Shown in pieces: positions 1-64,000 of a DNA stretch of 64,000 bases. The notes beneath the pieces are model-generated. The model had not been told where the DNA came from. It worked only from the letters and a program-made list of their open reading frames with translations, and made no database searches. The position numbers and the translations under genes are program-made. The stretch is from Couchioplanes caeruleus (lineage in GTDB: Bacteria; Actinomycetota; Actinomycetes; Mycobacteriales; Micromonosporaceae), in NCBI RefSeq assembly GCF_003751945.1, contig NZ_RJKL01000001.1, forward strand, positions 434,001-498,000, read 5' to 3'. The stretch's first letter is position 1. Each line of letters begins with the position of its first letter.

Positions 1-13
1 GATCACAGACGAC

Positions 14-1255
14 GTGAACCCCTTGGTGCCGTACCCGTTGCCGGGCACACAGCTCGTGCACGTCGGCCGGCAGCCGATCTTCGACGTGACCGGCGACGTC
101 GTCGCCTATGAGCTGCTGTTCCGCGGCAGCATGGACGCGGTCGAGGCCGGGCGCCGCGACACGTACGCGACCAGCCAGGTCATCGTCAACACGTTCACCG
201 AGTTCGGGATCGACGAGGTCGTCGGCGACCGTACCTGCTTCATCAACATGACCCGGGAGTTCCTCACCGGGGAGCTGACCCTGCCGTTCGGCCCCGAACA
301 CGTGGTGCTGGAGGTGCTGGAGACGGTCGACGTGGACGACGAGGTCGTCGACGGGGTCACCGCCCTCGCCGCGAAGGGCTACCGGATCGCGCTGGACGAC
401 TTCGTCTGGGGTTCGGGTCACGAGCGGCTGCTGCCGCTGGCCGACTTCGTCAAGCTGGACCTGCTGGCGGCCGAGCCGGATCACCTCGACGCGATCGTCG
501 CGGCCTGCCGCGAGTACCCCAAGATCAAGATCGTCGCCGAGGGCCTGGAGACGGGCGAGCAGTTGGCGCTCAGCAACAGGTACGGCTTCGAGCTGCGCCA
601 GGGCTACGTGCTCAGCCGCCCGCAGGTGCTGACCGCGGCGAGCCTGACCCCGTCGAAGCTGCGCCGCCTGGAGCTGATCGGGGCGCTGTCCGCCTCGGAC
701 GCCGATCTCGAGCAGGTGCTGTCCATCATCGCGCGCGACCCCGCCCTGACGCTCCGGGTGCTGCGGGCCAGCAACTCGGTCGCCGCCGGCGCCACCAGCC
801 GGGTGTCGTCCGTACGCCAGGCCGTCGTCATGCTCGGCCTTGCGCACATCCGCCAGTGGGCGATGCTCATGGTCGTCGACGATGTCGCCGAGGCGACCGA
901 GGTGCAGATGGCGGACGCGCTGACCCGGGCCCGGCTCTGCGAGCACGTGGCCCCGGCGTTCGGCGCCGACCCCGACGCCGCGTTCATGGCCGGGCTGATC
1001 ACCGCGGTCGCCCAGATGATCGGGATGACGCCGGCGGCGATCGCGCACCAGCTTCCACTGAGCACGGACATCACCAAGGCCCTGGAGCGCGGGACCGGCT
1101 CGCTGGGCCAGGTGCTGCGGGTGGTCGACGCGTACGAGCGCGGCGACCTGAGCGCCGTGGCCGCCGCCTACTCCGGCGACGACCTCTCCGGCACGGTCAT
1201 GGCGGCGATGCGCTGGTCGACCATGGCGGTCGCGGCCACCCAGAACGCCGCCTGA
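14..1255 (+). CDS. EAL-HDOD signalling protein (YuxH/CdgJ type)
   Basis: A 413-residue protein with an N-terminal EAL-like domain (about residues 12-205) followed by a HDOD domain (about 207-400). The usual EAL tripeptide reads ELL in YELLFRG, which is typical of this family and suggests that the domain no longer hydrolyses c-di-GMP and acts as a binding or interaction module. The LDDF and EGLET segments are recognisable. HDOD domains are degenerate HD-like helical domains of signalling proteins. No membrane segment is seen, so it should be cytosolic. The GTG at position 14 gives a full-length family protein, but the frame stays open to the window edge, so a start upstream cannot be excluded. 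A strong hairpin follows the stop codon. Family assignment is firm; its partner is unknown. Confidence 0.88.
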   Translation: MNPLVPYPLPGTQLVHVGRQPIFDVTGDVVAYELLFRGSMDAVEAGRRDTYATSQVIVNTFTEFGIDEVVGDRTCFINMTREFLTGELTLPFGPEHVVLEVLETVDVDDEVVDGVTALAAKGYRIALDDFVWGSGHERLLPLADFVKLDLLAAEPDHLDAIVAACREYPKIKIVAEGLETGEQLALSNRYGFELRQGYVLSRPQVLTAASLTPSKLRRLELIGALSASDADLEQVLSIIARDPALTLRVLRASNSVAAGATSRVSSVRQAVVMLGLAHIRQWAMLMVVDDVAEATEVQMADALTRARLCEHVAPAFGADPDAAFMAGLITAVAQMIGMTPAAIAHQLPLSTDITKALERGTGSLGQVLRVVDAYERGDLSAVAAAYSGDDLSGTVMAAMRWSTMAVAATQNAA

Positions 1256-1282
1256 CCGCACATCCATCCATCGGAGAACACG

Positions 1283-1315
1283 AAGCCCGTTCCACCTGGC
1301 AGGTGGAACGGGCTT
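1283..1315. terminator. intrinsic terminator, bidirectional
   Basis: A perfect 15-bp inverted repeat (AAGCCCGTTCCACCT, GGC loop, then its complement) lies between the convergent EAL-HDOD gene and the ketosynthase gene. It is followed by a short T-rich stretch on the plus strand, so it can end transcription from both sides. Confidence 0.85.
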
Positions 1316-1342
1316 TCCGTTCGTGATACCGCCGACGGACGG

Positions 1343-2356
1343 TCAGGCGGCGTACCAGCGCAGCAGGGCCGCCCCCACCGACATGCCGCCGCCGAACCCG
1401 GCGATCAGCACCAGGTCCCGGTCGCGCAGCGCGCCACTGCGCGCGGCCGCGTCCAGCGCGATCGCCGCCGAGGCGCTCCCGGTGTTGCCATAGCGGTCCA
1501 GCACCAGATGGGTACGCGCCCGCGTGAGTCCCGCCGCCTCCACGAGCTCCTGGAGCATCACGCCGTTCGCCTGGTGCGGCACGAAGTGGTCGACCTCCTC
1601 GGCAGTGACACCCGCGCGCTTGAGCAGATCGTGCAGGACCGGCGGCACGCCGGCCATGACGAAGTCGCGGACGCCGCGGCCGTTCATCCGGAAGAAGTGG
1701 CCACCCTCGGCGAGCGTCTCGGCGGAGGCGGGCAGGCGGCTACCGCCGGCCTTGACGTGGATCAGCTCGTGCGCGTCCCCGCGGGTCACCAGCTCCACGT
1801 CGACCATTCCGTACGACGCCGGCACCGCGCCGACGACAGCCGCGCCCGCGCCGTCGCCGAAGAGGATCGCGGTGCGGCGGTCGTCGAAGTCGAGGATGCG
1901 CGAGTACACGTCGGCGGCGACGACCAGGACGACCGCATCGGGCCGCACCGCGACGAGGCTCTCGGCCAGGGCGAGACCGAAGACGAAGCCGGCGCAGACG
2001 ACGTTGATGTCGAAGGCGGCGGCCCGGTGCGCGCCGAGTGCATGCTGCACCAGCGACGCGGTCGGCGGCTGCGGCGAGTCACCGGTCGAGGTCGACACGA
2101 TGAGGTAGTCGACCCGGTCCGCGGCGATGCCGGCGTCCTGCAGGGCCGCGCCCGCCGCCCGGATGGCCAGGTCGGAGGTGGCCTCGTCCGGCGCGGCGAA
2201 GCGGCGCGCCTCGATCAGCGTCTTGCGAGAGATCCACTCCGCGGTGGCGCCGGGCACCCGCCGCTCCAGGTCCTCGTTGGTGATCTCGTGCTCGGGCACG
2301 TACGAGCCCGTGCCGAGGATGCCGGCGCGCGGTGTCGACTGCATGACCGCCCTCAT
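1343..2356 (-). CDS. 3-oxoacyl-ACP synthase III (FabH-like ketosynthase)
   Basis: A 337-residue thiolase-fold ketosynthase III. The catalytic triad is visible: Cys121 in NVVCAGFVFG, His261 in VPHQANGVM and Asn291 in YGNTGSAS, together with the C-terminal GFGGGMSVGA loop. Enzymes of this family condense an acyl-CoA starter with malonyl-ACP in the cytosol. The gene stands alone, with no acyl carrier protein, FabD or FabF nearby, so it is more likely a secondary or specialised KASIII than the housekeeping fabH. Met5 is an alternative start. It is divergent from the M4 protease gene and converges on the EAL-HDOD gene over a shared terminator. The substrate cannot be read from sequence. Confidence 0.88.
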   Translation of the reverse strand: MRAVMQSTPRAGILGTGSYVPEHEITNEDLERRVPGATAEWISRKTLIEARRFAAPDEATSDLAIRAAGAALQDAGIAADRVDYLIVSTSTGDSPQPPTASLVQHALGAHRAAAFDINVVCAGFVFGLALAESLVAVRPDAVVLVVAADVYSRILDFDDRRTAILFGDGAGAAVVGAVPASYGMVDVELVTRGDAHELIHVKAGGSRLPASAETLAEGGHFFRMNGRGVRDFVMAGVPPVLHDLLKRAGVTAEEVDHFVPHQANGVMLQELVEAAGLTRARTHLVLDRYGNTGSASAAIALDAAARSGALRDRDLVLIAGFGGGMSVGAALLRWYAA

Positions 2357-2526
2357 CGGCCCCGCGGCGTCGTGGTTGAGACATCACCGGCGAAATTGTG
2401 TCAGCGACGTCCATATATGCACCTCTGAGTCACAAGTTTGTCACCAAAAGCCCTTCCCATTTCGCGAGGTATTCACAAAGATCTATGCCAGTCGGCCGCA
2501 TCCGGCCGGCCACGAGAGGAGAATCG

Positions 2527-4092
2527 GTGCGCACCAGAGCCATCGTCACCGCCACCACGCTGGCCGCTTCGGCCGCACTCGCCGCACCCGTCGCGGCGCA
2601 GGCCGCCGCCGAGCCGCAGCCGGTCACCCCCGCCCTCGCCGCCAGCCGCGCCACAAGCGCCATCGGCAGCAACGCCGCCGCCTTCGCGGCCGGCGCCTCG
2701 GACACGTTCGCCCAGCGCGGCGTGCTGGTCGAGAAGAACGGCGCGAGCCACGTCCACCTCAACCGCACATACCAGGGGCTGCCGGTCATCGGCGGCGACG
2801 TGATCGCCCATATGAGCGGCTCCGGCGCGCTGAGCGCCGTGACCAAGACGCAGCTCGCACCCATCACCATGACCACCTCCCCGACGCTCACCGCCGCCAA
2901 GGCGGTCAAGGCCGCGGCGAGGGCGCTCGGCGGCAAGGCCATCGCCGGCGCGCCCACCACCCTGGCCGTCGACGCGCTTCCCGCGACGCCGGTGCTCGTG
3001 TGGCGCACGCTCGTCACGGTGCCGGACCCCGAGGGTGGCGACGGCGTGACCCACGTCCTCGTCGACGCGCACAGCGGCAAGGTCGTCGACAAGTGGGCCG
3101 AGGTGCAGACGGTCGAGGGCACCGGAACCGGCCACAACGTCGGTGCCGTGGAACTGGACACGACGAAGTCCGGCTCGACGTACCAGCTCAAGGACCCCGA
3201 GCGCGGCAACAACTACACCGTCGACATGAACAACCGCCGCTTCGGCCCGGGCACCCTGTTCACCGACGCCGACAACGTCTGGGGCACCGGCCAGCTCAAC
3301 AACCGGCAGACGGTCGCCGTGGACGCCCAGTACAGTGTCGCCGAGACGTGGGACTACTACCTCGAGAAGTTCGGCCGCCAGGGCATCGCGGGCGACGGCA
3401 AGGGCAGCTTCAACAAGGTGCACTACGGCAACCGGTACAACAACGCCGGCTGGTCCGACACCTGCTTCTGCATGATCTACGGTGACGGCGACGGCACGAA
3501 CTACGGCCCGTTCGCGTCGCTCGACGTCGGCGGCCACGAGATGACCCACGGCGTCACCTCCCGTACGGCGGGCCTCGTCTACAGTGGCGAGTCCGGCGGC
3601 ATCAACGAGTCGATGAGCGACGTCTTCGGCACGCTCGTCGAGTTCCACTCGAACAACAGCGAGGACGTGGCCGACTACCTCATCGGCGAGGAGATCGCGC
3701 TCGACCACACGCCGCTGCGCTACATGGACGACCCGTCCAAGGACGGCGACTCCGCGAGCTGCTGGAGCAGCACCGTCGGCAACCTCAACGTGCACTACTC
3801 CTCCGGCGTCGGCAACCACGCCTTCTTCCTGCTCGCGGTCGGCAGCGGGGCCCACACCATCAACGGGGTCCAGTACAACAGCCCGACCTGCAACAACAGC
3901 ACGGTGACCGGCATCGGCAACGACAAGGCCGGCGCGATCTTCTACAAGGCGCTGACCACGTACATGACCTCGGGCACCAACTACGCCGGGGCCCGTACGG
4001 CCACCCTCAACGCCGCCCGCGACCTCTACGGCGCCGGCAGCACCGAGTACAACGCCACCGCCGCCGCATGGTCCGCGGTCAGCGTGGCCTGA
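2527..4092 (+). CDS. secreted M4 (thermolysin-type) metallopeptidase
   Basis: A 521-residue preproenzyme. The GTG at 2527 is chosen because a strong GAGAGGAGAA ribosome site lies just upstream and the protein then opens with a clean signal peptide (RTR, hydrophobic Ala-rich core, cut near AQA-AAE). A propeptide (FTP/PepSY-like, about residues 40-200) precedes the catalytic domain. The zinc site is visible: HEMTH at 337-341, with the third ligand Glu361 in GGINESMSD. Neutral proteases of this family digest extracellular protein and mature autocatalytically by removing the propeptide. The upstream region is unusually AT-rich for this genome, which suits a regulated promoter. A 14-bp hairpin follows the stop. 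Confidence 0.93.
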   Translation: MRTRAIVTATTLAASAALAAPVAAQAAAEPQPVTPALAASRATSAIGSNAAAFAAGASDTFAQRGVLVEKNGASHVHLNRTYQGLPVIGGDVIAHMSGSGALSAVTKTQLAPITMTTSPTLTAAKAVKAAARALGGKAIAGAPTTLAVDALPATPVLVWRTLVTVPDPEGGDGVTHVLVDAHSGKVVDKWAEVQTVEGTGTGHNVGAVELDTTKSGSTYQLKDPERGNNYTVDMNNRRFGPGTLFTDADNVWGTGQLNNRQTVAVDAQYSVAETWDYYLEKFGRQGIAGDGKGSFNKVHYGNRYNNAGWSDTCFCMIYGDGDGTNYGPFASLDVGGHEMTHGVTSRTAGLVYSGESGGINESMSDVFGTLVEFHSNNSEDVADYLIGEEIALDHTPLRYMDDPSKDGDSASCWSSTVGNLNVHYSSGVGNHAFFLLAVGSGAHTINGVQYNSPTCNNSTVTGIGNDKAGAIFYKALTTYMTSGTNYAGARTATLNAARDLYGAGSTEYNATAAAWSAVSVA

Positions 4093-4116
4093 ACCGCCGC
4101 AGCAGCACAGCATCAC

Positions 4117-4150
4117 CGCGGGGCCGCGCGTCACGACGCGCGGCCCCGCG
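4117..4150. terminator. GC hairpin terminator after M4 protease
   Basis: A perfect 14-bp stem (CGCGGGGCCGCGCG and its complement) with a 6-nt TCACGA loop starts 25 bp after the protease stop. There is no U-tract, as is common for actinobacterial terminators. Confidence 0.7.
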
Positions 4151-4172
4151 CCGCACAGAGATAATCTTGACT

Positions 4173-4436
4173 GTGACCAACTGGGAGTACGCACGCCTCG
4201 AATACCGCGCGGCCGGGACGTTCGGCGCCGACCGGTTCATGGACTGGACGGCCACGTTCTACCATCCGGGCGGGGTGCTGCGCTGGGGCACCGACGAGCG
4301 CTTCGACGACCTGCGCCACCTGAACCGGGCGGGGGCGGCCGGCTGGCAGGCGTACGACCGCGCCGCGATCCACGTGATCAATGAGCCGCACCGCCTGCAC
4401 GGCGTCACGTACTCCATGCGCCGCCCGCTCTCCTAG
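4173..4436 (+). CDS. small conserved-looking protein of unknown function
   Basis: An 87-residue protein beginning VTNWEYARLEYR, rich in aromatic residues (several Trp and Tyr), with no signal peptide or membrane segment. The GTG at 4173 is chosen because the protein reads naturally from there; TTG at 4167 is an alternative, and no strong ribosome site is seen. The pattern of alternating hydrophobic residues around GGVLRWGTDERFDDL and the phrase AAGWQAYDRAAIH resemble small DUF4177-like proteins, which often open with a WEY motif, but that link is tentative. It lies between the protease terminator and a decayed gene. Codon use fits the genome, so it is probably real. Confidence 0.6.
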   Translation: MTNWEYARLEYRAAGTFGADRFMDWTATFYHPGGVLRWGTDERFDDLRHLNRAGAAGWQAYDRAAIHVINEPHRLHGVTYSMRRPLS

Positions 4437-4471
4437 TACGGCGGCCGCGGTGTTCGACTCGGCGGTCCAGC

Positions 4472-4800
4472 GGCCTCGATCCCGACGGCCGGGACCCCGT
4501 CGGCGCCGTCCGCGCGTTCCGCACCGGGCGGACGGTGACCGGAGAACGGCTGACCGGACTCGTCGAGCAGAAGCGGCTGTCCTACGAGGACGCCTTCAAC
4601 CCGACCATCCGGAACTACCGGGCGGTCGTCGACCTCGCCTCCACGTCCGACGGCGGCACCACGATCCACTGGCACGGCAGGTACCACGCCCGCTGGGGGC
4701 TCGGCTGGCCGATGAAGCGCGTCATGCCCCGGGTCATGCGGCGGATGGCCGACGGCCTCGCCTCCCACCGGCCACGCTGCCGCACCAGCCGACCCACTGA
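4472..4800 (+). pseudogene. remnant of an SRPBCC (polyketide cyclase-like) gene
   Basis: Reading in the frame that runs through 4535 gives a stretch resembling the C-terminal half of SRPBCC/START-fold proteins: GLDPDGRDPVGAVRAFRTG, then VTGERLTGLVEQKRLSYE, NYRAVVDL, TIHWHGRYHARWG and a basic C-terminal helix ending MRRMADGL. The N-terminal third of the fold (start codon, first helix-grip strands) is absent, and the frame near the end runs on into unrelated sequence towards the next gene. I therefore read it as a 5'-truncated, 3'-frameshifted relic rather than a working gene. Family recognition comes from the pattern alone. Confidence 0.5.
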
Positions 4801-4836
4801 CCGATCCCGCAGGAACGCCGCTATTCTCCTGCGGCC

Positions 4837-5502
4837 ATGGAGATCATCGGCTACGGCACCCGGCTCACGGCCACGGGTGCGATACAGATCGGCAGGGTCG
4901 GCGGCGAGGGCACGCACCCGGACGCGCTGATCTCGGCATCGACGGCGGACGGACAGCTCAGCAACAATGTCGTGACGGTGGACGGCGGCCGTGCCGGGCT
5001 CGCGCAGGCGCCGGGTGCGGGCGGGCTGCGCGCGGTGGCCGAGCCGGCCGCCGACGACCAGCCGTACTGGAGTCTTTCCCAGGCGGGCATGGTCTGCCGC
5101 TGGCCGGAGGGGGTGCGGGTCGTCACCGCGGATCCCGGCGCGGGCGTCTGGAGCACGGAACTGCACGGCGACAACGGGGCTCTCGTCATGCTGCGCGGTC
5201 CCCGCTGCGCCGGCGGCGGGTCCGTTCCGCCACCCGACCACCTGATCGGGCCCGGGCAGGAGCTGCTCTCCTCGGACATGTCCGCGGAGGAGATGTGGTT
5301 GGAGCTGGGCTATGTCCGCGACGGCGAGACCTGGTGGCAGCGACACCAGTACGCCGTGCTCGCGCCGGGCGACCTGCTGGTGGTCACCGGGCAGGCACCC
5401 GCGGGCAACGAGACCGGCGTCCGCCGCGTCGTCGACGTGGTCGCCCGCAGCCTGCGGCTCGACGCGCCACGACCGCGGCGCCGCTTCTTCAAGTGGCGGT
5501 AG
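4837..5502 (+). CDS. uncharacterised cytosolic protein
   Basis: A 221-residue protein that I do not recognise. It begins MEIIGYGTRLTATGAIQIGR, is largely beta-strand in pattern, has no signal peptide or membrane helix, and ends in a basic tail (PRPRRRFFKWR). The central part is rich in Gly, Pro and Trp (DQPYWSLSQAGMVCRWPEG). The start at 4837 is the first ATG of the frame; the nearest purine-rich stretch (AGGAA) lies over 20 bases upstream, so translation may start from a near-leaderless transcript. It is followed 68 bp later by a membrane protein gene on the same strand. Codon use is typical of a real gene here. Confidence 0.6.
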   Translation: MEIIGYGTRLTATGAIQIGRVGGEGTHPDALISASTADGQLSNNVVTVDGGRAGLAQAPGAGGLRAVAEPAADDQPYWSLSQAGMVCRWPEGVRVVTADPGAGVWSTELHGDNGALVMLRGPRCAGGGSVPPPDHLIGPGQELLSSDMSAEEMWLELGYVRDGETWWQRHQYAVLAPGDLLVVTGQAPAGNETGVRRVVDVVARSLRLDAPRPRRRFFKWR

Positions 5503-5570
5503 CGGATCCTTACCGAACTCTCACATCGCACCCGCGACTTCGCTGACATGGGGTGCCTAGGTTCGTGGTC

Positions 5571-6293
5571 ATGACATCGGACAGGGGAGATGGTGCGCCG
5601 GAGCCGTGGTCCCTACGGTGGCTGCGACTGGCGGGGCTGTTCACCGCCGCCTGCACCGATCTCCTCGCACCGCTGGCGCTCGCCGGCGGCAGCGAGGGCC
5701 GGGGTTTCCTCACCACGGTCGTGTTCGTGACCGGCTTCGCAGGCATTCTCGCCGCTCCGGTCCTCCTGCTGTTCCTCGACCTACCCGTCCGCTGGTTGAA
5801 GGTCGTGCTCGTCGGGCAACTGATCGTCGGACCGACGGCGTTCTGCGCCGGATCGGAGGCCACCCGCAGCGGCTACCTGCACCTGCTGGGGCGTCCGGTC
5901 GCCGCCAGGGTGGTCGACAGCGAGGTGGCATGCGGCGCGAGCGGGACCGGGCCGGCCGGCGACCGCGACGCAACGTGCGCGAAATACCTGTACTTGGAAC
6001 GCCCCGACGGCACCCCGGTGGCCGGTCCCCCGCTGGTCGGCGGGCGCCAGCGGGTCGCCGGCTTCGCCACCGACGACGAGCCGGTACCGATGGTCGAAGA
6101 CCGTCTCGGCCTGGTCCGGGCGGCCCCCGCCGGCGCGGGCGGCGGGCCGCACATGTCCCCGAAGGACTGGGCCGCCGGTGTCGTCCTCATGGTCGGCTGG
6201 CTGGTGCTGCTCAGCGGACTGGCGGCCGGGACGGCCGAGCGGCTCAGGGGACGTAGTCCTCGAGGAGGGCCGGCGTCAGTCCCGCCTTCTTGA
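5571..6293 (+). CDS. putative integral membrane protein
   Basis: A 240-residue protein with three hydrophobic segments near the N-terminus (about residues 18-40, 46-69 and 74-94), a hydrophilic outer or inner domain of roughly 100 residues containing Cys residues (VACGASG, DATCAKYL), and one C-terminal membrane helix (about 199-221). Function is not recognisable. ATG 5571 is preferred to the upstream GTG at 5553 because it gives a conventional polar N-terminus. The 3' end overlaps the convergent deacetylase gene by 50 bp, so both mRNAs share complementary tails. Confidence 0.6.
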   Translation: MTSDRGDGAPEPWSLRWLRLAGLFTAACTDLLAPLALAGGSEGRGFLTTVVFVTGFAGILAAPVLLLFLDLPVRWLKVVLVGQLIVGPTAFCAGSEATRSGYLHLLGRPVAARVVDSEVACGASGTGPAGDRDATCAKYLYLERPDGTPVAGPPLVGGRQRVAGFATDDEPVPMVEDRLGLVRAAPAGAGGGPHMSPKDWAAGVVLMVGWLVLLSGLAAGTAERLRGRSPRGGPASVPPS

Positions 6294-7053
6294 TGGCCCG
6301 CAGCGCGGACAGGAAGTCCTTCACGAACGCCTTGCGGAAGTGCATGAGGATGATGTCGCCCGGCCGGACCCGGCGCCCCTCCTGGAAGCGGACCTTGCCC
6401 TCGTGGACGGTCTGCTTCCACATGAAGCCCGCCTTCATGCCGCAGTCGTGCGCCGCCTTCAGGGTCGTCGCGTCCTGGTTGCCGAAGGGCGGGCGGAACA
6501 GGGTCGGGCGGCGCCCGTACCACTCGCCGAGCTTGTCGGCCGCGCCGCAGAGCTCGCGCTTCTGGAACGCGTACGACTGGCCGCGCAGATTGGTGTGGGT
6601 GATCGTGTGGGACTCGACGACGGCCCCAGCCTTGATCATCGGCCGGAAGTAGTCCGGGTCGTCCTTGATCGCATCCGTGGTGAGGAACAACGTCACGGGT
6701 ACGCCCGCCGCGGCGATCAGCTTCGGCGCCTCGGGGTGCTTGAGGAAGCCGTCGTCGATCGTCAGGAACGCCACCTTGTTCTTCGTCGGAATCCGCAGCA
6801 GATAAGGCGCGCTCCCACCCGGCGGCAGGGTGATCTTCTCGGGCGCGGGAGCGGGCCCGAACACGGGAATGTCCGAGTCCCGCCAGCCGTCGTGCTGGCG
6901 GTCGGGACGGGCCGTGGCGGAGGGACCGGACGCGGAGGGCGCGGCGGCGGGTGACGGCCCGGCACCGGCCCTGGCCTCCGGCGTATGACCGGCGGAACAA
7001 CCCGCGAGGACCAGGGCCGCCGTCACCGCGGTGAGCGCACGCATGATCGACAT
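6244..7053 (-). CDS. polysaccharide deacetylase family lipoprotein
   Basis: A 269-residue exported protein with a lipobox (LVLAGC, Cys19), a Pro/Ala/Ser-rich linker (about 20-70) and a NodB-homology domain (about 90-265). The family motifs are present: TIDDG at 98-102 in place of the usual TFDDG, the metal site SHTITH (His149 and His153), RPPFG at 187-191 and the C-terminal LMHF. Such enzymes remove N-acetyl groups from peptidoglycan or other cell-surface glycans, using a metal bound by Asp-His-His. It should be anchored to the outer face of the membrane. The substrate is unknown. It is divergent from the type VII secretion operon. Confidence 0.9.
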   Translation of the reverse strand: MSIMRALTAVTAALVLAGCSAGHTPEARAGAGPSPAAAPSASGPSATARPDRQHDGWRDSDIPVFGPAPAPEKITLPPGGSAPYLLRIPTKNKVAFLTIDDGFLKHPEAPKLIAAAGVPVTLFLTTDAIKDDPDYFRPMIKAGAVVESHTITHTNLRGQSYAFQKRELCGAADKLGEWYGRRPTLFRPPFGNQDATTLKAAHDCGMKAGFMWKQTVHEGKVRFQEGRRVRPGDIILMHFRKAFVKDFLSALRAIKKAGLTPALLEDYVP

Positions 7054-7200
7054 GACCCGACATGGTGGCCCTCACCGTGTCAGGTCCCGGTGAAGTGCCT
7101 CCCCGCGCTCGGAGCACGACGCACGGTCACCACTCCATCGACGGGGTTGCTGCCCGCTCGCCGGCCGCCATAGAGTGCGGCAAATCGGGGAAGGACTTCC

Positions 7201-7308
7201 ATGAGGGACATAGCAGCGGCCCCGGAGTGGCTGGAGTCCTCGGCAGCCGGCGCCGAGCGGTTCCCGCCGTCGCGGCCGCCCGCCCCGGACGACCGGCATG
7301 CCGGCTGA
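7201..7308 (+). CDS. 35-residue leader ORF of the type VII substrate operon
   Basis: A short ORF (MRDIAAAPEWLESS...) with a well-placed GGGGAAGGA ribosome site. Its last codons overlap the ATG of the EspC-like gene by 11 bases. This arrangement fits translational coupling, so it may be either a true small protein of the operon or a leader peptide. The first half is amphipathic and ends in a Pro-rich tail. It is too short for family recognition. Confidence 0.45.
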   Translation: MRDIAAAPEWLESSAAGAERFPPSRPPAPDDRHAG

Positions 7309-7687
7309 CGACGTCCGGTTCCCGGCCGCGGCGGTCGAGCACCACGCCGCCGGCGTGGACGGCATCGCCGAGGCGGTCGGCCGGGCCCGATCGGCCGTGC
7401 ACGAGGTCACCATGGACACGCAGGCGTACGGCCAGCTCTGCCAGTTCCTGCCGAATCTGCTGAGCCCTGTCTTCGCCCTCGCCCTCGACGCCCTCGACGA
7501 CGCCGGCGATACGCTGCGCGACACCGCCGACAACCTCCGCGCCGCCGCCGCGGACCACACGGCCACGGACAACGCGACAAGCCGGCGGGTGCGCACGGCG
7601 GGCGGGCCACTCCTCGACCTGCCACCCTCCGACCGGCCGCCGCACGTCCCATCGTCGCTCGACCCGCCGCCCGACCTGCCGTTGTGA
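7298..7687 (+). CDS. EspC-like type VII secretion-associated helical protein
   Basis: A 129-residue protein that resembles the small ESX-1 EspC/DUF2580-type family: a helix-turn-helix pair of about 90 residues (VRFPAAAVEHHAAGVDGIAEAVGRARSAV and a second amphipathic helix ending LRAAAADH) followed by a disordered Pro-rich tail. Such proteins travel with WXG100 or LXG substrates as secretion partners or chaperones. The gene overlaps the previous small ORF and the next gene (GTGA junction), so the operon is tightly coupled and the product is expected to pair with the 454-residue effector downstream. The family match is by pattern, not by search. Confidence 0.6.
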   Translation: MPADDVRFPAAAVEHHAAGVDGIAEAVGRARSAVHEVTMDTQAYGQLCQFLPNLLSPVFALALDALDDAGDTLRDTADNLRAAAADHTATDNATSRRVRTAGGPLLDLPPSDRPPHVPSSLDPPPDLPL

Positions 7688-9048
7688 GCACCAACCCGCT
7701 CGTGGCGCAGAGCCACGACTCCACCACCTGGTCCACAGGCCTCGGCCTGGTCGGCGACGCCGCCGACATCACCGCCGGCATCCGCGGCAACAGCTGGGTC
7801 GACGCCAGCCTCGGCGGCGTCGGCGCCTCCCTCGACATGCTCTCCCTGGCCATCGACCCCCTCGGCACCCTCGCCTCCTGGGGCGTCGCCTGGCTGATGG
7901 AACACGTCCAACCCCTCAAGGACGCCCTCGACTGGCTCGCCGGCAACGCCGACGAGGTCGCCGCCCACGCCACCACCTGGACCAACGTCGCCGCCTTCAC
8001 CGACCAGGCCCGCCAGGACTACGCCGACCGGCTGCGCGCCGAGGTCTCCGGCTGGTTCGGCGCATCCGGCGACGCCTACCGCGAACACGCCACCATGCAC
8101 CTGAACACGCTGGAGGGCATCGCCACCGCGGCACGCGGCATCTCGTACGCGGTGGAGGGCGCCGGCCTGCTGGTCGCCCTGGTCCGAGGCATCGTCCGCG
8201 ACCTGATCGCGGAATTCATCGGCACGCTCGCGGCCCGGCTGCCGCAATGGCTCGCCGAAGCGGGCCTGACCCTCGGCCTCGCCACCCCGCTGGTCATTTC
8301 CCAGGTCGCCACCCTCGTCACCAGATGGGTCGACAAGATCCAGCACTTCATCCGCGCCCTGCTCAACAGCCTCCGCCGCCTCCACCCCATGCTCGACAAC
8401 CTCGCCGAGATCCTCACCAAACTCCGCCGCCGCCCCACCGCCAACACCTCTCCACCCCACGAGTTCCGCCCCGACTTCCCCCACGGCAGCGACTTCATCG
8501 ACGACGGCGAAGGTTTCAGCGAGCGGGCCGCCGACGCCTACCGCCGCATCCGCGAGAGCCCGGCCGACACCCCTGCCGTCGCGGCCAACACCGGCATCGA
8601 CCCCCGGATCGTCGAGGGCATGCGCCAGAACCTCTTCGTCCAGCAACACGACGTCGCGCTGGGCCCCGATCAGGTGGAGCGTGGCTACTTCACCCCGCAC
8701 GACGACATCGCCGACCTCTGGGAAGGCGCAACCCGCGGCACCCTCGACGCGGAAGACATCAGCCGCTTCCGGGATCTCGCCGCCCATGAGTATGTGGAGA
8801 ACAAGCTGATGGAGGCGGGACTGCCCTACCGGTCGGCACATCCCGACGCGTTCGACGCCGATGGCGTTAACATCCTCAGCCGCGACCATCCCGGAGCGCA
8901 CGATCTGGCTCCCAACCGCTGGCGGCCCGAGGCTCCGTTCCAGCATTGGAGGAAGTTCGGCCTGGACGGCTCGGCGCTCCGGATGTCCGACGACCTCTCG
9001 AACCTGGATGAGATCGTCGACGCCACTCTGCGAGGATTGGGGCGATGA
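7684..9048 (+). CDS. type VII secretion effector with putative C-terminal toxin domain
   Basis: A 454-residue protein built like a polymorphic toxin. The N-terminal half is helical and carries a WXG element (Trp124-Phe-Gly126, in GWFGASGDAYRE). It is followed by a hydrophobic helical stretch (about 155-215), a basic Pro-rich hinge (about 247-265) and a separate polar C-terminal domain (about 280-430). That domain has a His-Glu pair (His368-Glu369 in AAHEYVE) and further histidines (386, 402, 406) in conserved-looking phrases such as LPYRSAHPDAF and HPGAHDLAP, which suggests a metal-dependent enzyme. I recall similar C-terminal segments at the ends of other actinobacterial toxins but cannot name the activity. 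It is coupled to the EspC-like gene before it and to a probable immunity gene after it (ATGA overlap). Confidence 0.65.
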   Translation: MSTNPLVAQSHDSTTWSTGLGLVGDAADITAGIRGNSWVDASLGGVGASLDMLSLAIDPLGTLASWGVAWLMEHVQPLKDALDWLAGNADEVAAHATTWTNVAAFTDQARQDYADRLRAEVSGWFGASGDAYREHATMHLNTLEGIATAARGISYAVEGAGLLVALVRGIVRDLIAEFIGTLAARLPQWLAEAGLTLGLATPLVISQVATLVTRWVDKIQHFIRALLNSLRRLHPMLDNLAEILTKLRRRPTANTSPPHEFRPDFPHGSDFIDDGEGFSERAADAYRRIRESPADTPAVAANTGIDPRIVEGMRQNLFVQQHDVALGPDQVERGYFTPHDDIADLWEGATRGTLDAEDISRFRDLAAHEYVENKLMEAGLPYRSAHPDAFDADGVNILSRDHPGAHDLAPNRWRPEAPFQHWRKFGLDGSALRMSDDLSNLDEIVDATLRGLGR

Positions 9049-9605
9049 CAGCCGACGAATCCGTCCTCGCCATGGCCGATCGCCTGAGTGCCATCGACTA
9101 CGCGCGCCATGGGCACCGGTCATGGTCGAAGGCGGCGCTGCTCAAGGAGTACTTTCGCCGGATTGCACAGTGGGTCGACGCCTACGGATGTGATACCCGC
9201 AATCCGTTCTTCGACCTCGCCCAATGCATCGACCCAGGGATCCGTGCCGACCCGGAGGTCGTGGAGAGCGTTCTCCGGACGGTGGGCCGCGGGCCAGTGA
9301 ACGCCATCACCGAGGTGGTGCCATTCATCCTTCACTGGGCGGCGTTGCGCGGCAGGCACGGAGCCGATCTACCCCCGGATCTGGACGATCCCTTCGAGCC
9401 GCTGATCCTCCTCTTCGAGCGCGATGGCGGGTTCCACTTCGAGAAGGGCTTCATCGAGCTCGAAAACCTGTCCGTGCGCGTAGGTCTGTGGCGCAAGCTC
9501 GCGGACCGGCCGCCGATGCCGAGCTTCGCCTCCGAGGACCTTGACGCTATCGATCGCGCCGGTTCGATCGCGCAGTTCGGGTATGTCGTCGGGCCTGATG
9601 ACTAG
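9045..9605 (+). CDS. probable immunity protein for the type VII effector
   Basis: A 186-residue soluble, acidic, mainly helical protein without signal peptide, whose ATG overlaps the stop of the effector gene. It matches no family that I recognise. Position directly after a polymorphic-toxin-like gene, size, acidity and codon use that is less GC-biased than the neighbours (for example GAATCC, TGTGAT, GAAAAC codons) are the usual signs of an acquired immunity gene. Function is inferred from context only; a structural partner of the toxin domain is the main alternative. Confidence 0.5.
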   Translation: MTADESVLAMADRLSAIDYARHGHRSWSKAALLKEYFRRIAQWVDAYGCDTRNPFFDLAQCIDPGIRADPEVVESVLRTVGRGPVNAITEVVPFILHWAALRGRHGADLPPDLDDPFEPLILLFERDGGFHFEKGFIELENLSVRVGLWRKLADRPPMPSFASEDLDAIDRAGSIAQFGYVVGPDD

Positions 9606-9757
9606 ACCCTGATCACCGGAGATCGACACCGGCCGGGTGCGGCTCGCGTACTGATGGTTGCCGTTGGGTTGTCGGGGTGCGCGGGTTGTGCTGCGGCTCT
9701 CATGGTCGTCAGGACGGAACCGTTCAGCGCGGAAGTTTCGCGGCCGACTGGCATGGG

Positions 9758-10219
9758 GTGAGAACCGAAGCGACGAGCCCGGACATCCGCCCCGCGGTGC
9801 TGGGCCGGCTGTTGACGTTGAGTGGGCGGCGCATGGAAGCGCCGTTGACCCGGGTGCTGCGAGAGCGCGGGTTGACCCCCAACGCGTGGTGGGTGCTGAC
9901 CGAGCTCAGCGACGCGGGGATCGGCACGGTGCTGCCGCTGGGGCGGTGGGCTCGGCGCGGTGGGCTGCCGGCGTCGTCGGTGACGGTCGCGGCGGATCTG
10001 CTGAGTCGGCGGGAGCTCGTGCGTTGCCGGCGGGATAGCGACAACCGGCGGGTCGTCCTCGCGGAGATCACCGATGCCGGCCGGCAACTGGTCGCGCAGG
10101 TCCGCGACGACCTGGATGCCGCGACCGCCGACGTTCACGCGCTCTTCACCGCCGAGGAGCGCCGCGAGCTCGCCGCGCTGCTCGCCCGGGTCGTTTCCAG
10201 CGACGCCGACACCGTCTGA
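9758..10219 (+). CDS. MarR-family transcriptional regulator
   Basis: A 153-residue winged-helix protein. The recognition region reads [20 protein letters not shown] and the wing [19 protein letters not shown], both typical of MarR proteins, and the flanking helices give the dimer interface ([15 protein letters not shown]). GTG 9758 is chosen because the family fold begins shortly after it; the frame is open upstream to 9677 but that part is not protein-like. It is 64 bp upstream of a chemoreceptor gene on the same strand and may control it. The ligand is unknown. Confidence 0.85.
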
Positions 10220-10283
10220 CGCACCCTTGCCATCCCCCCTTCCCCGAATCGGCCGGCGCGCCGGCATCACAAGGAGCTTCTTC

Positions 10284-11891
10284 ATGCACGCGATTACCGA
10301 CCGGCTGCGGCACGTCACCAAGCCGGGCGTCACCGCACGGCTCGCGACGCTGACGATGATCGCCGCGATCAGCGTCGTCGTCATGCTGGCCGCGTCGATG
10401 ATCACGACCCGGGAGAATCTGTACGCCGAGCGCGAGCGCCAGACCCAGCAGTTGGTCGAGACGGCCATCGGCGTGGTGGACGGCTACATCGCGCGGGAGG
10501 CGACGGGCGAGCTGACTCGTGAGCAGGCGCAGAAGCAGGCCGCGGCCGCGCTGAAGGTGCTGCGCTACGACTCCGACAACTACTTCTGGGTCAACGACAT
10601 GGCCCCGAAGATGGTCATGCACCCCGTCAAGCCCGAGCTCGACGGCACCGACCTGACGGACGACGCGGACCCGAACGGCAAGCATCTCTTCGTCGAGATG
10701 GTGAACGTCGTGAAGAGCCAGCGGGCCGGCTTCGTCGAGTACGAGTGGGCCAAGCCGGGCAGCGACAGCCCGCAGCCGAAGATCGCCTACGTCCAGGGCG
10801 TGCCCCACTGGGGCTGGGTGGTCGGGTCGGGCCTCTGGGTCGACGACATCGACAGCGCGGCATGGGTGGCGGCGCGCGGACAGGCCCTGGCGGGCGGCAT
10901 CGGCCTGGTGCTGCTGATGCTCGTGGCGTGGCGCAGCGTGCGGCGGATCGGCACCGCGCTCGGCGCCGTGCGGCGCACCCTGGAGCGGGTCGCCGCCGGC
11001 GACCTGACCGCCCGCGTGCAACTGGCCGGCAACGACGACCTGGCCCGCATGGCGCGGGCCGTGGACACGGCCGTCGCCAACAACCGTGAGGTCATCCAGC
11101 AGCTTCACGCCGCCGCGGAGACGTTGTCCGCGAACAGCACCCAGCTCGAGGCCGCCAGCGCCGAGATCACCGAGGTCACCGCCGGCACCGCCGGCCAGGC
11201 GCAGTCGATGAACGCGGCCGCCGACGCGATGACCCACCAGGTCACCACCATGGCGAGCGGCGCGGAGCAGATGCACGCCTCGATCGCCGAGATCGCGCGC
11301 AACGCCGCGGACGCGGCGGTCATCGCCAACGAGGCCGTGGCCGTCGCCACCGACGCCACCCACAGCATCAGCCGTCTCGGCACCTCCAGCGCCGAGATCG
11401 GCAACGTCATCGCCCTCATCGACTCCATCGCCAAGCAGACCAACCTGCTGGCGCTCAACGCCACGATCGAGGCCGCCCGCGCCGGCGAGCAGGGCAAGGG
11501 ATTCGCCGTGGTCGCCACCGAGGTCAAGGACCTGGCCAACGAGACCGCGAAGGCCACCGCGCAGGTGGTCGACCGGATCACCGCGATCCAGGACGACACC
11601 GGCGCGGCCGTCCAGGCCATCGAGCGCATCACCGGCGTGATCGAGCAGATCAACGACTACCAGACCACCATCGCCGCCGCGGTCGAGCAGCAGGCCGCCA
11701 CGACCACCCTGCTCTCCGACAGCGCCGTGACCACCACCAGCCAGGTCAGCACGATGAACGAGGCCATCAGGACCGTCTCCTCGGGTGCCACCGGCGCGGC
11801 GACCAACGCTCAGCAGGTCAACGCTTCGGCGACCAACCTCGGCGACCTGGCCGCCTCCATCCGCGGCCTGACCGAGACGTTCACCGTCTGA
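10284..11891 (+). CDS. methyl-accepting chemotaxis protein with Cache sensor
   Basis: A 535-residue chemoreceptor starting at ATG 10284 behind an AAGGAG ribosome site. Order: membrane helix 1 (about 20-40), extracytoplasmic single-Cache domain (about 42-200, with DNYFWVND and [16 protein letters not shown]), membrane helix 2 (about 205-222), HAMP (about 223-275) and a long signalling coiled coil. The highly conserved hairpin tip is intact ([20 protein letters not shown], then [14 protein letters not shown]), so it can couple to CheA/CheW. No che or flagellar genes are in the window. A chemoreceptor in a high-GC actinomycete fits lineages with motile spores. A hairpin terminator follows. Confidence 0.95.
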
Positions 11892-11910
11892 CCGAAGAGG
11901 TCCCACGGCG

Positions 11911-11952
11911 GGCCGTGGGGTGTGCGGCCGCCACCGCGCACCCCACGGCCCT
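11911..11952. terminator. hairpin terminator between convergent genes
   Basis: A long GC-rich inverted repeat (GGGCCGTGGGGTG paired with CACCCCACGGCCC, with a few extra pairs near the loop) separates the chemoreceptor stop from the stop of the convergent M36 protease. It should serve both. Confidence 0.75.
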
Positions 11953-11958
11953 TACCTG

Positions 11959-14832
11959 TCAGCTGCTGAAGACCTGGAACTCCGCGGCGACCGCGGTGCC
12001 GGCGGCCGGGGACACCGAGGCGCAGTCGGTGGCGGAGCGGGGGTCGTTCTCCTGCTCGCCCGCGTACAGGGGGTTGGCCGTGCACTGGTTACCGAGGATG
12101 CGGAGCTTGACGTGCGTGGCCGGGGTGGGGCGCACCGGGAAGGACTTCAGCACCAGGTTCGGCACCTTGGGCCGGTACGAACCGGTGTCGAACGCGTTCG
12201 CCGGGCTGGTGTAGGCCACCTTGTAGCCGGCGTCGCTCGCGCAGTCCGCGCCCGCCGCCGCGTTGCAGGTGAGGATCTCGAACTGGCGAACCGTGCTGTA
12301 CATCGTGGAGGTCGGGGCGCCCGCGCCCGGGAAGGCGCTGAGCTGGACGCGGGAGACCAGTCTGGGGGCGTCCGCGGGCAGGTCGACGGTGACCTGGCGG
12401 CCGGCGGCGCCGCCGGTGGCCGTCCAGGCCGTGCCCTCGGCGTCGTCGGTGAGCCGGGCGGGGGCGGCACCGTCGCCGGTGATGGTGGCGCCGGATGCCG
12501 CCGAGGCGAGGTTGGTCGGCATGACCACGCCGATGTCGGCGGTGACTCCGGGGTAGACGGTCTGGGTGAAGCGCTTGTGGCCGAAGCCCGCGCCGATCGC
12601 CAGGAAGCGGTACGTGCCCGGGGCCAGCGTGAGCGTGGCCGGCAGCGCGGTGGCCGGGTCGGTGTCGGCGACCGGCACCGAGCCGAAGTCGTAGTCACCG
12701 ACGTAGAGGCGGACCGGCTTGCCGGCGGCCTCGCCGAGCGCCTTGAACGTCACCTCGGAGTTCTCCACGTACGGCGAGGCGAAGCTGGGCACCGGGTCGC
12801 CGTCCGACGGGCCGCTGGCGGCGCCGGCGCCCATGCCGCGGGTGGCGAACGTGTTCCACAGCAGGTCGGCGTTCGCCCCGCCGAAGCGCAGCGCGTCGGC
12901 GGTGATCATGTTGTCGCGCATGTCGAGCATGCTGATCGTGCCGGTCGCGGCCAGCAGGAACGAGTCGAAGACGAGCTGCACCCAGCGCCGGTTGCCCGGG
13001 CATTCGGTCACCGGGGTGGTGCCCGCCGCGCAGCTCTCCTGCTGGGCACGGGTGCCCGCGCCGTAGCGGGCGATGAAGGCGCGGCGGACGTCGAAGTTCG
13101 TCGCGCTCCAGATCTCGCCGTCGGAGTGGACGGCCGCGCCACGGTCGTACCCGTAGTTGGAGTAGTTGAGGGTGCTGTTGCTCATGTCGTAGTTGCGGAT
13201 GCCGGCGACGACGTCGCCGGTCACGTAGCCGCCGGTGATGTACGGCGTGTTGCCCCGCGGGGTGTAGCCGCTCTCGAACAGGTACTCCATCGCCAGGAGG
13301 TCGGACCAGCTCTCCCCCATCGCCCCGCCCTGCGAGGAGCTGATGCCGCTGTCCGGGCCGGCGATCATGCGGTTGCTGATGGCGTGGGTGTACTCGTGGC
13401 CGATGACCGTCATGTCGAAGTCACCGTCGACGCACGGCGGGTACACGGCCCCGGCGAACGGCTGCCACATGTACATGTTGGTGGTCGGCTGCATGCCGTC
13501 CGGCGGGGTCGCCTGGTTGGCGTTGTTGCGGGTGGTCGCGGTGGCCGCGCCCTGCTGGGCGTTGCCGCGCTCGGGGTCGCCGGCCTTGCCGTACGGGCCG
13601 GTGTTGACCTTCTGCAGGTTCCAGGTCGCCTCGGTGAAGCCGAGCCGGTACGACCAGTCGTGCATCCGGTTGTGCATGGCGAACAGGTTGGCGGTGGCCG
13701 CGTCGCCGTCGGCCTGCTCGGGGGAGGCCAGCGAGTTCGGGTCGCACTTGCTGGTGTTCCACTGGTTGGTGAACGGGTAGAGGTACTCGCGGTCGGGCCG
13801 CGCGGCGGCGGGCACCGCCGGGTTGCCGTTGCCCCACAGCCGCACCGTGTCGGCCGAGTTGCCGCTGGTGGTGAAGCTCGGCGTGCCGGTGGTGGCGTCG
13901 ACGTCCCAGGGCTTGCCGGTGGCCGGGTCGAGCACCTGCCGGCTGCAGCCGGTGGCGGTGGCGACGCACCAGATCTGCCGGGCGTCCGCGCCGTTGGCGG
14001 GCGGGGTGGCCGGGAAGACCTTCCAGTGCGGGTCGTCCTCGGCGAAGTTCACGAGGTTCTCCCGCACCAGGATGCGGCCGTCGATCGCGTCCACATAGGT
14101 GGTGTACCCCAGCGGATGGTCGGCGTCGTTGGACATGACGACCACCTCGTACGCGGCGCGCGGATCGGCGCCGGGCATCGGCACGGCGACCAGCCGCACC
14201 CGCGAGTCGGCGAGCTTCTCCCGCTCGATCCTGGCGTCGGTGAGGGCGGCGGCGAGGGCGTCCGCGGGCTGCAGCCGGGCGGCGGCGGGCTCGGCCGTGC
14301 GCGGGCTCAGCGACGAGGTGACCCGCAGGACGTCGCCGCCCTTGACCGCGACGGCGACCAGGCCGTCGTGGGCGGCGGGCAGGTCGCCGTACCGCTGGCG
14401 CAGGAGCACGACGGTGCCGGCGCCGACCTTCGTGGTCGCGATGGTCTCGAGGTCGTCGACCGCCGCCTGGCGCAGCGCGAAGAGGCCGCGGCTGTTCTTG
14501 AGGTAGCGCCGGGCGACGGTGTCGGCGGCGCCCGCCGGCCCGGTGGCGAGCCGGCCCTTGACCGGGGTGACCGAGGCGGGCGTGCCGAGCCTGTTCCAGC
14601 GGGTGACGACGTTGTCAGCGCGGATCTGGGCGCGCTGGGCCGAGGTGGGCGCGGCGGTGCCGCCGCGGTTGTCGACGAAGGCGTACGCCTCGTCGAGGTG
14701 GTCGCCGGTCAGCGGCGTGGCCATGGCGGGCATCGGGTGGGAGGGCGCCGCGCTCGCGCCGAGGGGCGCGGACGCGAGGATCGTGGTAGCGGCGAGGATT
14801 CCGGCGACGGCGGACCGTCTGCGTATGCGCAC
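11959..14832 (-). CDS. secreted M36 (fungalysin-type) metallopeptidase
   Basis: A 957-residue secreted protease. The GTG at 14832 is chosen because AGGAGG lies 5 bases upstream and a signal peptide follows (VRIRRRS, hydrophobic core, cut near ASA-APS). An FTP-type propeptide covers about 40-300. The M36 catalytic domain has HEYTH at 479-483 and the third zinc ligand Glu507 in GGAMGESWSD. A large C-terminal region (about 650-957) looks like one or more beta-sandwich domains, probably adhesion or substrate binding. Family enzymes digest extracellular proteins after propeptide removal. Convergent with the chemoreceptor gene and divergent from glcD. Confidence 0.92.
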   Translation of the reverse strand: MRIRRRSAVAGILAATTILASAPLGASAAPSHPMPAMATPLTGDHLDEAYAFVDNRGGTAAPTSAQRAQIRADNVVTRWNRLGTPASVTPVKGRLATGPAGAADTVARRYLKNSRGLFALRQAAVDDLETIATTKVGAGTVVLLRQRYGDLPAAHDGLVAVAVKGGDVLRVTSSLSPRTAEPAAARLQPADALAAALTDARIEREKLADSRVRLVAVPMPGADPRAAYEVVVMSNDADHPLGYTTYVDAIDGRILVRENLVNFAEDDPHWKVFPATPPANGADARQIWCVATATGCSRQVLDPATGKPWDVDATTGTPSFTTSGNSADTVRLWGNGNPAVPAAARPDREYLYPFTNQWNTSKCDPNSLASPEQADGDAATANLFAMHNRMHDWSYRLGFTEATWNLQKVNTGPYGKAGDPERGNAQQGAATATTRNNANQATPPDGMQPTTNMYMWQPFAGAVYPPCVDGDFDMTVIGHEYTHAISNRMIAGPDSGISSSQGGAMGESWSDLLAMEYLFESGYTPRGNTPYITGGYVTGDVVAGIRNYDMSNSTLNYSNYGYDRGAAVHSDGEIWSATNFDVRRAFIARYGAGTRAQQESCAAGTTPVTECPGNRRWVQLVFDSFLLAATGTISMLDMRDNMITADALRFGGANADLLWNTFATRGMGAGAASGPSDGDPVPSFASPYVENSEVTFKALGEAAGKPVRLYVGDYDFGSVPVADTDPATALPATLTLAPGTYRFLAIGAGFGHKRFTQTVYPGVTADIGVVMPTNLASAASGATITGDGAAPARLTDDAEGTAWTATGGAAGRQVTVDLPADAPRLVSRVQLSAFPGAGAPTSTMYSTVRQFEILTCNAAAGADCASDAGYKVAYTSPANAFDTGSYRPKVPNLVLKSFPVRPTPATHVKLRILGNQCTANPLYAGEQENDPRSATDCASVSPAAGTAVAAEFQVFSS

Positions 14833-14899
14833 GCAAGCCTCCTGGGATCGGCCTGGGGGATCTCTCCAGACGAACCGAAACCTTACGGGAACATAGACG

Positions 14900-14927
14900 T
14901 TCATAGATAACGTTTCCGTTGTGACAA
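14900..14927 (-). promoter_or_regulatory. candidate sigma-70-type promoter of the M36 gene
   Basis: On the minus strand, TTGTCA and TATGAA stand 16 bp apart, about 70 bp upstream of the GTG start, inside an AT-rich patch that stands out in this genome. Spacing and sequence fit a housekeeping promoter. This is pattern only. Confidence 0.35.
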
Positions 14928-14983
14928 TGACGTCGATCGATTCCCTCGCGCGCTTGCTAAATTGTCGTGCAGGGAGGTCGCCG

Positions 14984-16435
14984 ATGACGTCGCTCGAGGA
15001 ACTGGCCGCCACGCTGCGGGTCGCGCTGGGCCCCGACCGGGTGCTGTCCGATCGCCAGGAGCTGCGGACGTACGAGTGCGACGGCCTCGCCCATTACAAG
15101 GTCACGCCGGGGCTCGTCGTGCTACCCCGCGATGCGACGGAGTGCGCCGTGACCGTCCGCGCCTGCGCCGCGGCCGGCGTGCCGTTCGTGGCCCGGGGCT
15201 CCGGCACCGGCCTGTCCGGCGGTGCGCTGCCGCACGCCGACGGCGTGCTGGTGGTGACCTCGAAGATGCGCGAGATCGTCGAGATCGCACCGGAGGACGA
15301 ACGGGCCGTCGTCGCGCCCGGCGTGATCAACCTGGACGTCAGCAAGGCCGCCGCCGCGCACGGCTACTACTACGCGCCCGACCCGTCGAGCCAGCAGATC
15401 TGCTCGATCGGCGGCAACGTCGCGGAGAACTCCGGTGGCGCGCACTGCCTGAAGTACGGCTTCACCACCCACCACGTGCTCGGCGCGCAGATCGTCACGC
15501 CCGACGGGACGCTCGTCGAGCTGGGCGGGCGGGCGCCGGACACGCCCGGCTACGACCTGCTCGGCGCCTTCGTCGGGTCCGAGGGCACGCTGGGGGTGGC
15601 GACGCGGGTCACCGTACGCCTGACCCGGCTGCCGGAGTCCGTGCGTACGCTGCTCGCGGCCTTCGCGACCACCGACGAGGCCGGCGCCGCCACCTCCGCG
15701 ATCATCGCCGCCGGTGTGGTCCCGGCGGCGATCGAGATGATGGACGCCCTCGCGATCGAGGCCGCGGAAGCGGCCGTGGCCTGTGGCTATCCCCCGGGCG
15801 CCGGGGCGGTGCTCATCGTCGAGCTGGACGGTCCGGCGGCCGAGGTCGAGGCACAGTTCGCGCAGGTCACCGCCCTGTGCGAGGCCGCCGGCGCGACCGA
15901 GCTGCGGATCGCGGCGGACACGGACGAGCGGACCCTGATCTGGAAGGGCCGCAAGTCGGCGTTCGCCGCGGTCGGCCGGATCAGCCCCGACTACATCGTG
16001 CAGGACGGGGTGATCCCGCGGACCGCGCTGCCCGAGGTGCTGCGCCGCATCACCGACGTCGCGCACGCGCGCGGGGTGCGGGTGGCGAACGTCTTCCACG
16101 CCGGCGACGGCAACCTGCATCCGCTGGTGCTCTTCGACGACGCGGTCGAGGGCGAGGCCGAGCGGGCCGAGGAGGTGTCCGGCGCGATCATCGACCTCTG
16201 CATCGAGTACGGCGGCTCGATCACCGGCGAGCACGGCGTCGGCGCGGACAAGGCGAAGTACATGCCGCGGATGTTCACCGCCGACGACCTGGAGACCATG
16301 CACCTGCTGCGGTGCGCCTTCGACCCGGCCGGACTGTCCAACCCCGGCAAGGTGTTCCCCACCCCGCGCCTCTGCGGCGAGGTGCCGCGCCGGCACCGCG
16401 CGACCGATCCGGGCGCCGCGGCGGAGATCTTCTGA
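14984..16435 (+). CDS. glcD: glycolate oxidase subunit GlcD (FAD-linked oxidase)
   Basis: A 483-residue flavoprotein of the GlcD/lactate dehydrogenase type. The PCMH FAD-binding domain covers about 20-200, with the cofactor loops RGSGTGLSGGALP and SIGGNVAENSGGAHC. The FAD-oxidase C-terminal domain has the HAGDGNLHP and GEHGVGADKAKYM motifs. ATG 14984 is preferred because AGGGAGG lies just upstream. With GlcE and GlcF it forms the membrane-associated glycolate dehydrogenase that turns glycolate into glyoxylate and passes electrons to the respiratory chain. Its stop overlaps the glcE start (TGATG), so the operon is translationally coupled. Confidence 0.92.
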   Translation: MTSLEELAATLRVALGPDRVLSDRQELRTYECDGLAHYKVTPGLVVLPRDATECAVTVRACAAAGVPFVARGSGTGLSGGALPHADGVLVVTSKMREIVEIAPEDERAVVAPGVINLDVSKAAAAHGYYYAPDPSSQQICSIGGNVAENSGGAHCLKYGFTTHHVLGAQIVTPDGTLVELGGRAPDTPGYDLLGAFVGSEGTLGVATRVTVRLTRLPESVRTLLAAFATTDEAGAATSAIIAAGVVPAAIEMMDALAIEAAEAAVACGYPPGAGAVLIVELDGPAAEVEAQFAQVTALCEAAGATELRIAADTDERTLIWKGRKSAFAAVGRISPDYIVQDGVIPRTALPEVLRRITDVAHARGVRVANVFHAGDGNLHPLVLFDDAVEGEAERAEEVSGAIIDLCIEYGGSITGEHGVGADKAKYMPRMFTADDLETMHLLRCAFDPAGLSNPGKVFPTPRLCGEVPRRHRATDPGAAAEIF

Positions 16436-17577
16436 TGCGCTGGCAACCCGCCGTCGACGGCGATGTGGTCGCGGGCCGGCCCGCGCGGTTCGTGGCCGCC
16501 CCGGCCACCACCGAGGAGGCGTCGCGGATCCTGCGCGCGGCCGCGGAGCAGGACCTCGCCGTGGTGATCCGCGGCGGCGGCACCAAGCTGGAGTGGGGCA
16601 TGCCCCCGCGCCGGCTCGACCTCATCGTCGACACCCACCGGCTGAGCGGCGTCGTGGAGCATGCGGCCGGCGACCTGATCACCGTGGTCCGCGCCGGCAC
16701 CCCGCTGGGCGACCTGGACTTCGGCACCCAGCAGCTCGCCCTCGACTCGCCGCTGCCCGGCGCCACCGTCGGCGGCGCGGTCGCGGCCGGCACCAGCGGG
16801 CCGCGGCGCCTGCACTACGGCGCGGCCCGCGACCTGATCATCGGCATGACGGTGGTCCGGCCCGACGGCACGGTCGCCCGCTCGGGCGGCAAGGTCGTCA
16901 AGAATGTCGCCGGGTACGACCTGGGCAAGCTGTTCGCCGGCTCGTACGGCACCCTCGGGCTGATCACCGAATGCGCCTTCCGCCTGCACCCCGTGCCACC
17001 GGAGCGCGCGGTGGTGCTCGGCGAGGCCCCGGTCGCCGAGGTGGGCGCGCTGCTCGCGGCCGTCCGCGCGGAGCAGGTCGTACCCAGCGCCGTGGAGGTC
17101 GACCGGACCGGCTCCGGACCCGTCACCGTCGCGGTGCTCGTGGAGGGCACCGCCGCGGGCGTCCGGGACCGGGCGGCCCGGCTCGAGAAGTGCCTGTCCG
17201 GCGCGACCGGCGATCTCCCGCCGTGGTGGGGCACCCTGCCGTGGCCGCCGGACGGCGTCGGCGTCAAGCTCACCGCCGCGCTGTCCAAGCTACCCTCGCT
17301 GCTGGCGGCCGCCCCCGAGGTCACGATCCGGGGTTCCGCGGGAGCGGGTGTGCTCTACGCGCATGTCAGCTCGGACATTCCGGCGACGATCGCGAGGCTG
17401 CGGACGGCCACGACCCGGGCTGGCGGGCATGCGGTGGTGCTGACCGCGCCGGAGCCGGTGCGGCAGCGCGTCGACATGTGGGGCCCGGTGCCGGCCCTGG
17501 ACCTCATGCGCCGCGTCAAGGACCGCTTCGATCCCGGGCACCGCTTCGCCCCCGGCCGCTTCGTAGGAGGCATCTGA
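16435..17577 (+). CDS. glcE: glycolate oxidase FAD-binding subunit GlcE
   Basis: A 380-residue FAD-binding protein that contains the PCMH domain (about 20-200, with VVIRGGGTKLEWG, LPGATVGGAVAAGTSGP and GGKVVKNVAGYDLGKL) but a shorter C-terminal part than GlcD. This is the normal GlcE layout. The start overlaps the glcD stop and its stop overlaps the glcF start. It assembles with GlcD and the iron-sulfur subunit GlcF. The ending DRFDPGHRFAPGRFVGGI is the usual GlcE tail. Confidence 0.92.
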   Translation: MRWQPAVDGDVVAGRPARFVAAPATTEEASRILRAAAEQDLAVVIRGGGTKLEWGMPPRRLDLIVDTHRLSGVVEHAAGDLITVVRAGTPLGDLDFGTQQLALDSPLPGATVGGAVAAGTSGPRRLHYGAARDLIIGMTVVRPDGTVARSGGKVVKNVAGYDLGKLFAGSYGTLGLITECAFRLHPVPPERAVVLGEAPVAEVGALLAAVRAEQVVPSAVEVDRTGSGPVTVAVLVEGTAAGVRDRAARLEKCLSGATGDLPPWWGTLPWPPDGVGVKLTAALSKLPSLLAAAPEVTIRGSAGAGVLYAHVSSDIPATIARLRTATTRAGGHAVVLTAPEPVRQRVDMWGPVPALDLMRRVKDRFDPGHRFAPGRFVGGI

Positions 17578-18956
17578 TGGTCGACGCCACCCGGGGTACG
17601 CACGACGATCCGCCCGACGTCCTCGGCCCGATCGCGGGCACCCCCGCCTTCGACGACGACCGCCCGCCCAGCGCCGCCGTCGCCGGCGACTGCGTGCACT
17701 GCGGCTTCTGCCTGACCACCTGCCCGACGTACGCGCTCTGGGGCGAGGAAGCGGACTCGCCGCGGGGCCGGATCTATCTGATCCAGGCGGGGCTGGACGG
17801 CGAGCCGATGAGCGCCTCGATGGTCCGGCACGTCGACCGGTGCCTGGGCTGCATGGCATGCGTCACCGCCTGCCCGTCGGGGGTCCGCTACGACCGGCTG
17901 ATCGAGGACACCCGGGCGCAGGTCGAACGGCGCTTCGACCGTACGCCCCGGCAGCGGGCCCTGCGGGCGGCGATCTTCGCGCTCTTCCCGTACCCGCGGC
18001 GGCTGCGGTTGCTGCGCGGGCCGCTGCGGGCGTACCAGGCCAGCGGCCTGCGGCGCCTGGCCGCTCGCACCGGCCTGATGGAACGGCTCGGGCCCACCCT
18101 CGCCACGCTGGAGTCCCTCGCCCCGCGCCTGCGAACGGTTCCTCGCCCGCCGCGGCTGGTGCCGGCCGTGGGCGCGCGGCGGGCCGTCGTCGGGGTGCTG
18201 ACCGGCTGCGTCCAGAGCGCCTTCTTTCCGGAGGTGAACTCCGCGACGATCCGGATCCTCGCGGCCGAGGGCTGCGAGGTCGTCGTCCCGCCGGCGCAGG
18301 GCTGCTGCGGCGCGCTCAGCGTCCACAACGGGCGCCGCGCGGAGGCGCAGCGCTTCGCCCGGCGGATCGTGGACACGTTCGCCCGCGCGGGCGTCGACCA
18401 TGTCGTGGTCAATGCGGCGGGCTGCGGCTCGGCGATGAAGGAGTACGCCGACCTGCTGCGCGACGATCCCGCGTACGCCGCGCCCGCCGCCGCCTTCGCC
18501 GCTCGGGTGCGGGACCTGTCGCAGCTGCTGGTCGAGCTCGGCCCGGTCGCGACCCGGTACCCCCTGCCGGTAACGGTCGCGTACCACGACGCGTGCCATC
18601 TTGCTCACGCCCAGGGCATCCGCGCCCAGCCGCGGGAGCTGCTGGCCGGCATACCGGAGCTGACGGTACGGGAGATCGCCGACCCGGAGATCTGCTGCGG
18701 CTCGGCGGGCGTGTGGAACGTCCTGCACCCCGAGCCGGCGGCGGAGCTGGGCGAGCGCAAGGCCCGCAACGTGCTGGCCACCGGCGCGCGGCTGCTGGTC
18801 ACGGCGAATCCGGGTTGTCTCATGCAAGTCGCCGCCGCGGTCCGGCGCCTCGGCGGGGAGGTCGCGACGGCGCACACCGCCCAGGTGCTGGACGCGTCGC
18901 TGCGCGGCCTCGATCCCGCCGCGCTGGGGGCTCAGCCTCCGAGGTCGTCCAGATAG
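17577..18956 (+). CDS. glcF: glycolate oxidase iron-sulfur subunit GlcF
   Basis: A 459-residue protein with two N-terminal 4Fe-4S motifs (CVHCGFCLTTCP with Cys39, 42, 45 and 49; then CLGCMACVTACP) and two CCG domains (QGCCGALS and EICCGSAG), the pattern of heterodisulfide-reductase-like electron carriers. It takes electrons from the flavin subunits to the quinone pool. The start overlaps the glcE stop. The last 25 bp overlap the convergent TetR gene. The first 35 residues are an acidic extension before the first cluster motif. Confidence 0.92.
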   Translation: MVDATRGTHDDPPDVLGPIAGTPAFDDDRPPSAAVAGDCVHCGFCLTTCPTYALWGEEADSPRGRIYLIQAGLDGEPMSASMVRHVDRCLGCMACVTACPSGVRYDRLIEDTRAQVERRFDRTPRQRALRAAIFALFPYPRRLRLLRGPLRAYQASGLRRLAARTGLMERLGPTLATLESLAPRLRTVPRPPRLVPAVGARRAVVGVLTGCVQSAFFPEVNSATIRILAAEGCEVVVPPAQGCCGALSVHNGRRAEAQRFARRIVDTFARAGVDHVVVNAAGCGSAMKEYADLLRDDPAYAAPAAAFAARVRDLSQLLVELGPVATRYPLPVTVAYHDACHLAHAQGIRAQPRELLAGIPELTVREIADPEICCGSAGVWNVLHPEPAAELGERKARNVLATGARLLVTANPGCLMQVAAAVRRLGGEVATAHTAQVLDASLRGLDPAALGAQPPRSSR

Positions 18957-19501
18957 GCGGCCAGCTCCGCGACGGCCTCGTCCGGGGTGAGATGGCCGGC
19001 GAGGATGTGCACGGTCAGGCCGTCGACGACCGCGTGCAGCCGCCGGGCCGCCCGCTGGTGGTCGGCACCGGCGGGGAGCAGATGGGGAACCAACTGGAGG
19101 CAGAACCCGGCCATGCCGGTGAAGTGCAGGCGCTGGACCCGCGCGAGTTCCGGGTCACCGAGGCCGAGCGCGAGGAACGCGAAGGCGATCGACGACTCCA
19201 GGTGGCGCCGCTCGTCCAGCGGCATGGTCTCGCACAGCAGCACCTCGACGGCCTCGCGCGCGGTGCCCTCCGGCCGCAGATTCTCGAGACGGCGGGTGAC
19301 CGTGGCGATCACCTCCTCGCAGGCGAAGGCGAGCAACTCGGCGCGCGTGGCGAAGTAGTGCCGCAGGGCGCCGGATGACCATCCCGACTCGACGGCCACC
19401 GTCCGGATGGAGACCTCGGCCACCCCGTCGCGGGCGATGACCCGCCAGACCGCGGCGGCCAGCTCTCGGCGGCGGGCGGCATGATCGACGACCTTCGGCA
19501 T
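18932..19501 (-). CDS. TetR-family regulator
   Basis: A 189-residue regulator with an N-terminal TetR helix-turn-helix (VAEVSIRTVAVESGWSSGALRHYFATRAELL, about 28-55) and a helical ligand domain of the BetI/TetR_C type (YLRLDERRHLESSIAFA-like region and HAVVDGLTVHIL). ATG 19501 is the natural start. A 12-bp perfect palindrome and a near copy lie between it and the divergent membrane protein gene, so it probably represses itself and that gene. The ligand is unknown. It converges on glcF with a short overlap, but no evidence links it to glycolate. Confidence 0.88.
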   Translation of the reverse strand: MPKVVDHAARRRELAAAVWRVIARDGVAEVSIRTVAVESGWSSGALRHYFATRAELLAFACEEVIATVTRRLENLRPEGTAREAVEVLLCETMPLDERRHLESSIAFAFLALGLGDPELARVQRLHFTGMAGFCLQLVPHLLPAGADHQRAARRLHAVVDGLTVHILAGHLTPDEAVAELAAYLDDLGG

Positions 19502-19512
19502 CTCCCGATTAT

Positions 19513-19550
19513 CGCACGACTGTGTTATCAAGGTAGTAGCACGATCGTGC
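19513..19550. promoter_or_regulatory. candidate TetR operator pair
   Basis: GCACGATCGTGC at 19539-19550 is a perfect 12-bp palindrome. CGCACGACTGTG at 19513-19524 matches the same motif in 10 of 12 positions. Both lie in the 66-bp divergent region between the TetR gene and the membrane protein gene, where they would cover both promoters. Confidence 0.6.
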
Positions 19551-19567
19551 GAGAACGGGAGGACACA

Positions 19568-20101
19568 TTGATCGCCGCGATCATCGCCTGCGAGGTCGGT
19601 TTCTGGGTGCTGCTGGTGGCCGGCCTGGCCGCCCGCTACCTGCTGAGGCGCCGGAGGCTGAGCACCGTCCTGCTGTGGTCGGTGCCCCTGGTGGACGTGG
19701 CGCTGCTCGCCATCGCCGTCGTGGATCTGCGCGGCGGCGGCGAGGCGCACCTCGCCCACGGGCTGGCCGCGGTCTACCTGGGCGTGTCGATCGTCCTCGG
19801 GCACCGGATGATCCGGTGGGCCGACCAGCGGGCACATCACCGCTTCGGGGGTGGCCCCCCGCCGGTGCGAGCGCCGCGGACCGGAGCCGCCCGCGCCGCC
19901 CACGAGCGCCGGACCTGGCTGGAGCACCTGCTCGCGTACGCCGCCACCGCTGCCATCCTGAGCCTCTTCACCCTGCTGGTCGGCGATGTGGACCGGACCC
20001 TGCCGCTGTGGTCGGTGATGAGGCCCTGGGGCCTGGCGGTAGTGATCGACTTCGTCATCTCGTTCAGCTACACGCTGTTCCCGCGCCGCGAGACACGCTA
20101 A
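19568..20101 (+). CDS. membrane protein, likely TetR target
   Basis: A 177-residue protein with about four membrane helices (residues 2-22, 30-48, 55-76 and, after a basic loop HRMIRWADQRAHHR and linker, 120-140 plus a C-terminal helix 148-165). TTG 19568 is chosen because CGGGAGG stands 5 bases upstream. Function is not recognised; the architecture resembles small predicted transport-associated or 2TM-repeat proteins. Divergent position with a shared palindromic operator makes it the probable target of the neighbouring TetR regulator, perhaps a drug- or stress-response membrane protein. Confidence 0.65.
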   Translation: MIAAIIACEVGFWVLLVAGLAARYLLRRRRLSTVLLWSVPLVDVALLAIAVVDLRGGGEAHLAHGLAAVYLGVSIVLGHRMIRWADQRAHHRFGGGPPPVRAPRTGAARAAHERRTWLEHLLAYAATAAILSLFTLLVGDVDRTLPLWSVMRPWGLAVVIDFVISFSYTLFPRRETR

Positions 20102-20197
20102 GTATTCGAGCCGGGTTCACGAATCGCCGCGCCGGGTCCGGCGGATGTGTGAGCAAATGGGATTCGCGTGGCGAACCCGATTCCCGGGAGGACATCC

Positions 20198-20995
20198 GTG
20201 CAGCGACGCAGGCTGGCACTTGGCGCGGCGGCGTTGCTGCTGCCGCCGGCCCTCATGGTCACCCTCGGGCGGGAGCCCGCCCCGGGCCTGCCGTCCCCGC
20301 CGGCCGCCCGGGCCGGGACTCCCCCGCCGGCCACGCCGCCCCGCGTGCCGGTCCGGGTCATGGCGCTCGGCGACTCGATCACCGGCTCGCCCGGCTGCTG
20401 GCGGGCGCTGCTGTGGCGGAGACTGCCGGGCGTGGACTTCGTCGGCACGCGCTCCGCCCGGCGGTGCGGGTTCGCCCACGACGGCCGCAACGAGGGACAC
20501 AGCGGCTTCCTGGCCACCGACGTGGCCGCGCGTGAGCTGCTGCCGGACTGGCTCTCGGCCACCCACCCGGACGTGGTGATGATGCACCTGGGCACCAACG
20601 ACGTCTGGCGCAACCGGCCCGTCGCGGCGATCCTGACGGCCTTCACCACGCTCGTCGCTCAGATGCGCGCGTCCAACCCGCGGATGAGGATCCTCGTCGC
20701 GCAGATCCTGCCGATGGACCCGGCCGGCTGCGGCGCGTGCGGGCGGCGGGTGGCCGCGCTGAACGCGGCCGTGCCCGGCTGGGCCGCGTCCCTGGCCACC
20801 GCGGGCTCGCCCATCACGGTCGTGGACCAGTGGTCCGGCTTCGACACCGCCACCGACACCCCGGACGGCGTCCACCCGAACCGCGCGGGCGACCGCAAGA
20901 TCGCCGTACGGTGGTATCCGGCCCTGCTCGCCGCGGTCAGCCGACCGCCAGCTCGCCCAGCTCGGACCAGTCGTCCCGGTCCACCGTCTGGCTGA
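20198..20995 (+). CDS. secreted SGNH/GDSL hydrolase
   Basis: A 265-residue exported hydrolase. GTG 20198 has a CGGGAGG site upstream and opens a signal peptide (VQRRRLALGAAALLLPPA). After a Pro-rich linker the SGNH domain shows block I GDSITGS (Ser60), block III GTND (Asn134) and block V DGVHPN. Such enzymes are esterases or lipases, often acting on acetylated polysaccharide or acyl esters outside the cell. Two cysteine pairs (GCW, CGACG) could form disulfides. The 3' end overlaps the convergent monooxygenase gene by 59 bp. Confidence 0.88.
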   Translation: MQRRRLALGAAALLLPPALMVTLGREPAPGLPSPPAARAGTPPPATPPRVPVRVMALGDSITGSPGCWRALLWRRLPGVDFVGTRSARRCGFAHDGRNEGHSGFLATDVAARELLPDWLSATHPDVVMMHLGTNDVWRNRPVAAILTAFTTLVAQMRASNPRMRILVAQILPMDPAGCGACGRRVAALNAAVPGWAASLATAGSPITVVDQWSGFDTATDTPDGVHPNRAGDRKIAVRWYPALLAAVSRPPARPARTSRPGPPSG

Positions 20996-21260
20996 TGATC
21001 CTCGGCGTCGACTGCAGATGCGGGGGCAGCTCCCGCTGGGCCTGCTGGAAGTGCGCGGAGTTCACGTGCGCCGCGCCCGCCGCGTCGTCCCGGAACGCCT
21101 CGACCAGGACGTACTCGTGCGGGTCGTCGAGGCCGCGGGACCAGTCGAACCAGAGGCAGCCCGGCTCCGCCCGGGTCGCCCGGGTGAACGCGGCGGTGAT
21201 CTCCGGCCATCGCTGCGCGGACTCCGGCTTGACGAGGAACTTCGCCGTAATAAAGATCAT
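20937..21260 (-). CDS. antibiotic biosynthesis monooxygenase (ABM) domain protein
   Basis: A 107-residue dimeric alpha-beta barrel protein. The pattern is typical of ABM/YgiN: MIFITAKFLVKPE at the start, EPGCLWFDWSRGLDDPHEYVLVEAFRD in the middle and AHVNSAHFQQA with a late strand. Members oxidise quinone-like or aromatic compounds without a cofactor, though many small ones have unknown substrates. The gene is alone, with a 3' overlap with the SGNH hydrolase gene. Confidence 0.85.
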   Translation of the reverse strand: MIFITAKFLVKPESAQRWPEITAAFTRATRAEPGCLWFDWSRGLDDPHEYVLVEAFRDDAAGAAHVNSAHFQQAQRELPPHLQSTPRIISQTVDRDDWSELGELAVG

Positions 21261-21431
21261 CTTCGCTTCTCTCTCCTGCGATCACGGGCGGCGGGCCGCT
21301 CGGTCCATCTTGCCCTTCAGATGATGAGAACGCGCTAAATCGAACCAGTGTTGACACCCACGATCAATGCGCGTTAGCTACGAGCAGTCATTTGTTGCAT
21401 TCGATCGGTGAACAACCGCTGAGGATCCGCC

Positions 21432-21869
21432 GTGGACCTCGCCAGAGCCGGACAGATCGCTGTCATCATGCTCTCGCCCACGCTGGCCGTGGGCGTGGCG
21501 CTCTACGCTCCACGCGTCGCCCGGGCCCTGTGGCACCTCGCCCGGCGGCGGGACTACCCGTTGCGTACGTACAGGTACAGCCCACCCATCGAGCAGCTCG
21601 CCACAGACCTGCGCCGGCTGCTGCTCCAGCACGACGAACTCCGCACCGACACCCGGCCGGGCCCGCGCGGGGTGCGGCTGCGCGCCCTCGAGGCGGCCAT
21701 CACCGACCTGGCCGTCGGGGCGGCGCGCGCGCTGAACGTGCCGGCCTCCGTACCTCCCGCGCACGCCGGCATGCCCCCGGCCACGCTGCGCCGGCTGCTG
21801 CACGACCTGACCGAGGCGGGCCTGGCCCTGCCCGCCGTCGGTCTGCTGGCGGGTGATCGCCCGCGCTGA
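21432..21869 (+). CDS. small membrane-anchored protein before the sugar ABC operon
   Basis: A 145-residue protein with one N-terminal membrane helix (about 8-28) followed by a basic stretch (RALWHLARRRDYPLRTYRY) and a helical soluble domain (EQLATDLRRLLLQHDELR, LRALEAAITDLAVGAARAL). I do not recognise the family. It ends 25 bp before the substrate-binding lipoprotein gene, so it is probably first in that operon. GTG 21432 is the only good start; the upstream AT-rich stretch (about 21320-21410) could hold the promoter. Confidence 0.6.
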   Translation: MDLARAGQIAVIMLSPTLAVGVALYAPRVARALWHLARRRDYPLRTYRYSPPIEQLATDLRRLLLQHDELRTDTRPGPRGVRLRALEAAITDLAVGAARALNVPASVPPAHAGMPPATLRRLLHDLTEAGLALPAVGLLAGDRPR

Positions 21870-21894
21870 CCCGGAGCCGATAAGGAGCACGCCC

Positions 21895-23208
21895 GTGATC
21901 GGTAGGAGAACGGCCGGCCACCGCAGATCGGTGGCGGCGGCCGCCGCGGCCGCCCTCGCCTGTTCCGCCCTGGTCGGATGCGGCGGCGACGCGGGCGGCG
22001 CCCGGACGCTGAACTGGTACATCAATCCCGACAACACCGGCGCCACCCAGGAGGCGGCGGCCCAGTGCAGCCGCAACTCGGGCGGGCGCTACACCATCGC
22101 CACCTCGGTACTGCCGGCGACCGCGGACGGCCAGCGCGAACAGATCGTCCGCCGGCTCGCCGCCGGGGACCCGTCGATCGACTTCATGACCATCGACCCG
22201 CCGTACAACCCGGAGCTGGCCAGCGCCGGATGGCTGTACGAGTTCACCGACGCCCAGCGCTCGGAGCTGCTGACCGACATCCTCGAGTCGCCGATCAAGA
22301 CCGCCGAGTGGAAGGGCAAGCTGGTCGGGGTGCCGTACTCGGCCAACACCCAACTGCTCTGGTACCGCAAGTCGGTGGCACAGAAGGCCGGCGTCGATCC
22401 CACCTCGCCGACCTTCACCTGGGATCAGATGATCGACGCGGCGGTCAGGACCAACACGATCATCTCGGAGCAGGGCAAGCGCTACGAGGGCTACATGGTG
22501 TGGGTCAACGGGCTCATCGAGTCCGCGGGCGGCTCGATCATCCGCGACAACGAGCGTGGCCGCGACGCCACCGTCTCCATCGACTCGCCCGAGGGCAGGG
22601 AGGCCGCCCGGATCATCGCCAAGCTGGCGAACTCGCCCGCCGCGGATCCGGCGCTGTCCACCGCGGACGAGGAGGTCGGCCGGATCACGTTCCAGGGCGA
22701 GCGCGGCGGGTTCATGCTGAACTGGCCGTACGCGTACGCCTCCCTGCAGGGCAACGTCGCCGACGGCACGACGGATCCCTCCGTGCTCGAGGACGTGGCC
22801 TGGGCGCGCTATCCCCGGGTCAAGGCCGACGTGCCGAGCAAGCCGCCGATCGGCGGCGCCAACATCGGCATCAGCAAGTTCAGCACGAAGAAGGAGCTCG
22901 CGGTCGAGGCCGTCAAGTGCCTGATCTCGCCGCCGATGCAGAAGATCCGCTTCCTCGGCCTGGGCGATCCGGTCGCGACCGGCTCGGTGTACGACGACCC
23001 GGACGTCCGGGCGAAGTACCCGATGGCCGACCTCATGCGCGAGTCCATCAACGACGCGGGCCCCCGCCCGATCACCCCGTACTACGGCGACGTCTCCGCG
23101 GCGGTCCAGCGCACCTGGCACACGCCGGCCGGCGTGAACCCGGAGACGACCCCGGCGACCGCCGCGAAGCTGATCGACGACGTCCTGCACGACCGGCGGC
23201 TGCTGTGA
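21895..23208 (+). CDS. sugar ABC transporter substrate-binding lipoprotein (LpqY-like)
   Basis: A 437-residue extracellular solute-binding protein of family 1. GTG 21895 follows AAGGAG and opens a lipoprotein signal with lipobox LVGC. The mature protein begins GGDAGG and has the family phrases LNWYINPDNTG, GVPYSANTQLLWYRKS and a late GGANIGISKFSTKKELA segment. It should capture a sugar outside the membrane and deliver it to the two permeases encoded next. The full gene order (binding protein, two permeases, ATPase) and the permease sequences resemble mycobacterial LpqY-SugABC, which imports trehalose; trehalose is an inference here, with maltose-type sugars as alternatives. Confidence 0.88.
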   Translation: MIGRRTAGHRRSVAAAAAAALACSALVGCGGDAGGARTLNWYINPDNTGATQEAAAQCSRNSGGRYTIATSVLPATADGQREQIVRRLAAGDPSIDFMTIDPPYNPELASAGWLYEFTDAQRSELLTDILESPIKTAEWKGKLVGVPYSANTQLLWYRKSVAQKAGVDPTSPTFTWDQMIDAAVRTNTIISEQGKRYEGYMVWVNGLIESAGGSIIRDNERGRDATVSIDSPEGREAARIIAKLANSPAADPALSTADEEVGRITFQGERGGFMLNWPYAYASLQGNVADGTTDPSVLEDVAWARYPRVKADVPSKPPIGGANIGISKFSTKKELAVEAVKCLISPPMQKIRFLGLGDPVATGSVYDDPDVRAKYPMADLMRESINDAGPRPITPYYGDVSAAVQRTWHTPAGVNPETTPATAAKLIDDVLHDRRLL

Positions 23209-23237
23209 CGGCCCCGCGAACCGGAGAGGAGGTCCCG

Positions 23238-24185
23238 GTGACGGTCACCCGAGAACCACCGGCCAGGGCGTCGGCGCGCCGCAAGGCACCCCCGCTCGAG
23301 CTCACCGACCGCGCGCTGCACGAGCGCCGGCTCGGCTGGCTGCTGTCCGCTCCCGCGTTCATCCTGATGCTGGCGGTGACGGCGTATCCGATGGCCAATG
23401 CCGTCTATCTCTCCACATTCAGCTACCGGCTGACCGACCCGGCCGGCAAGGAGTTCGTGGGGCTCAACAACTACCTCGTGGTGCTCACCGATCCGCTGTG
23501 GTGGGAGGACGTGGGGACCACGGCATTGATCACCCTGGTCACCGTCTCGCTCGAGCTCGTCATCGGCTTCACGCTCGCCATGGTCATGCACAAGATCATC
23601 TTTGGCCGCCGGACCGTCCGGACCTCGATCCTCGTCCCGTACGGGATCATCACGGTCGTCTCCGCCTTCGCCTGGCGCTACGCGTTCGCCCTGGACTCCG
23701 GGTTCGTCAACAACTGGCTGGGCCTGGGCGACTTCGACTGGTTCGGCCAGCGCTGGTCGGCACTGGTCGCCATCTGCGCTTCCGAAATCTGGAAGACCAC
23801 GCCGTTCATCGCCCTGCTGCTGCTCGCCGGCCTCGCCCAGGTGCCCGGCTCGCTGATCGAGGCCGCCCACGTGGACGGCGCGACGTTCCGGCAACGGCTC
23901 TTCAAGGTGATCATCCCGAACATGAAGGCCGCCATCATGGTGGCGCTGCTGTTCCGCACCCTCGACGCCTGGCGCGTCTTCGACAACGTCTTCGTCATGA
24001 CGGCCGGCGCCAGCGGCACCGAGACGCTGTCGTTCCTCGCCTACCGGCAGAACATCACCCGGGTGGCGCTGGGCGTCGGCTCGGCGGTCTCGGTGCTGCT
24101 CTTCCTCTCGGTCCTGCTGATCGCGTTCATCTTCATCAAGGGATTCAAGACCGACCTCGGACAGGTACGGGGGGACCGCCGATGA
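23238..24185 (+). CDS. sugar ABC transporter permease (SugA/MalF type)
   Basis: A 315-residue inner-membrane permease with six membrane helices and the EAA loop that touches the ATPase (EAAHVDGATFRQRLFKVIIPNMKAA). The GTG at 23238 follows GAGAGGAGG. The N-terminal 35 residues are cytosolic and basic. The C-terminal phrase LSFLAYRQNITRVALGVGSAVSVLL is of the SugA/MalF kind. Its stop overlaps the next permease gene (ATGA). Confidence 0.92.
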   Translation: MTVTREPPARASARRKAPPLELTDRALHERRLGWLLSAPAFILMLAVTAYPMANAVYLSTFSYRLTDPAGKEFVGLNNYLVVLTDPLWWEDVGTTALITLVTVSLELVIGFTLAMVMHKIIFGRRTVRTSILVPYGIITVVSAFAWRYAFALDSGFVNNWLGLGDFDWFGQRWSALVAICASEIWKTTPFIALLLLAGLAQVPGSLIEAAHVDGATFRQRLFKVIIPNMKAAIMVALLFRTLDAWRVFDNVFVMTAGASGTETLSFLAYRQNITRVALGVGSAVSVLLFLSVLLIAFIFIKGFKTDLGQVRGDRR

Positions 24186-25012
24186 CCACGACCCGACGCT
24201 CCCAGGTGGCCTGGATCATCGGCGCGATCCTGATCCTGCTCTACACGCTGACCCCGATCGCCTGGATGATCTCGCTGTCGCTCAAGCCCGGCGACGACAT
24301 CTACAACAAGCAGTTCCTGCCGACCGACTGGAGCCTCGAGAACTACCGGACGGTGTTCCAGACCGACCTGTTCACCAGCGCGCTACGCAACTCGATCGGC
24401 ATCTCGTTCATCTCCACCGCGTTCAGTGTCATCATCGCGATGTTCGTGGCGTACGCGATCGCCCGCCTGGACTTCCCCGGCAAGAAGGTCATCCTGTCCG
24501 TGGCCCTGGCGATCGCCATGTTCCCGGTGATCTCGCTGATCGGGCCGCTGTTCGACATGTGGCGCGCGGTCGGGCTGTTCGACACCTGGCTCGGGCTGAT
24601 CATCCCGTACATCTCCTTCACGCTGCCGTTGTCGATCTGGACCCTGTCGGCGTTCTTCCGCGAGATCCCCTGGGAGATGGAGCAGGCGGCCCAGGTCGAC
24701 GGGGCGACGCCATGGCAGGCGTTCCGGCGGGTGATCGTCCCACTCGCCGCGCCCGGCGTCTTCACCACGGCGATCATCGCGTTCTTCGCCGGCTGGAACG
24801 ACTTCGTCTTCGGCGTCTCGTTGACCTCGACCGACGCCGCCCGCCCGGTCCCCGCCGCGCTGGCGTTCTTCACCGGCGCGTCGCAGTTCCAGCAGCCCAC
24901 GGCGGCGATCGCGGCGGCGTCCGTGGTCGTCACCGTCCCCATCGTCATCGTGACGCTGATCTTCCAGCGGCGCATCGTGGCCGGACTCACCTCCGGCGCC
25001 GTCAAGGGCTGA
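24182..25012 (+). CDS. sugar ABC transporter permease (SugB/MalG type)
   Basis: A 276-residue permease with six membrane helices and the EAA loop EQAAQVDGATPWQAFRRVIVPLAAP. It pairs with the previous permease; the two genes overlap by 4 bases. The sequence FFAGWNDFVFGVSLT in the fifth helix region is the usual MalG-type signature. Thirty base pairs separate it from the ATPase gene. Confidence 0.93.
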   Translation: MTTTRRSQVAWIIGAILILLYTLTPIAWMISLSLKPGDDIYNKQFLPTDWSLENYRTVFQTDLFTSALRNSIGISFISTAFSVIIAMFVAYAIARLDFPGKKVILSVALAIAMFPVISLIGPLFDMWRAVGLFDTWLGLIIPYISFTLPLSIWTLSAFFREIPWEMEQAAQVDGATPWQAFRRVIVPLAAPGVFTTAIIAFFAGWNDFVFGVSLTSTDAARPVPAALAFFTGASQFQQPTAAIAAASVVVTVPIVIVTLIFQRRIVAGLTSGAVKG

Positions 25013-25042
25013 GCCCGGCGAAGCGAGAGAGGAACGCCCGAG

Positions 25043-26257
25043 ATGGCAGCCATCACCATCAAGAACGTCGACAAGACGTACCCCGACGGCTACCACGCCG
25101 TGAAGGACGTCAGCCTGGACATCGCCGACGGCGAGTTCATGATCCTCGTCGGGCCGTCCGGCTGCGGCAAGTCCACCCTGCTGCGGATGATCGTCGGACT
25201 CGAGGACATCACCTCCGGCGACCTGCTCATCGGCGGCGAGCGGATGAACCAGAAGGCGCCCCGCGACCGCAACCTGTCCATGGTGTTCCAGAACTACGCG
25301 CTCTACCCCCACCTGTCGGTCTTCGAGAACATCGCATTCCCGCTGCGGCTCAAGCACACCCCGGACGCCGAGGTGCACGAACGGGTCAAGGCCGCCGCGG
25401 ACACCCTCGAACTGCACGAGCACCTCGACCGCAAGCCCAGCCAGCTCTCCGGCGGGCAGCGCCAGCGCGTCGCCATGGGCCGCGCCATCGTCCGGCAGGC
25501 CGACGCGTTCCTGTTCGACGAGCCCCTGTCGAACCTGGACGCCAAGCTGCGCGGCCAGATGCGCACCGAGATCCTGCGCATGCAGCGCCGGCTCGGCACC
25601 ACGACGGTGTACGTCACCCACGACCAGACCGAGGCCATGACCCTCGGCGACCGGGTCGCCGTGCTGCGCAAGGGCGAGCTCCAGCAGGTCGCCAGCCCGC
25701 GCGAGCTCTACGAGAAGCCCGCCAACCTGTTCGTCGCCGGATTCATCGGCTCGCCGCCGATGAACTTCCTGCCGGCCGCCGTACGCGGCGACGAGCTGCG
25801 GCTGCCGTTCCTCACCTGCCCCCTGCGCAGCGAGATCGCCGACCGGGTCGGCGACGCCCAGGTGCTGATCGCCGGCGTCCGCCCCGAGTACTTCGAGGAC
25901 GCCACCCTGGTCGAGGAACGCAAGCGCGACCGCGGTGTGATCTTCGAGGTCGAGGTCGACGTCACGGAGTGGCTGGGCAACGAGCAATACGCCTTCATCC
26001 CGTACGAGGCGCCCGCCGACATCGCCGAACAGCTCGCCGGCCTGCAGCGGGAGCTCGACAGCGAACAGATGCGCACGCAGATGGTGGTCTCACTGGACCC
26101 GACGAGCCGGGTGCGCGACGGGGAGAAGGCCTCGCTGTGGCTGGACCCGTCGCGGATCCTGCTGTTCGATCCGCGTACCGGGAGGAATCTGACCCTGCAG
26201 GAGGAAGCCGGCGGCCGGCAGGCCGAGGCGCAGGTTCCGCCGCAGCGCGCGGGGTGA
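25043..26257 (+). CDS. sugar ABC transporter ATPase (SugC/MsmK type)
   Basis: A 404-residue ATPase of the MalK/UgpC class. The nucleotide-binding domain shows Walker [10 protein letters not shown], the Q-loop in [10 protein letters not shown], the signature [14 protein letters not shown], Walker [13 protein letters not shown] and the H-loop in [11 protein letters not shown]. The C-terminal regulatory TOBE-like domain (about 240-385) completes the family layout. ATPases of this class can serve more than one importer in actinomycetes. It ends the operon. A tandem-repeat region follows. Confidence 0.93.
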
Positions 26258-26327
26258 GAGCTGGCCGGCCGGGAGGTCGCGAAGGTGCCGCTCCGCGACA
26301 TCCCGGTCGGCGCGCAGCCTGCCGCGC

Positions 26328-26488
26328 CCTCGTCCCGGACCGCCCTCCCTCGTCCCGGACCGCCCGCCCCTCGTCCCGGACCGCCCGCCCCTCGCCCCTG
26401 ACCATCCGCCCCTCGCCCCTGACCATCCGCCCCTCGCCCCTGACCCCAGCCCCGTCCCGGACCGCCCGCCTTCACCCGGACCGCCCGC
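26328..26488. repeat. 21-bp tandem repeat, about seven copies
   Basis: Three copies of CCTCGTCCCGGACCGCCCGCC-like units are followed by three of the related CCTCGCCCCTGACCATCCGCC form and then two degenerate copies. The array fills most of the gap of 327 bp between the ABC ATPase gene and smpB. Nothing else is visible in that gap apart from the smpB translation signals. Confidence 0.85.
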
Positions 26489-26584
26489 ATGGGCTCCGCG
26501 ACGACACGCCCCGGGCTGGGTCGTCCTCGGCTCGCAGTAAGACATCGGCCGCCTGTCGTAAGCTCGCACGATCAGCCGCAGCGA

Positions 26585-27079
26585 GTGAGGAGGTCGGCCA
26601 CGCCCAGGGAGACCGGCCGCAAAGTCATCGCGTCGAACCGGAAGGCACGGCACGACTACGCGGTCCTCAAGACCTACGAGGCAGGCCTCGTGCTGGCCGG
26701 CACGGAGGTGAAGTCGCTGCGTGCCGGGTACGCGTCCATCGTCGACGCCTTCGCCCAGGAGCACGAGGGCGAGATCATGCTCTACAACCTGCACATCGCC
26801 GAGTACGGGTTCGGCTCATGGACGAACCATGCGCCGCGGCGTACCCGCAAACTGCTGCTGCACCGCGTGGAGATCGCCCGCATCCTCGACAAGCTCCGCG
26901 AGCCGGGCATCGCTCTGGTGCCGCTGTCGCTGTACTTCCAGGACGGCTGGGCAAAGGTGGAACTCGCCCTGGCCAAGGGCAAGAGGGAGTACGACAAGCG
27001 CCAGGCGATCGCCGAGCGAGACGCGAACCGGGAAATCGCCCGCGCCATGGGCCGGCACCTCAAGGGCCGCACCCGCTAA
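26585..27079 (+). CDS. smpB: SsrA-binding protein SmpB
   Basis: The trans-translation partner of tmRNA; it binds the tRNA-like domain and brings it to stalled ribosomes. The beta-barrel core is clear: [21 protein letters not shown], then [14 protein letters not shown], and [17 protein letters not shown]. The basic tail ends [16 protein letters not shown]. Family proteins start a few residues before GRK (MPRETGRK). At that point the codon is ACG (26600), not ATG, and a GAGGAGG ribosome site stands 6 bases before it. The coordinates given use the in-frame GTG at 26585, which overlaps that ribosome site. An ATG at 26489 exists but would add an unnatural 37-residue arm. No tmRNA gene is seen nearby. 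Confidence 0.93.
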
Positions 27080-27142
27080 GAACCGCCGGCGTCGCTCTCC
27101 GCCGCGGCCAGAGGCGGCTCGGCACCTCCCGACCGCCGACCA

Positions 27143-27290
27143 CGCCGCGCAGAGCGCTCGGGAGCGGGCACGGCGACGCGACGCCCGCCAACTACTGGCC
27201 CCGCCGCGCAGAGTGCTCGGAGGCGGGCAGGGGCAGCTCGGCGGCCTCCGACGGCAGGCCGGACCGCGCGGAGTGCTCGGGCGCAGGCAG
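27143..27290. repeat. about 60-bp-spaced direct repeat at a gene 3' end
   Basis: A conserved block of about 28 bp (core CCGCGCAGAGTGCTCGG followed by GCGGGCAG-like sequence) occurs at 27143, 27202 and 27262, with 59-60 bp spacing. Two copies lie inside the 3' end of the minus-strand gene that ends at 27192 and encode repeated (P)APEHSAR / PASEHSAR phrases; the third lies beyond its stop codon. Confidence 0.65.
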
Positions 27291-27692
27291 ATCGTTGCGG
27301 GAGTATCGGCCCTGGTGGCGGGTCACGTGCAACGCGATGACGTGAATCGGCGGCGGCGCCTCGGCGATGCGGCCCGGACCCCAGCGCACCCAGATGGGGA
27401 TGCGGCCCTCCTCCGCCTCGGCGAGCAGCTTCTCGACCGTACGCCGTCGATCGGTGTGATCGACCTCGACCACGATCGGCGGCGCGGCCGGCCTCGCCAG
27501 GGCGACGTCGAGCACGGAATGCTGCCGCTCCATCGGCGGCGGCAGCCGCATCACGCTGGGCGCCCGTCGGTAGACACGCCACCCCTGCGCCTCACCCCAT
27601 CCCGCGACGGTGTCGATCACGAGCGCCGTCACCTGCTCCTGGGTGAGCCCACTGAACGTCAGCGCCGCGATCCGGTCCGCCAGGTCGTCCAC
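27192..27692 (-). CDS. unknown protein, possibly nuclease-like fold
   Basis: A 166-residue soluble protein. The N-terminal part is helical (DDLADRIAALTFSGLTQEQVTALVIDTVAGWGEAQGWRV). A central region alternates strands with acidic residues in the order VLDVAL, then VVEVDHTDRR, then a Lys-containing helix (TVEKLLAEAEEGRIPIWVRWG), which is reminiscent of PD-(D/E)XK restriction-like folds but has ExD where ExK is usual, so it is not firm. The last 35 residues carry two repeats (PAPEHSARSG, PASEHSARRG), matching a DNA repeat. It converges on smpB. Confidence 0.6.
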   Translation of the reverse strand: MDDLADRIAALTFSGLTQEQVTALVIDTVAGWGEAQGWRVYRRAPSVMRLPPPMERQHSVLDVALARPAAPPIVVEVDHTDRRRTVEKLLAEAEEGRIPIWVRWGPGRIAEAPPPIHVIALHVTRHQGRYSRNDLPAPEHSARSGLPSEAAELPLPASEHSARRGQ

Positions 27693-27720
27693 CCCCGCAG
27701 CCTATCGACCCCGTCGCCGA

Positions 27721-27960
27721 ACTTCCGTCGCCCTCCTCCTCCGGAGTTCTTCCGCCACCCTCCCTGCCGTTCATCCTCACCGTCCTCCCTCACCGTCCTC
27801 CCTCACCGTCCTCCCTCACCGTCCTCCCTCACCGTCCTCCTCCGCTGGCTCTCCTCCCTCGCCCTCATCCCGTCGTTGCCCTCTCTCTTCTCTGCCCTCT
27901 CCTGCCGCCCCTCCTTGCTGCCCTCCCCTCGCATTCCTTCCGTCGCAGTCATTCCCCTCG
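27721..27960. other. pyrimidine-rich intergenic tract
   Basis: For about 240 bp the plus strand is almost purely C and T, with many CCCTCCT and CTTCC runs, including a perfect five-copy repeat. It fills most of the 392-bp gap between the unknown gene and the SCO6745-like gene. Apart from the repeat no gene or regulatory motif is seen. Such strand asymmetry can favour triplex or unusual DNA structure. Confidence 0.6.
27776..27840. repeat. 13-bp tandem repeat, five perfect copies
   Basis: The unit CTCACCGTCCTCC is repeated five times without a mismatch, within a pyrimidine-rich tract. Perfect copies suggest a recent or unstable expansion. Confidence 0.95.
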
Positions 27961-28084
27961 ATGCCCTCTCCTCGCCATGGTTCCGTGGCCGCCCTTCCCC
28001 CGGCCAGCCTTTGCGCGGAACGGTAAGAGCTTCGTAAGCCACAGCACGTCGCACATACTCGTCGGTAATGAAAGGATGGCCCGC

Positions 28085-28948
28085 ATGACGACGCTCGATC
28101 CGGCGGTTGCCCGCGAGGCATGGCGGTTCGCCGAGCCCCTGCACGCGATGGTCTACTTCGTGCCCGAGTCCGCCGAACGCTTCGAGGCCCTGGGGTTGTC
28201 CTCCCGTGCCGGCTACTTCGCGGCTCGCGGCGGCGCTTTCGGCCCCGTCGGCCCGGGTCCGGTGATCGCGAGCTTCTACAACTTCCATCCCGGCCTCGTG
28301 GCGCGCTTCCTCCCGGAGATCTGGACCAAGGTCAGCCCGGCCGCCGCGATCGAGGCACGCCTCGCCGCGGCCGACGCGGCCCTGGAGCGCGGCCTCGGCG
28401 GCGACACCCTGCGCAGCGACGAGGTCGCGGAGGCGGCCACCCTGGCCCGGCGCGCCGCCGACTCGGCGACCGCTCACATGGCCGGCCGCCCCCTCTACGC
28501 GGCCCACGCCGACCTCGAATGGCCGAAGGAACCCCACCTGGTCCTGTGGCACGCCCAGACCCTGCTCCGTGAGTTCCGCGGCGACGGCCACGTGGCGGCG
28601 CTGCTACTCGCCGGGCTGTCCGGGCTCGAGTCGATGGTCCTACACACCGCCTCGGGCGAGGCGAGCGAGGGATTCCTGCGCTCCAGCCGCGGCTGGAGTC
28701 GAGACGAATGGGCCGCCGCCGCGGAGACCCTGCGCTCCCGCGGCCTGATGACCGGCGACGACATCACCGACGAGGGCCGCGCCTTGCGCGCCCGCCTCGA
28801 AGCGGACACCGACCGCCTGGCCACACCGGCATACGAGAGCCTCGGCACCGACGGCTGCGTCCGACTGGCGGAGCTGGTCCGGCCGCTGAGCCGCACCCTG
28901 CTGAAGGCCGGCTTCCTAGCCGGAGCCCTTCCTACCCGACCGAAGTGA
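28085..28948 (+). CDS. SCO6745-family protein
   Basis: A 287-residue, mostly helical soluble protein widespread in actinomycetes and of unknown role. Recognisable phrases are AREAWRFAEPLHAMVYFVPE, AYFAARGGAFGPVGPGPVIASFYNFHP and, near the end, RGWSRDEWAAAAETLRSRGLM, a winged-helix-like C-terminal segment that resembles the MarR fold. ATG 28085 is used because an AAAGGA site stands 8 bases upstream; ATG 28076 is a close alternative. The last codons fall inside a tandem repeat that continues past the stop codon. Confidence 0.75.
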   Translation: MTTLDPAVAREAWRFAEPLHAMVYFVPESAERFEALGLSSRAGYFAARGGAFGPVGPGPVIASFYNFHPGLVARFLPEIWTKVSPAAAIEARLAAADAALERGLGGDTLRSDEVAEAATLARRAADSATAHMAGRPLYAAHADLEWPKEPHLVLWHAQTLLREFRGDGHVAALLLAGLSGLESMVLHTASGEASEGFLRSSRGWSRDEWAAAAETLRSRGLMTGDDITDEGRALRARLEADTDRLATPAYESLGTDGCVRLAELVRPLSRTLLKAGFLAGALPTRPK

Positions 28949-29110
28949 CCGAGCCACCGGCCCTCCGGCGGCACCCGCCCACCCGACGAAAGCGACCAGG
29001 CCAGCCACCCTCCGGCGGCCCCGCCCACCCGACCAAAGCGACCAGGCCAGCCACCCTCTAGCGGCACCCGCCCACCTGACCAAAGCGACAAAGCCGCCCT
29101 CCCTGCGGCC
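28931..29110. repeat. about 47-bp tandem repeat, four copies
   Basis: Four imperfect copies of a unit built around CCCACCCGACCAAAGCGACC and CCACCCTCCGGCGGC run from the 3' end of the SCO6745-like gene (its stop codon lies in copy 1) through the intergenic space. Copies 2 and 3 are nearly identical. The 248-bp gap to the histidine kinase gene contains nothing else recognised. Confidence 0.8.
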
Positions 29111-29195
29111 GCTACCGGAATCGAGCCGAAGTCTGACGTCGGGGCGGGAAGGCGGGGTCGCCACATTGGGTGACGGCTGGTCGTAGGGTGTCGGT

Positions 29196-30389
29196 ATGGT
29201 GCGCCGGATGTTGGCCGATCCGCGGGCGCGCACCGCGTACGACGTGACGATCGCGCTGGTCGTGGCCTATGCGACGTCGTTCTACGACGAGGGCTACGAC
29301 ACGGCGATCGGGTGCGCCATGGCGCTGGCGGTCGTTTTCCGGCGGCGTGCTCCCCTCGTGGTGATGGCGGTCGTCGCCGTGCTCGCGCTGGTGCAATGGC
29401 TGCTGGCGGCGGTGCCGGCGTCCGAGCCTCTGGCGGGCGCACCGACCGGCTACGACGTGGCTGTCCTGGTGGCCATGGTGTCGGTGGTGACCCATGCCGA
29501 GCGGGTGTGGCAGGTCTACGCCGCCGGCGTCGTAGGAGTGCTCGGGGTGGTGGTGGCGTTCGCCATCCCGGTGCCGTTGAGCAACTCCTGGTCCGTTGAC
29601 GTCACCGAGCTGCTGGCGGTCACCGGGCTGGTCGCGGGTGTGTGGCTGACCGCCTTCGTGTTGCGCACGCGCCGGCTGTACGTGCTCAGCCTCGAGGAGC
29701 GTTCCGCCGCGGCGGAGCGTGAGCGCGCGCACCTGGCCCGGCTGGCCGCGGTCGAGCAGCGGGCGGAGATCGCCCGGGAGCTGCACGATGTGGTGGCGCA
29801 CAGCCTCGCTGTCATGATCTTGCAGGCCGACGGGGCCCGGTATCTCGTCCAGGCGGACCTCGACCGTGCGACGGAGGCGCTGCGGGCCATCGCCGCGACG
29901 GGCCGTGATGCGTTGGAGGACATGCACCGTATCGTCGATGTGTTGCGGGGGACGAATGCGGGCGATGCGGAGCAGGACCGTCGTCCGGTCGGCATCGCGC
30001 AGCTCGATGCCCTGGTGGCCGGCGTTCGGGCGGCGGGGCTGCGGGTGGAGCTGCGCCTGGAGGGTGAGCCGCGGGGCCTGTCGGCCGCGGACGAGACGAC
30101 CCTGTACCGGCTGGCGCAGGAGGGCTTGACCAACACGCTGCGGCACGCCGGGCCGGAGGCCAGTGCGGCCGTCACGCTGCGGTTCGGCGAGGGTGCCGCA
30201 ATGGTGGAGGTTGTTGACGACGGCGGCGGCCGGCTGGCCGGTGATGCGCCGTGGGTACCCGGATCGGGAGGCAACGGATTGGTCGGTATGCGTGAGCGCG
30301 TCGCCGCCGTCGGAGGCCGGTTCACCGCCGGGCCGCGGGTGGGGCCGGGCTGGCAGGTACGCGCGGAGTTCCCGGTGAGGACCGCGTGA
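29196..30389 (+). CDS. sensor histidine kinase (DesK/NarX class)
   Basis: A 397-residue membrane sensor kinase. Four to six N-terminal membrane helices (about 15-160) form the sensor, followed by a coiled coil and a HisKA_3 dimerisation domain with the phospho-acceptor His in [13 protein letters not shown] (about residue 200). The ATPase domain has [16 protein letters not shown] and [11 protein letters not shown]. Its stop overlaps the start of the response regulator (GTGA), so the two form one coupled two-component system. The signal is unknown. Confidence 0.92.
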
Positions 30390-31063
30390 GCGGCGACTCG
30401 GCGGGCATCCGGGTGGTGGTCGTCGACGATCAGCCGCTGATCCGGGCCGGGTTCGCGATGGTGTTGTCCTCTCAGCCCGACATCGAGGTGGTGGGCGAGG
30501 CCGAGGACGGGGCGCAGGCACTGTCCCTGCTCGACCGGGTCGTCGCCGACGTCGTCGTGATGGACATCCGGATGCCGGTCATGGACGGCGTCGAGGCCAC
30601 CCGCCGGCTGACGGAGCGCGCCGCGCCGCCCCGCGTCCTGGTGCTGACCACCTTCGACACCGACGAGGACGCGTTCGCGGCGTTGCAGGCCGGCGCGAGC
30701 GGTTTCCTGCTGAAGAACGCTCCTCCGGAAGAGCTTCTGAGCGCCATCCGCGTGGTGGCCGCCGGTGACGCGGTCGTGGCGCCGCGCGTGACCCGGCGGC
30801 TGCTGGACCGGCTCGCCGGGCGGCTCGCTCCCCCGCCGGAGCCGCAGAACGACCGCCTCGCCATCCTCACCGAGCGGGAACGGGAGGTTCTCGAGCTGGT
30901 GGCCGAGGGCTTGTCGAACGCCGAGATCGCGGCCCGCCTGCATGTCGCCGAGGCCACGGTGAAGACGCACTTCGGACGGATCCTCATGAAGCTCGAACTG
31001 CGGGACCGGGTGCAGGCCGTCGTGCTCGCCTACCGGCTCGGCCTGGTCCGGCCGGGCGGCTGA
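30386..31063 (+). CDS. NarL/LuxR-type response regulator
   Basis: A 225-residue regulator with a receiver domain (acceptor Asp60 in [13 protein letters not shown], Lys in FLLKNAP) and a C-terminal LuxR helix-turn-helix ([45 protein letters not shown]). It is the partner of the kinase before it. No target gene is apparent; the nearest downstream genes are the membrane protein and FtsX-like permease after a repeat array. Confidence 0.93.
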
Positions 31064-31081
31064 CGCCCGGCGAGGGGCCCG

Positions 31082-31190
31082 ACGTCCAGCCCGGAGAAGC
31101 ACGTCCAGCCCGGAGAAGCACGTCCAGCCCCGAGAAGCACGTCCAGCCCGGCGACGCACGTCCAGCCCGGCGACCGACGTCCGGCCCCGG
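31082..31190. repeat. 19-bp tandem repeat, nearly six copies
   Basis: Unit ACGTCCAGCCCGGAGAAGC occurs in three nearly identical copies, then two variants ending GGCGACGC/GGCGACC and a partial one. It starts 19 bp after the response regulator stop. Units are contiguous with no spacers, so it is not a CRISPR array. Confidence 0.9.
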
Positions 31191-31331
31191 GTACGACCAC
31201 GGTCGTACGACCGGTGGCGCACCGCGCGGTTCCGAGATCAGATCCTGCTCCGATGTGCCCGGGCCACGCCCCGCCGAGACTTTGCGGAACACGGAAAACC
31301 GTGTCGCCCGTCAAGCTCTCCGAGGTGCCTC

Positions 31332-31787
31332 ATGGCCGTTCCGTCGTCGACCCCGAACAAGAAGCGTCCGCTGCTGGTGGCCGGCCTCATCGCCGTCGTA
31401 CTGATGGTGGGGGCGGTGGTGGCCGGCGCGTACCTGTGGCGCCGATACCAGGCACCGAGCCAGGCGTCGGCGGCCGACTGCGCCCTCGCCCAGTCGATCA
31501 TCGACCGGGCGCGGCAGGTCCCCCGCGACAAGGCCGCCGCCGAGAAGTGGGCCGCGGAGACCCGGCAGATGCGCATCACGGGGATGAAGGACGGCTACCT
31601 GGGTGCGCTCGTCGCCCAGTACGAGGGATGGGCCGTCGCCTCGGCCACCGGTGAGGGTCGACCGCCCGCTCCGCGCGAGGTGACCGACCTGCGCGACGAG
31701 GCCAACGGCCACTGCGAAGAGGCGGGACGCACCCTGACCTTCCCGCCGATCGTCTCCGCCCTGCGCACCGTGGCGGGGTCCCGGTGA
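31332..31787 (+). CDS. single-pass membrane protein, partner of the FtsX-like permease
   Basis: A 151-residue protein with a short basic cytosolic N-terminus, one membrane helix (about 13-36) and an extracytoplasmic helical domain with two Cys residues (ADCALAQ and GHCEEAG) that could form a disulfide. No family is recognised. Its stop overlaps the start of the permease gene (GTGA junction), which implies joint expression and perhaps a joint complex at the membrane. Confidence 0.65.
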   Translation: MAVPSSTPNKKRPLLVAGLIAVVLMVGAVVAGAYLWRRYQAPSQASAADCALAQSIIDRARQVPRDKAAAEKWAAETRQMRITGMKDGYLGALVAQYEGWAVASATGEGRPPAPREVTDLRDEANGHCEEAGRTLTFPPIVSALRTVAGSR

Positions 31788-34330
31788 GCCGAGAACCGCA
31801 GCGGGCCGTGCTGCGTACCCAATTGGCCGGGATGCTGAGCCGCCCGGGCCGGCTCGTCATGACCGGCCTGTCGGTTCTCATCGCCGCGTTCGTCGTGTTC
31901 GCCGCGGTGTTGGCGCAGCAGATCGCGGTCAGGACCACGCTCGAGCGGTTCAGCGGGACCTCGCCGGCGGCCGATTTCGTGGTGACGGCCGAGGAGGAAC
32001 CGCTCATCACGCAGGCCGAGGCGGACGCCGTACGGCGAGTGCCCGGCGTCGGCGCGGTCGCACCCCGCCTGAACAACGGCTTGCCGGTGGCCGGAGGCGG
32101 TCTCACCGAGCATTTCCTGCGCCTCGACGGGGACCCGGGCACGGGTGCCCTGTCGCGGGTGCGCGTGGTGTCCGGAAGCTACCCGGACGGTCTCCGCGAG
32201 GTGGCGGTCGACCGGCTTGCCGCGGCGCAGCTCAACGTGGCGCCGGGTGGCATCGTCAACCTGCGGCTTCCCGAGGACCGGGGTGGACACCGCAGGAGCG
32301 TCGCGGTCACCGTCACCGCGATCGTGCAGGGACCGACGGGCGAGGCGGCGACCGGCTACGCGCCCGCCCACCTCGTCGCCGGCATCGTCGGCGTGCGGGG
32401 CTACCAGCGGCTCGACGTGCAAGCCGCACCCGGCGCCGCGGACGCCGCGCTGTCCGCGCGGCTTTCCGCCGCACTGCCGCGCACCGGCGGCGTCTCGGTC
32501 GTTCCAGGAGATCTGGTACGCGACCGGGAAGCCCGCGAGCGGGTACGCGACCTGGACGAACTCTTCCGAGCGGTCGCCATGTTCCTCGCCGTCGCCGTGG
32601 TCGCCGCGGCACTCGTCGCCACCAGTGCCTTCCGCATCGTCTTCACGCAACGGCTGCGTCAGCTTGCGTTGCTCCGCACGATCGGGGCACAGCGAAGCCA
32701 GCTCGTGCGGGCGCTGGCCGCCGAAGGTGCCCTCACCGGTCTCGGCGCGGGCACGGCCGGCGTCCTGCTCGCCCTCGGCGCCGGATATGCCGCACCGGCC
32801 GTCGCCGGCGTCTTCGGCGCTCAGTTGCCGGCACCCGTACCGCCGGTGGTCGCGGCCCTGGCGGTCGTGGCCGGCGCCGTCGTCGTGACGATGGGTGCGG
32901 TGCTCGCCCCGGCGCTGTCCGCCGCCGGCGTCGCCCCGCTGCAGGCGCTCCGCACCGCCGGAACCATGGCGGCCGAGCGCCGGATCGGGGTGCTGCGCCT
33001 CCTCGCCGGCATGCTGTTCGCCGCCGGCGCCGCCGCGATCGTCGGGATGGTTGTCGACCAGATCCCCGCGCCCGGAGACCAGCAGTACGACAGCTTTCCC
33101 GCCCTGATGCTGATCGTCGTGTCCGGTGCGCTGGCCTTCCTGGCGCTCATCGCCCTCGGGCCGCTGCTGGTCCGCCCCGCGCTCGCGGTCGCGGGCCGGG
33201 CACTGCGGAGGTTCGGTCCCCTCGGCAGGCTCGCGGTCGGCGGTGTCGGCGGCACTCCCCGCCGGGCCGCCGCCGTCTCGGCCGTCGTCGCGCTCGGCGT
33301 CACCCTGGTGGCCGGCACGATGGTGGCCATCGCCGGCCTGCAGGGCTGGGCCGCCCGCGGCATGGCCGTGCGCGCCCCGGCCGACCTGCATCTCCGCGGT
33401 GGCGACTCCGGCGTCCCGCCCGAGGTGGTACGTCACCTCCGGGCGCTGCCGCACCTGCGCGACGTGACGACGTACCGGCGGGCCGACGTCACGATGGGTC
33501 GCTTCGCCGCGAGCGCGATCGACCTGGACCTTGCCGCCCTACCTCGACTGAAGGACCTGTACGCGGCGACGGGAGACCTGGCAGACCTCGGTCCTGGACG
33601 GGTCGTCGTGAATGACGAACTGGCCTCGACACTGGAGGTGCGGGCCGGGGACGCGCTCGACGTCGGCGGCGGCAGGAGGTCCGTGCGGCTGACCGTCGCG
33701 GCGACCCTGTCCGGTGACGCCCCGCTGAACGCCGACATCATCGCCGTACCGGCGGATCTGGACCGGCTCGGCGTCGCCGCGGCATCTCTCGCGGTGCTGG
33801 CCGACAGCGCCGACGACAGTGCGACCGGCCGCACCGCGGCCCGAGCCGCGGTCGAGCGGGCCGCCGGCGGCCTGGCCGGCGCCGACCTCCAGGTGCTGGC
33901 CGACCAGCGGGACGGCGACGGCGAGACGCTGGAGCTGATCTCGACCATCGCGCTCAGCCTGCTCGGCCTCACCGTCCTCATCGCCGTCGTCGGCGTGGGC
34001 ACCACCACCGGTCTCAGCGTGCAGGAGCGCACCCACGAGTTCGGGCTCCTGCGCGCGTTGGGACTGGGCCGGGCGAGGCTCCGCCTCATGATCGGCATGG
34101 AGGCGGGCCTGTACGGCGTGCTCGGCGGCATCCTCGGCCTTCTCCTCGGCGTGCCGTACGCGTGGCTGACCGTGCGGGCGCTCAACCTCGGCGCACCACT
34201 GGTCTTTCCGGCCGGGCGGCTCACGGCTGTCGTCGCGGCACTGGCCGCCGCCACCGCCCTGGCCGGGCTGTTGCCGGCCCGCCGCGCCACCCGGGTCAGC
34301 CCGGTCCAGGCTCTCGGTACGCCGGACTGA
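31784..34330 (+). CDS. FtsX-like ABC permease, large (MacB/LolCE-type)
   Basis: An 848-residue permease with the double FtsX layout: N-terminal membrane helix (about 28-48), a large extracytoplasmic domain (about 50-260), three membrane helices (about 268-375), an extra pair, a second outer domain and the last three helices (about 720-840). Phrases such as LRQLALLRTIGAQRSQLVRALAAEGALTG and HEFGLLRALGLGRARLRLMIGMEAGL are the coupling helices of this family. Such permeases work with an ATPase of the MacB/LolD class in mechanotransmission, lipoprotein handling or peptide export. No ATPase gene is adjacent, so its partner must be elsewhere. Confidence 0.85.
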   Translation: MSREPQRAVLRTQLAGMLSRPGRLVMTGLSVLIAAFVVFAAVLAQQIAVRTTLERFSGTSPAADFVVTAEEEPLITQAEADAVRRVPGVGAVAPRLNNGLPVAGGGLTEHFLRLDGDPGTGALSRVRVVSGSYPDGLREVAVDRLAAAQLNVAPGGIVNLRLPEDRGGHRRSVAVTVTAIVQGPTGEAATGYAPAHLVAGIVGVRGYQRLDVQAAPGAADAALSARLSAALPRTGGVSVVPGDLVRDREARERVRDLDELFRAVAMFLAVAVVAAALVATSAFRIVFTQRLRQLALLRTIGAQRSQLVRALAAEGALTGLGAGTAGVLLALGAGYAAPAVAGVFGAQLPAPVPPVVAALAVVAGAVVVTMGAVLAPALSAAGVAPLQALRTAGTMAAERRIGVLRLLAGMLFAAGAAAIVGMVVDQIPAPGDQQYDSFPALMLIVVSGALAFLALIALGPLLVRPALAVAGRALRRFGPLGRLAVGGVGGTPRRAAAVSAVVALGVTLVAGTMVAIAGLQGWAARGMAVRAPADLHLRGGDSGVPPEVVRHLRALPHLRDVTTYRRADVTMGRFAASAIDLDLAALPRLKDLYAATGDLADLGPGRVVVNDELASTLEVRAGDALDVGGGRRSVRLTVAATLSGDAPLNADIIAVPADLDRLGVAAASLAVLADSADDSATGRTAARAAVERAAGGLAGADLQVLADQRDGDGETLELISTIALSLLGLTVLIAVVGVGTTTGLSVQERTHEFGLLRALGLGRARLRLMIGMEAGLYGVLGGILGLLLGVPYAWLTVRALNLGAPLVFPAGRLTAVVAALAAATALAGLLPARRATRVSPVQALGTPD

Positions 34331-34597
34331 CCCGGCCAAGCTCTGGCGCCACCCATGGAGCCGGCAACACTATGGTGTCGCCGGCGGGACCATCGGCAGT
34401 GCCGGCGCGGCGCCGGCCGGCGCCGGGCCGGGGCTCCGCGCGGTCGAAGTGACCTGGTTGCTCCCGCTCCGACGGTTCCCTCCCGGGGGAACCGACCCGG
34501 GTGTGACGGGATCGACGGCGGTTCGCGTGCAGCCCCGGCCAAGCGCTCCCCTATGATGCGCGCTACATCCGCATCTGAAGCCGTCCGGAGGCAAGTC

Positions 34598-35539
34598 GTG
34601 GCATCGTTCCTCTACCTCGTTGCCGGGTTGGTGGTCGGTGTGCTCGCCGGCTGGCTGCTGCGAGGACGTCTGGTAACCGCAGCCCAGCACAGCGCGACGA
34701 GCACCGCCACGCCCGCCGCACCCGAACCCGAACCCGCCGTCGAACACACTTCGGCGCCCGCACCGGTCGCCGAAGAGCACGCCGCGACCGCGACCGACGA
34801 GCGCACCACCACATCCGAGCCGGTCACCGCGGAACACGTCGCACCCGAGCCGGTCACCGCAGAAACCGTCGCACCCGAGCCGGTCACCGTTGAGCACGCC
34901 GTCGCGCCCACGGCCGTGAGCGAGGAGCACGCCGCCGAACCCGCGTCCGCGAGCGAGGAGCGTGCCGCCACACCCGAGCCGGTCGCCGAGGAGCCCACGC
35001 CGACGGCCGAGCGGGAGCCCACCGCCGACCTGGAACCGGCCACCGTGACCGAGCCGACGGCCGTCGTCGAGCCCGAGCCCTTCGTGGAGCCCGAGCCCTT
35101 CGTCGAGCCCGAGCCCTTCGTCGAGCCCGAGCCCTTCGTCGAGCCCGAGCCCGTCGCCGCAGCCGAGCCCGTGACCACGCCCGAGCCCGTCGCCACGCCC
35201 GAGCCCGTGACCATTCCCGAGCCCGTCGCCGCGGCCGAGCGGGTCACGGCGGCGCCGACCGTGATCGCCGAGCCCGTGGCCGAGCCGGTCGCGACGATCC
35301 CGGTGCAGAGTGGTCCGGCGGACGTCGCGCCCGCTCACGAGCCGGACGACCTGACGAAGATCGCCGGGATCGGGCCCAAGATGGCGATGGCCCTGGCGGC
35401 CGGTGGTATCACCACCTACGAGCAGCTCGCCAAGGCCGACGAGGTCTCGATCCGGGCCGCGATCACGGCGGCCGGGATGCGCCCCGCTCCCAGCCTCGGC
35501 GCCTGGCCCGAGCGCGCCCGCGCCCTGACGACCCGCTGA
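34598..35539 (+). CDS. membrane protein with Pro-Glu repeats and C-terminal helix-hairpin-helix
   Basis: A 313-residue protein. One N-terminal membrane helix (about 3-20) is followed by a long disordered region (about 30-245) dominated by Glu, Pro, Val, Thr and Ala, with EPVTAEH-, EPEPFV- and EPVAT-type repeats, and a compact C-terminal domain (DDLTKIAGIGPKMAMALAAGGITTYEQLA, then a helix) that is the helix-hairpin-helix seen in many 'IGP' DNA-binding or scaffold domains. GTG 34598 is used because CCGGAGG lies 6 bases upstream. The layout suggests a membrane-tethered arm that presents a DNA- or protein-binding module. The 267-bp gap upstream holds only GC-rich sequence. A hairpin terminator follows. 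Confidence 0.7.
   Translation: MASFLYLVAGLVVGVLAGWLLRGRLVTAAQHSATSTATPAAPEPEPAVEHTSAPAPVAEEHAATATDERTTTSEPVTAEHVAPEPVTAETVAPEPVTVEHAVAPTAVSEEHAAEPASASEERAATPEPVAEEPTPTAEREPTADLEPATVTEPTAVVEPEPFVEPEPFVEPEPFVEPEPFVEPEPVAAAEPVTTPEPVATPEPVTIPEPVAAAERVTAAPTVIAEPVAEPVATIPVQSGPADVAPAHEPDDLTKIAGIGPKMAMALAAGGITTYEQLAKADEVSIRAAITAAGMRPAPSLGAWPERARALTTR
35065..35160 (+). repeat. 18-bp in-frame repeat (EPEPFV) inside the HhH gene
   Basis: GTCGAGCCCGAGCCCTTC-type units occur four times in a row, then a fifth ending in EPEPVA. The unit length is a multiple of three, so copy-number change would alter the length of the disordered arm without a frameshift. Confidence 0.9.
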
Positions 35540-35650
35540 CGACCGATCGCCCCACCGGCGTCTGCGCCGTCAGAGCCGCCGCAGGCCCTCACCAGGGTCG
35601 TGCAGTCACTCCGCGCGCTTGATCGACAACTGCTCGTATACGGCAAACCC

Positions 35651-35682
35651 TCGTGCCCGCCCGGCGAACCGGGCGGGCACGA
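35651..35682. terminator. perfect hairpin terminator
   Basis: A perfect 14-bp stem (TCGTGCCCGCCCGG and its complement) with a CGAA tetraloop stands between the HhH gene and the nickel transporter operon. It is about 110 bp after the stop codon. Confidence 0.75.
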
Positions 35683-35737
35683 CCGTTACATGATCATGAA
35701 AGCCGACCCCGTCCGGGTGCCCGCCGCTGTGACCTAG

Positions 35738-35754
35738 TTGCCAAGACTATGCAA
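35738..35754. promoter_or_regulatory. candidate Nur box (nickel-responsive Fur-family operator)
   Basis: TTGCCA-AGACT-ATGCAA lies 52 bp before the nickel transporter start. The Nur consensus described in Streptomyces, as I recall it, is tTGCaa-N5-ttGCAA; this site keeps both half-site cores with the exact 5-bp spacing. Position upstream of an ECF metal importer makes repression by nickel-bound Nur plausible. The regulator gene itself is not in the window. Confidence 0.6.
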
Positions 35755-35806
35755 CAGCATCGGATGCCCAATATGCTGGCCCGCAGTTCCAGCCCCGGGA
35801 GGCACG

Positions 35807-36517
35807 ATGGATATTGTGGCGATGCACATCGCCAACGGGATCGTGGACGGACCGGTGTCGGCCCTGTTCACCGCCTTCGCCGCGGGGGCGCTGACGGTCT
35901 GCGTCTGGCGGGCCCGCGCCGATCTCGACGATCGCCTGGCTCCCATGGCCGGCCTCGTGGCCGCCTTCATCTTCGCCGTACAGATGCTCAACTTCCAGGT
36001 GCTGCCCGGTGTCTCCGGTCATCTGCTCGGCGGCACCCTCGCGGTGGTCCTGGTCGGACCGTGGGTCGGGGCCCTCTGCGTCTCGACCGTGCTGATCGTG
36101 CAGTGCCTGCTCTTCGCCGACGGCGGGCTCACCGCGCTCGGGCTCAACATCACGAACATGGCGATTCTCGGCACCGCGGTCGGTTACCTGCTCGTCGCGG
36201 GGCTGATGCGGATGTTGCCGAAGACTCCCGCCGGGGTCGGCACGGCCGCCTTCATCGCCTCCGTCGTCGGTGTCGTGGTCGCCTCGCAGGGCTTCGTCCT
36301 GCAGTACTGGATGGGCGGCACGACCGAGCTCTCCATGCCCGCGATCGCCGGGACGATGGCCGGGATGCACACCCTGATCGGGATCGGCGAGGGTCTGATC
36401 GCCGCCACCACGGTCGCGACCGTGGCGCGCGTCCGCCCGGATCTGGTCTATGCCCTGCGCCGGTTCCGCACGGCGCCCGCCGTCGAGCCGGTTCCCGTTG
36501 CCGGAGGTGTCCTGTGA
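35807..36517 (+). CDS. nikM: ECF nickel/cobalt transporter substrate component (NikM/CbiM)
   Basis: A 236-residue membrane protein with about six helices that binds the metal. After a 5-residue extension the protein has the N-terminal MHIANG motif, which corresponds to the MHIPDG metal-binding start in NikM/CbiM, and later NFQVLPGVSGHLLGG with a conserved His. By ribosome-site logic ATG 35807 is the start (GGGAGG 4 bases upstream); by family logic ATG 35822 would place Met-His at the N-terminus. The gene heads an operon with all four ECF parts (M, N, Q, O) and a Nur-box-like site upstream. Nickel is therefore more likely than cobalt. Confidence 0.88.
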   Translation: MDIVAMHIANGIVDGPVSALFTAFAAGALTVCVWRARADLDDRLAPMAGLVAAFIFAVQMLNFQVLPGVSGHLLGGTLAVVLVGPWVGALCVSTVLIVQCLLFADGGLTALGLNITNMAILGTAVGYLLVAGLMRMLPKTPAGVGTAAFIASVVGVVVASQGFVLQYWMGGTTELSMPAIAGTMAGMHTLIGIGEGLIAATTVATVARVRPDLVYALRRFRTAPAVEPVPVAGGVL

Positions 36518-36867
36518 CCAGGCGACTCGGGTGGTTCCTCGCCTCCGGGCTTCTCGTGGCCCTGCTGCTGGCCGGGGTCGTCAGCGGCTTCGCCGCAGGC
36601 CACCCCGACGGGCTCGACGCCACCGCGCGGCAGGGTTGCACGTTCAACGCCGACGACGAGATCACCGGCGGCACGTGCATGCTCCAGAAGGAGCAGGAGC
36701 ACCAGCTCGCCGGGAGCCCGCTCGCCGACTACGGCATCCGCGGCCTCGGCGAGGGCCCGCTGTCGACGGGGCTCTCCGGCGTGCTCGGCGTGCTCGTCAC
36801 CTTCGGGCTCGGCGGCGGAGTGTTCTGGCTGGCCCGGCGACGCACCCGGACGGAAGCCGGAGCCTAG
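36514..36867 (+). CDS. nikN: ECF transporter accessory component NikN/CbiN-like (PDGLE domain)
   Basis: A 117-residue protein with two membrane helices (about 7-27 and 84-104) and an extracytoplasmic loop carrying the PDGLD motif (HPDGLDATARQGC), a variant of the PDGLE domain. This small subunit helps load metal into NikM. GTG 36514 overlaps the nikM stop (GTGA), and its TAG overlaps the GTG of nikQ. Confidence 0.85.
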   Translation: MTRRLGWFLASGLLVALLLAGVVSGFAAGHPDGLDATARQGCTFNADDEITGGTCMLQKEQEHQLAGSPLADYGIRGLGEGPLSTGLSGVLGVLVTFGLGGGVFWLARRRTRTEAGA

Positions 36868-37628
36868 TGGGCGCCGGTCACGCCCATCCCCTGCACCTCG
36901 ACCGGCCGAGCCCGGTGCACCGGCTCGCGCCGGAGGTGAAGATCCTCGCCATGCTGCTGTTCACGGTGGTGGTCGTGGCGACGCCCCGGGAGGAGTTCGC
37001 GGCGTTCGGCGGGTACGCGCTGCTGCTCGCCGCGGTCGCCGCGGCCGCGCGGGTGCCGGCGTCGTGGCTGGCCAAGCGTGCCACCATCGAGCTGCCGTTC
37101 GTGGTGCTGGCGGTCGCCCTGCCCTTCGCCGGACACGGTGAACGGGTGGACTGGCTGGGCCTGTCGCTCTCCGTCGACGGCCTGTACGGCGCGTGGAACA
37201 TCTTCGCCAAGGGCACGCTGGGGGTCGTGGCCTCGCTGCTGCTCGCGGCGTCCACCACGATGCGTGACCTGATCCTCGGGCTCGACCGGCTGCGCTGCCC
37301 GGCCGTGTTCACCCAGATCGCCACGTTCATGCTGCGCTACCTGGACATCCTCGTCGACGACGCGCGGCGGATGCGGATCGCGCGGCTGTCGCGCGGCTAC
37401 GATCCCCGGTTCCTGTGGCAGGTGAAGGCGTTCGCGGTGAGCGTGGGATCCTTGTTCCTGCGGGCGTACGAACGGGGTGAGAGGGTCTATCTGGCGATGG
37501 TGTCGCGCGGCTACGACGGACGGATGCCCCGCCCCGACTCGGGCGGTGCGAGCGCGGCGCAGTGGGCACAATCGGCGGCCCTGCCCGTCGCGGCCGCCGC
37601 CATCGCCGTAGTGGCGGTGCTGCGATGA
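36867..37628 (+). CDS. nikQ: ECF transporter T component (NikQ/CbiQ)
   Basis: A 253-residue transmembrane coupling protein. The membrane helices are followed by two coupling motifs with Ala/Ser-Arg-Gly (ARLSRGYD and MVSRGYDGRMP), which bind the ATPase. It starts with GTG inside the TAG of nikN and ends in the ATG of nikO, so translation is coupled. Confidence 0.92.
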   Translation: MGAGHAHPLHLDRPSPVHRLAPEVKILAMLLFTVVVVATPREEFAAFGGYALLLAAVAAAARVPASWLAKRATIELPFVVLAVALPFAGHGERVDWLGLSLSVDGLYGAWNIFAKGTLGVVASLLLAASTTMRDLILGLDRLRCPAVFTQIATFMLRYLDILVDDARRMRIARLSRGYDPRFLWQVKAFAVSVGSLFLRAYERGERVYLAMVSRGYDGRMPRPDSGGASAAQWAQSAALPVAAAAIAVVAVLR

Positions 37629-38365
37629 GCCTGCGGGTCACCGGATTGACGTACGCGTACCCGGACGGCAGCGTCGCCCTTCGCGGGGTCGACCTGACCG
37701 TCGCCGAGGGTGAGCGCGTCGCCCTGCTCGGCCCGAACGGCGCCGGCAAGACGACGCTCGTGCTGCACCTCAACGGGGTTCTGCACGGCGGCGCGGGCAC
37801 GGTCGAGATCGGCGATCTGCGGGTGGACGCCCGCGACCGGGGCCGGCTCTCCGAGATTCGCCGCCGGGTCGGCATCGTCTTCCAGGACCCGGACGACCAG
37901 CTTTTCATGCCGACGGTCGCCGAGGACGTCGCGTTCGGCCCGGCCAACCTGGGCCTGCGCGGCCCCGAGCTGGACGAGCGGGTCGCCGAGGCCCTCGCCG
38001 CAGTGGGCATGTCCGCGCATCGCGACCAGGTGCCGCACCACCTGTCGTTCGGGCAACGGCGGCGGGTCGCCGTGGCCACGGTGCTGGCGATGCGGCCGGA
38101 GCTGCTGGTCCTGGACGAGCCGTCGTCCAACCTGGACCCGGCCAGCCGGCGCGAACTGGCCGAGATCCTCCAGAGCCTGCCGGTGACGGTGTTGATGGTC
38201 ACGCACGATCTTCCGTACGCGATGCAGCTCTGTCCCCGCTCGGTCATCCTCGACGGCGGCCGCATCGCGGCCGACGGGCCGACCGCCGACATTCTCGCGG
38301 ACGAGGAGCTGCTGCGCGCCCACCGGCTGGAGCTTCCCTACGGCTTCCATCCCGTACGCCCGTAG
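37625..38365 (+). CDS. nikO: ECF transporter ATPase (NikO/CbiO)
   Basis: A 246-residue ATPase: Walker A GPNGAGKTT, Q-loop VFQDPDDQLF, signature LSFGQRRRVAVA, Walker B LLVLDEPSSNLDP and H-loop VTHDLPYAM. The FQDPDDQ phrase is typical of CbiO/NikO. It powers the metal importer as the last gene of the operon. Its start overlaps the nikQ stop by 4 bases. Confidence 0.93.
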   Translation: MSLRVTGLTYAYPDGSVALRGVDLTVAEGERVALLGPNGAGKTTLVLHLNGVLHGGAGTVEIGDLRVDARDRGRLSEIRRRVGIVFQDPDDQLFMPTVAEDVAFGPANLGLRGPELDERVAEALAAVGMSAHRDQVPHHLSFGQRRRVAVATVLAMRPELLVLDEPSSNLDPASRRELAEILQSLPVTVLMVTHDLPYAMQLCPRSVILDGGRIAADGPTADILADEELLRAHRLELPYGFHPVRP

Positions 38366-38372
38366 CAGCGCG

Positions 38373-38900
38373 TCACGCGGTGGCGGCGCAGGCCCCTGGT
38401 GGCAGCTTCGCCTCGCCGAGGAACCCCAGCGACTGATTCACCTCGGTGAACGTGCCGAGCCGCTGGTATGCGGCCCCGACCACCACGTCGACCACGGCGC
38501 CCTTGCGCCCCGGGTCGTACGCGCGGGTCGCCTTGCCGAGGAAGTAGGCCTGCACGAGTTGGGCCGCGCCGACGGCTTCCGGGCCGTAGCGGAGCTCGGC
38601 CACGTCGCCGAAGCGCTTCTTGCTCACCGCCGGCTTCTCCACGCGGAACCGGCGATCGGCGAACGCGCCGGACACGCCGGCGCCCAGGCCCTGGGTCGCG
38701 GTGCCGTTGAAGACCTTCACCGTCACCTGCGGCGGCCCGTCCGGGAGCCGGAGGCTGGCGACGGGCGCCCCGGCCGGGCAGCCGGGCCCGGCGACGACGC
38801 CGCCCTGCGAGTCGCGGGCCACCGCGAGAACGACAACGACGATCGCCGCTACGGCGAGGAAACCGACGAGGATGAGGGCTCGGACCCGCGTGAAACTCAC
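38373..38900 (-). CDS. membrane protein with LytR C-terminal domain
   Basis: A 175-residue protein with one N-terminal membrane helix (about 6-27) and an outer LytR_C-like domain (VTVKVFNGTATQGLGAGVSGAFADRRFRV, then the PEAVGAAQLVQAYF helix). In actinomycetes such stand-alone LytR_C proteins are cell-wall associated and their role is unclear. GTG 38900 opens the natural signal-anchor. It is convergent with nikO, 8 bp apart, and lies just downstream of the TetR gene on the same strand. Confidence 0.75.
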   Translation of the reverse strand: MSFTRVRALILVGFLAVAAIVVVVLAVARDSQGGVVAGPGCPAGAPVASLRLPDGPPQVTVKVFNGTATQGLGAGVSGAFADRRFRVEKPAVSKKRFGDVAELRYGPEAVGAAQLVQAYFLGKATRAYDPGRKGAVVDVVVGAAYQRLGTFTEVNQSLGFLGEAKLPPGACAATA

Positions 38901-38949
38901 GGAGCGCGACGGTAGCGTGGGCCCGCAACATCGACGGGCGGCACGGGCA

Positions 38950-39510
38950 TCAGCGTGGCGCCAGGGCGCCCTCGATGCTGCGCAGGATGAGGCGTAGCGC
39001 CTCGTGTCGGGACACCTGGTGCTCCCCGATGTAGCTCCAGCCCGCATAGAGCTGAGACCAGACGAGGCTGGAGATCCAGTCGGCAGGCAGCCCGCGGTCG
39101 ACGGTGCCGTCGTCGTGGCCGCGGCGGACCATCGCCTCGAAGTCCTCGGCGCAGTCGCCGACCTCGTGCCAGGTGTCACCGTCGGCGAGTACCTGCTCGC
39201 TGAACAGCAGCGACAGCACGTCGCCCAGGTCGAAATACTCCTGGCAGAGCCGACGGACGGCCTCCGCGCCGGTCCCCTCGGCGAGCCTGGCGCGCTCGTG
39301 TGCCCGGTGGAGGCGGTCGGCCGCCTCCCGGCGGAGCGCGACGACCAGGTCGCCGCGCTCGGCGAAGTACCGGTGCAGCGTGGTACGTCCGACCCCGGCG
39401 GCGGTGGCCACGTCACCGAGCGTCGAGGCGGGGTTGCGCGCGAAAACCTCGATGGCGGCATCGATGATGGCCTGCCGGGTGCGGGCACGGCTGCCCGTCT
39501 CGATGTCCAC
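38950..39510 (-). CDS. TetR-family regulator of the adjacent ABC exporter
   Basis: A 186-residue TetR protein: helix-turn-helix about 29-50 (STLGDVATAAGVGRTTLHRYFAERGDLV), then a helical ligand domain (EVGDCAEDFEAMVRRGHDDGTVDRGLPADWISSLVWSQLYAGWSYI). It is divergent from an ABC exporter gene over a 52-bp space that contains a perfect inverted repeat, the usual layout of a drug-sensing repressor and its pump. Confidence 0.9.
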   Translation of the reverse strand: MDIETGSRARTRQAIIDAAIEVFARNPASTLGDVATAAGVGRTTLHRYFAERGDLVVALRREAADRLHRAHERARLAEGTGAEAVRRLCQEYFDLGDVLSLLFSEQVLADGDTWHEVGDCAEDFEAMVRRGHDDGTVDRGLPADWISSLVWSQLYAGWSYIGEHQVSRHEALRLILRSIEGALAPR

Positions 39511-39536
39511 CGAAGCAGAATACCAGTTGCCTCTTA

Positions 39537-39554
39537 TGGAACATCGGTGTTCCA
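39537..39554. promoter_or_regulatory. TetR operator, perfect inverted repeat
   Basis: TGGAACA-TCGG-TGTTCCA has perfect 7-bp arms and a 4-bp centre. It lies between the divergent TetR and ABC exporter genes and ends only 8 bp before the exporter ATG, where it would cover a promoter core. Confidence 0.75.
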
Positions 39555-39562
39555 CTACGGTC

Positions 39563-41323
39563 ATGCCGGATTCCAGGAGACTCCCGACCCTCCTCGCCTT
39601 CCTCCGCCCGCACCGCCGCACCCTGGTGGCGGGCCTGCTGCTCGGTCTGGTGGCGAACGCCGCCGGACTCGCCACGCCGATGGTGACCAAATGGGTGCTC
39701 GACACCTTCCGGGAAGGCGTCGACCTGACCGCACCGATCGTCGTCCTGCTCGTGCTGGTGGTCGTCGGCGCCGCCATCACCCTCGGGCAATGGATCCTGC
39801 TCGGCACTCTCGCCGAGCGCATCGTGCTGGACGCCCGCACGTCCATCATCGGCAGATACTTCCGGGCTCGGATCGGCGACCTGCAACGCCGCCCGACCGG
39901 GGAGCTCGTCACCCGGGTCACCTCCGACACCGGCCTGCTGCACGAGGCCTCCGGCAGCCTGGTCGGTCTCATCAACGCGGGCATCGGGCTGGCCGGCACC
40001 CTCGTGCTGATGGGCGTGCTGGATCTGACGCTGCTCGGCTGCACGCTCGCCGCGGTCGTCGTCGTCGGCGCCCTCATCGCCCTCCTCATGCCGCGCATCA
40101 GCGCGGCGCAGACCGCGGCGCAGGAGTCCGTCGGACAACTCGGCGGCACCCTCGAGGGGTCCCTGCGGGCGATCCGGACCGTGAAGGCGAGCCGGGCCGA
40201 GGGCCGCCAGAGCGAACGGATCATCGGCAACGCCCGCGACGCCGCCGCGCACAGCATCCGCGCCGCCAAGGTGAGTGCGTCCGTCTGGACCCTCGCCTGG
40301 TCCGGCATCCACCTGTCGGTGCTCCTCATCCTGGCCATCGGCGCGTGGCGGGCCCAGCGCGGCCTGCTCGAGGTGTCGAGCCTCATCGCCTTCCTGCTCT
40401 ACGTCTTCCAGCTCATGGGGCCGATCAGCGAACTGACCCAGAACGTCACGGCGCTCCAGGCCGGGATCGCCGCCGCGGGCCGCATCAACGAGCTGGACAC
40501 CATCGCCGCCGAGTCGGCGGTCCGCGGCACGGCGGCGACGGACACCGTCCCGGCCCGCCGCGAGGACGGCCCGGTCCTGGTACTGCGGGACGTCACCGCC
40601 CGGTACGGCCCCGGCACACCGCCCGCCGTCCGCGGCATCGATCTCGAGATCCCGCGCCGCGGCCACACCGCCGTGGTGGGACCGTCCGGAGCCGGCAAGA
40701 CCACCCTGTTCTCGCTCCTGCTGCGTTTCCTCGAACCCGACGGCGGCGAGATCCTGCTCGACGGCCGGCCCTATCCGGCCTGGAGTCACGACGAGGTCCG
40801 CGCCCGTCTCTCCTACGTCGAGCAGGAGACGCCGGTCGTGCCCGGCAGCATCCGCGACAACCTGCGCTTCACCCATCCCGACGCCGACGACGAGGAGCTG
40901 CACGCGGTCCTGCGGGCGGTACGCCTCGACGAGAAGATCGGCGACCTGCCGGACGGCCTCGACACGTCCCTGACCTCCACCGACGTCTCGGGCGGCCAGC
41001 GGCAGCGGATCGCGCTGGCCCGGGCGCTGCTGCGCACGCCGGACGTGCTGCTCCTCGACGAGGCCACCGCGCAGCTCGACGGCCTGACCGAGGCGGCCGT
41101 GCAGGAGTGCATCCGGGAACGCGCCGCCGCGGGCGCCGTCGTCACCATCGCCCACCGGCTCTCCACTGTGCTCGACGCCGACCGGATCATCGTCATGGAG
41201 GACGGCCGGATCCGCGCTCAGGGCACGCACGCGGAGCTGTACCGCTCCGACGCCCTGTACCGCCAGCTCGTCGAGGCGCTCCGCATCGCCGCGGATCAGA
41301 CGGCGCCGGCCCTCGCCGGCTGA
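39563..41323 (+). CDS. ABC exporter, fused membrane and ATPase domains
   Basis: A 586-residue type I exporter half-transporter: six membrane helices (about 20-310) joined to an ATPase domain with Walker A GPSGAGKTT, Q-loop VEQETPVVPGSI, signature VSGGQRQRIALARALL, Walker B VLLLDEATAQLD and H-loop IAHRLSTV. It would act as a homodimer that exports a hydrophobic compound or drug. ATG 39563 has no clear ribosome site; together with the operator 8 bp upstream this suggests a leaderless or very short leader. The neighbouring TetR gene probably represses it. A hairpin terminator follows. Confidence 0.92.
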   Translation: MPDSRRLPTLLAFLRPHRRTLVAGLLLGLVANAAGLATPMVTKWVLDTFREGVDLTAPIVVLLVLVVVGAAITLGQWILLGTLAERIVLDARTSIIGRYFRARIGDLQRRPTGELVTRVTSDTGLLHEASGSLVGLINAGIGLAGTLVLMGVLDLTLLGCTLAAVVVVGALIALLMPRISAAQTAAQESVGQLGGTLEGSLRAIRTVKASRAEGRQSERIIGNARDAAAHSIRAAKVSASVWTLAWSGIHLSVLLILAIGAWRAQRGLLEVSSLIAFLLYVFQLMGPISELTQNVTALQAGIAAAGRINELDTIAAESAVRGTAATDTVPARREDGPVLVLRDVTARYGPGTPPAVRGIDLEIPRRGHTAVVGPSGAGKTTLFSLLLRFLEPDGGEILLDGRPYPAWSHDEVRARLSYVEQETPVVPGSIRDNLRFTHPDADDEELHAVLRAVRLDEKIGDLPDGLDTSLTSTDVSGGQRQRIALARALLRTPDVLLLDEATAQLDGLTEAAVQECIRERAAAGAVVTIAHRLSTVLDADRIIVMEDGRIRAQGTHAELYRSDALYRQLVEALRIAADQTAPALAG

Positions 41324-41350
41324 GCGGCCCCACCCTCCGGCTCTGCCGGA

Positions 41351-41387
41351 GGCCGCACGACAGCCCGCGGCCGGTTGTCGTGCGGCC
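41351..41387. terminator. hairpin terminator after ABC exporter
   Basis: A perfect 12-bp stem (GGCCGCACGACA and its complement) with a 13-nt loop. A smaller hairpin (CCTCCGGC-TCT-GCCGGAGG) directly precedes it, so termination is probably in tandem. Confidence 0.7.
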
Positions 41388-41454
41388 GACCTGGCCACCC
41401 CCGGAACGAAATGCATTTATCCTGTCGTTTCGGGCAGAGGTGAGGGCGGGGGCC

Positions 41455-41787
41455 ATGACGCACGCACAGCCGGAGTTGCCGGTGCCGGAGGAGCTGGAAT
41501 GGGCGCTGGACGAGGCGAACAAGGAGGTCGTGGCCATCGCGCCCGGATGGTTCCGAGCCTGGCCCAGCGGTGACGAGAAGTGGTCCGCGGTCAACGTCCG
41601 CGCCGCCACCCAGGTCATCGTCAACCACAGCCGCGAGGACGATCGCCATCCGGACAGCTGGACGGTGCGGGCGCTGTTCGGCGACAAGGCGGTGGAGCTG
41701 CGGGTCGGGCCCTATGACAACCGGACCCAGGCGATCTGGGTCGCGAACGCCATTCTGAGCATCGCCTACGCCGGTGAACGCCGCTGA
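41455..41787 (+). CDS. uncharacterised small cytosolic protein
   Basis: A 110-residue acidic protein (ELPVPEELEWALDEANKEVVAIAPGWFRAWPSGDEKWS...), with a C-terminal part RVGPYDNRTQAIWVANAILSIAYAGERR. There is no signal peptide or membrane helix, and I do not recognise the family. ATG 41455 is preceded by a GAGGGCGGGGG stretch. It stands between two hairpins, so it is its own transcription unit. Confidence 0.6.
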   Translation: MTHAQPELPVPEELEWALDEANKEVVAIAPGWFRAWPSGDEKWSAVNVRAATQVIVNHSREDDRHPDSWTVRALFGDKAVELRVGPYDNRTQAIWVANAILSIAYAGERR

Positions 41788-41796
41788 GCGCACGAA

Positions 41797-41830
41797 TGAG
41801 CGGGTGCCCTCCGGAGAGGACACCCGCTCA
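41797..41830. terminator. bidirectional hairpin terminator
   Basis: TGAGCGGGTG and CACCCGCTCA form a perfect 10-bp stem. It lies between the stop codons of the small plus-strand gene and the minus-strand subtilisin gene and should serve both. Confidence 0.75.
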
Positions 41831-41844
41831 CGAGTGGTGCCGGG

Positions 41845-43545
41845 TTACCGCGTGACGGACGCGTACGCGTCGACGATGCCGTAGCCGTAGAAGCCGTTGA
41901 AGCTCGAGTCGCCGGAGCAGTAGGCGTTGTACTCGGCCGACCGGCCTTCCCGCGTGTACGTGCGCAGCCGCGGGCTGGGGCAGGAGCGCTTGGTGGCGGT
42001 CTCGTACAGGCGCCGCTCGAGGGCGGCCGGGTCCATGCTCATCCCGCCGCGGGTCGCGTCCCGCGTGCCGTACCTGCTGGCGATCAGCGCCGCGACGCCA
42101 CTGGCGTGCGGTGCGGCCATCGAGGTGCCCTGCAGGTAGGTGTAGTAGCCGCAGGCGCCGCCGGTGGTGCATCGCTTGAAGACCGAGCTCGCGTACGAGG
42201 AGCGCACGTTACCGGCGGAGTCCACCTTGTTCTCCTCGCGGAGGACCTTCAGCGGGTAGGTGGAGAGGATCTGGTTGGACACCGAGTTGAACGAGCTGGT
42301 GCCGTAGCCGTCGCCGCGGAAGCCGCCGGGGGCGGCCACGGAGATCTGCTCCACGCCGTAGTTCGAGTAGTCCGCCTTCGAGGTGGACGGGCCGACCGAC
42401 GAGACGCCGATGACGTGCGGGCCCTCGACGGGCAGGTCCCAGCAGGTGGCGTTGTCGATACGGCGCGGGCGCGGGGTGCCCCCGAAGTTGGGGCTCGACG
42501 TGTCGGTACGCGGGCTGCCCAGGTCCTCGTGGTTGTTGCCGAGCGCTCCCACCAGCGTGACGCCCTTGCTGTGCGCGTACTCCAGCGCGCGCCGCATGCC
42601 GGCGATGATCGCCTGCTGCCCGGCCTGCTCCGCGGGGCTGTCCGCCGCGTTGGCGGTGCAGTTGTAGAGCCACGGGTCGACGTAGAACGACATGTTGACC
42701 ACGTCGAGGCCGGCGTCGCCCGCGTAGGTGAGCGCGTTGACGATCGGCTCCAGGAAGAAGGAACCGGAGTCCTGGCCGCCCTTGAGCTCGACGAGGGTCA
42801 CGCCGGGCGCGACGCCCGAGATGCCGAAACCGTCGGCGGCGGCGGCGATGGTGCCCGCGACGTGCGTGCCGTGGCCGCCGTCGTCGGTGCCGACCGGGTC
42901 GAGGCAGCTCGCCACCTCACACGGGCCGTCCTCGGGGATGTCCGGTGCGAAGTTACGCGACAGGCTCGCGCTGAAGTTGGCCGCGAGGTCCGGGTTGCTG
43001 GCGTCCAGGCCGGTGTCGAGCATGCCGACGGTGATGCCCCGCTCGCCGGCCTCCACGCTCCGCGCCCGGTCCGCCTTGATCATTTTGAGGCCCCAGAGCC
43101 GGGTGTCGAGCGGGTCGAGGCCCGCCGTGCTGCCGGCCCGGGCGGGGAGCGCGGCGGCCGCGGGGGACATCGCGGCGGAGGCGGTGAAGCCGGACCCGGC
43201 GGTCACCGACTGCACGCCGGCCTCCTGCCGGGGAGCACGAGGGCTGCGGCCGATGGGCGCGCGCAGGTTCGCGCCGATCAGGGTGCCGCTGCCGGCGACC
43301 TTCGCGGGGAAGTCCGCGCGATGCGACGTCACCCGGAACAGGCCGATCGCGTCGTTGCGGGCGACGACGGTGCCGCCGGCCGCGGTGATGGCCGCGGTCG
43401 CCGCGGAGACCGGCACTCCCTCCTCGGCGACGACGGTGTACTCGGTGGGAGCGGTCGGCGCGGCCTGGGCCGAGCCCGACACAGTGGTGCTCAGCAGAGT
43501 CAGCGCCGCCAGGGCGGACGCGCCGACGATGCGTCGTTTCGTCAT
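41845..43545 (-). CDS. secreted subtilisin-like serine protease (S8)
   Basis: A 566-residue preproenzyme. A signal peptide (KRRIVGASALAALTLLSTTVSGSAQAA) and an I9-like propeptide (about 35-100) precede the S8 domain with Asp177 (GMLDTGLD), His225 (GGHGTHVAG) and Ser475 (GTSMAAPHASG). An asparagine in LGNNHED takes the oxyanion place. Several cysteines suggest disulfides. It should digest protein outside the cell. GAGGGAAG is the ribosome site. The upstream region is strikingly AT-rich and contains AGAT/ATCT arms that may bind a regulator. The neighbouring CHAT gene lies just upstream on the same strand, but this protein is exported, so a common role is not assumed. Confidence 0.92.
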   Translation of the reverse strand: MTKRRIVGASALAALTLLSTTVSGSAQAAPTAPTEYTVVAEEGVPVSAATAAITAAGGTVVARNDAIGLFRVTSHRADFPAKVAGSGTLIGANLRAPIGRSPRAPRQEAGVQSVTAGSGFTASAAMSPAAAALPARAGSTAGLDPLDTRLWGLKMIKADRARSVEAGERGITVGMLDTGLDASNPDLAANFSASLSRNFAPDIPEDGPCEVASCLDPVGTDDGGHGTHVAGTIAAAADGFGISGVAPGVTLVELKGGQDSGSFFLEPIVNALTYAGDAGLDVVNMSFYVDPWLYNCTANAADSPAEQAGQQAIIAGMRRALEYAHSKGVTLVGALGNNHEDLGSPRTDTSSPNFGGTPRPRRIDNATCWDLPVEGPHVIGVSSVGPSTSKADYSNYGVEQISVAAPGGFRGDGYGTSSFNSVSNQILSTYPLKVLREENKVDSAGNVRSSYASSVFKRCTTGGACGYYTYLQGTSMAAPHASGVAALIASRYGTRDATRGGMSMDPAALERRLYETATKRSCPSPRLRTYTREGRSAEYNAYCSGDSSFNGFYGYGIVDAYASVTR

Positions 43546-43603
43546 TGATGAACTTCCCTCGGTGAGTTGCTTGTCAGCAGTTCACCTGAGGAAGATCACT
43601 TTT

Positions 43604-43617
43604 AGATATATAAATCT
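43604..43617. promoter_or_regulatory. AT-rich quasi-palindrome upstream of the subtilisin gene
   Basis: AGATATATAAATCT is an almost perfect inverted repeat in a 20-bp AT-only patch, a sharp contrast to the GC-rich surroundings. It lies about 60 bp before the ATG of the secreted protease and just after the CHAT stop codon. It may be a promoter core or operator. Confidence 0.4.
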
Positions 43618-43620
43618 TTC

Positions 43621-46239
43621 TTAACCCGGGCCGAAGGCGGTCAGGCCGCACCACGCGACGTACTCCTCCGGGCCGCCCCCGGACAGGGCCTGCCGGGCGT
43701 GCCATACCGCCGTGGCCAGCGAGTCTCCCCGGGCGATCCGCTCGTGCAGCACCGCCATGCACGCCGCGCTGGCCCCGTCCGGGATCGGCAGGTCGGTGGC
43801 CGCGATTCCCGCGCTGCCCTGCGCCATCATGGCGCCGACGAGGCCGACGACCTCGTCGCCGCCGTACGCCCGCTGGGCGCCCGAGTCGCAGGAGGCCAGC
43901 ACGACGCGGTGCGGTGCGACCCCGCGGGCGAGCATCTCGTAGAGGGTGAGCCGGCCGTCGCTGAGCTCGAGCGCGGAGAAGAGCGGGCTGTCCGACCGGA
44001 ACAGTCCGTGGCACGCGAGGTGCGCCAGGTCGGCGTCCCTGATCAGCTCGACGGTCGCGTCCACCGTGCTCTCCGGCGGCAACAGCGTGCGCGCCTCCGG
44101 GTGTACCGCGGCGACCGCCTGCGCCTCGTCGAGGGCGCACGGCAGATCCGGGCCCGCGACGACGGCGACCCGGGCGCGGCCGTCGGCGTCCGGCGGCCCC
44201 TTCGGGGGGGTACGCCGGGCCCGGGCCCACAGCGCCGCGGACGGCGTCACGGTCACCGGCGCCGGGTGCAGGGCCGACCACGGTACGCCGGGGATGCGGG
44301 CCGACGGCACCACGACCAGGGGCACGTCCGCGGGCACGCCCACCGGCGCGACCAGCAACCCGGCCAGCGCGTCGACGGCCTCGGTCGCCGCACCGAGGGC
44401 GAGGGCGGCGAACCGGGTGCCGTGCAGCAGCCTGCGCAGGCCGAACATCAGCGCCGCGGCCTCCTGCCGGATCGGTTCGGCGGCGCCGAGCTCGACGAGG
44501 CGCAGCCGGCGCGGCTCCACCACGACGGCCAGCAGGCGATCGCCGGTCACGGCGTACTCCACAAGCCATTCGCCGTCGAGGGCGCGGCGCAGCTCCGCGC
44601 CCCGGGCCGGGTTCGCCGCCACGGTGCCGGTCTCCTCCCGGGTCCAGGACCGGCGCCGGATCCGGGCTTCGAGCGCGCTCTGCCGGGCCAGCAGCGCCGC
44701 CGGCTCCTCGCCGCGCTCCAGCCGGGCGACGCGGAGCTCCTGGGCGATGCCGCGCAGGGCGATGACGTCGGAGTCCACCCCGGTGGCCGGTGGGTGCACG
44801 CGCAGCAGGGCCGCGGCCCGGGTGCGTTCCAGCCATTCGAGGATGCGCGACGGGGAGCCGGCCGGGAGAAGATGGCGCAGGCCGGCCTCGCCGAGCTCGG
44901 TGCCGTGGCCGGAGGCGAGCACCCGCAGTTCGAGCGAGGGCAGGGCGGCCCGGTGCCGGGCCAGGTCGCGCAGGCCGCGGGCGCATTCGCGCAGGACGTC
45001 GCCGGAGCCCTCGGCCTCGGCCAGCAGGACCCGGGCGACCCGGCCGCGCAGGCGCACGAGCAGCGACTGTCCCTCGGCGATCTCGCTCACCGCGGTCAGC
45101 TCGGCCCGGGCCGGCGCGAGCCTGCCGAGCGCCAGGGCGGCCCTTCCGGCCGCGAGGTGCCCGTACGCCGCCTCGGCGCGCAGCCCCTGATCGCGCAGGG
45201 TGGCAGCCGCCGTGCACAACCGGCGCAGCACCTCGCTCGTGTAGCCGTCGCGGGCCGCCAGGGCCTCCGCCTCGGTGACCGTCGCACGGGCCGTCCACGC
45301 CGGACGGCGCTGGCGGCGGAAGTCCCGTCCGGCGGCCTGGGCCTCGGCCAGCGCCGTCGCCGGGTCGCCGAGCTCGAGGGCGAGGCCGGCCACGCGCAGC
45401 CGGGCCTCGGCCGCCATGAGCCGGGCGCCGTGGCGGTCGAAGTCGGCCGCCGCCGAACGGGCCGCCGCCATGGCCTCGTCGAGCAGCCGCAGGTCGCGCA
45501 GGACGTCGGCGTACTCGAGCCGGTGCTCGCCGAGCGGCAGCCCGGCGGCGGCGTGCAGCCGGCCGGCCTCCTCGAAGTGGCGCACGCTCTCGGCCAGCCG
45601 TCCGGCGTGGAACGTGGCCCAGGCCCGGCTGTCGGCGATCACGGCGGGCAACTGGGGGCCCAGGTCGCGAGCGAGGACCGCGGCCCGGTCGAGGTGTTCG
45701 AGCGCCTCCTGCGGGCACCCGAGCAGGGTCTGCGCGTTGGCGAGGTTGTTGGCGGCCTTGACCAGGACGATCGGCGGGCACTCCGGATCGGCGAGCAGCT
45801 CCCGGTACGCCTGTGCGGCGGCGACGACGCGGCCGCGGTTGTGGTCGAGGACCGCGAGCTGCAGCCGCAGGTCGGGCCGGTCGGCGGGCTCGATCAAGGG
45901 CTCGGCGCGACGCAGATCCCGGGCCGCGGCGTCGTGGCGGCCCAGCTCGTGCAGGGCGACGGCGCGGGTGACGAGCAGCTCGCCGAGGCGGCGGGCCAGG
46001 CCGTGCCGCCGGGCCGTACGGACGCCGCCGTCCAGCAGCTCGCGGGCGCCCTCGTTGTCGAGCCTGGCATGCCGCGCCCAGGCCACGGCCCGCAACGCGA
46101 CGAGATGCGCATCGACGTTCGTACCGGTCCGGGTCCGCCGGAGGGTCACTTCTGCCGCGTGCGCGTATCTGGCCGGATCGCGCAGAACTCTCCGGTAAGC
46201 GGCGTCGGCCTCCGCCCGTAGGCTCACCTCTGTGTCCAC
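43621..46239 (-). CDS. TPR-CHAT protein (caspase-like protease)
   Basis: An 872-residue cytosolic protein. About 500 residues of helical TPR-like repeats (ELGRHDAAARDLRRAEPL, ANNLANAQTLLGCPQEALEHLDRAA and similar) precede a spacer and the C-terminal CHAT domain (about 620-870). The caspase-type dyad is intact: His744 in LAHLACHGLF and Cys784 in VVLASCDSGAQ. The final SLATAVWHARQALSGGGPEEYVAWCGLTAFG is the usual CHAT ending. Known bacterial CHAT proteins are specific proteases that are switched on by a partner. It is divergent from a subtilisin gene without signal peptide (67-bp gap) and close to an ECF sigma factor. Start GTG 46239; V5 is an alternative. Confidence 0.9.
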   Translation of the reverse strand: MDTEVSLRAEADAAYRRVLRDPARYAHAAEVTLRRTRTGTNVDAHLVALRAVAWARHARLDNEGARELLDGGVRTARRHGLARRLGELLVTRAVALHELGRHDAAARDLRRAEPLIEPADRPDLRLQLAVLDHNRGRVVAAAQAYRELLADPECPPIVLVKAANNLANAQTLLGCPQEALEHLDRAAVLARDLGPQLPAVIADSRAWATFHAGRLAESVRHFEEAGRLHAAAGLPLGEHRLEYADVLRDLRLLDEAMAAARSAAADFDRHGARLMAAEARLRVAGLALELGDPATALAEAQAAGRDFRRQRRPAWTARATVTEAEALAARDGYTSEVLRRLCTAAATLRDQGLRAEAAYGHLAAGRAALALGRLAPARAELTAVSEIAEGQSLLVRLRGRVARVLLAEAEGSGDVLRECARGLRDLARHRAALPSLELRVLASGHGTELGEAGLRHLLPAGSPSRILEWLERTRAAALLRVHPPATGVDSDVIALRGIAQELRVARLERGEEPAALLARQSALEARIRRRSWTREETGTVAANPARGAELRRALDGEWLVEYAVTGDRLLAVVVEPRRLRLVELGAAEPIRQEAAALMFGLRRLLHGTRFAALALGAATEAVDALAGLLVAPVGVPADVPLVVVPSARIPGVPWSALHPAPVTVTPSAALWARARRTPPKGPPDADGRARVAVVAGPDLPCALDEAQAVAAVHPEARTLLPPESTVDATVELIRDADLAHLACHGLFRSDSPLFSALELSDGRLTLYEMLARGVAPHRVVLASCDSGAQRAYGGDEVVGLVGAMMAQGSAGIAATDLPIPDGASAACMAVLHERIARGDSLATAVWHARQALSGGGPEEYVAWCGLTAFGPG

Positions 46240-46306
46240 CTGGCACCGCCCGAGGGTGAGGCGTGGAAGTCGACGTCAGCGTACCGACGGACAGAGGGAG
46301 AAATCC

Positions 46307-47620
46307 ATGACCATCGACGCGCGTTGGCCGGTATCGGACACTCGTACGGCCGAACAGCTCGCGCACGACCGGGAGGACGTCGGCCGCCAGGTCGCCGTCC
46401 TCGCGAGCGCGCAACAGGACATCGTGGAGCGGATCCGGGTGCGCCGGCGCTCGTCGGGCGACCCGTTCGTGGTCGTGACCACCGACGACCACCGCACGGC
46501 GCTCACCGCCGAGAACCAGTTGGTGGTGGAGGCGGACGCGGAGCAGCAGGGACGGCTGGGCACGCTGTTGCCCAACTGGGACCCGGACGACCGCCCGGGC
46601 CGCAGCGACCGGCGGCGGACCCGGGTGTTGCGCTGCCGGACCAACCGCACGGCGCGGGAACTGCGCGCCGACGCCGAGCGGCTGCGCGGGCACGGCATCA
46701 CGGCCGCCGTGAACCTGCTCGTCCCGCTCGGCTACGTGATCAAGGGCAAGTCGTATCCGGGCGTCACCGTCGCTCCCGGCCCGTACTCGCCGAACGGTGC
46801 CCACGCGCCGGTGCGGGTGGCCGTCGTCGACACCGGGCTGACCGACCAGGGCCGCTCCGACGCCTGGGACACGGGCCTGGTCCGCAACGGCACCGACGAG
46901 CTGGACGTGGTGGCGCCCAAGGACCGCATCGACTGGTTCGCCGGGCACGGCACCTTCGCGGCGGGGATCGTCCGGCAGATCGCGCCGGACTGCGAGGTGG
47001 TCGTCTACCGCTTCACCGGCCCGGACGGTCTCGGTAGCGACGAGGCCGCGGCCGACATGCTCATCCAGGCCGCCGACGACGCCGCGGGCCAGCGGCTGGT
47101 CATCAACGCCTCGTTCGGCGCGCCCGCCGTGGACGGGGTCCCGCCGCTGGCGATGCGGGAGGCGGTGGAGTACATCCACGCCACGTACCCGAAGGTGCTG
47201 ATCGTCGCCAGCGCCGGCAACGACGGCGCGGACCTGCCGCTGTATCCGGCGGCGTACCCCGGCGTGAAGGCGGTGGGCGCGCTGAACGCCGACCTGTCCC
47301 CGGCGGTCTTCTCGAACCGGGGTTCCTGGGTGCACTGCTCGACGGTGGGCGTGGGCGTCGTCTCCACGTTCGTCCAGGGCCTGCTGCCGCCCGAGGAGGG
47401 CGTCGGCGCCGACATCCCGTTCGGCAGCGACTCCTGGGCGACCTGGAGCGGCACGTCGTTCAGCGCACCGCAGATCAGTGGGGCCGTCGCCGCGTTGTGC
47501 GGGGAGGACGCGGCGCTGACCCCGCGGACGGCGTTCGAGCAGTTGATCGGGCCGCGTCCGGCGCTGGCCGGCTTGGGCAAGGTCGTCCACCTGCTGCCGG
47601 GCACCCCGATCTCCTGCTGA
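46307..47620 (+). CDS. intracellular subtilisin-like protease (S8)
   Basis: A 437-residue S8 protease without a signal peptide. The catalytic Asp175 (VAVVDTGL), His214 (FAGHGTFAAG), Asn305 (SAGNDG) and Ser384 (SGTSFSAPQISG) are all present. The N-terminal 165 residues are a separate domain with a coiled helical start (EQLAHDREDVGRQVAVLASAQQDIVERIRVRRRS) and a Glu/Gln-rich middle, unlike the I9 propeptide of secreted subtilisins. ATG 46307 follows GAGGGAG. It is divergent from the CHAT gene and convergent with the gene of the small helical/beta protein, 16 bp apart. It probably works inside the cell, in contrast to the subtilisin at 41845-43545. Confidence 0.88.
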   Translation: MTIDARWPVSDTRTAEQLAHDREDVGRQVAVLASAQQDIVERIRVRRRSSGDPFVVVTTDDHRTALTAENQLVVEADAEQQGRLGTLLPNWDPDDRPGRSDRRRTRVLRCRTNRTARELRADAERLRGHGITAAVNLLVPLGYVIKGKSYPGVTVAPGPYSPNGAHAPVRVAVVDTGLTDQGRSDAWDTGLVRNGTDELDVVAPKDRIDWFAGHGTFAAGIVRQIAPDCEVVVYRFTGPDGLGSDEAAADMLIQAADDAAGQRLVINASFGAPAVDGVPPLAMREAVEYIHATYPKVLIVASAGNDGADLPLYPAAYPGVKAVGALNADLSPAVFSNRGSWVHCSTVGVGVVSTFVQGLLPPEEGVGADIPFGSDSWATWSGTSFSAPQISGAVAALCGEDAALTPRTAFEQLIGPRPALAGLGKVVHLLPGTPISC

Positions 47621-47636
47621 GGTCACCCGCCGTGCG

Positions 47637-48155
47637 TCACACGAGGGTCCACTCGGTGGTCACGGCGGGCGCCCCGGATCGGCGGCAGGTCAGGCTCAGC
47701 GGCCCCGGAAGCACGTCCTCGACGACGAACAGCCCTCGCCGGTCGGCGTCGACCTGGCGGGCTTGCGGTGCCGCGGGCTGGCGTACCTCGATGCGGGCCG
47801 GCCCCTGGGGGGCGAGGTGGCCGGTCAGTCGGCGGCGCGGGCCGAGGAACTCCACCTGCACCGCGATGACCACCTCGTCGCGGCCGTGCGGGCCGACGAC
47901 CTGGAAGGTGAGCTGGCGCGGCTGCGGCGCGGTGCCCGGATCGCGGACGGCGACCGCGCGCCGGTGCACCGCGCCGTCGCCGGCGGCCTCGGAGTCCTCG
48001 ACCAGGGCGGCCAGCTCGGCGTCGAGGGCACGCAGCCCGAAGCTCTGCCGGGCCAGCTCCCTCAGGAGCTCCGGCGGCGGGTCGGCCTGGGCGAACAGGT
48101 CGCCGAGCCGGGTGAGGAGGCGCTCGTCGTCCACGGGTTCGTACGCGTCGTGCAC
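47637..48155 (-). CDS. small helical/beta protein between sigma factor and protease
   Basis: A 172-residue soluble protein with an N-terminal helical half (DDERLLTRLGDLFAQADPPPELLRELARQSFGLRALDAELAALVEDS) and a C-terminal beta half (LTFQVVGPHGRDEVVIAVQVEF, LTGHLAPQGPARIEV, LFVVEDVLPGPLSLTCRR) that resembles an Ig- or transthyretin-like fold. GTG 48155 follows GAGGAG. It lies 52 bp downstream of the ECF sigma gene on the same strand, where anti-sigma factors often are, but the zinc anti-sigma HxxxCxxC motif is absent. It may bind the sigma factor or one of the proteases; this is inferred from position only. Confidence 0.6.
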   Translation of the reverse strand: MHDAYEPVDDERLLTRLGDLFAQADPPPELLRELARQSFGLRALDAELAALVEDSEAAGDGAVHRRAVAVRDPGTAPQPRQLTFQVVGPHGRDEVVIAVQVEFLGPRRRLTGHLAPQGPARIEVRQPAAPQARQVDADRRGLFVVEDVLPGPLSLTCRRSGAPAVTTEWTLV

Positions 48156-48207
48156 GGTGACTCCTCGGGCCGGTGGGAAAACGGGTTGCGTGGCGAAGCC
48201 ATCACTG

Positions 48208-48801
48208 TCAGGAGTCGTCGCCGGTCTCCCGGATACCTTCTGTCAGGAATCGGCGCAGTTGGGCCAGGCACCGTCCGCGGGTGGGGCCGAGGCTGCCGAT
48301 CGGCATGCCCAGCGCGGCGGCGGCCAGCTCGTACGAGGGCCGCCCGCCGTCGGCCTCGACCACCAGCACCCGCAGCACGTCGCGGCACCGGCGGCTCAGC
48401 CGCCGGAAGGCCTGCCACAGCTCGGCGTCGCGATCGGCGGCCAGGAACGACGACACCGGGTCGTCGGCGGCGTCGCCGGGCCGGTCGTCCAGCCAGGAGT
48501 CGTCGACCGGCTGCGCGCGACGGGCCCGGCGGAGCACCGCCAGCGACTCGTTGCGGCAGGTCGTGCCGATCCAGGCGCCGAACTTCGCCGGATCGCGCAG
48601 GGAGTCGAGGTTCTCGAGCGCCCGCAGCCAGGTCTGCTGGAAGACGTCGGCCGCGTCGGCGGGGCCGAGCCGGTGCACCCGGCACACCGCCCAGACCCGG
48701 CCGCTGTAGCGCCGGACGATCTCGTTCCACGCCTCGGGATCGCCGGCCGCCGCCCGGCCCACCACCAGCGTCATGTCCTCGAGCGGCCCACCGTCGTTCA
48801 T
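48208..48801 (-). CDS. ECF-type RNA polymerase sigma factor
   Basis: A 197-residue sigma-70 family protein with region 2 (EIVRRYSGRVWAVCRVHRLGPADAADVFQQTWLRALENLDSLRDPAKFGAWIGTTCRNESL) and region 4 (FRRLSRRCRDVLRVLVVEADGGRPSYELAAAALGMPIGSLGPTRGRCLAQLRRFL). ATG 48801 is chosen because GGAGGCGAGG lies just upstream and the ECF fold begins soon after. It is followed by the small helical/beta gene and shares the neighbourhood with the CHAT and subtilisin genes, which it could control. Confidence 0.9.
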   Translation of the reverse strand: MNDGGPLEDMTLVVGRAAAGDPEAWNEIVRRYSGRVWAVCRVHRLGPADAADVFQQTWLRALENLDSLRDPAKFGAWIGTTCRNESLAVLRRARRAQPVDDSWLDDRPGDAADDPVSSFLAADRDAELWQAFRRLSRRCRDVLRVLVVEADGGRPSYELAAAALGMPIGSLGPTRGRCLAQLRRFLTEGIRETGDDS

Positions 48802-48910
48802 CCTCGCCTCCGATGGGGTGCTCGGAGCCCGCGGGCGCACGCCGTCCGCCCATCGGCGGCCCTGGATGTACCCCGCTTCACCATAGACCAAGGCCCGCCG
48901 CGCGGCGCGG

Positions 48911-50107
48911 CTAGCGCTTCGGCGCGACGGGCTCCCGCAGCTCGGCCCACGCCCGCAGCTCGGCCAGGGCGAGGTCGCGCCGACGGGGCACGACTCCGGG
49001 CGCGGGGGCCTGCGCCGCGGGGCGTGGCGCGGCGGCCCGGACGGCCTCGGCGCCGCGCCGCAGCGCGTCGCGCATCCGGGGGCCGCAGGGACGCTCGACG
49101 AACCGGTACACCAGCCAGGCGGGGACCAGCATGACCGCGACGGTGCCGGCGATGAGGACGCCGACGCTCAGGCCGGTGTGCTCGTGGCCGTACCGGATGA
49201 CGATGTATCCGATGCGCTGGTGCAGCAGGTAGAAGGGGAAGGTCAGCGCCCCGGCGACGGTCAGCCACCGCCAGCTCAGCCGGTCCGTGCGGCCCAGCGC
49301 GATCAGCAGCAGGACGCCGTAGCACACGGTCACGATCAGGACCGCCGGCCAGAGCGCGACCTTCCAGCCGGGGTCGAGCCGGACCCGCTCCCCCAGGCTG
49401 TACAGGCTGACCGGCCAGGTGAGGCCGAGCATGGCCCAGAGCAGCGGCGTGGTCCCGAAGCGGCGCATCAGGTACATGGTGATTCCGGCGACGAAGTACG
49501 GCGCGTAGTGCCGGACCGTCAGCATCGTGAAGACCTCGTTGTCGATCGCCGGGGCCAGCGCCGCGGCGACCATCCAGGCCGCGCAGAAGATGACCGTACG
49601 CCGGTAGGTGATCCCCGGCACCACGACGAAGACCGCGAACAGCAGATAGAACCGCAACTCGCTCCAGAGCGTCCAGTAGACGCTCTCGACCCCCGGCACG
49701 CCCATGGGCTCCTGGAGCATGGTGAAGTTGACGGCGATGTCCGCCAGGGTGTGGTCGGTGTACAACGGCAGGTATCCACGGATCGGAAAGATCGCCGTCA
49801 CCGTCACGGTCAGCACGATGCAGACCCAGTACGCCGGGTAGAGGCGGGAGGCCCGGGAGGCGACGAAGTCGCCGAGGCCGCGTCCCCAACTGCTCATGCA
49901 GATGGCGAAGCCGCTGATCATGAAGAACAGCTCCACGCCCAGGAACCCGTACACGGTGACCTTGGCGGCCTGCGGCAGGAAGTACACCGGGACGTGCTCG
50001 CCGTCGAGGTGCCAGAAGGTCGTGTAGTGGTAGACGGCGACCGCGACGGCGGCGACCAGGCGCAGCCCGTCGAGCGCGACCAGCCGGCGCGGTGATGCCT
50101 GCGGCAC
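48911..50107 (-). CDS. acyltransferase 3 family membrane protein (OafA/YrhL)
   Basis: A 398-residue membrane acyltransferase with about ten membrane helices. The opening LDGLRLVAAVAVAVYHY with catalytic-type His, the FFMISGFAI phrase and the SRLYPAYW segment (residue block after helix 3) are typical. A cytosolic Pro/Ala/Arg tail (about 335-398) is extra. It would add acetyl or other acyl groups to a sugar or lipid at the membrane. The substrate is unknown. It is upstream of the sigma factor gene on the same strand, 109 bp apart, without evident link. Confidence 0.9.
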   Translation of the reverse strand: MPQASPRRLVALDGLRLVAAVAVAVYHYTTFWHLDGEHVPVYFLPQAAKVTVYGFLGVELFFMISGFAICMSSWGRGLGDFVASRASRLYPAYWVCIVLTVTVTAIFPIRGYLPLYTDHTLADIAVNFTMLQEPMGVPGVESVYWTLWSELRFYLLFAVFVVVPGITYRRTVIFCAAWMVAAALAPAIDNEVFTMLTVRHYAPYFVAGITMYLMRRFGTTPLLWAMLGLTWPVSLYSLGERVRLDPGWKVALWPAVLIVTVCYGVLLLIALGRTDRLSWRWLTVAGALTFPFYLLHQRIGYIVIRYGHEHTGLSVGVLIAGTVAVMLVPAWLVYRFVERPCGPRMRDALRRGAEAVRAAAPRPAAQAPAPGVVPRRRDLALAELRAWAELREPVAPKR

Positions 50108-50238
50108 GTCCCTGACCTCCTCGCCGCCCGTGCGGCCGTGTGGCGATCTGTGGAGGCCGATCCTCGGCGGCGTCCCGTCCCGTACCGGTAAAGGCGATCT
50201 TGACGCGGGCGTTAACTCCCGCCTGGCACACTCGTGCG

Positions 50239-50901
<663 letters not shown>

Positions 50902-50914
50902 CGGCCCGGGCGGC

Positions 50915-52423
50915 TCACTCGTCGATGCGGGTGCCCTGGTGGGTCCGGCGCAGCACCTGCGCCACGGTGCGCCCGTGCAGCGGCTCGCAGAAGTGGAAGC
51001 CCTGACCGGAGCCGCACCCCAGCGCGGCGAGGACGCGGGCCTGCTCCGCCGTCTCGACGCCCTCGGCGACCACGGTCGCGCCGAGCGCCGCGCCCAGCCG
51101 GACGACCTCCTCGACGACCGTACGGGCCACCGGGTCGCCGGCGACACCGGCGACGAGCGATCCGTCGATCTTGAGGTGGTCGACCGGGAGCCGGCGCAAC
51201 GGGCCCAGCGAGGAGAGCCCGACGTCGTCGACGGCGATGCCGGCGCCGAGCTCGCGCAGGCTCGCGAGCCGGGCCTCCAGGTCCGGGCCGGGGTCGCGGA
51301 GCGTTCCCTCGGCGAGTTCGAGAACCAGCCGGTCCGCGGGGAGACCGGTCTCCTCCAGGACGGCGCGGACCGTCTCGACCATGCCCGGCGCCACAACCTG
51401 CTCCGGCGAGAGGTTCACGCTCAGCCGCACGTGTTCCACGCCCGGTACGGTGGCCCGCCAGCGGGCGGCCTCGCGGCACGCCTCCTGCAGCACCCACTCC
51501 CCCAGCGGCACGATCGCGCCGGTCTCCTCGGCGAGGTCGAGGAACTCGTCGGGGACCAGCAGGCCGAGCCGCGGATGCAGCCAGCGGACCAGCGCCTCGA
51601 CGGCCACGACGCCGCCGGTGGCCAGGCCGACGACCGGCTGGAAGAGCACGACGAGGCCGCCGTCGTCGATCGCCCGGCGCAGTTCGGCGTCGCGGGCCCG
51701 GACGTCGCGGCCGGCGCGGTAGATCTCGTGGCGGCCCCGACCGGCGCGCTTGGCCGCGTCCAGGGCGGCGCCGGCGTGCCGCAGCAGCCGCTCGCCTCCC
51801 GGGGTGGCCTCGTCGCGGACCGCGACGCCGACGCTGGCCCCGGCCTCGACCACGTGCTCGCCGGCGATCACCGGGGTACGCAGCGTGTCGACGAGCCGCT
51901 CCGCGACGCGCGCCGCGGCGGTGGGCCCGGGCAGGTCGCGCAGGATGACGGCGAACTCGTCGCCGCCGATGCGCCCGGCGGTGTCCCCGGCGCGCAGGAC
52001 CGAGCGCACGGCGGCGGCCACGGCCGTGAGCACCGCGTCGCCGGCGGGGGCGCCGTACCGGTCGTTGACGTCGCCGAGGTGGTCCACGTCGATGACCAGG
52101 ACGGCGGCGTGGCGGTCGCCGTCCAGCGGCTGGGCGCCGAGCTCGGCCAGGCGTCCGGCGATCACGGCCCGGTCGGCCAGCCCCGTCAGCGGGTCGCTCT
52201 CCTCCCGCCTCCGGGACGGACCGGTGCCGCGGCGCCCGGCCCGGAAGCCCAGCGCCGCGCTGAGCACGGCCAGGGGGACGAACATCGCGACGATCACGTA
52301 CGGTCGGACGGTCTCGCCCGCCCATCCCGCGGCGTAGCAGACGACGAGGCCGGTCAGCAGCACGGCGGCCCCGGAGGCGGCCACCGAGGCCGCACGCTCG
52401 GCGGGGACGCGCCTGTCTGTCAC
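50915..52423 (-). CDS. membrane GGDEF-EAL protein
   Basis: A 502-residue protein with two membrane helices (about 10-32 and 38-60), a GGDEF domain (about 75-235) and an EAL domain (about 245-495). The diguanylate cyclase site GGDEF is intact, with the inhibitory RxxD (RAGD) exactly five residues upstream. The EAL domain keeps EALVRW, NLSPEQ and EGVET, but loop 6 reads DDVG-LSSL instead of DDFGTGYSSL, two residues short, so the phosphodiesterase is probably impaired. It should make and bind c-di-GMP at the membrane. It converges on the response regulator gene, 13 bp apart. Confidence 0.9.
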   Translation of the reverse strand: MTDRRVPAERAASVAASGAAVLLTGLVVCYAAGWAGETVRPYVIVAMFVPLAVLSAALGFRAGRRGTGPSRRREESDPLTGLADRAVIAGRLAELGAQPLDGDRHAAVLVIDVDHLGDVNDRYGAPAGDAVLTAVAAAVRSVLRAGDTAGRIGGDEFAVILRDLPGPTAAARVAERLVDTLRTPVIAGEHVVEAGASVGVAVRDEATPGGERLLRHAGAALDAAKRAGRGRHEIYRAGRDVRARDAELRRAIDDGGLVVLFQPVVGLATGGVVAVEALVRWLHPRLGLLVPDEFLDLAEETGAIVPLGEWVLQEACREAARWRATVPGVEHVRLSVNLSPEQVVAPGMVETVRAVLEETGLPADRLVLELAEGTLRDPGPDLEARLASLRELGAGIAVDDVGLSSLGPLRRLPVDHLKIDGSLVAGVAGDPVARTVVEEVVRLGAALGATVVAEGVETAEQARVLAALGCGSGQGFHFCEPLHGRTVAQVLRRTHQGTRIDE

Positions 52424-52552
52424 GCCCGACCATCGACCGCGGGCGGACGCGACTTGAGGATTCGCCCGCCTCACCGCCGACCCGGCGCGCGGCCCGCCGG
52501 AGGCGATCCGGGAAAATGGCCGGGACCAGACGAGAACGGGAAGTTGGAGATC

Positions 52553-54277
52553 GTGGCTGAAGCAGCAGGAGCCGTCGACTGGGTGAGCCGGTTCGCCGAC
52601 GAGGTGATCGCCGAGGCACAGCGCCGCTCGCCGGGCAAGCCGGTGGTGTGCGCGTCCGGGCTGAGCCCGTCCGGGCCGATCCACCTGGGCAACCTGCGCG
52701 AGGTGATGACGCCGCACCTGGTCGCGGACGAGATCCGCCGGCGCGGGCACGAGGTCGTGCACCTCATCTCGTGGGACGATTTCGACCGGTTCCGCAAGGT
52801 GCCGGCGGGCGTGGACCCGTCGTGGGCCGAGCACATCGGCAAGCCGCTGACCGCCGTGCCCGCGCCGCCCGGCAGCCGCTTCCCCAACTGGGCCGAGCAC
52901 TTCAAGGCCGCGATGATCGACTCGCTGGCCGAGCTGGGCGTCGACTACCGGGGCATCTCGCAGACGGAGATGTACACCTCGGGGGCGTACCGGGAGCAGA
53001 TCCTGCTGGCGATGCGCGAGCGCGCTCGGATCGACGCGATCCTGGACCGCTACCGCACCAAGGGCCGCAGCGCCGCGCCGAAGGCGAACGCCAAGCTCGA
53101 CGCGGCCGACGCCGCGGCGGCCGCCGAGGCGGCCGAGGGTTCCGGCGCGGCCGACGAGGACGACGGCACGGCGAGCACCGGTTACTACCCGTACAAGCCG
53201 TACTGCGGTGAGTGCGGCAAGGACACCACGACCGTCACCGCGTACGACGACGAGAGCACCGCGCTGACGTACCTGTGCGCCTGCGGGTTCACCGAGACCG
53301 TGCTGCTCAGCGAGTTCGACCGCGGCAAGCTGGTCTGGAAGGTCGACTGGCCGATGCGGTGGGCGTACGAGGGCGTGCACTTCGAGCCCTCGGGCGTCGA
53401 CCACTCCTCGCCCGGTTCGTCGTTCGTGGTCGGCGGCCAGATCGTCACCGAGATCTTCGGCGCCGAGCAGCCGATCGGCCCCATGTACGCCTTCGTCGGC
53501 ATCACCGGCATGGCGAAGATGTCCAGCTCCCGCGGCGCGGTGCCGACCCCCGCGGACGCCCTGGCCATCATGGAGGCGCCGCTGCTGCGCTGGATGTACG
53601 CCCGACGCCGCCCCAACCAGTCGTTCAAGGTGGCGTTCGACGCCGAGATCCAGCGTCTCTACGACGAGTGGGACGCCCTCGAGGCGAAGATCGCCACCGG
53701 CGCCGCCGCATCCGGCGACGAGTCGGCGCACGACCGCGCCGTCCGGACCGCCACGGTCACGCTGCCCCGGACGCCCACCCCGATCGCCTACCGGACCCTG
53801 GCGTCGATCGTCGACATCACCACCGGCCACGACGAGCAGACCCTGCGCATCCTGCGCGACCTCGACCCGCGCCGCCCGGTCACCGACCTGTCCGAGGTGC
53901 GGCCCCGCCTCGACCGGGCGCAGACCTGGGTGATGACCCAGCTCCCCGCCGAGGCGCGCACCCAGGTCCGCACCGAACCGGACAAGGAGCTCCTGGCGTC
54001 CCTCGACGACGACCAGCGCGAGTCCCTGCGGCTGCTCGCCGCCGGCCTGGACGAGAACTGGTCGCTGGAGGGGCTGACGACGCTCGTGTACGGCGTACCG
54101 AAGGTCATGGCCGGCCTGCCGCCGGACACCAAGCCGACCGCGGAGCTGAAGGTCGCGCAGCGGTCGTTCTTCGTGCTGGTGTACCGGCTCCTGATCGGCA
54201 AGGAGACCGGGCCGCGCCTGCCCACGCTGCTGCTCGCCGTGGGAGCGGACCGTCTCCGGACCCTGATCGGCGGCTAG
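52553..54277 (+). CDS. lysS: lysyl-tRNA synthetase, class I
   Basis: A 574-residue class I LysRS. The HIGH-type motif is PIHLGN in SGLSPSGPIHLGNLREV and the KMSKS-type motif KMSSS in GMAKMSSSRGAV. A zinc-finger region has CGECGKDTT and CACGF. Just before it stands an Ala/Glu-rich insertion (about 180-215), low in complexity. It charges tRNA-Lys. GTG 52553 follows GTTGGAG. Class I LysRS is normal in several actinobacteria. A perfect hairpin terminates it. Confidence 0.95.
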   Translation: MAEAAGAVDWVSRFADEVIAEAQRRSPGKPVVCASGLSPSGPIHLGNLREVMTPHLVADEIRRRGHEVVHLISWDDFDRFRKVPAGVDPSWAEHIGKPLTAVPAPPGSRFPNWAEHFKAAMIDSLAELGVDYRGISQTEMYTSGAYREQILLAMRERARIDAILDRYRTKGRSAAPKANAKLDAADAAAAAEAAEGSGAADEDDGTASTGYYPYKPYCGECGKDTTTVTAYDDESTALTYLCACGFTETVLLSEFDRGKLVWKVDWPMRWAYEGVHFEPSGVDHSSPGSSFVVGGQIVTEIFGAEQPIGPMYAFVGITGMAKMSSSRGAVPTPADALAIMEAPLLRWMYARRRPNQSFKVAFDAEIQRLYDEWDALEAKIATGAAASGDESAHDRAVRTATVTLPRTPTPIAYRTLASIVDITTGHDEQTLRILRDLDPRRPVTDLSEVRPRLDRAQTWVMTQLPAEARTQVRTEPDKELLASLDDDQRESLRLLAAGLDENWSLEGLTTLVYGVPKVMAGLPPDTKPTAELKVAQRSFFVLVYRLLIGKETGPRLPTLLLAVGADRLRTLIGG

Positions 54278-54292
54278 CACCAACGACGCGCA

Positions 54293-54321
54293 TGGTGGTG
54301 CGGCACCCGCCCGCACCACCA
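54293..54321. terminator. bidirectional hairpin terminator
   Basis: TGGTGGTGCGG and its perfect complement (11 bp) with a 7-nt loop lie between the convergent lysyl-tRNA synthetase gene and the sensor-like membrane protein gene. Confidence 0.75.
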
Positions 54322-54331
54322 GCGGTCGAGA

Positions 54332-54970
54332 TCACCCGCCGGCGGAGCGCCGCGCCGCGCGGATCATCGCGACACCGGCCGGCAGGGCAAGCAGCAGCGC
54401 GGCCGCGAGGGTCGCGTTGCCGGCGGCACCGGCGGCCTTCATGCCCTCGTGCAGTGCGGCACTTCGGGCCTCGATGGCTTCCAGCAGCAGGTCGGTGATC
54501 TCGTCCACCTGGTTGGTGGCCTCCCAGACCTCGTCCGAGTTGATGATCTCCATGGCGGCCGTCCGGGCCTCGTCGGTGTCCCGGCGCGCCAAGTCGTCGA
54601 GCTTGTCGTCGGCGGCGAAGAAGACGTCGACGGCCTGCCTCAGCGGCTGCGCGGTGGCGCGTTCGTCCGCGGTCAGCGCCGCGATCCGCAGGCTGTCGAG
54701 CGACTCGTACACCGAGGCCCTCTGCGCACGCTTGATGGCCTCCACGGCGTCGGCGTCCAACGGGGGGCCCTGATAGCCGCTCACATCGCTGAAGCTGTAC
54801 CGGATGTTCTCCACGGCCTCCTGGATCTCGGCCAGCTCGGCGATCCTGCCTTGCACCCGGTCCTGGGTGCGCGCATTCCACCAACCGGCACCGGCGGCGC
54901 CGGCCAGCAGCAGGATGAGCAGACCGAGGCAGAACCGGAGGCCGCGCGCGGCCGATAACCGCCTCAGCAT
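54332..54970 (-). CDS. membrane helical-bundle sensor domain protein without output
   Basis: A 212-residue protein: membrane helix 1 (about 11-30), an extracytoplasmic region of long helices (about 35-185, RVQGRIAELAEIQEAVENIRYSF..., ATNQVDEITDLLLEAIEARSAAL) and membrane helix 2 (about 186-205). The layout is that of a four-helix-bundle ligand domain of chemoreceptors or of CHASE3, but no HAMP, kinase or signalling domain follows. It may work with a partner or act as a decoy. ATG 54970 is the natural start. Confidence 0.65.
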   Translation of the reverse strand: MLRRLSAARGLRFCLGLLILLLAGAAGAGWWNARTQDRVQGRIAELAEIQEAVENIRYSFSDVSGYQGPPLDADAVEAIKRAQRASVYESLDSLRIAALTADERATAQPLRQAVDVFFAADDKLDDLARRDTDEARTAAMEIINSDEVWEATNQVDEITDLLLEAIEARSAALHEGMKAAGAAGNATLAAALLLALPAGVAMIRAARRSAGG

Positions 54971-55185
54971 GAACGGCGCTCCTCGAACTCCACGGCGCCG
55001 TCCATCGGGCGCGCGTGGGTCGAACTGAGCCCTCATACGGGATCTTGAGTTACGGCCCTTACGGCAACAAGCCAGACATTCGGGTGTATCAATCGCTGCG
55101 TAAGCTGCCGACTGCGTAACCGAGAGGGAACACAAGGTTACAGACAGTCAAACCGGCGACGACCCGACCGAAAGGGGTGGCGGCC

Positions 55186-55245
55186 ATGGCGAAGAAGAGC
55201 AAGAAGGACAAGAAGGACAAGAAGAGCAAGGGCAAGAAGAAGTAG
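55186..55245 (+). CDS. 19-residue lysine-rich microprotein
   Basis: The product is MAKKSKKDKKDKKSKGKKK, with 12 Lys of 19 residues. AAAGGGG stands 8 bases before the ATG, and an imperfect hairpin follows the stop, so it is a complete gene unit on its own. The codons are nearly all AAG, the preferred Lys codon in this GC-rich genome. Such a peptide could bind nucleic acid or acidic polymers. It is too short for family assignment, but the unit has every signal of a real gene. Confidence 0.55.
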   Translation: MAKKSKKDKKDKKSKGKKK

Positions 55246-55257
55246 CCGCAGAACCCC

Positions 55258-55295
55258 GCCTCGCCACCGGGGAGTGTTCCTGGTGGGAGGCGGGC
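55258..55295 (+). terminator. imperfect hairpin after the microprotein gene
   Basis: CCGCCTCGCCACCGGGGA pairs imperfectly with TTCCTGGTGGGAGGCGG across a short GTG loop, 13 bp after the microprotein stop codon. Confidence 0.5.
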
Positions 55296-55378
55296 CCCGC
55301 CCCGCGCCGTCCCGTCAACTCCGCGGCGGCAAATCGCGTCAGCGACGCCCCGCCCGTCGATCGAGGCAACGAACGCCC

Positions 55379-55651
55379 ATGCACAGTGAGGTCCTCCACG
55401 CACTGGACGCCCATCTCGAGCGGATGACGACCCTCCGCCGGGATCTGGTCGCCAAACGGTCCATGGAACCGGGCGAGCGCCTGCGACTCGCCGCCGACGC
55501 CGCGACCTGCGCCCAGCAGTGCGCGCACATCCTCACCCGCCTGCTGGCGACCGACGACCAGCCCGACGCGGCTCAGCCGGTGATCGGGAGCAGGATCGGC
55601 TTGCCGAGTGCCCACTCACAGTCGTCGGCGGGCACGCCGAGCGGCTGGTAG
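55379..55651 (+). CDS. small helical protein of unknown function
   Basis: A 90-residue protein that reads as helical ([55 protein letters not shown]). ATG 55379 is the first reasonable start. The last 79 bp overlap the convergent membrane protein gene, which makes the C-terminal third uncertain. No family is recognised. It may be a separate gene or a chance frame; the regular heptad pattern favours the former. Confidence 0.45.
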
Positions 55652-56175
55652 TAGACCCGGATGCCGTAGCCGTCCTTCTCGGCGGTCACCACGAACCACC
55701 AGGGGCAGCCGGCGCCGGCCTTCTTGGTCGCCGAGTACAGACCGACGGCGGACCGGTCGGGCTCCCACCCCGAGCGTTCCGCGAGATCGGCGTAGTAGGC
55801 CCGCACACCCGCCGTCGTCATCGAGGTCGTCAGCCGCCGGCTCACCGCGCCGTTCGATACGACGCTCATGGGTCCACCGGGCTGCGACGTGTCGCACGAG
55901 ACCGACTCGACCGCCATGCCGAGCCGGGTCGAGTTCGGACTCTCGCTGAGCACCGGCTCCCTGTGGATCGCCTCCACGGTCGCCGGCCGAGGCTGGCAGC
56001 CGGTCCGGCCGGAGGATGCGGCGTCTTTGTGGAACGTCGGCTCCAGCACGGCCCAGAGGAACAGCGCGCTCACCAGGACCGGCCCGGCCACCATGCCGAC
56101 CCGCTGGAAGTTCTTCCTCCGCGAGGCGGCCGGCTCCTGCGGTACTGAAGGTGACGGCGGCGGTTCCGCGCTCAT
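55573..56175 (-). CDS. single-pass membrane protein with unknown outer domain
   Basis: A 200-residue protein: a Pro-rich cytosolic start, one membrane helix (about 26-47) and an outer domain with four Cys (TGCQPRP, SVSCDTS, AGCPWWF, DDCEW), which could make two disulfides. The C-terminal phrase [24 protein letters not shown] is beta in pattern. I do not recognise the family. It is divergent from the LacI gene and overlaps the small helical gene at its 3' end. Confidence 0.65.
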
Positions 56176-56298
56176 CTGTGTGTCCTCCGGTCCGGGCCAG
56201 ATATTCGGTGATCATCGATTCGGCAGATGATAGGGCCCGGCGCGGCGCGGCGTCCGCCCCGGTGGCCACCCAAGGAGCCGACCTGGGACCGGATTTCG

Positions 56299-56315
56299 TT
56301 GCGCAATTCTTGCAA
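56299..56315. promoter_or_regulatory. candidate LacI-family operator (autoregulatory)
   Basis: TTGCGCAATTCTTGCAA lies 28 bp before the LacI-regulator ATG. TTGCGCAA recurs before the amylase gene. Sites of this kind (TTGC...GCAA) are common for maltose-type LacI repressors of actinomycetes. Confidence 0.5.
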
Positions 56316-56342
56316 TAGATTCCAGGGTCTACAGTGACGCCC

Positions 56343-57395
56343 ATGCGCGCACGACTCTCCGACATCGCGCGCCAGGCAGAGGTCAGCGAGGCGACGGTGT
56401 CGCGGGTGCTCAACGACCGGCCCGGCGTGTCCGCCGACACCCGGCAGGCCGTACTGACCGCTCTCGACGTGCTCGGCTACGAGCGTCCCGAAAGGCTGCG
56501 CAAGCGCAGCGCCGGCCTCGTCGGCCTCATCGTGCCCGAGCTGGAGAATCCGATCTTCCCCGCGTTCGCGCAGACGATCGAGTCGGCGCTGGCGCAGTCC
56601 GGCTTCACGCCCGTGCTGTGCACGCAGACCCCCGGCGGCGTCACCGAGGACGAATACGTCGAGATGCTGCTCGACCGGCAGGTTTCCGGCATCGTCTTCG
56701 TCTCCGGCCTGCACGCCGACACCACCGCCGACCACGAGCGCTACCGGCGCCTGGTGGGCCGGCCGCTGCCGATCGTGCTGATCAACGGCTACGCCGAGGG
56801 CCTCAACGCCCCGTTCATCTCCTGCGACGACCGGCTCGCCGGCCAGATGGCGGTCAACCACCTCGTCGCGCTCGGGCACCGGCGCATCGGATTCGTCTCC
56901 GGCCCGCACCGGTTCCTCAACGTGCAGCGCAAGCTCGACGGCTACCGTACGGCGATGCGCCGCGAGCTCGACCTGCCGGACCACGAGCTGGACGACCTGA
57001 TCGCCCTGACGCTCTTCGGGGTCGAGGGCGGCGAGGTGGCCGCCGGGCAACTGCTGGACCGAGGGGTCACCGGCATCGTCTGCGGCTCGGACCTCATGGC
57101 CCTGGGCGCCATCCGCGCGGCCCGCCGGCGCGGGCTCAGCGTGCCGCTCGACGTGTCGGTGGTGGGCTATGACGACTCGCCGCTGATCGCCTTCACGGAT
57201 CCGCCGCTGACCACCGTGCGCCAGCCGGTGGCGGCCATGGGCAACGCCGCCATCCGCCAGCTCGTGGACGAGATCAACGGGCACGGCGCGCCACGCTCGG
57301 AATACGTCTTCCCACCGGAGCTGGTGGTGCGCGGATCGACCGCCATGAACAAGAGCGGGCACGGGCCGGAGAGTGTGACCTTTTCCGCCGCATAG
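56343..57395 (+). CDS. LacI-family transcriptional repressor
   Basis: A 350-residue regulator: N-terminal helix-turn-helix (LSDIARQAEVSEATVSRVLNDRPGVS, residues 5-30) with hinge helix, and a periplasmic-binding-protein-like sugar domain (VGLIVPELENPIFPAF, INGYAEGLNAPFISCDDRLAGQMAVNHLVALGHRRIGFVSGP, GSDLMALGAIRAARRRGL, YDDSPLIAFTDPPLTTVRQP). It is 90 bp upstream of an amylase gene and is likely to be its maltose/maltodextrin-responsive repressor. ATG 56343 is preferred to GTG 56334. Confidence 0.93.
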   Translation: MRARLSDIARQAEVSEATVSRVLNDRPGVSADTRQAVLTALDVLGYERPERLRKRSAGLVGLIVPELENPIFPAFAQTIESALAQSGFTPVLCTQTPGGVTEDEYVEMLLDRQVSGIVFVSGLHADTTADHERYRRLVGRPLPIVLINGYAEGLNAPFISCDDRLAGQMAVNHLVALGHRRIGFVSGPHRFLNVQRKLDGYRTAMRRELDLPDHELDDLIALTLFGVEGGEVAAGQLLDRGVTGIVCGSDLMALGAIRAARRRGLSVPLDVSVVGYDDSPLIAFTDPPLTTVRQPVAAMGNAAIRQLVDEINGHGAPRSEYVFPPELVVRGSTAMNKSGHGPESVTFSAA

Positions 57396-57443
57396 AGCGT
57401 CGTCGCTTTACCTTCTGGAAACACGCTGATAACTTTCCTCCAG

Positions 57444-57451
57444 TTGCGCAA
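57444..57451. promoter_or_regulatory. TTGCGCAA motif before the amylase gene
   Basis: TTGCGCAA, also present in the operator-like site of the LacI gene, lies 34 bp upstream of the amylase ATG. GGAAA/TTTCC arms stand just 5' of it (57417-57438). It is a plausible second target of the same repressor. Confidence 0.4.
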
Positions 57452-57485
57452 GGAGTTTCATCGGCTCCCGCGTCCGGAGGCACCC

Positions 57486-59264
57486 ATGCGAATCCGCCCG
57501 GTTCTCGCCGCCGTGGTGACCGTCCTGCTCGCCGCGACCCTTCCGGCGGCCTGCTCCGGCCGCGAGCCGGCCGAGGCGTCCGTGGTCCCGCCCGGCGCCC
57601 GGGACGTCATCGTGCACCTCTTCGCCTGGCCGTGGGCGTCGGTGGCGGACGAGTGCACCCGGGTGCTGGGCCCCCAGGGTTACGGCGCGGTCCAGGTCTC
57701 GCCGCCGCAGGAGCACGTCGTCCTGCCGGGCAAGGGCTACCCGTGGTGGCAGGACTACCAGCCGGTCAGCTACCGGCTCGTCTCGCGGCGCGGCGACCGG
57801 GCCGCGTTCGCGAGCATGGTGCGCGCCTGCCACGCCGCCGGGGTGAAGATCTACGCCGACGTGGTGGTCAACCACATGGCCGGCGGCGCCTCCACCGGCG
57901 CCGGCAGCGGTGGCTCCGCGTACTCCCAGTACGCATATCCGGCGGTGCCGTACGGCCACGGCGACTTCCACCACTGCGGCCGCAACGGCACCGACGACAT
58001 CGAGAACTGGGGCGACCGCTGGGAGATCCAGAACTGTGAGCTGGTCGACCTCTCCGACCTGCGTACGGAGTCGCCGTACGTCCGCGGCAAGCTCGCCGCC
58101 TACCTGGACGACCTGGTGTCGCTCGGCGTGGACGGCTTCCGGGTGGACGCCGCGAAGCATCTGCCCGCGACCGACCTCGCCGCCGTCCTCGACGCGGCCG
58201 GCGGCGACCCGTACGTCTATTCCGAGGTCATCGAGGGCGGCGCCGGCGAGCCGGGTCCGCAGGAGTACACCGGCGTCGGCGCCGTCACCGAGTTCCGCTA
58301 CGGCGACGTGGTCGGCGGCGCCTTCCGGGACGGCGACCTGTCCGGCCTGCGGGACCTCGCCACCCGGATGCGGGTGGGGTCCGGGGACGCGGTGGCGTTC
58401 GTGGACAACCACGACACCCAGCGCAACGGCCGGGCGGCGCTGACGTATCGGGACGGGGCCCCGTACGCGCTCGCGGAGGCATTCATGATCGCCTGGCCGT
58501 ACGGTGTCCCGCAGGTCATGTCGAGCTTCACCTTCGGCCATCCCGAGTCCGGGCCGCCCGCCGCGAGCGACGGCACCACCACCGCCGTGAGCTGCGGCGA
58601 CGGCTGGCAGTGCGAGCACCGGTGGCGGACCACCGCCCACATGGTGGCGCTGCGCACCACGGCCGCGGGCGCCCCCGTCACCCACTGGTGGACCAACGGG
58701 ACGAACCAGATCGCCTTCGGGCGCGGCGACAAGGCCTACGTCTCCTTCAACCGCTCCGGTGCGGCGCTGACCCGTACGTTCCAGACGTCGCTGCCCGCCG
58801 GCACCTACTGCGACGTGATGGCCGGAGAGTCCTCGGCCGGGACGTGCACCGGCCCCGCGTACACGGTGGACGCCTCCGGCCGGGTCACCGCCACCGTGGG
58901 GGCCGACTCGGCGCTGGCGTTGCACGTCGGTGCCCGCGGCGGCCCCGCCACGCCGCCGCCCGCCTGCACGAGCGCGCCGGTCACCTTCGCGGCGACCGTC
59001 TCCACGACGTGGGGACAGAACGTCTTCGTCACCGGCGACGCCCCCGCCCTCGGCGGCTGGAACACGGCGGCGGCCGTCCCGCTCTCCGCGGCGGCGTACC
59101 CGGTGTGGAGCGCTACGGTGCCGCTGCCGGGCGGCACGACGGTGCAGTACAAGTACGTCAAGAAGGAGGGCTCCGCGGTCGTCTGGGAGAGCGGGGCCAA
59201 CCGCGTCCGGACCACCGCCGGCGCCGAGCCCTGCGGCGCCACCTGGCAGGACACCTGGCGGTAG
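57486..59264 (+). CDS. secreted alpha-amylase (GH13) with CBM20
   Basis: A 592-residue exported glycoside hydrolase. After a signal peptide (with Cys23 that may be a lipobox, LPAAC, or just a cut site) comes the GH13 barrel: region I DVVVNH, region II GFRVDAAKH (nucleophile Asp221), region III SEVIEGG (acid/base Glu247), region IV FVDNHD (Asp310). A beta-sandwich domain C follows. The C-terminal starch-binding CBM20 (about 494-592: PVTFAATVSTTWGQNVFVTGDAPALGGW) completes it. It cuts starch outside the cell; the products would be imported as maltodextrins. CCGGAGG is the ribosome site. The LacI repressor gene is just upstream. Confidence 0.93.
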   Translation: MRIRPVLAAVVTVLLAATLPAACSGREPAEASVVPPGARDVIVHLFAWPWASVADECTRVLGPQGYGAVQVSPPQEHVVLPGKGYPWWQDYQPVSYRLVSRRGDRAAFASMVRACHAAGVKIYADVVVNHMAGGASTGAGSGGSAYSQYAYPAVPYGHGDFHHCGRNGTDDIENWGDRWEIQNCELVDLSDLRTESPYVRGKLAAYLDDLVSLGVDGFRVDAAKHLPATDLAAVLDAAGGDPYVYSEVIEGGAGEPGPQEYTGVGAVTEFRYGDVVGGAFRDGDLSGLRDLATRMRVGSGDAVAFVDNHDTQRNGRAALTYRDGAPYALAEAFMIAWPYGVPQVMSSFTFGHPESGPPAASDGTTTAVSCGDGWQCEHRWRTTAHMVALRTTAAGAPVTHWWTNGTNQIAFGRGDKAYVSFNRSGAALTRTFQTSLPAGTYCDVMAGESSAGTCTGPAYTVDASGRVTATVGADSALALHVGARGGPATPPPACTSAPVTFAATVSTTWGQNVFVTGDAPALGGWNTAAAVPLSAAAYPVWSATVPLPGGTTVQYKYVKKEGSAVVWESGANRVRTTAGAEPCGATWQDTWR

Positions 59265-59291
59265 GTCGCCGTTGTCGGTCATCATCTCCAG

Positions 59292-60371
59292 ATGACCTCC
59301 GTCCTGCGCCGGAGCCTGCGCCTGCGGCTCATGATCATCTGGACGGTCCTCATCACCGGCTGTTACTTCATGCTGCAATACCGCTACGACCTGCTGTTCT
59401 GGGTCGACCAGGGCTGGGGCTGCGAACTGACCTCGCTGCCGTACCAGCTCCGGCCCTGCGGGAAGATCCAGGTCGCCAGCTGGAAGACCGACCTCGCCAT
59501 CTACGCGCTGATGGTGGTACTGCTGCTGCTGGCGGGGCGGGCCCTGACGGCCTGGTGCCTGCGGCCGGTGCGCGACATGGTGCCGGTCATCGCCCAGGTC
59601 GGGCCGCAGAACCTCGGGTTCCGCATCGAGACCGGCGGCCGGCGCCGCGACGAGCTGGCCGCCCTCTCCACGGAGCTCAACGCGATGATGGACCGGATCG
59701 CCGCCGGCTACGAGGGCCAGCGCCGCTTCGCGGCCAACGCGTCGCATGAGCTTCGCACGCCGCTGGCCGTGCAGCGAACTCTGATCGAGGTCGGCATGGC
59801 GCGGGTCGTGAACGCCGACCAGTTGGCCCTGGTGACCGCGCAGCTCCTCGAGACCAACGAGCGCAACGAACGGCTCATCGAGGGCCTGCTGGTGCTGACC
59901 GAGGTGGAGCAGGGCCTGGCCGGCAGCATCCCCCAGCAGCTCCACAAGATCGCCGCCGGCGTCGTGGAGGCGCACGCGGAGCAGGCGGCGAGTGCGGGCG
60001 TCACCATCACCACCGACCTGGCGGTCCACACCGTTTCCGGCGAAGAGGTGCTGCTGGAGCGCCTGATCACCAACCTGGTCCAGAACGCGATCAAGTACAA
60101 CCGCCCGGGCGGCACCGTCCACGTCCGGGTCGGCACGGCGCCCACCCTGACCGTGCTCAACACCGGGCCGCCGGTGCCGGCGGACGCGGTGGCCGGCCTG
60201 TTCGAGCCGTTCAAACGCCTGGGCTCCGACCGCATCGACCACAGCGGCGGCGCCGGGCTCGGGCTGGCCATCGCCCGCTCGATCGTGCACGCCCACCACG
60301 GCACGATCACCGCCGTGCCGGGCGAGCACGGTGGCCTGAGGGTCGAGGTCCGCCTTCCGGAGCAAAGCTGA
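59292..60371 (+). CDS. HAMP sensor histidine kinase, orphan
   Basis: A 359-residue membrane kinase: helix 1 (about 12-30), a short outer loop with two Cys (GWGCELTSLPYQLRPCGK), helix 2 (about 65-86), HAMP (about 87-140), HisKA with acceptor His in NASHELRTPLAVQR, and a HATPase domain with NLVQNAIKYNRPGG, FEPFKRLGSDR and GAGLGLAIARSIVHAHHG. No response regulator is adjacent. The OmpR-type regulator at 50239 lacks a kinase and may be its partner. The 60-bp gap to the next gene and the 27 bp upstream contain no clear signals. Confidence 0.92.
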   Translation: MTSVLRRSLRLRLMIIWTVLITGCYFMLQYRYDLLFWVDQGWGCELTSLPYQLRPCGKIQVASWKTDLAIYALMVVLLLLAGRALTAWCLRPVRDMVPVIAQVGPQNLGFRIETGGRRRDELAALSTELNAMMDRIAAGYEGQRRFAANASHELRTPLAVQRTLIEVGMARVVNADQLALVTAQLLETNERNERLIEGLLVLTEVEQGLAGSIPQQLHKIAAGVVEAHAEQAASAGVTITTDLAVHTVSGEEVLLERLITNLVQNAIKYNRPGGTVHVRVGTAPTLTVLNTGPPVPADAVAGLFEPFKRLGSDRIDHSGGAGLGLAIARSIVHAHHGTITAVPGEHGGLRVEVRLPEQS

Positions 60372-60431
60372 GCCCGACGCGCGGCGCGAGCCAACCGGGC
60401 GATTTCCGGATTCGGCCGTAATGTCCGATAC

Positions 60432-61934
60432 ATGGGTTTTCGACTCCGCGTGGCCGGAATGCTCGCCGCCGTCAGTCTCCTGACCTCCTGCACCTCCCCG
60501 CGGCCCGCCGAACCGGCGGCCTCGGCCGCCACAGCCCCGTCCGCCGCCCCCGCCGAGACCCGGCCGAACATCGTGTTCGTGCTGACCGACGACCTGTCGA
60601 TGAACCTCGTGCAGTTCATGCCCCACGTGCGCGAGTTGCAGCGCCGGGGCACGACGTTCACCGAGTACACCGTCTCGAACTCGCTGTGCTGCCCGTCGCG
60701 GGCGTCCCTGCTCACCGGCAAGTTCCCGCACGGCACCGGGGTGTTCACCAACGGCGGCGTCGACGGCGGCTTCGCGCTCTTCCACCGGCGCGGCCACGAG
60801 CGGTCGACGTTCGCCACCGATCTGCGCAAGGCCGGGTATCGCACGGCCTTCCTGGGCAAGTACCTCAACCGGTACCAGCCGGAAAACACTCTCGGCGGCA
60901 CGCGGGCGTACGTGCCGCCCGGCTGGACCGACTGGTACGGCGCCGGTAACGCCTACGCGCAGTACGACTACGTCCTCAACGAGAACGGCACAGTCCACCG
61001 GTACGGCAGCGCGCCGGAGGACTATCTGACCGACGTGATCGGCGCCAAGGCGTCCGCGTTCATCGAGGCGTCGGCGGCCGCCCGTACCCCGTTCCTCGTC
61101 GAGGTGGCGACCTTCGCGCCGCACTCGCCGTACACGCCGGCGCCCCGCGACGCCGAGGCCTTTCCCGGTTTGCGGGCGCCGCGCGGGCCGGCCTTCGATG
61201 CCCTGCCCGCGCACGCCCCGCCGTGGCTGGCGGACCGGGCGCCGCTCACCGCCGAGCAGAAGGCCGAGATCGACCACGTGTTCCGCAAGCGGGCGCAGTC
61301 CGTACGCTCGGTCGATCGGCTGCTCGCGTCCCTGCAGGCCACCCTCGAGCGGGCCGGCGTCGCCGAGGACACCGTCGTGGTCTTCAGCTCCGACAACGGC
61401 TTTCACCTGGGCGAGTACCGGCTGCTGCCCGGCAAGCAGACGGCCTTCGACACCGATGTACGAGCGCCGCTGGTCGTCGCCGGTCCCGGGGTCCGCGCGG
61501 GGCTGCGCGTCGCCGCACCGGTGCAGAACATCGACCTGCGGCCCACCTTCGCCGGTCTCGCCGGTGCCGCCGTGCCCGCCGACCTCCACGGCCGGGACCT
61601 GCGACCGCTGCTGTCGGGCGGCGAGCCCGCATGGCGTACGGCGGCGCTCATCGAGCACCACGGGCCCGACTTCGACCCCGCCGACCCCGACCGGCCCCGC
61701 CCCGGCAGCGGCAACCCGCCCTCGTACGCGGCCCTGCGCACCGCGACCTACACCTACGTCGAGTACGTCGACGGCGCACGGGAGTTCTACAACCGGCGTA
61801 CGGACCCGCACCAGCTGCGCAACCTCTTCCCGCGGCTCTCCCCGTCCCGGCGGGCGGCCCTGCATACGGCACTGAAGAAGCTGACCACCTGCCGCGGCGC
61901 GGCGTGCCGGACGGCGGACCGCGTGCGCGGGTGA
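60432..61934 (+). CDS. sulfatase family lipoprotein
   Basis: A 500-residue exported sulfatase: lipobox LLTSC (Cys20), metal residues in VLTDDLS (Asp53-54), and the formylglycine motif CCPSR, with Cys86 as the residue converted by the FGE enzyme (C-x-P-S-R). The phrases SLLTGKFPHGTGVF and VFSSDNGFHLGEYRLLPGKQTAFDTDVRAPL are typical of family S1. It would remove sulfate from sugars or other sulfate esters at the outer membrane face. No FGE gene is in the window. The C-terminal tail holds two Cys that may bond. Confidence 0.92.
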   Translation: MGFRLRVAGMLAAVSLLTSCTSPRPAEPAASAATAPSAAPAETRPNIVFVLTDDLSMNLVQFMPHVRELQRRGTTFTEYTVSNSLCCPSRASLLTGKFPHGTGVFTNGGVDGGFALFHRRGHERSTFATDLRKAGYRTAFLGKYLNRYQPENTLGGTRAYVPPGWTDWYGAGNAYAQYDYVLNENGTVHRYGSAPEDYLTDVIGAKASAFIEASAAARTPFLVEVATFAPHSPYTPAPRDAEAFPGLRAPRGPAFDALPAHAPPWLADRAPLTAEQKAEIDHVFRKRAQSVRSVDRLLASLQATLERAGVAEDTVVVFSSDNGFHLGEYRLLPGKQTAFDTDVRAPLVVAGPGVRAGLRVAAPVQNIDLRPTFAGLAGAAVPADLHGRDLRPLLSGGEPAWRTAALIEHHGPDFDPADPDRPRPGSGNPPSYAALRTATYTYVEYVDGAREFYNRRTDPHQLRNLFPRLSPSRRAALHTALKKLTTCRGAACRTADRVRG

Positions 61935-61988
61935 ACCCGATCAGGAATCGAGAAGCACGTCCCCCGAGGCCCACGTAGGGTGGCCGCC

Positions 61989-64000
<2,012 letters not shown>

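Follow-up and report, generated by a model that had tools for sequence, protein, structure and literature searches.

The window, a stretch of 64,000 nucleotides from Couchioplanes caeruleus, harbors a TPR-CHAT protease, an S8 subtilase, a small protein and an ECF sigma factor side by side (Table 1). All four genes reported in an earlier note were found in place with intact catalytic residues, and the divergent region described there between the two protease genes was confirmed. The small-protein gene converges with the S8 gene across a 16-nt gap, and the sigma stop codon lies 52 nt ahead of the small-protein start. A second S8 gene, absent from the earlier note, is located 75 bp downstream of the CHAT gene on the same strand. 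A 571-aa gene with 87% identity to it also follows CHAT in Couchioplanes (L073), and this second S8 probably lies outside the core module.

Table 1. Features of the protease and sigma factor locus, in window coordinates.
Feature	Position	Strand	Details
Second S8 subtilase	41845..43545	-	566 aa, signal-peptide-like start
TPR-CHAT protease	43621..46239	-	872 aa, GTG start, His744/Cys784; Pfam CHAT and TPRs
S8/CHAT divergent intergenic region	46240..46306		67 bp
S8 subtilase, no evident export signal, predicted zymogen	46307..47620	+	437 aa; Asp175/His214/Ser384, Asn305
S8 prodomain-like region (about residues 56-140)	46472..46726	+	From the AF2 model; also matches unprocessed pro-subtilisin
Small protein, candidate anti-sigma partner	47637..48155	-	172 aa; helical at the N-terminus, with a non-conserved linker leading to a C-terminal beta-sandwich
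ECF sigma factor, ECF54-like	48208..48801	-	197 aa

Facing the CHAT gene in the intergenic region, a TAnnnT-like element was read by eye in the window and in seven of the ten relatives listed. The idea of a single promoter type for the sigma, S8 and CHAT genes was dropped, as no element common to the three was present among the four top dyads per gene listed for eight clades (a crude count with no null).

The two proteases

The CHAT domain was matched by Pfam with an E-value of 2.8e-26 together with TPRs, and a threshold of E 0.1 added one weak DUF3856 match. The His744/Cys784 dyad noted earlier is kept in 35 of the 36 aligned CHAT proteins, the sole miss being a protein cut at a contig end (L050). 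No match to the CHAT region was found at E 1 among the sequences of solved structures. Structure comparison matched a CHAT chain in PDB 8ROT/8RW5, for which a literature search found nothing. No SAVED domain was matched in the window's own genome, and the control genomes gave no match either. Several loci apparently lacking S8 carried long "CHAT" genes of 1,200-1,450 aa, whose reading frame runs antisense through S8; a six-frame search showed S8 to be present at these loci.

The S8 protein matched the Pfam S8 family with an E-value of 3e-21, and its Asp175/His214/Ser384 triad is kept in all 31 enzymes aligned (30 module enzymes and the second, secreted-type S8 of the window). In agreement with the earlier note, which saw no signal peptide, the module enzyme of the window was not flagged as starting with a hydrophobic or twin-arginine segment. 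The 165-residue N-terminal domain had been called unusual; however, the AF2 model and a match to unprocessed pro-subtilisin identify an ordinary subtilisin-type prodomain fold, with a helical hairpin ahead of it at residues 15-50. On the basis of this fold ahead of the S8 domain, as in subtilisin zymogens, the enzyme looks like a zymogen, as predicted by the model. The earlier suggestion of S8 activation through its N-terminal domain gains a plausible substrate, since the model folds that domain as a prodomain, although subtilisins normally self-process. No conserved cut site was seen in the S8 prodomain linker or in the linker of the small protein. This was not counted against cleavage because Craspase cuts at non-conserved sites (PMC11106740).

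ECF54 and the occurrence of the four genes

The window sigma factor scored 65.5 bits against TIGR02937 (cut-off 42.9). A 2022 review (PMC8999054), which cites Huang 2015 and Casas-Pastor 2021 for the group, places ECF54 sigma factors next to "carboxypeptidase," subtilase and CHAT genes, and this context is complete in the window. The association of the four genes is already in print under the name ECF54, hence it is not new. In the same text, proteolysis without an anti-sigma factor is reported as the proposed mode of control, and Geodermatophilus amargosae is the species of the ECF54 model (SFT86700.1). The sigma gene at the CHAT locus of this species (L089) is 40% identical to the window sigma, which was its best hit in the window's own genome (101 bits, the next being 37.7). 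Our ECF54-like assignment was made via this gene and the gene context. No experiment on ECF54 was found in the literature searched.

The 80 CHAT loci used were the best of 374 relatives, which favors close relatives in the counts that follow. Sigma, small-protein and S8 genes were all present within 6 kb of CHAT at 66 of the 68 loci whose flanks exceeded 3.5 kb in each direction, and on this basis the grouping is far beyond chance. The four-gene module proposed in the earlier note survives the refuting check set there, on whether homologues stay together, and is real and widely conserved. Seven of the 12 loci with short flanks also had all three partners, four at contig ends had none, and one, L121, which lies 610 nt from the end of its contig, missed only S8. 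Near-duplicates were retained (L076/L109, L116/L117 and L047/L095, the last two on contigs of equal length, 717,567).

A search with the small protein gave 47 matches, of which 40 besides the window's own were taken with wide flanks and six were left out. CHAT was absent at eight of these 40 loci, three of them near contig ends (L042, L049 and L054). A further search, which gave 33 matches, added 20 loci (21 matches); two were already included and ten weaker ones were omitted. Sigma and small-protein pairs sometimes occur without nearby proteases, and two loci (L132 and L137) carry S8 and CHAT without the other pair. Occurrence is nested, with sigma and small protein first, then CHAT, then S8. 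Gene order and strand vary widely among loci.

The small protein and its tie to the sigma factor

Some homologues of the small protein carry the source label "Carboxypeptidase ..." (P0025 and P0043), and no enzyme domain was found in this "carboxypeptidase." The model of a fused homologue gives a helix-plus-beta-sandwich protein, whose C-terminal sandwich weakly matches CarboxypepD_reg. For this model, alignment A5 (10 fusions and 39 small-protein rows) was folded, whereas alignment A3 was not because it placed sigma region 4 onto the small protein. The profile used was free of out-of-frame sigma sequence and replaced a first, contaminated version. An apparent fusion in Pseudonocardia CNS-139 (L151) has its sigma region-4 sequence in another frame and was removed from the fusion count.

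The earlier view that sigma factor and small protein belong together is borne out by a strong pairing of overlapping or adjacent genes and by natural fusions of the two in at least 10 proteins, identified in a search that scored only the 7,997 candidates with the most words in common. This pairing, the protease-free pairs and the fusions make the small protein the leading candidate for the anti-sigma partner missing from ECF54. Its reading as a likely restraint on sigma is new within the literature searched.

Fusion and pairing indicate partnership rather than its sign, and the small protein could instead be a positive partner, such as a chaperone, a co-activator or an adaptor bringing sigma to polymerase or to the proteases. 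No anti-sigma Pfam family was matched at E 0.1 in any of 32 members, which therefore lack the sequence signature of class I anti-sigma factors, and a permanently fused inhibitor would require proteolysis at each activation. However, the sigma portion of the fusion model agrees best with some inhibitor-bound arrangements (most matched rows lack the helices of the small protein and hence are silent on the helix fold), and the co-operonic gene downstream of an ECF sigma gene most often encodes its anti-sigma factor. We consider a positive role unlikely, though the strongest of the competing explanations. Somewhat less probable still is the printed proposal, in which the proteases degrade sigma itself, no anti-sigma factor exists and the small protein is accessory. 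It leaves unexplained the fusions, the pairs lacking near proteases and the strong pairing.

A possible protease-to-transcription switch

With the small protein read as a restraint, our leading explanation, to which we give slightly less than an even chance, is an ECF54-type, CRISPR-free switch in which CHAT cuts the small protein and frees the sigma factor, with S8 optional. At rest, sigma would be held by the N-terminal helices of the small protein. A cytosolic partner or signal sensed by the TPR part would activate CHAT, which would cut the small protein, possibly within the unstructured linker; sigma, once free, would turn on its regulon. S8, kept inactive by its prodomain, would be coupled to CHAT as a second, optional protease, and would either be activated by CHAT to finish removal of the small protein or act alongside CHAT. 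Binding and inhibition are inferences, as are the assignment of cuts to proteases, the signal and the regulon. The earlier note had cast sigma as regulator and the proteases as effectors; the reverse is more likely, with the proteases as trigger and the sigma factor as output.

A conflict or cell-death module, a setting that the earlier note mentioned for CHAT proteins, would use an invader signal to activate CHAT and S8 and destroy host proteins, with sigma merely tuning expression. CHAT and subtilase proteins are known in described conflict systems, caspase systems with ECF sigma genes are described in PMC8195603, and PADLOC matched the module itself as "subtilase" (4e-17) with weak BovA matches, which we took as general protease matches. 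However, the eight window neighbors scanned look ordinary, with only general ATPase and subtilase matches in PADLOC. In two lineages the module is located between rplA and rplJ, within the ribosomal-protein/RNA-polymerase cluster, a core chromosomal place. This location and the agreement of distances among the genes point to long vertical residence, and we regard a conflict function as improbable. Equally improbable are two separate neighboring units, the sigma pair with its own regulon and S8-CHAT with its own targets, outside the membrane in some Micromonosporaceae; each pair occurs alone, distances agree most closely within the pairs and five S8 enzymes carry Tat-like signals, but plain neighborhood is insufficient to explain how both pairs stay together despite variable order and strand.

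If the small protein is the inhibitor, the module would offer a CRISPR-free example of CHAT protease-to-sigma signaling that can be studied in harmless soil bacteria, Actinoplanes and Cellulomonas among them, and possibly a link from a cytosolic caspase-like protease to a subtilisin zymogen. Compared to ECF54 in print, the "carboxypeptidase" is here read as a non-enzymatic sigma partner and S8 as a predicted and optional zymogen. As far as our searches show, the reading of the small protein, the S8 prodomain, the nested occurrence and the rplA-rplJ location are new.

Among known systems, type III-E CRISPR Craspase (Cas7-11, Csx29 TPR-CHAT, Csx30 and CASP-sigma) likewise encodes a TPR-CHAT protease and an ECF sigma together, and TPRs and a CHAT domain with the His/Cys dyad are both found here. 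Encoded with its TPR-CHAT and ECF sigma is an inhibitor that binds sigma and is cut at a non-conserved site (PMC10028731, PMC11106740). However, the N-terminal part of Csx30 alone has 428 residues, compared to 172 for the whole small protein, and S8 is an extra protease in our module. No gRAMP/Cas7-11 (RAMP PF03787) was matched in the window's own genome, the control being positive in four of 14 genomes. The proposed logic is shared with CalpL-CalpT-CalpS of type III CRISPR (SAVED-Lon protease, anti-sigma and ECF sigma), in which protease cutting of the anti-sigma factor frees the ECF sigma (PMC11417357). CalpL differs in protease class; Pfam matched TPRs in the module CHAT and no cyclic-oligoadenylate sensor. 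In SAVED-CHAT systems, the downstream parts of the cascade are a caspase-like second protease and a sigma factor. These systems carry a SAVED sensor where the module CHAT has TPRs, and the second protease of the module is a subtilase. The CHAT protease of this type III CRISPR system acts via a proteolysis cascade (PMC11229360). The EACC2 caspase systems are alike in having a caspase-type peptidase near ECF sigma and TPR genes, but have other conserved proteins (EACC2 and DUF1822), with no subtilase or small protein described in the accessible text (PMC8195603). More doubtfully than the switch itself, the ECF54 modules may be related in logic, though CRISPR-free, to the type III CRISPR CHAT-protease/anti-sigma/sigma outputs and perhaps represent their ancestral form: a vertically inherited Actinomycetota stress pathway in which TPR-CHAT would sense a cytosolic signal and activate a dedicated subtilisin zymogen, both proteases removing a small soluble anti-sigma, not recognized before, to release the ECF sigma.

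Conservation of the four-gene module

An earlier note suggested that a CHAT protease, an S8 subtilase, a small protein (here SMALL) and an ECF sigma factor (here SIG) form a protease/sigma switch, with co-occurrence among homologues as one test. All four genes were found where it had placed them, with a 67-bp divergent gap between S8 and CHAT. The catalytic residues, said to be intact, were indeed kept in alignments: the CHAT dyad in 35 of 36 sequences, the single miss being cut at a contig end, and the S8 residues in 31 of 31, a count that takes in a second S8 in the window. This second S8 lies 75 bp downstream of CHAT, and an 87% identical counterpart follows CHAT in the Couchioplanes locus L073. 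The surrounding genome (8.43 Mb, two contigs) contains one SMALL match; its nearest named relative in a protein search was from Actinoplanes (90% identity), and the nearest named CHAT locus was from Couchioplanes (94%).

Positions of the module genes and of related features
Feature	Sequence	Position	Strand
TPR-CHAT protease gene	window	43621-46239	-
S8 gene, without evident export signal	window	46307-47620	+
SMALL gene, 172 aa	window	47637-48155	-
SIG gene, ECF sigma factor	window	48208-48801	-
Second S8 subtilase, signal-peptide-like start	window	41845-43545	-
Counterpart of the second S8	L073 (Couchioplanes)	11713-13428	
Second partial module: SIG + SMALL + CHAT, without S8	L105 (Cellulomonas MAG)	11425-15161	

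Profiles of the four families were run in six-frame searches over the best 80 of 374 related CHAT loci in named genomes. SIG, SMALL and S8 all lay within 6 kb of CHAT in 66 of the 68 loci with more than 3.5 kb of flank on both sides; the two exceptions, L132 and L137, kept S8 as sole partner. All three partners were present in seven of the remaining 12 loci with shorter flanks; S8 was missing in L121, whose contig stops 610 nt away, and four loci at contig ends showed no partner. By record title, the genera include Actinoplanes, Micromonospora, Geodermatophilus, Cellulomonas, Kribbella, Saccharothrix, Pseudonocardia, Nonomuraea and Streptomyces. The test was also run from the SMALL side. Within the window's order, 43 of 121 genomes contained a SMALL match, and among 40 loci examined (of 46 matches outside the window) SIG was found in 37, one as a fusion, CHAT in 32 and S8 in 26. 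A phylum-wide draw gave SMALL in 28 of 246 genomes, with SIG in 17, CHAT in 13 and S8 in 12 of 20 loci examined. S8 never occurred without CHAT in either set (40 + 20 loci); CHAT occurred without S8 in six loci and one locus, respectively. The arrangement of genes and strands is highly variable, with 26 different strings among CHAT-anchored loci (a few of them caused by split hits or contig ends), which makes simple neighbourhood inertia an unlikely explanation. The four genes are a real, conserved module.

Three loci (L040, L062, L063) carry two S8 and two CHAT genes with catalytic residues kept around one SIG-SMALL pair, which looks like a joint duplication of the two protease genes. In L034 and L036, from one genus, a SMALL homologue without a sigma gene stands in a shared gene run including leucyl-tRNA synthetase. 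L076 and L109 occupy mirror positions with identical gene lists on contig NZ_LOJP01000014.1, suggesting a palindromic assembly artefact or a large inverted repeat.

Chromosomal setting

Of 140 loci, 21 have the module inside the secE-nusG-rplK-rplA / rplJ-rplL-rpoB cluster, with gene names Pfam-checked in L108 and carried to other loci by tblastn. Both rplA and rplJ are visible in 17 (L043, L046, L051, L052, L060, L065, L071; L093, L097, L100, L102, L104-L108, L135), ten titled Cellulomonas and seven from family f2 of the window's order, and internal module order differs between these lineages. Such a position speaks for long-standing vertical inheritance and not for a mobile defence island. 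Since other genes occupy the rplA-rplJ gap in Mycobacterium, insertions there may simply be tolerated. In L105, a second partial module lies directly beside the first, both between rplA and rplJ.

Two pairs and their components

SIG and SMALL were found as direct neighbours in 126 cases; 119 of these pairs have both genes on one strand and were measured, and the genes often overlap, although start choice favours small gaps. Ten loci carry SIG-SMALL without CHAT or S8, six of them well flanked, and these ten share no common other neighbours. Among the best 80 of 374 CHAT loci, S8 is in most cases the direct neighbour of CHAT, and the two genes usually diverge. Across 83 loci, pairwise-distance agreement was highest within pairs (S8-CHAT 0.93, SIG-SMALL 0.84; other pairs 0.71-0.80; permutation maxima 0.07-0.11), shorter proteins being noisier in this comparison.

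The N-terminal part of SMALL is helical and in many members contains an LDAELAxL-like core and a DS motif. A non-conserved linker follows, and the C-terminal part carries DxxGxF and a late threonine. Its sole recurrent Pfam signal is the regulatory-domain family CarboxypepD_reg (21 of 32 members reach E 0.1, the lowest value being 8.6e-06; the window protein has 0.0033, below the family cut-off), and no peptidase family matched the window protein or the 32 members. From its sequence, SMALL is probably not a carboxypeptidase; some members are labelled 'Carboxypeptidase ...' at source, and we read these as the 'carboxypeptidase' named in the context of ECF54.

Searching with L039, itself a SIG-SMALL fusion, identified ten fused database proteins whose matches span 93-100% of the query. 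A model of the fusion (P0006), built on 10 fusions and 39 SMALL rows (pLDDT 89, pTM 0.65), has a flexible linker preceding the beta-sandwich. The pTM value suggests that some 200 of the 307 residues move together; this rigid unit would consist of sigma and the SMALL helices, with the beta-domain loose. Taken together, the two sigma regions of the model resemble RpoE/NepR, SigW/RsiW and CnrH/CnrY much more closely than they do polymerase-bound factors; however, SigG1, listed without a partner, is also compact, and for other inhibitor-bound factors the match is confined to region 2. Covariation favours the SMALL helices (22 of the 40 highest-ranked; shuffles, which ignore phylogeny, 14.9 +/- 3.0).

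The S8 N-domain, previously considered unusual, instead reads as a divergent subtilisin prodomain, because the best whole-chain matches of the S8 model (54 rows; pLDDT 90.9, pTM 0.94) are unprocessed pro-subtilisins and PCSK9 entries, running from model residue 56-71 to 429-430. A helical hairpin precedes this region in the model. No Pfam match to the N-domain was found in 54 members, and the following linker is variable in length with no conserved site. S8 is thus likely a zymogen, as judged from the model. Among 99 listed S8 proteins, a set that counts the window's second S8, five begin with a Tat-like sequence (L045, L057 and L070 of the window's family; L142 and L143 of Micromonospora), and in these the enzyme is probably exported.

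Relation to ECF54 and CRISPR-linked systems

With the sigma gene of the Geodermatophilus amargosae CHAT locus L089 as query, the window sigma was the best match in its genome (101 bits; next 37.7). The excerpted account of ECF54 in PMC8999054, drawn from Casas-Pastor 2021 and Huang 2015, takes its model from G. amargosae, names carboxypeptidase, subtilase and CHAT genes as its conserved context, and mentions a proposal that proteolysis exerts control with no anti-sigma factor involved. Among the papers listed in literature searches on ECF54 and this gene combination, none dealt with SMALL as a sigma partner. The existence of the module is already in print, and the reading of its parts is new and testable. 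No RAMP match was found in the window's genome. Functional analogues of the module, according to excerpts of their reports, are the CRISPR-linked Csx29/Csx30/CASP-sigma (PMC10028731), CalpL/T/S (PMC11417357) and SAVED-CHAT (PMC11229360) systems.
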